Virus record (IMG/VR): IMGVR_UViG_3300031565_004057 | Coordinates: 1 to 20,248 of that record | Source: a virus | Reading direction: 5' to 3' (one strand) | Length of the DNA stretch: 20,248 bases | Part shown: positions 1 to 20,248 of the stretch, one piece after another | Position numbering within the stretch: the first letter of the stretch is position 1 | Layout of the letters: each line of letters starts with the position of its first letter | The notes under the pieces: model-generated | Seen by the model: the letters and a program-made list of their open reading frames with translations, nothing else | What the model was told of the DNA's origin: nothing | Databases searched by the model: none | Made by a program: the position numbers and the translations under genes

Positions 1-65
1 TCTCTAATATCAGCAGCTACTAAAGAACTCCCATTCACTGGTTTGCTTGCATCGTATGCACACAT
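1..65 (-). CDS. Start of an unidentified tail-tip-proximal protein (partial)
   Basis: An ATG at 65 is preceded by AGGAGGG with a 7-base spacer, the clearest ribosome site near this edge, and lies 12 bases past the stop of the J-like gene. The readable N-terminus is MCAYDASKPVNGSSLVAADIR, after which the window ends. In siphoviruses the gene after J is usually a side-tail-fibre, tip accessory or receptor-recognition protein. That position is the only basis for a guess, because 21 residues show no domain. Confidence 0.6.
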   Translation of the reverse strand, partial: MCAYDASKPVNGSSLVAADIR

Positions 66-77
66 ATTATATCCCTC

Positions 78-3000
78 CTATACACCTATCAGCGTTACGT
101 TACATCGCCCACCAACGTCATTCCCAGCCAAATTAAATAAATTTATAGTAGCGTTGCTTGACGATTGAGCCGTAATTAAAGGAACAAGTGGCGTAGCTCC
201 CACAGATGTTACTGTTATCGCTGGAGTCTCATTAAACCCACTTAATGGGAAACCAGTCCCGCCAGCCGCAACCGTTTGATTAACAAGTCTACCAAATAAA
301 GTTATTACATTGCCTAAAAACGTCATTGTATGGATAATTATTCTATCGCCTGTATTGGTAGTAGCAAGAGCTACTTTAATTTTAAAATATCTAAAACTAT
401 AAAGATTTCCAGCCGCCCTATAAATATCTCCTGTAATTTGTTTTTGCGTTAATGTTTCCCAATTATTATCGTCAAAAGTTGGTGAATTAGCCCCAAAATT
501 TATATTATCCATTGAATATTGTGCTGTTATTGTTGGAGTTGTTGAAGCTGGAGTATCTTCTTCCATTGTAAATCTAAGGGCTAATTGCAATGTCGACAAA
601 CTTCCTATATCATGCGATGAAGAAGTCCAGCTACCTGACGCCTCGGTTGGCACATCCCATGTTCCGGTATCCCAAACTAACCCAGCCTCGTCCCATAAAT
701 CTTCAGTAGCAATTCTTATAGATAGTCCATAGTCTATATGGGTTAAGGCATCTATATTAACAAAAACTCCATTAGATAAATCAACAGCAGTTACATCATG
801 TTCATATTCATCGCCAGCACCAAGAACAGTTTTAACATAATCCATCGCCTGATTTAAGTCGCCATACAGTGTTGATATAAACATATCTGCTGTTATAGTC
901 CCAGCATCAATTACACTTGCATTTAAATATCCTGTTGTTATTTTTCCAGCATCTAAACTTTCTATCTTGGCATTTGTAACAGCTAAATTTTCAATATGCG
1001 CCGTTTGAATAGCAGCTTCTTGAATATAAGCACTTCCAATTACCTGATTGGCAATGGCATTCCAAGCAAGGTCATGGACACCACTTATATTAGTCGCTAT
1101 AATAAACTGGCCATCGGTTAAAGTCGGATTGTTATCTGATGTTGAATAGACAGAAGCAGAGCCGTTCCAATAAATATATTTATTGTTTGTATTGCCAGCC
1201 GCAATAGTATATAAAGCCCCGTTATAATAAAGACTGTGTTCATTCCAAGCTACATAGCCAGCCGAAGGACTGGCATCAGTCCAAGTATCTCCAGAAATAA
1301 TCGGTATTTTAGTAAATATTTTAGAAGATGTAATTGCAAAATCTTCTATATCCGAAGCTTGAATATCTAATCCACTTGTAGTGCCATTAACTGAATTTGT
1401 GGAAGAATAATTTCCAAAAGTATCATAAGCAATTATCTCAAGATAAATAATTGCATTTGAACCATGTGCTGTTTGCTCTGCCGCCGTTAAACTTCTGAAT
1501 ATATTATTGTCTGTTGTGGAAACCCAATCAGACCAAGCATCAGTTTCAACACGTATTCTATAATAATAATAACTAAAATCTATTTCAGAATTTATATTCC
1601 ATGTAAATTTTATTGCCTCCCACCAAGATGCAGCCACCAACCCAGACGGAGCTGCTGGAGCTGAATTTGTTACCGCCAGAGTAGCCGGATGCAAAGACCT
1701 TTTATTTGCCGCCTCATTAAAGCCCCATACTTTTATTGTAAACGTATTTGAGGCAGTCGTATTATCAGCCACATTTTTTTCAAAAGTATAAACATAGGCA
1801 TTATCAGCAATAATTTCTTTGCGAACTTGAACACCACCAACATGAATCTCAACCCAGTATTTATAATAAACATCGTCATACCATTCACCGGCTCCAAGAA
1901 CTTCTTGCCCTGCCGGAAGATGCCCTGCCCCAGAAGTTAAGCTGCCTTTTCGCCATACAAACTTGGCATCTTTTTTTGTAAATATAGTTGTGTTTAAGGT
2001 GGTTTCACCATCTAATCTTAGACCGTTTATATCTGGTGGAATAAAGTTTACATCAGTAATAGTAATATTATCTGTAACCGGAGAAAGATTGGCAAACCCC
2101 ATACGGTTATAGGCAATTACCTTCACATAATAAATCTGACCTGGTTTTGTTCCAAGTACTTCGATATTGCTATTTGTGGTAATCCCAGTTCGATATGGCC
2201 ACCAGCTTAGACTATCCATACTTAAATGCACATCGGCATAACTGAAATTAAGGTTTGCCTGCGGGATATTAAAAGAAATATAAAATCCAGGTTTATTGCT
2301 CATTTCAGTTAAGTCTAAATCAGTTACATTATCCGGTGGGTCTGTTGGATTAGGCAGTGTCGTATATTTTGGGTCTGGTAAACTTACACCAGTTGTATCA
2401 AGATATTTATTTGCGCTTTCTTCAGCTAAAATAAGGCTGCATATATTTTTATCTTTTAAGGTCATTTGTTTGACTTTAAAAGGCTTTGAATCAACATCGG
2501 TAGCACCATAAGAAAAGACAGAATCAGTTAATGGTACAGATGTAAATGTTCCTGATATGTTTATTGTACGGCTATTGTTTGTAACTGATGTAACCGTTTT
2601 AACTTCAAGGCTTCCATCAGATAGACGGACTCTAATAGTGTAGCCAGCAGTATAAGTAATATCAATATTAGTGGTAACAGAACTGTTTGTCGCTGATACA
2701 ACCCTTCCGCCAACGCCCCATGCAAGCAGATCGTTTTGAACCTGAACCGTATCCCATAGTTCACAATGGATAGCATCTAAATCGCAATCGAATTCATGGG
2801 TTTTAGTAACATGTTTACCACAATTTAAGTAATATTTGCCAGTTCTTAAACCCTCAGAAGCCCTTACAGTACCCTGTGCGTTTACAGTTTCTTGCCTTAA
2901 CGGCTTTACAGATGTCCATTCAGTTTCATCAACAATAGGAATCGAGTTTAAGTTATAACTTCGATAGGGATCTGCATATTGAACATCTACATAATTAGGA

Positions 3001-4742
3001 ATTGCACTTGCTTTTAAATAAACTGTTTTAAGAGTCTTTGGAATAATATTGCTTTCGTTAAATAACTGGATAGGTGTTTTTGCCCTGTCAATTACAGGCT
3101 TATAAACTCCATTACTCCATATAATATCACCCCTGAAACAGCGAGATAATAATTTTTTTGCAGATGGTGCGGCCATAAAGCGAGATATTGGCAAATCCAT
3201 TTCAAATCTATGCTCAGTACCACCATCAAAATCTGTTACAAGTTCCCAGCAATATCGTGCTTCAATAGCCGCATTAGCATTATCAAAATCACTATTATCA
3301 ATATATTCACCAAGCCCATAACGTCTATTGGTTATAAAATCACGAGAACACCAAATTGGATGTCTGCTCCATTGCCTTACATAATTGCCTGTATCAGTAC
3401 AAGTTGTATCACCTGAGATTAATTTATATGTGCTGGCAGTATCATCCCAATAGCAACTGTCATAATTTTGTGTTACCGAAGCTATCTGTAAATCTGGAAC
3501 CATTACCTTTTTGCCACGAACCAAGACAGTTACATTTGGAATTGTCCCAGATAATTGGTCTGTTGCCTGTATTTTTAATGCCAATAACGCACTATTTCTA
3601 TAAGCAATATTTTCGTAAACTGTTTCAGTAACACCACTTAGATATAAATCTCCACCCTTTTTAAAACTGGTATATTCCGGTGTTTCACGAGTTATACGAA
3701 TATTATATTGTCCGGCGGTTAAATTGGAGATTTTTTTATATTCATATACAACTGTCTTTGATTTATTTGTTATTGTGTATGTTCCATTAACAGTCCAAGA
3801 GCCTGCTCCAACAACCTGATATTCTACTTTATAAACAACGCTATTTTCGTTTACATTGCCTTGGTCGTCTTGGGCAAATAAAGTTGGGCATGTTAATTGC
3901 AGTTCAGCTTCTTCAATATCTGTTCCGGTTGTAGTATATGTAAGCTGAGTGCCTTTGGTTATTTTACGACCATCAGAATAAAAAGTACTGGTATTATGGA
4001 ACCCATCTATTACAGTTTGATTATATGTGCCAAGCCTATAATCCCATGTACAGTTGGTATAATTGGTATAAGCCTGCCCATTGATCTCAACATAAGGCGT
4101 ATCGGATGTAGACGTACATACGCCTGATTCATCGGCCTTCATTATACCGGATATCTCGCCTTCACCAAGATTGATAAGCAGGTTCAGATAGTTTTTATCA
4201 CCGTCTGAACTGGTGTATGACATTATCAACGTTCCAGAAATAATATGCTGACCATATAATACCGATACAGGCCCATCAGGTTGTGTTACTAATCTTGCGC
4301 CATCCCATCCGTAATTTGGGTCAGCTCCAGCAGTGTCAGGCAAGCCAGGTATTTGTGGCACATCGGGTGGAAAAAGTAGGCCATCTGCTACGGAACCAAT
4401 TGCATATCCAATTGCAGCATATTTAAGTGCCAACATTGCAGCGGCTTGCCATGTAAATACTGGAGCCCAAATAACAAGAGCAATCCCAATAGCCGCCCCA
4501 ATCCAAGGCAATGCACCTTTATTTGGGTCTGGCACAACACGAATATCATCAAAATGTTCTAACTTATAAATATACCAATCATCTGGAGAAATCATTACAT
4601 CGTTCACATAAACAATTACACATTCACCATGCAATTCTTTACATGCAAATAATGCTTTACTTAAAGTCTCTTGAGATGTCGATTTCTCTAAAAGAACTTC
4701 ATCGGTTAAAAGTGATTTATATATTGTTAGTTTAGCGGTCAT
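78..4742 (-). CDS. Central tail-tip / host-specificity protein (lambda J-like, TipJ type) with fused I-like N-terminus
   Basis: This 1554-residue protein is the tail hub that closes the tube and contacts the receptor. Residues 1-75 look like the ubiquitin-like fold of tail assembly protein I (pattern vYVND...W...DDIRVVPDP). A hydrophobic, glycine-rich stretch at about 80-125 follows, as in lambda I. From about 143 the J core begins (YGWDGARLV...GPVSVLYGQ...LGEGEISGI). Two or three fibronectin-III-like domains lie at about 800-1130, for example around PAAPSGLVAASWWEAIKFTW. Then comes the hydrophobic helical repeat typical of J C-termini (IQTAHIENLAVTNAKIESLDAGKI written in pieces: AHIENLAVTNAKI, then SLDAGKITTGYL). 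The last 300 residues are beta-rich and unrecognised, and are probably the receptor-facing part. The start overlaps the K-like gene by 11 bases, as in lambda-type tip operons. The family assignment is strong; the domain limits are approximate. Confidence 0.9.
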   Translation of the reverse strand: MTAKLTIYKSLLTDEVLLEKSTSQETLSKALFACKELHGECVIVYVNDVMISPDDWYIYKLEHFDDIRVVPDPNKGALPWIGAAIGIALVIWAPVFTWQAAAMLALKYAAIGYAIGSVADGLLFPPDVPQIPGLPDTAGADPNYGWDGARLVTQPDGPVSVLYGQHIISGTLIMSYTSSDGDKNYLNLLINLGEGEISGIMKADESGVCTSTSDTPYVEINGQAYTNYTNCTWDYRLGTYNQTVIDGFHNTSTFYSDGRKITKGTQLTYTTTGTDIEEAELQLTCPTLFAQDDQGNVNENSVVYKVEYQVVGAGSWTVNGTYTITNKSKTVVYEYKKISNLTAGQYNIRITRETPEYTSFKKGGDLYLSGVTETVYENIAYRNSALLALKIQATDQLSGTIPNVTVLVRGKKVMVPDLQIASVTQNYDSCYWDDTASTYKLISGDTTCTDTGNYVRQWSRHPIWCSRDFITNRRYGLGEYIDNSDFDNANAAIEARYCWELVTDFDGGTEHRFEMDLPISRFMAAPSAKKLLSRCFRGDIIWSNGVYKPVIDRAKTPIQLFNESNIIPKTLKTVYLKASAIPNYVDVQYADPYRSYNLNSIPIVDETEWTSVKPLRQETVNAQGTVRASEGLRTGKYYLNCGKHVTKTHEFDCDLDAIHCELWDTVQVQNDLLAWGVGGRVVSATNSSVTTNIDITYTAGYTIRVRLSDGSLEVKTVTSVTNNSRTINISGTFTSVPLTDSVFSYGATDVDSKPFKVKQMTLKDKNICSLILAEESANKYLDTTGVSLPDPKYTTLPNPTDPPDNVTDLDLTEMSNKPGFYISFNIPQANLNFSYADVHLSMDSLSWWPYRTGITTNSNIEVLGTKPGQIYYVKVIAYNRMGFANLSPVTDNITITDVNFIPPDINGLRLDGETTLNTTIFTKKDAKFVWRKGSLTSGAGHLPAGQEVLGAGEWYDDVYYKYWVEIHVGGVQVRKEIIADNAYVYTFEKNVADNTTASNTFTIKVWGFNEAANKRSLHPATLAVTNSAPAAPSGLVAASWWEAIKFTWNINSEIDFSYYYYRIRVETDAWSDWVSTTDNNIFRSLTAAEQTAHGSNAIIYLEIIAYDTFGNYSSTNSVNGTTSGLDIQASDIEDFAITSSKIFTKIPIISGDTWTDASPSAGYVAWNEHSLYYNGALYTIAAGNTNNKYIYWNGSASVYSTSDNNPTLTDGQFIIATNISGVHDLAWNAIANQVIGSAYIQEAAIQTAHIENLAVTNAKIESLDAGKITTGYLNASVIDAGTITADMFISTLYGDLNQAMDYVKTVLGAGDEYEHDVTAVDLSNGVFVNIDALTHIDYGLSIRIATEDLWDEAGLVWDTGTWDVPTEASGSWTSSSHDIGSLSTLQLALRFTMEEDTPASTTPTITAQYSMDNINFGANSPTFDDNNWETLTQKQITGDIYRAAGNLYSFRYFKIKVALATTNTGDRIIIHTMTFLGNVITLFGRLVNQTVAAGGTGFPLSGFNETPAITVTSVGATPLVPLITAQSSSNATINLFNLAGNDVGGRCNVTLIGV

Positions 4743-5139
4743 AATGCCTGTAATATCCTGTTATGGCTTTCCCCCATGTTGGATGCACTAAACTCTCAAC
4801 ACGAGATTCTTGATTTAACGGACTATGCAAAAAGTTATTAAAATCTGGCAAAACAATCCCAAGATGGTGTTCGATTTTATGGCCTGGCAATCTAAACCCA
4901 ACCACACAATAGGATTCAGGCTTTTCTATCTTTTGCCATTGCGACCTGTATTTTTCCTGAATATAATTAAATCCTTTTTTATCCCAGTTTTCATCATACC
5001 TATAATCAAAAAGATAAATATTAAATTCCTGTTTATAAAAAAGCCTTATAAGCCCATAACAATTAACACCAAGAGTATCATTACCTTTGTGCTTATATGG
5101 AATGCCAAGATATTTACTTGTATCAATAATCTCTTTCAT
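4732..5139 (-). CDS. NlpC/P60-type tail-tip peptidase (lambda K-like)
   Basis: This 135-residue protein has the NlpC/P60 cysteine-peptidase layout: C27 in GVNCYGLIRLFY as nucleophile, H92 in EHHLGIVL as general base, and H105 in NNFLHS as likely third residue. In lambda-type phages K sits between L and I/J and is thought to cut peptidoglycan locally or process tip proteins during assembly or DNA entry. Lambda K also has an N-terminal JAMM metallopeptidase domain. This protein is only the NlpC half, as in many siphoviruses. It starts 3 bases after the L-like stop with only a weak GAG ribosome site, so it is probably translationally coupled. The middle of the gene is very A+T-rich (30 G+C in the 120 bases at 4921-5040). 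Confidence 0.88.
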   Translation of the reverse strand: MKEIIDTSKYLGIPYKHKGNDTLGVNCYGLIRLFYKQEFNIYLFDYRYDENWDKKGFNYIQEKYRSQWQKIEKPESYCVVGFRLPGHKIEHHLGIVLPDFNNFLHSPLNQESRVESLVHPTWGKAITGYYRHYDR

Positions 5140-5142
5140 GTT

Positions 5143-5787
5143 TTAAAATCTCACTTTCCTTGTTCCGATTCCAGGGAATCCGCCAAAATTAATAACATTG
5201 CTTTTAGAGGCACATGCGTCTTTTGTATGCCTGCAAGTTGATTCAGCCCCAACATATTGGCATGTACTGGCATTTCTGTATTTATACTGACATTGATCTC
5301 GCCTCATACGCCTCACCGGAACAGTTACGTCTGCCGCAGCACCTTTAGAAGTTAATTCAAACAATGCTGTTTCTTCACCATGATCAATAGCAGCCCCATC
5401 AATATAAAATGTATTAACCATACAAGCAGAAGCATTTGCCAATTCATCTGCCGAGGTCATAATATATCTTATTCTGTTACGCCTTAAAGCATCATTGCTT
5501 TCAATATAAGATACAATTGTTTGGTCAACTGCCCCAACATTTATTTGCAATGCCGGAACTTTTGTGCCATCATCGGATTCAAGATCACCAACTGCTATCG
5601 GTGCTGGTGTATAGTCTTGAACCGTATCAGTATTTGGTTTAAAATAACTTACAGTAGCATTGAAATCAGTCCAGTATTCATATAATGCTGGGCTTGCCTG
5701 CACCTGAACTTCAAAAAGCCCACGCATACCATCGTTTTCAAGTTGTACTGCTCTAAATCTTAAAGAGGCGTTGTAATTTCTTGCCAT
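5143..5787 (-). CDS. Minor tail protein, lambda L-like, predicted iron-sulfur cluster protein
   Basis: The 214-residue protein ends in a cysteine-rich domain: C166, C176, C185 and C192 in the pattern CQYKY...TCQYVG...TCRHTKDAC, followed by NFGGFPG at 200-206. This is the signature of lambda L, whose four C-terminal cysteines bind a [4Fe-4S] cluster at the tail tip. The N-terminal 150 residues are a beta-rich domain of the type that forms hub rings. It lies between the M-like gene (6-base gap) and the K-like gene (3-base gap), exactly the lambda order M-L-K. The cysteine pattern and NFGG motif are seen directly. Cluster binding is inferred from the family. Confidence 0.88.
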   Translation of the reverse strand: MARNYNASLRFRAVQLENDGMRGLFEVQVQASPALYEYWTDFNATVSYFKPNTDTVQDYTPAPIAVGDLESDDGTKVPALQINVGAVDQTIVSYIESNDALRRNRIRYIMTSADELANASACMVNTFYIDGAAIDHGEETALFELTSKGAAADVTVPVRRMRRDQCQYKYRNASTCQYVGAESTCRHTKDACASKSNVINFGGFPGIGTRKVRF

Positions 5788-5793
5788 AAGTTA

Positions 5794-6579
5794 TTAAGTT
5801 CCAGTCCCACGTTGAACAAATTCAATTTGACCACTATAATATGGCCCATAGTTATCACTACCTTCTGTGTTAAAATCACCAGTTGGTTCAAGCCCAAGCT
5901 CATCAGCAGAATAATGACATTTATATACCGGCAATACAAATTTTTCCCATGCTCTTTCATACGATAATACAGGGCTGGCAGCTAAAGTAAGCCGCCTTAA
6001 GCTTGTGTTAATAGATGCTATTGTGGTATGCACATATTGATAAATATCATAAGCACCAGCAACAGGAGTTCCAGATGTTATTGTAAGCGTATTTTCTGTA
6101 TTTACACTTGCACTATATTCGGTTCCAACGCTATCCATTATCTTATGCTTTTGCCATTCATTTGTAGTCCATGCTTTGCTTTTATCTGTAACAACAAGAT
6201 TTGATACCGTATTATTATTCCCATAGTCCCCACTGTTTTGCCATAAAACAATGTTATTCCCACCATCACCAGAATTTACACTAAATCCTTGTGTGTTATT
6301 TATAGTAACATGCAACCCTGATATAGCACTAATTGGTCTTGGATTACTCCAGTCAATCACATAAAAACTTGTAACCCCACCATCCACACTTCTAAAATGG
6401 TTATTAATAATACGATATTGTCTTGCTGAAAGTGTGTCAAAGATGTATGTTATTCTATGGTATACATCATATTTCTTTCGGGCTGCTATAACTTGTTGCC
6501 CCAATACGTTTCTAACAGTTGTTCGTACTGGTATTCTCGAACACATATCGGGCTGTATAAATGGAAAAAAAGTTGGCAT
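5794..6579 (-). CDS. Distal tail / minor tail protein (lambda M position)
   Basis: This 261-residue protein lies directly after the tape measure (9-base gap) and before L, where lambda M or Dit-type distal tail proteins are found. The N-terminus reads as a tail-tip ring protein (SRIPVRTTVRNVLGQ, ITYIFDTLSARQYRIINNHF: 'load to a fixed length, replace the template' style). The middle (about 85-180) is a serine/asparagine/threonine-rich beta segment that may be an inserted domain. The C-terminus (YSGQIEFVQRGT) closes the beta-sandwich. Start ATG at 6579 follows AAGGGGA with a spacer of about 12 bases, inside the tape-measure stop region. I am confident it is a tip structural protein. The exact family (DUF2460-, M- or Dit-like) is not settled by eye. 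Confidence 0.72.
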   Translation of the reverse strand: MPTFFPFIQPDMCSRIPVRTTVRNVLGQQVIAARKKYDVYHRITYIFDTLSARQYRIINNHFRSVDGGVTSFYVIDWSNPRPISAISGLHVTINNTQGFSVNSGDGGNNIVLWQNSGDYGNNNTVSNLVVTDKSKAWTTNEWQKHKIMDSVGTEYSASVNTENTLTITSGTPVAGAYDIYQYVHTTIASINTSLRRLTLAASPVLSYERAWEKFVLPVYKCHYSADELGLEPTGDFNTEGSDNYGPYYSGQIEFVQRGTGT

Positions 6580-6588
6580 TTATTATTA

Positions 6589-9500
6589 TTATCCCCTTCC
6601 TGCTCTTGGGTCACGTCTTCCACGAGCATAAGCACCGGCATTAAGGCTTATATCACTTATAGCACCAGCACCACGTTTGCGAAGTGCTAAATCTATGCTT
6701 TCAGAGTCCATTGCATAAATATAAGTATAATTTTTATTAACTGTTTGCTGCGCTTGCCCCTGTGGTAATCGGCCTGTTTCATTTGCATAATTAAGCGCCG
6801 CAACTCCAATGCTTCTTGCAGAACTATCTTTAATAACATATTCATTGTCTTTTAAAATTCTCATTGTTTCATCTGATTTTAAATTGGGGCCACCTGAATG
6901 CATTTTCTTAATTAAGCCGCCTTCATGAGTATAGATAAGATCGCTGGGGACATTACCAATCCCGATATCTCCACCTCCAGCACCCAAGTAGCCTGCCGCT
7001 GCACCCAATATAGTACCGAATGTTCCCCGTCCTCCTTTACCGCCCATATCGCCAACTGCTTGAAACATTAACCATTTTGCAGCCATATCAGCAATCATAC
7101 GCTTTACAGAGGTTGTAAAAGCCCGCCAATAATCTCCAGCCGATTTAAGTTCACCCATCATAGAATCAAAAAAGACATCGGAAAGAGTGTCACTCATGGC
7201 TGCCGCTGTATTTTTAGTCAAATCTTTCCATGTCTCATATTCATTAGCAAGTTCTTTGCCAAATTCTTTTAAGCCGTCAAGCATACCACGAGCGTAATCG
7301 GATGGGTCTATTGGTTTTGTTTTATCTTCGACGACTCCAGATTGCGCCTGAAGTTCTTTTATTTTTAGAATTAATGCTGCAATTCTTTCTGCTTCTTTTT
7401 GTATGGCAGGTGTTTGTTCTGTTTCTATAGATAATTTTTTATAATAATCTTCAGCCTCTTTTAATAAATCAGAGTACATTTTTTTACGGGCTTTGTTTTC
7501 TAACTCCCATAATTTTATTTTTTTATCATATCCATCTTCTTCGGCATCAATTAATGCTTTGGCTAAATTCTCTTGAAATTTCTCATAATCTTCGTAAAGC
7601 TTTCCAACTGTTTTTATCGAATCGGCTTCCGCATCTTCTCTGTCCTTAACGCTTTTTTCTAAATCTTTTAAGGCCTTATCCTTTATCTTCTGCCTATCAG
7701 CATCAGCTTTTTCACTTGCGGCAGTAAGTTTTTCTTCTGCTGCAATATATTTATCAGCTAAATCAAGCATACGTTTATATCGGTCACTATCTTGATCGAG
7801 TGAGCCTCCTGAAAGTTCCCATGCTTTAAAAGCTTCAAAAAATTCTTCTTCAAGGCTTTTAGCAGCCTTTCTTAAAAGCTCAACGTCCTTAAACCCTTCT
7901 CTAAAAAAAGATAAAATATTTTCTGCTTTAACTGTTGGCCTGATAATCATATCAAGCATTATGTCTTTAAGAGTTGAAACTGGGCCAACAATAGCATCCA
8001 TAGACATCCCAGTTTTTTTCAATAATTCATCTATAAGCCCTGTAATTATAGATAACTCTCCCCGTAACTTTAGCCATGCTTCAGTCCCACGCCCACCTTG
8101 TTGCTCTATTTTTTTCATTTTCTCAACAAGAGCATCTTGTTCTTTGTTTAACGCTACAAGCGTTTTTAAAGTTTTAGTATCTTTTGTTTCAACACCTTCA
8201 ACCCCAAATAAACCACCAGCTCCAAGAACTCTCTCTACAAATTTAAAATAAGATTCATATTTTTTCTTTTCGTCTTTTTCATATTCTTTAAATATAGCTT
8301 TTGCTTCTTCGGTAGCCCCTTTTAGATCACCTACTATAAGTTTTCTCCACTGGATAGACGCAGTAGCAGCCATAAAAGCACCTATTTTCAATGATACCAA
8401 ATCAAGAAAAGTTGTAATAGTTGCGAAGCCAATACCAAATACTTGGATCATTGCTTTTACAAGAGCTACAGGGCTTTCCATAGCCCCCCCAGCCCTTGTA
8501 GCAGCTATAGCAATTTCATCAAAGATTGATTTTATTTGTTTAAGTTGGCTGTCTAACCCTTCCATCATGATTTTATTCATTTCAAGGGCACGATTTGTTC
8601 CGGTAACAGAATCTTTATGGTCATCCCATACCTTTACATTATCCACCATCAAAGCTAAGGTCATGGCAACTCGTCTTTGTGTGCCAGAAAATGCATCAGT
8701 AACTTTAAACCCAGCATCAGATAATCTTTTCAACGAATCTTCGAGCTTTCTGCCTCTTCTGATTGTTATATCTGAAAACGCAAGTGGCGTTGGCAACCTT
8801 TTTAAAACCTTACTAAATTTATCTGTTCCTTGAGTTAATACAGCCAATACCCCACGAAAAGATGTACCAATTGTAGAAGCTTTTAGACCTCTATCACTTA
8901 AAACTCCAAGCCATGCAACTGTATCTTCAAGAGATATATTAAATTGATATGCCGCAACACCCATATAGTTCATGGCTGTTCTCATTTTATCAATCTGTAA
9001 TTTAGATTCTGAAATACCTGCTGCAAGAACATTGGAAATACGCATAGCTTCTGTAGCTGGAAGATTGTATGCCCTCATAACTGTTGTCATAAGATCTGCT
9101 ACATCTTTTAATTCAGCACCAGTAGCAGATGCCAATAAAGCAACAGCCCCAATCGAATTGGTTATTTCTTTCGCACTTAATCCAGCTTGTCCCATTACGG
9201 TTGCTGCACTAATCATATCGGCTGCAAAAAATTTAGTTCTTACAGAAGCATCTCTAATGGCATCCGACATCATCACCATTTCATCTGCGGTTGCTCTGGT
9301 TATAGCTTCTAATGCCTTTAACCCTTGGTGAAAGGCAACAACATCTTTAAGCCCTTGGATAATTGCACCCAATGTTCCAAATATTACTGCACCAGATGCA
9401 ATCCACGCCATTTGTGATAACATCATGTATTTAAAACCAGCACCCCATCTTTCTTGTGCACGCCTTGCATCACCCATCGCACTCGTTTGTTTTCTAACCT

Positions 9501-10392
9501 GATATTCTGAATGCGCAAGTCGTTTGCCAAGTCTATCAAACTGGTGAGCTTGCTGTTCTGTGGCACGGCCAGTATTAGCCATCGCAGATTGCAATTCTTT
9601 AACCTGTACACGAGTTAATTTTGCTATCTTGTCATGTTCTGCAACTTTAAAATTCATTTTGTGGAATTGAGCTGTGGTAGTGTCAGCTGTAATCCCCATT
9701 TTTTTAAGTTCAGCAGTTGGGGAAACTATAGTCGCAGCTTTTGCTGTTTTTGCTTGGGCTACCGCAAGCTGTTTGTTGGCTAATGTTTCCGCCTTTATTT
9801 TACCCTCATAGGCTTTATTAGCGGCAGCTTTTGCTTTAGCAGCCTCAGCCCTTTGTGTTTCAAGGGCTACGTTTTTAAAACCAGTAGAGGTAGCTACTAA
9901 TGTACCCTTCAGATGGTTTAACGCCATTGTGCTTCTATTCGCTGTCTCATAGAATCTTTGACCATTTTTACCACGAGCAGTCATAGCAAGAGATTGTTTT
10001 TCAATAGACCTATTTACAGTATTAAAGGCTTTATTCATTTCGCCAAGTCGTTTTTCATCTCTGCCCATAGCTGTAAAAAGATTGTCAAAGTCTTTGGTCA
10101 TACGTGGAACAGCACCGCTTGTTTTACCAAAAGATTGTGTAGTAGCTTTTATTACGAGATTTCCAGACTTATCAAGAGTCGCTTGAATAGCATTTTTAAA
10201 CTGTGCAACCTGAGCTTTCGCAGCTTTATCGTGGATCGTAATTGTTATCGATGCTTTTTTAGATAAAGATGCTAATTCCTTGTGAAACTTAGCAAGTTGA
10301 TTTTTAGCTCCTTTGATTGTGGCAGCAAGTTGTGCTAAGTTTATTCTATAATCAAGACCGATGCTGTCTGTTGCTGTTGCTGTGATAGCCAT
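6589..10392 (-). CDS. Tail tape measure protein
   Basis: At 1267 residues this is the longest helical protein in the window, and it sets tail length. Residues 1-300 are alanine/lysine/glutamine-rich coiled coil. A hydrophobic stretch at about 320-350 (MLSQMAWIASGAVIFGTLGA) is followed at about 355-520 by the TP901-type core, with its typical MGQAGLSAKEI, NVLAAGISESKL and GLKASTIGTSFRGVLAVL segments. A second hydrophobic region lies at about 640-675, then charged coiled coil to about 1050. The C-terminus carries the conserved HEGGLIKKMHSGG and DETMRILKDNEYVI segments seen in lambda H-like proteins, which are often removed by proteolysis. Expected tail length at about 1.5 angstrom per residue would be near 190 nm. 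The start at 10392 follows AAAGGATG at about 13 bases, and the stop of the preceding orphan gene lies within that site. A diverged copy of its first 45 codons occurs at 11234-11104. Confidence 0.95.
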   Translation of the reverse strand: MAITATATDSIGLDYRINLAQLAATIKGAKNQLAKFHKELASLSKKASITITIHDKAAKAQVAQFKNAIQATLDKSGNLVIKATTQSFGKTSGAVPRMTKDFDNLFTAMGRDEKRLGEMNKAFNTVNRSIEKQSLAMTARGKNGQRFYETANRSTMALNHLKGTLVATSTGFKNVALETQRAEAAKAKAAANKAYEGKIKAETLANKQLAVAQAKTAKAATIVSPTAELKKMGITADTTTAQFHKMNFKVAEHDKIAKLTRVQVKELQSAMANTGRATEQQAHQFDRLGKRLAHSEYQVRKQTSAMGDARRAQERWGAGFKYMMLSQMAWIASGAVIFGTLGAIIQGLKDVVAFHQGLKALEAITRATADEMVMMSDAIRDASVRTKFFAADMISAATVMGQAGLSAKEITNSIGAVALLASATGAELKDVADLMTTVMRAYNLPATEAMRISNVLAAGISESKLQIDKMRTAMNYMGVAAYQFNISLEDTVAWLGVLSDRGLKASTIGTSFRGVLAVLTQGTDKFSKVLKRLPTPLAFSDITIRRGRKLEDSLKRLSDAGFKVTDAFSGTQRRVAMTLALMVDNVKVWDDHKDSVTGTNRALEMNKIMMEGLDSQLKQIKSIFDEIAIAATRAGGAMESPVALVKAMIQVFGIGFATITTFLDLVSLKIGAFMAATASIQWRKLIVGDLKGATEEAKAIFKEYEKDEKKKYESYFKFVERVLGAGGLFGVEGVETKDTKTLKTLVALNKEQDALVEKMKKIEQQGGRGTEAWLKLRGELSIITGLIDELLKKTGMSMDAIVGPVSTLKDIMLDMIIRPTVKAENILSFFREGFKDVELLRKAAKSLEEEFFEAFKAWELSGGSLDQDSDRYKRMLDLADKYIAAEEKLTAASEKADADRQKIKDKALKDLEKSVKDREDAEADSIKTVGKLYEDYEKFQENLAKALIDAEEDGYDKKIKLWELENKARKKMYSDLLKEAEDYYKKLSIETEQTPAIQKEAERIAALILKIKELQAQSGVVEDKTKPIDPSDYARGMLDGLKEFGKELANEYETWKDLTKNTAAAMSDTLSDVFFDSMMGELKSAGDYWRAFTTSVKRMIADMAAKWLMFQAVGDMGGKGGRGTFGTILGAAAGYLGAGGGDIGIGNVPSDLIYTHEGGLIKKMHSGGPNLKSDETMRILKDNEYVIKDSSARSIGVAALNYANETGRLPQGQAQQTVNKNYTYIYAMDSESIDLALRKRGAGAISDISLNAGAYARGRRDPRAGRG

Positions 10393-10401
10393 TATATTAT
10401 A

Positions 10402-10791
10402 TTACACATCCTTTTTTAAATTTATTTTGTGGTATTTTTTAAACAACTCAACTATACCACATACACCCAAAACGGTATCAATCTTGCCCTTTAAAATATC
10501 TTCTCGTATTTTATTACCTTCTTTTATAAGTTTATTCTTTTTGCCTTGCCCTAAAATCTTACTTTTAGAATTTAATTCTAACAATTCTGAACGGTTAAAC
10601 CAATAAGACAGACATTGATTAAAAAGAGATATTATCTTTTCGTCTTTAAGGTTCTTAATAATCTCAAGCCTTTTTCTGTTAATATCCCTTGAAAAAGTAT
10701 CCCATTCATCCGAAAATCTTGAAAGTCGCTTTGATTTGCAGTCAAGATACATACTGTCAACCGATTCGATATAATTTTCTGTAGTAATCAT
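10402..10791 (-). CDS. Orphan A+T-rich gene of an inserted cassette, unknown function
   Basis: I do not recognise this protein. From the ATG at 10791 it has 129 residues; an in-frame TTG at 10803 would add four, but its AAGAG lies too close to act well. The sequence is highly charged and helical-looking, with lysine/arginine-rich stretches (CKSKRLSRFSDEW, GQGKKNKLIKEGNKIRED), no signal peptide and no clear membrane span. The three 60-base lines 10501-10680 have 16 G+C each (27%), against 25 at 9001-9060 in the tape measure and 26 at 12541-12600 in the tail-tube gene. It lies between the broken tape-measure copy and the intact tape measure, and its stop is within the tape-measure ribosome site. 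It is probably an acquired cargo ('moron') gene. No structural role is suggested by composition. Confidence 0.65.
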   Translation of the reverse strand: MITTENYIESVDSMYLDCKSKRLSRFSDEWDTFSRDINRKRLEIIKNLKDEKIISLFNQCLSYWFNRSELLELNSKSKILGQGKKNKLIKEGNKIREDILKGKIDTVLGVCGIVELFKKYHKINLKKDV

Positions 10792-10819
10792 AAATATTTC
10801 CAAGTCTCTTACAATAGTT

Positions 10820-11074
10820 TCAATTATTTTTAACTATACAACTAATTATATATAGAAATTTACTATCTTCGTGGTTCTTTATGTATTCTTCTGCGTGTTC
10901 CTTTTTAGCCCAACATCCAACCATCCAATCCATATCTTCCTCTTTACTTGGGGCAAGAACTAAATATACTTTTTCATATCGCATTACAAAAACTTCAAGC
11001 ATTTTGTTTGTTATCTCTAAATTATTGTCCTTCAGAATGTTAAGTATCTTTTCTTTGGCTATTTCAATATCCAT
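10820..11074 (-). CDS. Small orphan gene of the inserted cassette, unknown function
   Basis: This encodes 84 residues from the ATG at 11074, which follows a near-perfect GAGGAGG with a 7-base spacer. An upstream ATG at 11107 is open but has no ribosome site, so I reject it as the start. The N-terminal 28 residues are a helix-rich segment (MDIEIAKEKILNILKDNN). The rest alternates beta-like and helical pieces (VYLVLAPSKEEDMDWMVGCW, KKEHAEEYIKN, KFLYIISCIV), suggesting a small alpha/beta fold; I cannot name the family. The last two strands plus helix loosely resemble small phage-borne domains that pair a 'GCW/F' strand with an 'A-EYI' helix. The neighbouring cargo gene begins 28 bases further on, so both are probably co-expressed with the tail genes. 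Confidence 0.65.
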   Translation of the reverse strand: MDIEIAKEKILNILKDNNLEITNKMLEVFVMRYEKVYLVLAPSKEEDMDWMVGCWAKKEHAEEYIKNHEDSKFLYIISCIVKNN

Positions 11075-11087
11075 ATAAATACCTCCT

Positions 11088-11234
11088 CTATAAATTCTTA
11101 CACTCATTTTTAGATAAAATTGCTAAATCTTTATAAAATTTAGTGAGTTGACTTTTAAGTCCCTTAATTACATCTCTAAGTTGCGCTAAATTTATTTTAT
11201 TAAGCCCAATGTTATCTGTTGCTGTATCAGCCAT
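11088..11234 (-). pseudogene. Broken duplicate of the tape-measure 5' end (48-codon remnant)
   Basis: The ATG at 11234 opens a 48-codon frame beginning MADTATDNIGLNKINLAQL. The tape measure begins MAITATATDSIGLDYRINLAQ. Both continue with IKG-K-QL-KF-K-LA-LSK, so about 27 of 45 residues match. The DNA similarity includes the ribosome-site region just upstream (GATGTAATA against GATGTGTAATA) and ends near 11104. At the end of the match the tape measure has six A's (TCTAAAAAAGC) and this copy five (TCTAAAAATGA). Restoring one base gives a frame reading SVRIYR against SITITI, so a one-base loss in the A run probably ended it, with TAG at 11088. The copy is more A+T-rich (31 G+C in 11101-11220) than the intact start (45 in 10261-10380). 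It could still be translated as a small peptide, but I regard it as a remnant. Confidence 0.72.
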
Positions 11235-11251
11235 TATCTATTACATCTCCC

Positions 11252-11494
11252 TTACAAATATTTCCAAGCCCTTTTATTCTGTTCTTCAGGTGTCGCCGCC
11301 TTATTTTTTATTCTACCACCATTCTTCATTTGACTTTTCTCATGCTCAAACTGTATGTTTTGAATCGTACTCATTATAATAAGTTGTGATAATGTAAATT
11401 TATCTTCAACCTCACCCGTACTCATTTTTAATGCTTCCGCAGCACTATCTACAATAGCAAATTCCTGTAAATAGTCTGGCAGAATTAAATCGTT
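11252..11494 (-). CDS. -1 frame extension of the tail assembly chaperone (T part of a G-T fusion)
   Basis: This is an 80-codon frame with no credible start of its own. It is open in the -1 frame relative to the chaperone gene, from 11539 down to a TAA at 11252, and overlaps the last codons of that gene. It begins NDLILPDYLQEF and ends TPEEQNKRAWKYL. Lambda G and many siphovirus chaperones make a minor G-T product by -1 frameshifting just before the tape-measure gene, and both position and geometry match here. A shift in the A6 run would give a 285-residue product: 205 chaperone residues plus these 80. The frame would otherwise be an unexplained 230-base gap. Confidence 0.8.
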   Translation of the reverse strand, partial: NDLILPDYLQEFAIVDSAAEALKMSTGEVEDKFTLSQLIIMSTIQNIQFEHEKSQMKNGGRIKNKAATPEEQNKRAWKYL

Positions 11495-12108
11495 TTTTCC
11501 TCCCTTTTTACGATTTGACGGGTGAGCATGTGCAAAAAATCAATAACGCGCCCTCCAATACGGTCTTTCTCCATTTGAATAAAGAATATTTTTTGTGCAT
11601 CATAAAAAGATATATTTTCTTCAATCCAATCCCTCGATACTGTTCTGTCCTGTGAGTTACATATAGCGAACACAACTCCAACATATATATCAAGAACTGT
11701 ATTCATAATATTACTAAGTCCACCGTAACTTATAACATCTTTAATAAGCTCAACCATATCAAGATATTCATTAGAATCATTATCAACCGTTACAGTTCGA
11801 TTTAATTTGTCTTGTATGGCTTTAAATATAGGCAATAAATCAATCTTTTTAATCATTTCTGTAATAGCGTCTAATGCACATGCCATTATCTTTTGGGTTT
11901 TAATGCTGGACATGCGAAGCTGGAATGTCTTATCAGCTATAACAAAGGTGTCTTGAGACAATTCTGGTGTGTGAGCTTCTGCAAACTCTTTAGTGGTTGG
12001 CATGGTGGGGACAGGTTTTTTATCCCCACCACCAATATTAGAATCAGATTTTTTCTTAAATATATCTTCTGCCGGTAAACCTTCTTCGGCTACGTTTTTC
12101 TTACTCAT
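11485..12108 (-). CDS. Tail assembly chaperone (G-like)
   Basis: This 207-residue protein lies between the tail-tube gene and the tape measure, the fixed place of the siphovirus tail chaperone that coats the tape measure before tube polymerisation. The N-terminal 55 residues are polar, with a proline/lysine-rich stretch. The core starts at about 56 (IADKTFQLRMSSIKTQKIMACALD) and is helical, with the look of chaperone G proteins: a short beta segment, then a helical bundle. The product ends in a lysine/glutamate tail (VKREEKTI) where the reading frame can shift. ATG at 12108 follows AAGGGGG with a spacer of about 12 bases. No enzymatic motif is present. The assignment rests on position, length and the frameshift extension more than on motifs. 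Confidence 0.82.
   Translation of the reverse strand: MSKKNVAEEGLPAEDIFKKKSDSNIGGGDKKPVPTMPTTKEFAEAHTPELSQDTFVIADKTFQLRMSSIKTQKIMACALDAITEMIKKIDLLPIFKAIQDKLNRTVTVDNDSNEYLDMVELIKDVISYGGLSNIMNTVLDIYVGVVFAICNSQDRTVSRDWIEENISFYDAQKIFFIQMEKDRIGGRVIDFLHMLTRQIVKREEKTI
11487..11509 (-). promoter_or_regulatory. Probable programmed -1 frameshift site of the chaperone gene
   Basis: On the minus strand the end of the chaperone gene reads GTA AAA AGG GAG GAA AAA ACG ATT TAA. It has an A5 run (11509-11505), a Shine-Dalgarno-like AGGGAGG (11505-11499) and an A6 run (11498-11493). The zero-frame codons GAA AAA ACG let the lysine tRNA re-pair perfectly on AAA one base back. The classic tandem heptamer A AAA AAC is present but one phase off, so this would be single-tRNA slippage. 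The -1 frame is closed by TGA at 11542-11540, so the shift must fall between there and the zero-frame stop. Confidence 0.6.
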
Positions 12109-12160
12109 AATATTATCGTCCCCCTTTATAATAAGTTGGGAAATTAAAAGTTAATATAGC

Positions 12161-13021
12161 TTAATAACTTAACATCCATTTCTTGTAGAAATCATATCCG
12201 GTAGTACCATCGTCAAAAGTCATTTCAACTGCTTGAGCTGCCAATGTTATTGAGGTTTCATATTCCTCTGCGGCATCTTTAAAATCCATGTCTCCACCAG
12301 TAAAATTTCTGACTTTTGGAAAATATAGTGCATGTTGAATTTTAACAGCGCCAGTTGAACTAAGTTTGGTATCCCAGAATAACATTGCCGACCTGATAGT
12401 ATCAGTTCCCATTCTATCAATAAAAGCGGTTCTTTTAACTTTTACAATATCATCTTCAAGTGCAGGAGCTACAGGAAAGCCAGCTCCTTCAAGTGTAAGC
12501 TGACTTGCTGTAAGACTTTCTACAACAGCCAGATTAAAAGAGCTTTCTAAGCTTGCCGCTGTCTGAGAACCACACACAACAACATCATACTGACTAAAAC
12601 TTGGAGTGCCATCTAATCCGACTTTATATCTTGCCTTACTGCCTATAAGAGAACCAACTACAAACGGAGTAGCAAGAACAGTATTATGAATCGTCTGTCC
12701 CATAATAAGTGCCTCAACATAAGGGCTTAAATCACTTGTGCTGAATGTGATTTGCGCTGTTCTGTCTATCTCCCAGAATTTTCTGGATGTTTTTGGAACA
12801 CCCCTTTTGAGTTCCCTCATTTCTTTTGCAACCGGAACTCTGGCAGCAGTAATGCTACCACAATCATACCAGCCTGTAAGTGGTGACGTTACGTTTAATG
12901 CCAATGCTGGTGCTGTGTTCCCAATATAAGTGTTTTTATAAGTAGTGGACATCCATAATCTTGGTGATACTATTTCTACAAAATCGAGTTGTAAATTTGG
13001 TGCATCTTTAGTTGTTGCCAT
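12161..13021 (-). CDS. Major tail tube protein
   Basis: This 286-residue beta-rich protein lies directly upstream of the chaperone and has a strong AGGAGG ribosome site 10 bases before its ATG, as expected for the most abundant tail protein. The N-terminal part (APNLQLDFVEIVSPRLW... WYDCGSITAARVPVAKEMREL) and the C-terminal part (YETSITLAAQAVEMTFDDG) read like the paired sheets of the tail-tube fold that builds hexameric rings. The middle has a 30-residue insertion around GTPSFSQYDVVVCGS. It lacks C-terminal Ig-like repeats. About 50 bases separate it from the chaperone start and 31 from the upstream gene. The assignment is by order, size and fold appearance. Confidence 0.82.
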   Translation of the reverse strand: MATTKDAPNLQLDFVEIVSPRLWMSTTYKNTYIGNTAPALALNVTSPLTGWYDCGSITAARVPVAKEMRELKRGVPKTSRKFWEIDRTAQITFSTSDLSPYVEALIMGQTIHNTVLATPFVVGSLIGSKARYKVGLDGTPSFSQYDVVVCGSQTAASLESSFNLAVVESLTASQLTLEGAGFPVAPALEDDIVKVKRTAFIDRMGTDTIRSAMLFWDTKLSSTGAVKIQHALYFPKVRNFTGGDMDFKDAAEEYETSITLAAQAVEMTFDDGTTGYDFYKKWMLSY

Positions 13022-13052
13022 TTCTTAATACCTCCTTCTAATTTTACAATTA

Positions 13053-13544
13053 TTATATTATTTGCCGTTCACCTTGCCCCCAGATTAATAAATTGTTACC
13101 TATAATCATTGGCACAGACAATGGTGTAAACGTTTGATTTAATATCCTTGGATTTATTGTGCCATTATCATAAGTTTCGATTATAAAATTACCCTTCACC
13201 CCCTTCCATAATAATACTCTGAAATATGGTATTAATTTTAATGGTGCTGCTCCATCTTTTTTTATTTTCTCAATAGAATTATTTTCTTCTCCATTAAAAG
13301 ACAAATCACTTATACTGTCTATTTTAGCTTCATGGCTTATTTTATCATTGCCAGCTAATCTAATTTCTACTTTAGATACTATATTGTTACTGCATAACAT
13401 TTCAAGCAATGATTGTAATTGTGTTAATTGATATTGGATTTCTTTGTCTCTGCAAACAAACCGTTTACAATGTGATCTGTTTTTTTTATTAGCGGCATAA
13501 GTATTGCCACAATATTTACATTTTATTTTGCATGGTATTGGCAT
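13053..13544 (-). CDS. A+T-rich protein with cysteine-rich (zinc-ribbon-like) N-terminus, unknown function
   Basis: This 163-residue protein begins with a compact cysteine cluster: C5, C9, C12, H25, C26 and C31, in the order CKIKCKYCGNTY then RSHCKRFVC. That fits a small zinc knuckle or treble-clef-like metal site. A helix with leucine spacing follows (QYQLTQLQSLLEMLC), then a beta-rich C-terminal half (about 100-160, ending LLIWGQGERQII) that may be a virion domain. Position between tail terminator and tail tube is not usual for a zinc-ribbon protein. Composition is distinct: 14 G+C in 13261-13320 and 15 in 13381-13440, against 25 in 13621-13680 in the next gene. It has only a weak ribosome site and starts 8 bases after the terminator stop. 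It may be an acquired gene or a divergent tail accessory protein. Confidence 0.65.
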   Translation of the reverse strand: MPIPCKIKCKYCGNTYAANKKNRSHCKRFVCRDKEIQYQLTQLQSLLEMLCSNNIVSKVEIRLAGNDKISHEAKIDSISDLSFNGEENNSIEKIKKDGAAPLKLIPYFRVLLWKGVKGNFIIETYDNGTINPRILNQTFTPLSVPMIIGNNLLIWGQGERQII

Positions 13545-13552
13545 GGTTTTTG

Positions 13553-13996
13553 CTATCCAATCCTTCCGGTTTTAATCCTTGTATAAATATCAATTAGAAC
13601 GCTCGATATTCCTGTGTCGTATGGCTGTTGTTGCCTGACTGTTAACCTTTCAATTCGGATATCACCTATAATGGTTGCAGTGGCTTTATCATAGAAATCA
13701 ATAGACCTTAATCCGGTATCTCTATTATCAATAACATTCACCACAGCCGCTACAAGGCTAATTAGATTATCACTATCCTCATCTTCTCTTGCCACGCAAT
13801 ATATCTGTGATTTTATTCTTGTGAATAATTGGGGATTATATTCCCCTGTTAAAAATATTATCCAACTATCAACATCTGTAGGCTTGGGGATGCCAACCGG
13901 ATTATAATAAAGACCATAAGAAGCAGACAGTTGTGCTTCAAGATAACGGCCCCAGCTTGAATAATAATTTGATATTGATCTTGTTGATGCCTTCAT
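13553..13996 (-). CDS. Probable tail terminator protein
   Basis: This 147-residue protein lies between the gp10-like neck gene and the tail tube region, where lambda U-type terminators cap the growing tube and join it to the head. The sequence shows a mixed alpha/beta pattern: an N-terminal helix (LEAQLSASYGLYYNP), a strand-rich middle (WIIFLTGEYNPQLFTRIKSQIYCVARED), a helix with SLVAAVVNVID, and a C-terminal strand pair (IRIERLTVRQQ...SVLIDIYTRI). This is the usual order for gpU-like proteins. Its ATG overlaps the TAA of the neck gene (TAATG). The call depends mainly on order and size. Confidence 0.6.
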   Translation of the reverse strand: MKASTRSISNYYSSWGRYLEAQLSASYGLYYNPVGIPKPTDVDSWIIFLTGEYNPQLFTRIKSQIYCVAREDEDSDNLISLVAAVVNVIDNRDTGLRSIDFYDKATATIIGDIRIERLTVRQQQPYDTGISSVLIDIYTRIKTGRIG

Positions 13997-14526
13997 TATC
14001 TGCTATAAGCCTTTCTAACAGCCGTTCTTAATGCTGTTATAAAATATTGACGCTGTTCAGAGTTTAATCTTCTTCCAGACGCAGTAACCGGAGACAAATA
14101 ATCTTTAGCCGGTTCAAACAACGGACGACCAGGATTCTTTTGTGGCTGATATCCATATTCGGTAGTTCTTGCTCTCCTGAATGCATTCCAATCTGTGCTG
14201 GCTTTAATTCCTGCAAATATATTTATAAACAGCAAAGACTTTTGTATAATGTCAACTTGAATAGCATTGTATATTCCGAGAGTCTCTGCCCAAAACTCAT
14301 TCTTGTAAGCCTTTTTTCGTTTCTTCCATGCTTTTGTAAGTGGTTCCCATTCTCCTTTTACAAACCCAGGCTTTGTTGTAACGGCTATGCCAGATTTAAC
14401 TAATTCAGCGTAGTCTTCTCCTGCTTTCTGAGCAGCGATAGAGGCGGTTTGAGATAATTCCGCAAGCAGATTATCAAGATGTCTGAATGCCCTTGCAGTA
14501 TCTTTTTTATTTACGGTTAGTCTCAT
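13996..14526 (-). CDS. Neck / tail completion protein (HK97 gp10 or Mu gpG type)
   Basis: This 176-residue, strongly basic protein contains the conserved layout of the gp10/gpG virion-morphogenesis families: an N-terminal helix pair (ARAFRHLDNLLAEL...AAQKAGEDYAELVKSGI), then GEWEPLTKAWKKRKKAYKNE and the 'W.ETLGIYNAI' segment. The C-terminal part (NPGRPLFEP, then a basic helix, TALRTAVRKAYSR) is also typical. Such proteins complete the head-tail interface before tail attachment. ATG at 14526 follows AGGT, 5 bases after the previous stop, and the gene overlaps the terminator gene by one base. Assigned with good confidence from motifs and order. Confidence 0.75.
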   Translation of the reverse strand: MRLTVNKKDTARAFRHLDNLLAELSQTASIAAQKAGEDYAELVKSGIAVTTKPGFVKGEWEPLTKAWKKRKKAYKNEFWAETLGIYNAIQVDIIQKSLLFINIFAGIKASTDWNAFRRARTTEYGYQPQKNPGRPLFEPAKDYLSPVTASGRRLNSEQRQYFITALRTAVRKAYSR

Positions 14527-14531
14527 ATTTT

Positions 14532-15170
14532 TTACCTGCTATCGGTTACCACTCTAACTACATACGCTTGGTTAATATAAGTTTTGTTATCAACATCTAA
14601 AACTTTCCAGTCGCTACTATTTCTATCGGTAAATCTGCATTCGGCTATCGGGGTAACGCTGGCATTTACATTCCACGGAATAGTTACAAGATATTCAGCC
14701 GATTCAATCTGGCCGATGCTATCTGGCTTACTTTCTGGTCTCATTTCTTTACGTTCAAAACAAACATGAACTCCGGTCTTCTGTTTTACCCATCCCCAAT
14801 CGGTTCCTTTGGTTCCAGTTGGTTTACCCCATACATCTTTAGACGCATTCGATGGGTCTATAAAGAGTTTTATATCACCAGACGCATTTGCCTGTTGTAA
14901 ATAACCACGGATATATTGTTCTGCTCCGCCAGATGTGTTTGGTTTATCAAGTTTTGTCGGCACAAAATAATTGCCTTCACCAGATATAATCGTGCCATCA
15001 TTAATACTGGCATTATAAGCCGCGAGAATAGTATATTCATGTGACGGTTTATCATAAGATACATTTGCCTTTGAAATAACACCTTTAAAAGTATCCGAGC
15101 CAGACGTATATTCTGTACCAACTTTTTCAATTTTGCTGGCAACAATATATTTTGCTTTAGATAATAGCAT
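14532..15170 (-). CDS. Probable head-closure (stopper) / head-tail joining protein
   Basis: This 212-residue beta-rich protein follows the connector gene and precedes the neck gene, where head-closure proteins that seal the portal (SPP1 gp16, lambda FII class) are encoded. It reads as strands and loops (AKYIVASKIEKVGTEY, YLVTIPWNVNASVTPIAECRFTDRN, YVVRVVTD). It is longer than the usual 100-130 residues, the extra being an insertion around 75-135 (NTSGGAEQYIRGYLQQANASG). The triplet NAS occurs four times. Its start overlaps the previous stop (TAATG) with AGGAGAG just upstream. No catalytic motif is seen; function is inferred from order. Confidence 0.5.
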   Translation of the reverse strand: MLLSKAKYIVASKIEKVGTEYTSGSDTFKGVISKANVSYDKPSHEYTILAAYNASINDGTIISGEGNYFVPTKLDKPNTSGGAEQYIRGYLQQANASGDIKLFIDPSNASKDVWGKPTGTKGTDWGWVKQKTGVHVCFERKEMRPESKPDSIGQIESAEYLVTIPWNVNASVTPIAECRFTDRNSSDWKVLDVDNKTYINQAYVVRVVTDSR

Positions 15171-15670
15171 TAACTCTCCTGAATATCTCCGTTAGTATCA
15201 ACATAATAATCATATACGTTGGCAGAAGTTGTTTTACCTACCAATGTTCGCACAGGCCATCCGCCGGAATGTACTATCCCTAACATTGAAAGTTGCTTCT
15301 CCATAAGACCAACAAGCCATCCTTTAAATTCTCTATAATCCTGCTTTTTAGCAGTAAGAATAATATCAATAAGTCTTGCCTGATCTATAATTAAATTCTG
15401 TTTAGCAGGCATATCAAGAATATTAATCCCGACTTGTATAATTACACAAGACCGTAAAGCATCTGTTTTTAACTGATTATTACCATTTAAAATATCAGTC
15501 CAGTTTGGAACAAGAGTTCCACAAATTATTCTCTCTGCAATTCCTAAAAGAATATCTGATTTAAGTTCTGTGTCTGTTAAATCGTGTGAAGTTATACCAA
15601 GCAAAGTCCTTACATCGGTGTAATAACTTGTGTCATTTATTGGATCAATAATATATATTGTGTCTGACAT
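15170..15670 (-). CDS. Head-tail connector protein (gp6-like adaptor)
   Basis: This 166-residue mostly helical protein has the pattern of connector adaptors that bind the portal: VRTLLGITSHDLTDTELKSDILLGIAERII near the N-terminus (the 'VR..LG....L.D.E......A' pattern), then paired helices (LKTDALRSCVIIQVGINILD, ARLIDIILTAKKQDYREFKG). It lies 15 bases after the holin stop, with AAGGA 10 bases upstream of the ATG. This is the first of the head-tail joining genes. Its placement directly after the lysis genes is unusual, because connectors normally follow the capsid gene. The family call is by pattern and order. Confidence 0.65.
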   Translation of the reverse strand: MSDTIYIIDPINDTSYYTDVRTLLGITSHDLTDTELKSDILLGIAERIICGTLVPNWTDILNGNNQLKTDALRSCVIIQVGINILDMPAKQNLIIDQARLIDIILTAKKQDYREFKGWLVGLMEKQLSMLGIVHSGGWPVRTLVGKTTSANVYDYYVDTNGDIQES

Positions 15671-15685
15671 GAGAATTCATTCCTT

Positions 15686-16258
15686 TTATTTTTTAAACAT
15701 CGAAGCTATCTGCCCAACAACACCACCTATCGCAATGGGCTGATCTGTAGCAGCCTGATAACGAGCCGATTTCTCGTTGCTTCTCATTGCAAAATATGCC
15801 CTTAGTAATGCCGTTGGAGTCGCTAATATTGCCAGCATAAGTGGCCAAAGGTCTGCCATTTCTTTAATAGTAGCAGCATCTTTTGTAAATATAGCAATAA
15901 AAAGAGCTGTTATAGATACGATAACAGAAAAAGATACTATCTTGGCCATCATCAATGCAATCTGTGGCCGTGTCGTATTGCCTGTTTTATCAGCCTCCAT
16001 CGCGGCTTGAAAACGAGTGGTAAATCCTCTAATTTCCTCTATCTCAACATCAAATTCTTTAGATAATACCTGTGCTTTTTGTTCAGGTGGTAACGTATTC
16101 ACGGCAGATGTTACTTCTGTTCCGGTGGCTGTATTCACATCGAGTTTTTTATCATCCGGTAAAAACCCATTAACCAGGTCGATAATTATTCCGGCTCCAG
16201 GTACGATGTTTTTTAATAGGGTTCCGCCCACCGTAGTTAGTATCTTATCTAATTTCAT
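15686..16258 (-). CDS. Holin, three-segment type
   Basis: From the ATG at 16258 the protein has 190 residues; an upstream ATG at 16276 lies inside the endolysin gene and has no ribosome site, while GAGGAGG sits 9 bases before 16258. Three hydrophobic segments are present: residues about 12-33 (VGGTLLKNIVPGAGIIIDLVNG), 102-124 (LMMAKIVSFSVIVSITALFIAIF) and 137-158 (LWPLMLAILATPTALLRAYFAM). This matches the GTA/phage three-segment holin family. Between the first and second is a soluble charged segment. Holins form membrane lesions that release the endolysin at lysis; this gene begins one base after the endolysin stop (TAA then CATG), so the pair is coupled. Good confidence. Confidence 0.8.
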   Translation of the reverse strand: MKLDKILTTVGGTLLKNIVPGAGIIIDLVNGFLPDDKKLDVNTATGTEVTSAVNTLPPEQKAQVLSKEFDVEIEEIRGFTTRFQAAMEADKTGNTTRPQIALMMAKIVSFSVIVSITALFIAIFTKDAATIKEMADLWPLMLAILATPTALLRAYFAMRSNEKSARYQAATDQPIAIGGVVGQIASMFKK

Positions 16259-16259
16259 G

Positions 16260-16670
16260 TTAATAAACCTCCTCATAATGTACTAAATCCTGAAAATCCT
16301 GATCAGTTATGGGTTCTCCATCCATATCCCAATTACCACCCCAACGAATTTTTATTCCTTTATTTTTAGCACAAGTTAATATTATGCCTGCCAGAATGCA
16401 ACAATGTAGTTTGTTCCATGAAGTAGCGTTATTTATAAATGGGACTGCATCCACTGCGTCACTTGGTATTTTATTATGTTTTCCATCAGGATACTTTACT
16501 TTTGATTTTCCCAGATCGTAGTATCTGTTTTGCTTAGCCTTATTTCTATGTCCCTCCGCAATAGAAAAATCTATGATTCCAGTTGCCAAAGCATCATTCA
16601 TTACTTCCTGTAATCTAAAATTTACTGTATCAAGATTAGTTCTTGATGTTTTTCCAAAACTATATCTCAT
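16260..16670 (-). CDS. Endolysin, M15 metallopeptidase (VanY / L-Ala-D-Glu peptidase type)
   Basis: This 136-residue enzyme is predicted to cut peptide stems of peptidoglycan at lysis. The M15 zinc site is visible: H65 in KHNKIPSDAVDAVP, D74 in the same motif, and H131 in DLVHYEEV, with D128 as the catalytic residue of the D-x-x-H pair. The conserved IRWGGNWDMDGEP block lies at 108-120 just before the last motif. The N-terminus (IAEGHRNKAKQNRYY) matches the substrate-binding arginine segment of the family. It has no signal peptide, so release depends on the holin. The start overlaps the previous gene by 4 bases (ATGA). Family and motifs are clear; whether it cuts D-Ala-D-Ala or L-Ala-D-Glu is inferred only. 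Confidence 0.9.
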   Translation of the reverse strand: MRYSFGKTSRTNLDTVNFRLQEVMNDALATGIIDFSIAEGHRNKAKQNRYYDLGKSKVKYPDGKHNKIPSDAVDAVPFINNATSWNKLHCCILAGIILTCAKNKGIKIRWGGNWDMDGEPITDQDFQDLVHYEEVY

Positions 16671-16861
16671 TTCTGCTTCTCCAAATCCTTATAAAGGTCG
16701 GCACAAGATATAGCTAACTTGGATAATCCTGTGAGGCTATCTTTTATAGACACTCTACCTAAAACATAATTAGTTTCCAGTGATTGTGCCTCCGTAGTTA
16801 AATCCTTAAATCTATTAAAAAACTTAACCGGTACTTTTATAGATTCACCGGAGATTAACAT
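16667..16861 (-). CDS. Small helical protein in the lysis block, unknown function
   Basis: This protein has 64 residues, from an ATG at 16861 that overlaps the previous stop by one base, and ends overlapping the endolysin start. The sequence is polar and helical-looking (VPVKFFNRFKDLTTEAQSLETN, LSKLAISCADLYKDLEKQ) with no membrane span and no signal peptide. Sandwiched tightly between a one-span membrane protein and the endolysin, it is probably part of lysis or its timing. I do not recognise a family. Confidence 0.6.
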   Translation of the reverse strand: MLISGESIKVPVKFFNRFKDLTTEAQSLETNYVLGRVSIKDSLTGLSKLAISCADLYKDLEKQK

Positions 16862-17100
16862 TATATTATCGCCCTTGCCGAATTGCCTTCGTGTAGATGT
16901 CCTTTAAGGTCTTTTTCAAGTAAATCCATTCTAATATTACAGTCAGGCCAAGTGGGACGTTGTGTAAACTCCTTTGTCATAAAAATATCTTGTTTCGCAA
17001 CTTTAGTCCCTATCTCGTCCATTCTCTTAAACATAAGTCCGAGCAAAACAATTATTATAGTGCATAAAAACGTAATTAAATATCCAAGCACACCTTCCAT
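16861..17100 (-). CDS. Small one-span membrane protein in the lysis block
   Basis: This 79-residue protein has one membrane segment near the N-terminus (residues about 4-24, VLGYLITFLCTIIIVLLGLM), then a positively charged turn (FKRMDE) and a soluble part with W51, C54 and paired histidines at about 68-70 in GHLHEG. The layout (short N-terminal segment, cytoplasm-facing or periplasm-facing helical tail) fits an accessory holin, antiholin or inner-membrane spanin-like protein. No lipobox or coiled coil is obvious. AAGGA is 9 bases upstream of the ATG at 17100. It is the first gene of the lysis block, overlapping the next gene by one base. Confidence 0.6.
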   Translation of the reverse strand: MEGVLGYLITFLCTIIIVLLGLMFKRMDEIGTKVAKQDIFMTKEFTQRPTWPDCNIRMDLLEKDLKGHLHEGNSARAII

Positions 17101-17121
17101 TAGGCAATTCCTTGTTTGTGT

Positions 17122-18072
17122 TTACCAGCTTCCGTATAATTCATTTATTCTATATTTAATATTCCAGCCATAAACTACTATCTCGTTTGAAACATCTGGA
17201 TTTGTTGCATCAAGCCTTCTTAAATTTATAGCAAAATTATCACCTTTTTTAATCTCATTGCCCTCGCCATCAATATCATAATCAACTGTAAGCGATAACA
17301 TGTAGCAAGAATATTGAGCGTTTCTACTTATCAAGACAGCCTGTTCTACCAATACATTATTTGATGTTGCTGGAACTATTGTATCACATGTATGATTTTC
17401 CCATGCCGCTTGAAACTTAAAATTATCTCCGACATCTTCTGCTCCAGACAACCACACATAAATATCAAAAACAAAATCACTTTCTCCATCCCATCTATAA
17501 GGAACTCTTGCTTTAAAAAATAACTCCTCGTCATCATCATTAAATACTGGCATTGAATAGCCAAAGAAAACTCCTTGGTTTACTTGGGTAGGTTTGCCCT
17601 TAGCTATTTGATGGACTGTATCAACAGGAGGTCTCAATGTTAAATATCTCCTGGCATCTCCATGTAATGTAACTATACCACCAGAATCTATGTTTAAATA
17701 ATCAATGGCATTGCCAAATCTTCCAGTACTTGCATTAACACCAATTGCAAGCCCTTGTAATATATTAATGCTGGCGTTGGCACGGATTATATTAGAAGCG
17801 TTAATAACAATACTGGCATTCGCATTTATAATATTTGATTGAAGAGTATCAATACTGGCATTAGACCTAACTACATCAGCTTGTAATGTATCTATGCTTG
17901 CATTGGCACGAATTATATCGAGAGAACTTGAATATCTGGCATCGTTATACCCTCTGTCACCAACACCATCCGCATTTGTTGGGTCAGTAGCAGCCTTAAG
18001 AATAGTAAAAGAGCCTTCTCTTGGCTGTCTTTGCCCTATTCTTATATTATTTATCTCTCGTTCCCAAGTCAT
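17122..18072 (-). CDS. Fibre-like virion protein with 14-residue coiled-coil repeats
   Basis: This 316-residue protein has three parts: a polar N-terminal arm (1-53, with DPTNADGVGDRGYNDARYSS), four and a half copies of a 14-residue repeat at 54-116 (see the separate repeat entry), and a beta-rich C-terminal domain (about 120-316) with ALFFKARVPYRWDGESD-like strands and a closing IVVYGWNIKYRINELYGSW. Two-heptad repeats with asparagine in the core are typical of trimeric phage fibres, and the C-terminal domain resembles a jelly-roll head. It is therefore probably a trimeric decoration or receptor-binding fibre of the virion, though its position before the lysis genes does not say whether on head or tail. 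AAAGG lies about 9 bases upstream of the ATG. Confidence 0.65.
   Translation of the reverse strand: MTWEREINNIRIGQRQPREGSFTILKAATDPTNADGVGDRGYNDARYSSSLDIIRANASIDTLQADVVRSNASIDTLQSNIINANASIVINASNIIRANASINILQGLAIGVNASTGRFGNAIDYLNIDSGGIVTLHGDARRYLTLRPPVDTVHQIAKGKPTQVNQGVFFGYSMPVFNDDDEELFFKARVPYRWDGESDFVFDIYVWLSGAEDVGDNFKFQAAWENHTCDTIVPATSNNVLVEQAVLISRNAQYSCYMLSLTVDYDIDGEGNEIKKGDNFAINLRRLDATNPDVSNEIVVYGWNIKYRINELYGSW
17725..17913 (-). repeat. 42-base (14-residue) coiled-coil repeat in the fibre-like gene
   Basis: Residues 54-116 align as IRANASIDTLQADV, VRSNASIDTLQSNI, INANASIVINASNI, IRANASINILQGLA and a partial IGVNAST. The unit is exactly two heptads, with hydrophobic I/V/L at positions 1, 7, 10 and 14 and N-A-S at 4-6. 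The copies differ in DNA, so the repeat is old rather than a recent expansion. Confidence 0.85.
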
Positions 18073-18085
18073 AGTAAGTTACCTT

Positions 18086-18454
18086 TTAATCTTTAGAAAG
18101 AATCAATCCCATGCTTAATACAACTGGGCTTGCATTGTTTTCTTTTGCCTTAAACTTTATCCATTCAGTATTAAGAATTGAAACGTCGAATCTATCTCGA
18201 CTTGCCGTTCCAACACTTGATTTAAAGGAAGTGCTAAGAGCCGTTGCGTTTGCAGGGGTATAGAATGTTTCATCAGGCGTATCTCCAACCTGATATGTAA
18301 CAATTACATCTCCACCACCTGAAGCATTTAGGTCTGCTGAAAATATAGTTGAAGGCCCGCATTTGCCAAGATAGATTGGAGTGGCCAGTACGATGCTCGC
18401 ATTCTTTGCAATCGCTCTGCTTGAAAATATTGATATTGATTCTGTAAGTCCCAT
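18086..18454 (-). CDS. Small beta-rich virion-like protein, unknown family
   Basis: This 122-residue protein from an ATG preceded by GGGAGG (7-base spacer) has no motif I recognise. Strands alternate with glycine/serine loops (ASIVLATPIYLGKCG, GDVIVTYQVGDTPDETF, RFDVSILNTEWIKFKAKENN), as in small head or tail decoration proteins. The triplet NAS occurs three times and NAT once. It precedes the fibre-like gene by 13 bases and follows a 117-residue gene of similar appearance by 12 bases. It is not an enzyme by any sign; a structural role is inferred from context. Confidence 0.6.
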   Translation of the reverse strand: MGLTESISIFSSRAIAKNASIVLATPIYLGKCGPSTIFSADLNASGGGDVIVTYQVGDTPDETFYTPANATALSTSFKSSVGTASRDRFDVSILNTEWIKFKAKENNASPVVLSMGLILSKD

Positions 18455-18466
18455 AAAAATTCCTCC

Positions 18467-18820
18467 CTATCCTGATAAATCATAAAACGGTTTACAGGTT
18501 AATGTATCACTTCTATTAGATAATTTAACACTGCTCAGACTGGCATTTTGAATTGTCATAATACCATTTGAATAAACATCAAAAGACGCTGCTCTTACGC
18601 CTGTTATTTCGACATTCAATTTATTGTCAGTTTCTATATATAATGTTCTTGCACATGATAATCCAGCAGGCATAATACTAATATCTGTACTGCCTGGAGC
18701 AATTGTTACTCGATGTCCACCATATTCAGTTACGGTTCTGGAAACCGATATGCGTTTGTCTAATTCCGTTTTGTCTCCGTCATATCGTTTTAAATATCCT
18801 GAAAAAGTTGTTTTTGCCAT
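18467..18820 (-). CDS. Small beta-rich virion-like protein, unknown family
   Basis: This is a 117-residue protein with ATG at 18820 (GGATGGTGGT upstream is a usable ribosome site). It begins MAKTTFSGYLKRYDGD, and the rest is short strands joined by turns (HRVTIAPGSTDISIMPAG, LYIETDNKLNVEITGV, SFDVYSNGIMTIQNASLSSVKLSN). The pattern suggests a compact beta sandwich, suitable for a capsid-bound or tail-bound accessory protein. The next gene lies 12 bases on. I recognise no family. Confidence 0.6.
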   Translation of the reverse strand: MAKTTFSGYLKRYDGDKTELDKRISVSRTVTEYGGHRVTIAPGSTDISIMPAGLSCARTLYIETDNKLNVEITGVRAASFDVYSNGIMTIQNASLSSVKLSNRSDTLTCKPFYDLSG

Positions 18821-18840
18821 TTATAACCACCATCCTTTTT

Positions 18841-19173
18841 TCACTTAATATTAGGAATATTATCATTAACAGTAAACTTTAAATAAAATTCTTCATAACT
18901 GGCTGTGATTCCGTTTGTAATAACTCGCATTGTAACTAAATAAGTTTCACCATCGTCTCCAGCCTGTATAAATGGTTTTAATATTTTAGTAGTATATGTA
19001 CATTTAGTTGTATCAATAACACTTGACGTTGCAACCTGTTTTGTTACAAAATCTTTGGCAGTAAAAGATACTGAATTAATGCTTTCTGAGCCAATCCATT
19101 TTGTCAAATCAATTGATACAAAAAACTTAGAATATATTGGTTTGCTGTCTGATAATACAAATAGTCTTTTCAT
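18841..19173 (-). CDS. Small Ig-like/beta-sandwich protein, unknown family
   Basis: This 110-residue protein overlaps the preceding gene by 4 bases (ATGA), so it is probably translated by re-initiation; its own ribosome site is weak (GAG). The repeated strands (YSKFFVSIDLTKWIG, SINSVSFTAKDFVTK, YTTKILKPFIQAGDDGETYLVTMRVITNG, EEFYLKFTV) with the 'AG.DG..Y.V...V.T' turn look like an Ig-like or fibronectin-like domain of the kind found on phage virions. The DNA is very A+T-rich, 11 G+C in 18841-18900. No signal peptide or membrane span. Role inferred from fold appearance only. Confidence 0.6.
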   Translation of the reverse strand: MKRLFVLSDSKPIYSKFFVSIDLTKWIGSESINSVSFTAKDFVTKQVATSSVIDTTKCTYTTKILKPFIQAGDDGETYLVTMRVITNGITASYEEFYLKFTVNDNIPNIK

Positions 19174-19526
19174 ATATATATCTCGTTATAATCTTTATGT
19201 GTTATCATTGAATTTCCGTTAGAAAATACCCAAAGTCTAAATTGATTAGTAACACAACAATTAAGATAATTCTTTAGTTTAAAACCATCAGCACCCTGCT
19301 TTATAAAACCCCTGCCAAATCTTCTGATAAACTGAACTCCTTTTTCAATATCTATAAAAACATCATGGCGTGGCAATAAAGATATAACAGGTATAAAAGA
19401 TACTCTTACAACATCGTTAGCATCAACAGTCTTCCAACTTTGCTCAATGCCATTGCCGTCATATTGCTGGACTGTTTTGCCAAATTTGTCTTCAAGTTCC
19501 CACATATAAAATGCTGATGGTTTCAA
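19170..19526 (-). CDS. Small unrecognised virion-like protein with TTG start
   Basis: This 118-residue protein starts at TTG 19526, chosen because AAAGGA lies 6 bases upstream; the next ATG (19505) has no site and would remove the first seven residues. It contains aromatic and hydrophobic strands (FYMWELEDKFGKTVQQYDG, RVSFIPVISLLPRHDVFIDI) and a basic turn (FIRRFGRGFIKQG), with a C-terminal strand pair (NQFRLWVFSNGNSMITHKDYNEI). The 'W.EL.D..G....Q.DGNG.EQ' opening reads like a conserved domain, but I cannot name it. First gene after the hairpin-bearing gap, overlapping the next gene by 4 bases. Confidence 0.6.
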   Translation of the reverse strand: MKPSAFYMWELEDKFGKTVQQYDGNGIEQSWKTVDANDVVRVSFIPVISLLPRHDVFIDIEKGVQFIRRFGRGFIKQGADGFKLKNYLNCCVTNQFRLWVFSNGNSMITHKDYNEIYI

Positions 19527-19546
19527 TTTTTATCCTTTCAAATACT

Positions 19547-19565
19547 GTTAATATAAGCTATTAAC
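19547..19565 (-). other. Short inverted repeat in the 136-base gap
   Basis: A 7-base-pair perfect stem (GTTAATA with TATTAAC) encloses a 5-base loop, about 20 bases upstream of the TTG start at 19526. It lies just before the ribosome site and might affect initiation there. It is A+T-rich and unstable on its own; no U-run follows, so not a terminator. Confidence 0.4.
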
Positions 19566-19590
19566 ATTGGTTTTATTCTTTCTTTGTTTT

Positions 19591-19625
19591 GTTAACCTCC
19601 TTTTTTAAATTTTCAGGAGGCTAAC
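19591..19625 (-). other. Inverted repeat enclosing a GGAGG in the 136-base gap
   Basis: The arms are 19591-19600 and 19616-19625. On the minus strand RNA they pair as GTTAGCCTCC with GGAGGTTAAC, ten pairs including one G-U, around a 15-base A-rich loop. The 3' arm holds a consensus GGAGG with no start codon at a workable distance (the first ATG is 27 bases on). There is no downstream T-run, so a simple terminator is unlikely. The rest of the gap 19527-19662 shows no gene. Confidence 0.5.
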
Positions 19626-19662
19626 GTTTGGATTTCCTAATTGCAATACAAAAATGTAATTG

Positions 19663-20163
19663 TCATGTTTCGTCATAACTGAAGGTCAAAGTTTCAGCCG
19701 AAGCTGCAAGAGAACCAGGCTCAGCACTCGGAGCAACCGACATTTGCAACCTAAGTAATAACCCTTTATATCCGGTTCCAAGAAATGCTGTACTTGCCAA
19801 TCCTGCATCCATATCAATTTTTGTTGCTGGCCCGCGTGTAAAAAGGTCAGTACCAGCAATATCAGCACTTGCGTTTACTGCAAACAATGTGGCTGAAGTA
19901 TCATACTGAACACCGATACTTGCTCTGAATCCATCACCATCTGAATATGCCTGTAGGTTCTGTAAGTCTACCGATGGTGCTGTTGCCACATATATACGCA
20001 ACTGTTTTGTAAAACTATAATTTGTTCCACTGGTAGGAACTTGTAAACGGTCATCAGTATCAACCAATGTAGAGTTTACGCTTTTAAATCTTACTATTCC
20101 AGATGTTTTATCAACACCGGCTCTCGATGCTGTAAGTTCATGTATTTTTACTCCTGCGGGCAT
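19663..20163 (-). CDS. Unrecognised beta-rich protein, first gene after the candidate promoter
   Basis: This 166-residue protein starts at ATG 20163, with GGAGGG about 12 bases upstream. It begins PAGVKIHELTASRAGVDKTSGIVRFKS and is rich in alanine, serine, threonine and aspartate, with strands throughout (TKQLRIYVATAPSV, GFRASIGVQYDTSATLFAVNAS, GLLLRLQMSVAPSAEPGS). There is no catalytic motif, signal peptide or membrane span. Composition and surroundings suggest a virion surface or head-associated protein. I do not recognise a family. Confidence 0.65.
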   Translation of the reverse strand: MPAGVKIHELTASRAGVDKTSGIVRFKSVNSTLVDTDDRLQVPTSGTNYSFTKQLRIYVATAPSVDLQNLQAYSDGDGFRASIGVQYDTSATLFAVNASADIAGTDLFTRGPATKIDMDAGLASTAFLGTGYKGLLLRLQMSVAPSAEPGSLAASAETLTFSYDET

Positions 20164-20193
20164 AATATTTACTTACCCTCCTATTATTTTTTC

Positions 20194-20223
20194 ATTATAT
20201 CCTGAAAGATTGAGGTGCATCAA
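20194..20223 (-). promoter_or_regulatory. Candidate sigma70-type promoter for the late block
   Basis: On the minus strand TTGATG (20223-20218, four of six matches to TTGACA) is separated by 18 bases from a perfect TATAAT (20199-20194), about 30 bases upstream of the ATG at 20163. The -35-like element lies inside the 24 bp repeat unit. In such A+T-rich DNA a TATAAT can occur by chance, so the call is tentative; there is no extended -10. Confidence 0.4.
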
Positions 20224-20248
20224 CCCTGAAAGATTGAGGTGCATCAAC
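20195..20248 (-). CDS. Possible C-terminus of an upstream gene made of an octapeptide repeat (partial, uncertain)
   Basis: One minus-strand frame across the tandem repeat reads VDAPQSFR twice, then I and a TAA at 20197-20195, which would place a normal gene end 31 bases before the next ATG. A second frame is also open (LMHLNLSG twice, ending near 20175), so the coding frame is not fixed, and the repeat may instead be noncoding. Confidence 0.22.
   Translation of the reverse strand, partial: VDAPQSFRVDAPQSFRI
20201..20248. repeat. Perfect 24 bp tandem repeat, two units, at the window edge
   Basis: Two identical units (20201-20224 and 20225-20248) follow each other without a gap and run exactly to the last base. 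The unit begins CCTGAAAGATTG and ends GGTGCATCAAC. The base before the first unit does not continue the period. The array may extend beyond the window, or the window may end at an assembly break caused by it. Confidence 0.95.

What the first reader, a model, noticed from the sequence alone, without database searches (positions are those of the whole stretch)
10256..11257. Duplicated, frameshifted tape-measure start next to an A+T-rich two-gene insertion
A second copy of the tape-measure ribosome site and first 45 codons (11257-11104) lies about 840 bases upstream of the intact start (10414-10256). It is broken, most simply by loss of one A in a run of six. Two orphan genes sit between the copies and are much more A+T-rich (16 G+C in each of three sampled 60-base lines) than the tail genes. 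A simple transposition would not copy the tape-measure start. A likely history is that the cassette arrived by recombination with a related phage or as an element that rebuilds the 5' end of its target gene, leaving the old end as a remnant. If other phages carry cargo between such repeated tape-measure starts, this would be a recurring insertion route at one essential gene. The copy and break are seen; the history is inferred.
Basis: partly seen in the sequence, partly recalled or inferred. Interest (0 to 1): 0.75.

Follow-up and report, generated by a model that had tools for sequence, protein, structure and literature searches.

The report
Small insertion beside phage tape-measure gene
One uncultivated tailed phage carries an extra 464-base stretch in its tail operon, made of a dead copy of the start of its tape-measure gene plus one small unknown gene; related phages lack the stretch, so it looks like ordinary phage gene gain by imprecise recombination.

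Summary
The repeat is real. 11253-11107 (- strand) matches the tape-measure (TMP) start and its upstream ribosome site: 73-75% DNA identity, 27 of 42 aligned residues identical, self-BLAST E 9e-15. Two parts of the reading change.

(1) The copy is not an obvious one-base frameshift. Homology stops at TCTAAAAA, nothing after it matches the TMP, and a sixth A would only open a TGA.

(2) The cassette holds one gene, not two. The 133-codon gene (10402-10791) is core: all three distinct relatives that span the site have it between the chaperone extension and the TMP. They lack both the TMP-start copy and the 84-aa gene (10820-11074).

The true insert is 464 bp, bounded by an exact 13-bp direct repeat, CTTGGAAATATTT (11256-11268 and 10792-10804): the end of the chaperone extension plus the ribosome-site region of the 133-codon gene, single in relatives. 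Changes private to the copy fall in codon positions 4/8/4 (4 synonymous, 12 not, as if neutral); changes private to the TMP fall 0/0/8. The copy is most likely a decayed passenger.

Best account: a lineage-specific, moron-like gain of one small gene by non-homologous recombination that also duplicated the TMP start. No recurrence was seen. The 84-aa gene's function and origin are unknown.

The parts
11485..12108 (-). tape-measure chaperone (gpG-like), upstream core gene
   Evidence: homologues in L002, L007, L008 at the same place, 53-73% aa identity; no PHROGs or Pfam match, so the assignment rests on position and the frameshift arrangement
11533..11539 (-). TTTTTTG, probable -1 frameshift heptamer joining the chaperone to its extension
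   Evidence: the extension frame is open from here, and GATTTTTTG followed by FFAHAHP / FFVHNHP is conserved in all four phages
11252..11539 (-). chaperone extension (gpT-like); stop codon 11254-11252
   Evidence: 55-84% aa identity with relatives; ends ...RAWKYL as in L002 and L007
11256..11268 (-). left copy of the 13-bp direct repeat CTTGGAAATATTT (native end of the extension)
   Evidence: exact repeat, spacing 464; single in the relatives
11107..11253 (-). second, truncated copy of the TMP ribosome site and first about 45 codons; reads as a 48-codon frame 11234-11088
11082..11087 (-). AGGAGG, Shine-Dalgarno sequence of the 84-aa gene, 7 nt before its ATG
   Evidence: read directly from the sequence
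10820..11074 (-). 84-aa gene, the only cargo gene; function unknown
   Evidence: no relative in viral contigs, phages, plasmids or the related contigs; no family; low-confidence model, mean pLDDT 69, order H H E E H E
10792..10804 (-). right copy of the 13-bp direct repeat, immediately before the ATG of the 133-codon gene
10402..10791 (-). core gene between the chaperone extension and the TMP (133 codons from TTG 10803; 129 from the conserved ATG 10791)
   Evidence: homologues in L002 (56%), L007 (32%), L008 (31%) at the same place; predicted all-helical at low confidence, mean pLDDT 60
6589..10392 (-). intact tape-measure protein, 1267 aa
   Evidence: PHROGs tape-measure families to 1e-40; PF10145 at 4e-32

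Best explanation
The window carries a lineage-specific 464-bp insertion at the junction of the tape-measure chaperone extension and the next core gene. Its order is: a copy of the last codons of the 133-codon gene, the TMP ribosome site and the first 45 TMP codons (body of the 133-codon gene left out); a new 84-aa gene with its own AGGAGG; and a repeat of the last 13 bases of the chaperone extension. It was most likely made by non-homologous (microhomology or template-switch) recombination during phage replication, which copied the TMP start, picked up a foreign gene and returned to the chaperone end. The 13-bp repeat leaves the extension's coding sequence complete and the next gene's ribosome-site region intact, so the operon still reads. 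The TMP-start copy is a passenger that has drifted roughly neutrally; the 84-aa gene is moron-like cargo read from the late tail transcript. Shown: the insert, its limits, the empty site in relatives, the homology, the pattern of changes. Inferred: the recombination route, the expression, and that the 84-aa gene is useful.
For: Three distinct relatives go straight from extension to core gene to TMP with no extra DNA. The insert is bounded by an exact 13-bp repeat of a sequence that is single and native in relatives. The copy includes the bases before the TMP start (AGGGAGATGTAA against AAGGATGTGTAA, the last codons of the 133-codon gene), so it is DNA-level copying and not a shared domain. With L002 as third sequence, changes private to the copy are 4/8/4 by codon position (4 synonymous, 12 not; neutral expectation 74% non-synonymous) against 0/0/8 for the TMP (Fisher p = 0.0013 by position, 0.03 by synonymy). 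An open frame survives that many neutral changes about half the time. The 84-aa gene has a well-spaced ribosome site.
Against: Counts are small (41-43 codons), and with L007 or L008 as third sequence the contrast weakens. The copy keeps an open 48-codon frame with a start, and its stop directly abuts the next ribosome site. In codons 1-26 the window TMP is closer to L002 (88% aa) than to the copy (70%), which a simple duplication within this lineage does not predict, unless the TMP start was later exchanged. Three joints must be explained and no donor for the 84-aa gene was found.
Confidence: 0.55

Rival explanations
1. Replacement by a related phage's tail segment: the recipient's own TMP (perhaps in a phage without the 133-codon gene) was cut after codon 45, and a segment starting at the last 13 bases of the extension and carrying the 133-codon gene and a new TMP was joined on, leaving the old TMP start as a remnant.
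For: The TMP is strongly mosaic among relatives, with blocks matching L002 and others matching L007. The window TMP's first 26 codons are closer to L002 than to the copy. The 133-codon gene is less conserved (56% to L002) than its neighbours.
Against: A recently retired TMP start should show the TMP's own purifying pattern, but the copy's private changes are mostly non-synonymous; an old event is still compatible. No relative lacks the 133-codon gene. The 84-aa gene needs a further event.
Confidence: 0.28
2. The 48-codon frame is a working small protein, a paralogue of the TMP N-terminus that might bind the tail chaperone and tune tape-measure assembly.
For: Start, upstream purine-rich site and open frame are intact; length differences are in frame; 9 of 11 residues invariant among four TMPs are kept; the frame ends exactly at the next ribosome site. 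The plain pairwise comparison departs from neutrality (p 0.0004-0.005).
Against: Polarised with L002, that departure belongs to the TMP branch; the copy branch looks unconstrained. Absent from all relatives. No independent homologue.
Confidence: 0.1
3. A discrete small mobile element (like an MPME, an IS or a homing element) with a 13-bp target-site duplication.
For: About 450 bp between exact 13-bp direct repeats, with a clean empty site in relatives.
Against: No terminal inverted repeats (p = 0.64), no second copy of the insert found, no transposase, nuclease or RNA family. Part of the insert is a copy of this phage family's own TMP start.
Confidence: 0.05

Closest known systems
Moron-type gene insertion in lambdoid and other tailed phages (general knowledge)
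   Same: One small foreign-looking gene added between two core structural genes of an otherwise collinear module, with sharp edges, absent from close relatives
   Different: Classical morons bring their own promoter and terminator, not shown here; this insert also carries a partial copy of a neighbouring gene's start and a 13-bp terminal repeat
Mosaicism of phage tail genes by illegitimate recombination (general knowledge)
   Same: Joints at gene edges; mosaic TMP; leftover gene fragment
   Different: The leftover is a duplicate of a gene start that is still intact downstream
Mycobacteriophage mobile elements (MPME1/MPME2; PMC3029335)
   Same: Similar size (MPME1 is 439 bp), sharp insertion in one of several close relatives
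   Different: MPME insertions have an IR-L with 6 extra bases beside it and recur at several sites; this insert has no inverted repeats, has a 13-bp direct repeat and was found once

Membership tests
Moron-like gene insertion | extra gene between two genes that are adjacent in relatives | tested here: met
Moron-like gene insertion | own promoter and terminator around the gene | not tested
   no promoter or terminator scan was run; only the ribosome site was read
Moron-like gene insertion | composition or phylogeny differing from the phage | tested here: inconclusive
   29% G+C, but core neighbours reach 28-30% too; no homologues for a tree
MPME / small mobile element | terminal inverted repeats | tested here: not met
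   p = 0.64
MPME / small mobile element | several copies or sites | tested here: not met
   no second site for the 84-aa gene in the related contigs, phages, plasmids or viral contigs
Homing endonuclease, intron or intein | nuclease or self-splicing RNA or protein domain | tested here: not met
   no Pfam, PHROGs or NCBIfam match for the 84-aa gene and no Rfam match in 10200-11500
DUF7336-like small phage proteins (for the 84-aa gene) | profile match | tested here: not met
   no Pfam match; only a weak fold resemblance of the C-terminal half, best BFVD hit E 0.028 on a pLDDT 69 model
gpG/gpGT tape-measure chaperone pair | -1 slippery heptamer at the overlap, extension in the -1 frame, just upstream of the TMP | tested here: met
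   T TTT TTG conserved in four phages

The most novel reading that the evidence does not exclude
The 48-codon frame is a new small protein made from the tape-measure N-terminus, expressed together with the 84-aa gene to act on the tail chaperone, and such TMP-start duplications are a recurring way for phages to add genes at this junction.
Probability: 0.06. Interest if true: 0.6.

Novelty: new member of a known kind. Interest (0 to 1): 0.22.

Why it matters
If the account is right, this is a well-bounded example of how an extra gene enters an essential, tightly packed operon without breaking it: the recombination repeated 13 bases that hold both the end of one gene and the ribosome-site region of the next, and dragged along a dead gene start. 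It can be dated by comparing the dead copy with the live one. It is a tidy case study and not a new mechanism.

Tried and rejected
Frameshift by loss of an A: rejected (no downstream homology; the alternative frame stops at once; and sequence). 84-aa gene as displaced TMP sequence: rejected (p 0.15-0.81 in three frames). First impression from the pairwise comparison that the copy was under coding constraint: withdrawn after polarising changes with L002. Terminal inverted or direct repeats inside the insert: none above chance. Relatives of the chaperone or major tail protein in bacterial genomes: none, so no host or prophage context. The major tail protein has no match in named phages; the TMP matches only its common central domain. 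The weak Foldseek hits of the 84-aa model are not used for function. Literature searches found no described case of a duplicated TMP start around cargo, but they were few and limited to open-access text.

Full report
What the window is. The window is a whole IMG/VR-type virus record of 20,248 bases, probably a fragment. All main genes run on the minus strand. They form a siphophage tail operon with a major-tail-like gene (12161-13021, assigned by position), the chaperone pair, the TMP (6589-10392) and the tail-tip genes. Named phages in the public collection give no match to the major-tail-like protein and only distant matches to the central part of the TMP.

The observation. The second TMP start is real. 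The DNA alignment score is 90 against at most 28 in 500 shuffles, and the protein score is 119 against at most 55 in 2000 shuffles; self-BLAST gives E 9e-15. The copy runs from just after the chaperone extension's stop (about 11253) to 11107. It includes the last few codons of the gene that normally precedes the TMP (AGG GAG ATG TAA against AAG GAT GTG TAA). At 11107 the homology ends in the run of A. Nothing beyond it matches the TMP in DNA (p = 0.47) or in any frame. Adding an A would place TGA as the next codon. 'Frameshifted' should therefore read 'truncated'.

What relatives show. Scans with the TMP, the major-tail protein, the chaperone and the 133-codon gene found the same small set of contigs. 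L002 and L003 are nearly the same phage; L007 and L008 are two more. In all of them the order is chaperone, -1 extension, 125-131-codon gene, TMP, joined directly. The 133-codon gene is thus a core gene of this phage group (56, 32 and 31% identity), with the conserved motifs SRF/Y..EW..FS and YWF.RS. It is not cargo. The TMP-start query finds two places in the window and one in each relative that spans the site. The 84-aa gene is found in none, nor in viral contigs, phages or plasmids. The single-sequence scan of viral contigs reaches close relatives only.

Limits of the insert. An exact 13-bp repeat, CTTGGAAATATTT, lies at 11256-11268 and 10792-10804, spacing 464. In relatives the matching sequence (for example CTTGGAAATATCTATGA in L002) occurs once: it encodes the end of the extension (W-K-Y-L) and directly precedes the ATG of the core gene. 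The window has therefore gained 464 bp. The left copy finishes the extension (stop now TAA). The right copy keeps the bases before the core gene's start. Precise loss of one repeat and the insert would give the arrangement of the relatives.

Selection on the copy. Compared pairwise, copy and TMP start differ less at the protein level than neutral change would give (p 0.0004-0.005). Taking L002 as the third sequence changes the reading. Differences private to the copy fall 4/8/4 on codon positions 1/2/3 (4 synonymous, 12 non-synonymous), while those private to the TMP fall 0/0/8. Neutral change gives 74% non-synonymous, and Fisher tests of copy against TMP give p = 0.0013 by position and 0.03 by synonymy. 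The constraint thus belongs to the TMP branch and the copy drifts. The numbers are small, and the result is weaker with the more distant L007 or L008 as reference. The open 48-codon frame is not strong evidence for function, since about half of neutral simulations with 16 changes keep it.

Dating. The neutral branch of the copy carries 16 changes in about 125 sites, and the TMP branch 8 changes in about 42 third positions. These are rough figures, not corrected for multiple hits. They suggest that the copy has been free of constraint for about as long as the two sequences have been apart. In codons 1-26 the window TMP is closer to L002 (88% aa, no second-position change) than to the copy (70%), while in codons 27-46 it is closer to the copy (65%) than to L002 (40%). 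Recombination at the TMP start in one of these lineages is the likely reason; the whole TMP is mosaic among the four phages.

The 84-aa gene. It has AGGAGG seven bases before its ATG. A single-sequence AlphaFold model is of modest confidence (mean pLDDT 69) with element order H H E E H E. Foldseek finds only weak hits, the best being a DUF7336 protein of Bacillus phage Spock (E 0.028, prob 0.99); solved structures give nothing. No profile library matches. Its function is open; 'moron-like cargo' is an inference from position.

Verdict. An ordinary but well-bounded case of phage mosaic evolution: gain of one small gene by non-homologous recombination with a duplicated, decaying TMP start. No sign of a recurring route, a mobile element, or a rebuilt target gene. 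The history (duplication within the lineage or replacement by a related phage) is not settled.

Noticed in passing
11533-11539 (-): T TTT TTG heptamer in the chaperone frame, conserved in all four phages with FFAHAHP/FFVHNHP following in the -1 frame; a clear gpG/gpGT-type -1 frameshift in a phage group with no profile match for this chaperone.
   Followed up: partly
10402-10791 (-): A core gene of unknown function between the chaperone extension and the TMP, conserved in this phage group (SRF/Y..EW..FS ... YWF.RS), predicted all-helical; possibly a third tape-measure assembly factor.
   Followed up: partly
6589-10392 (-): The TMP is strongly mosaic: residues about 220-350 match L002 closely while residues about 46-200 and 370-600 match L007.
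   Followed up: no
17754-17918 (-): Repeated NASI(D/N)-LQ units in the 316-aa gene 17122-18072, seen as a 39-nt self-match at 85%; resembles a fibre repeat.
   Followed up: no
13053-13544 (-): A+T-rich core gene with a CKYCG...HCKR..CR zinc-finger-like N-terminus between the tail-completion genes and the major-tail-like gene, kept in all relatives.
   Followed up: no
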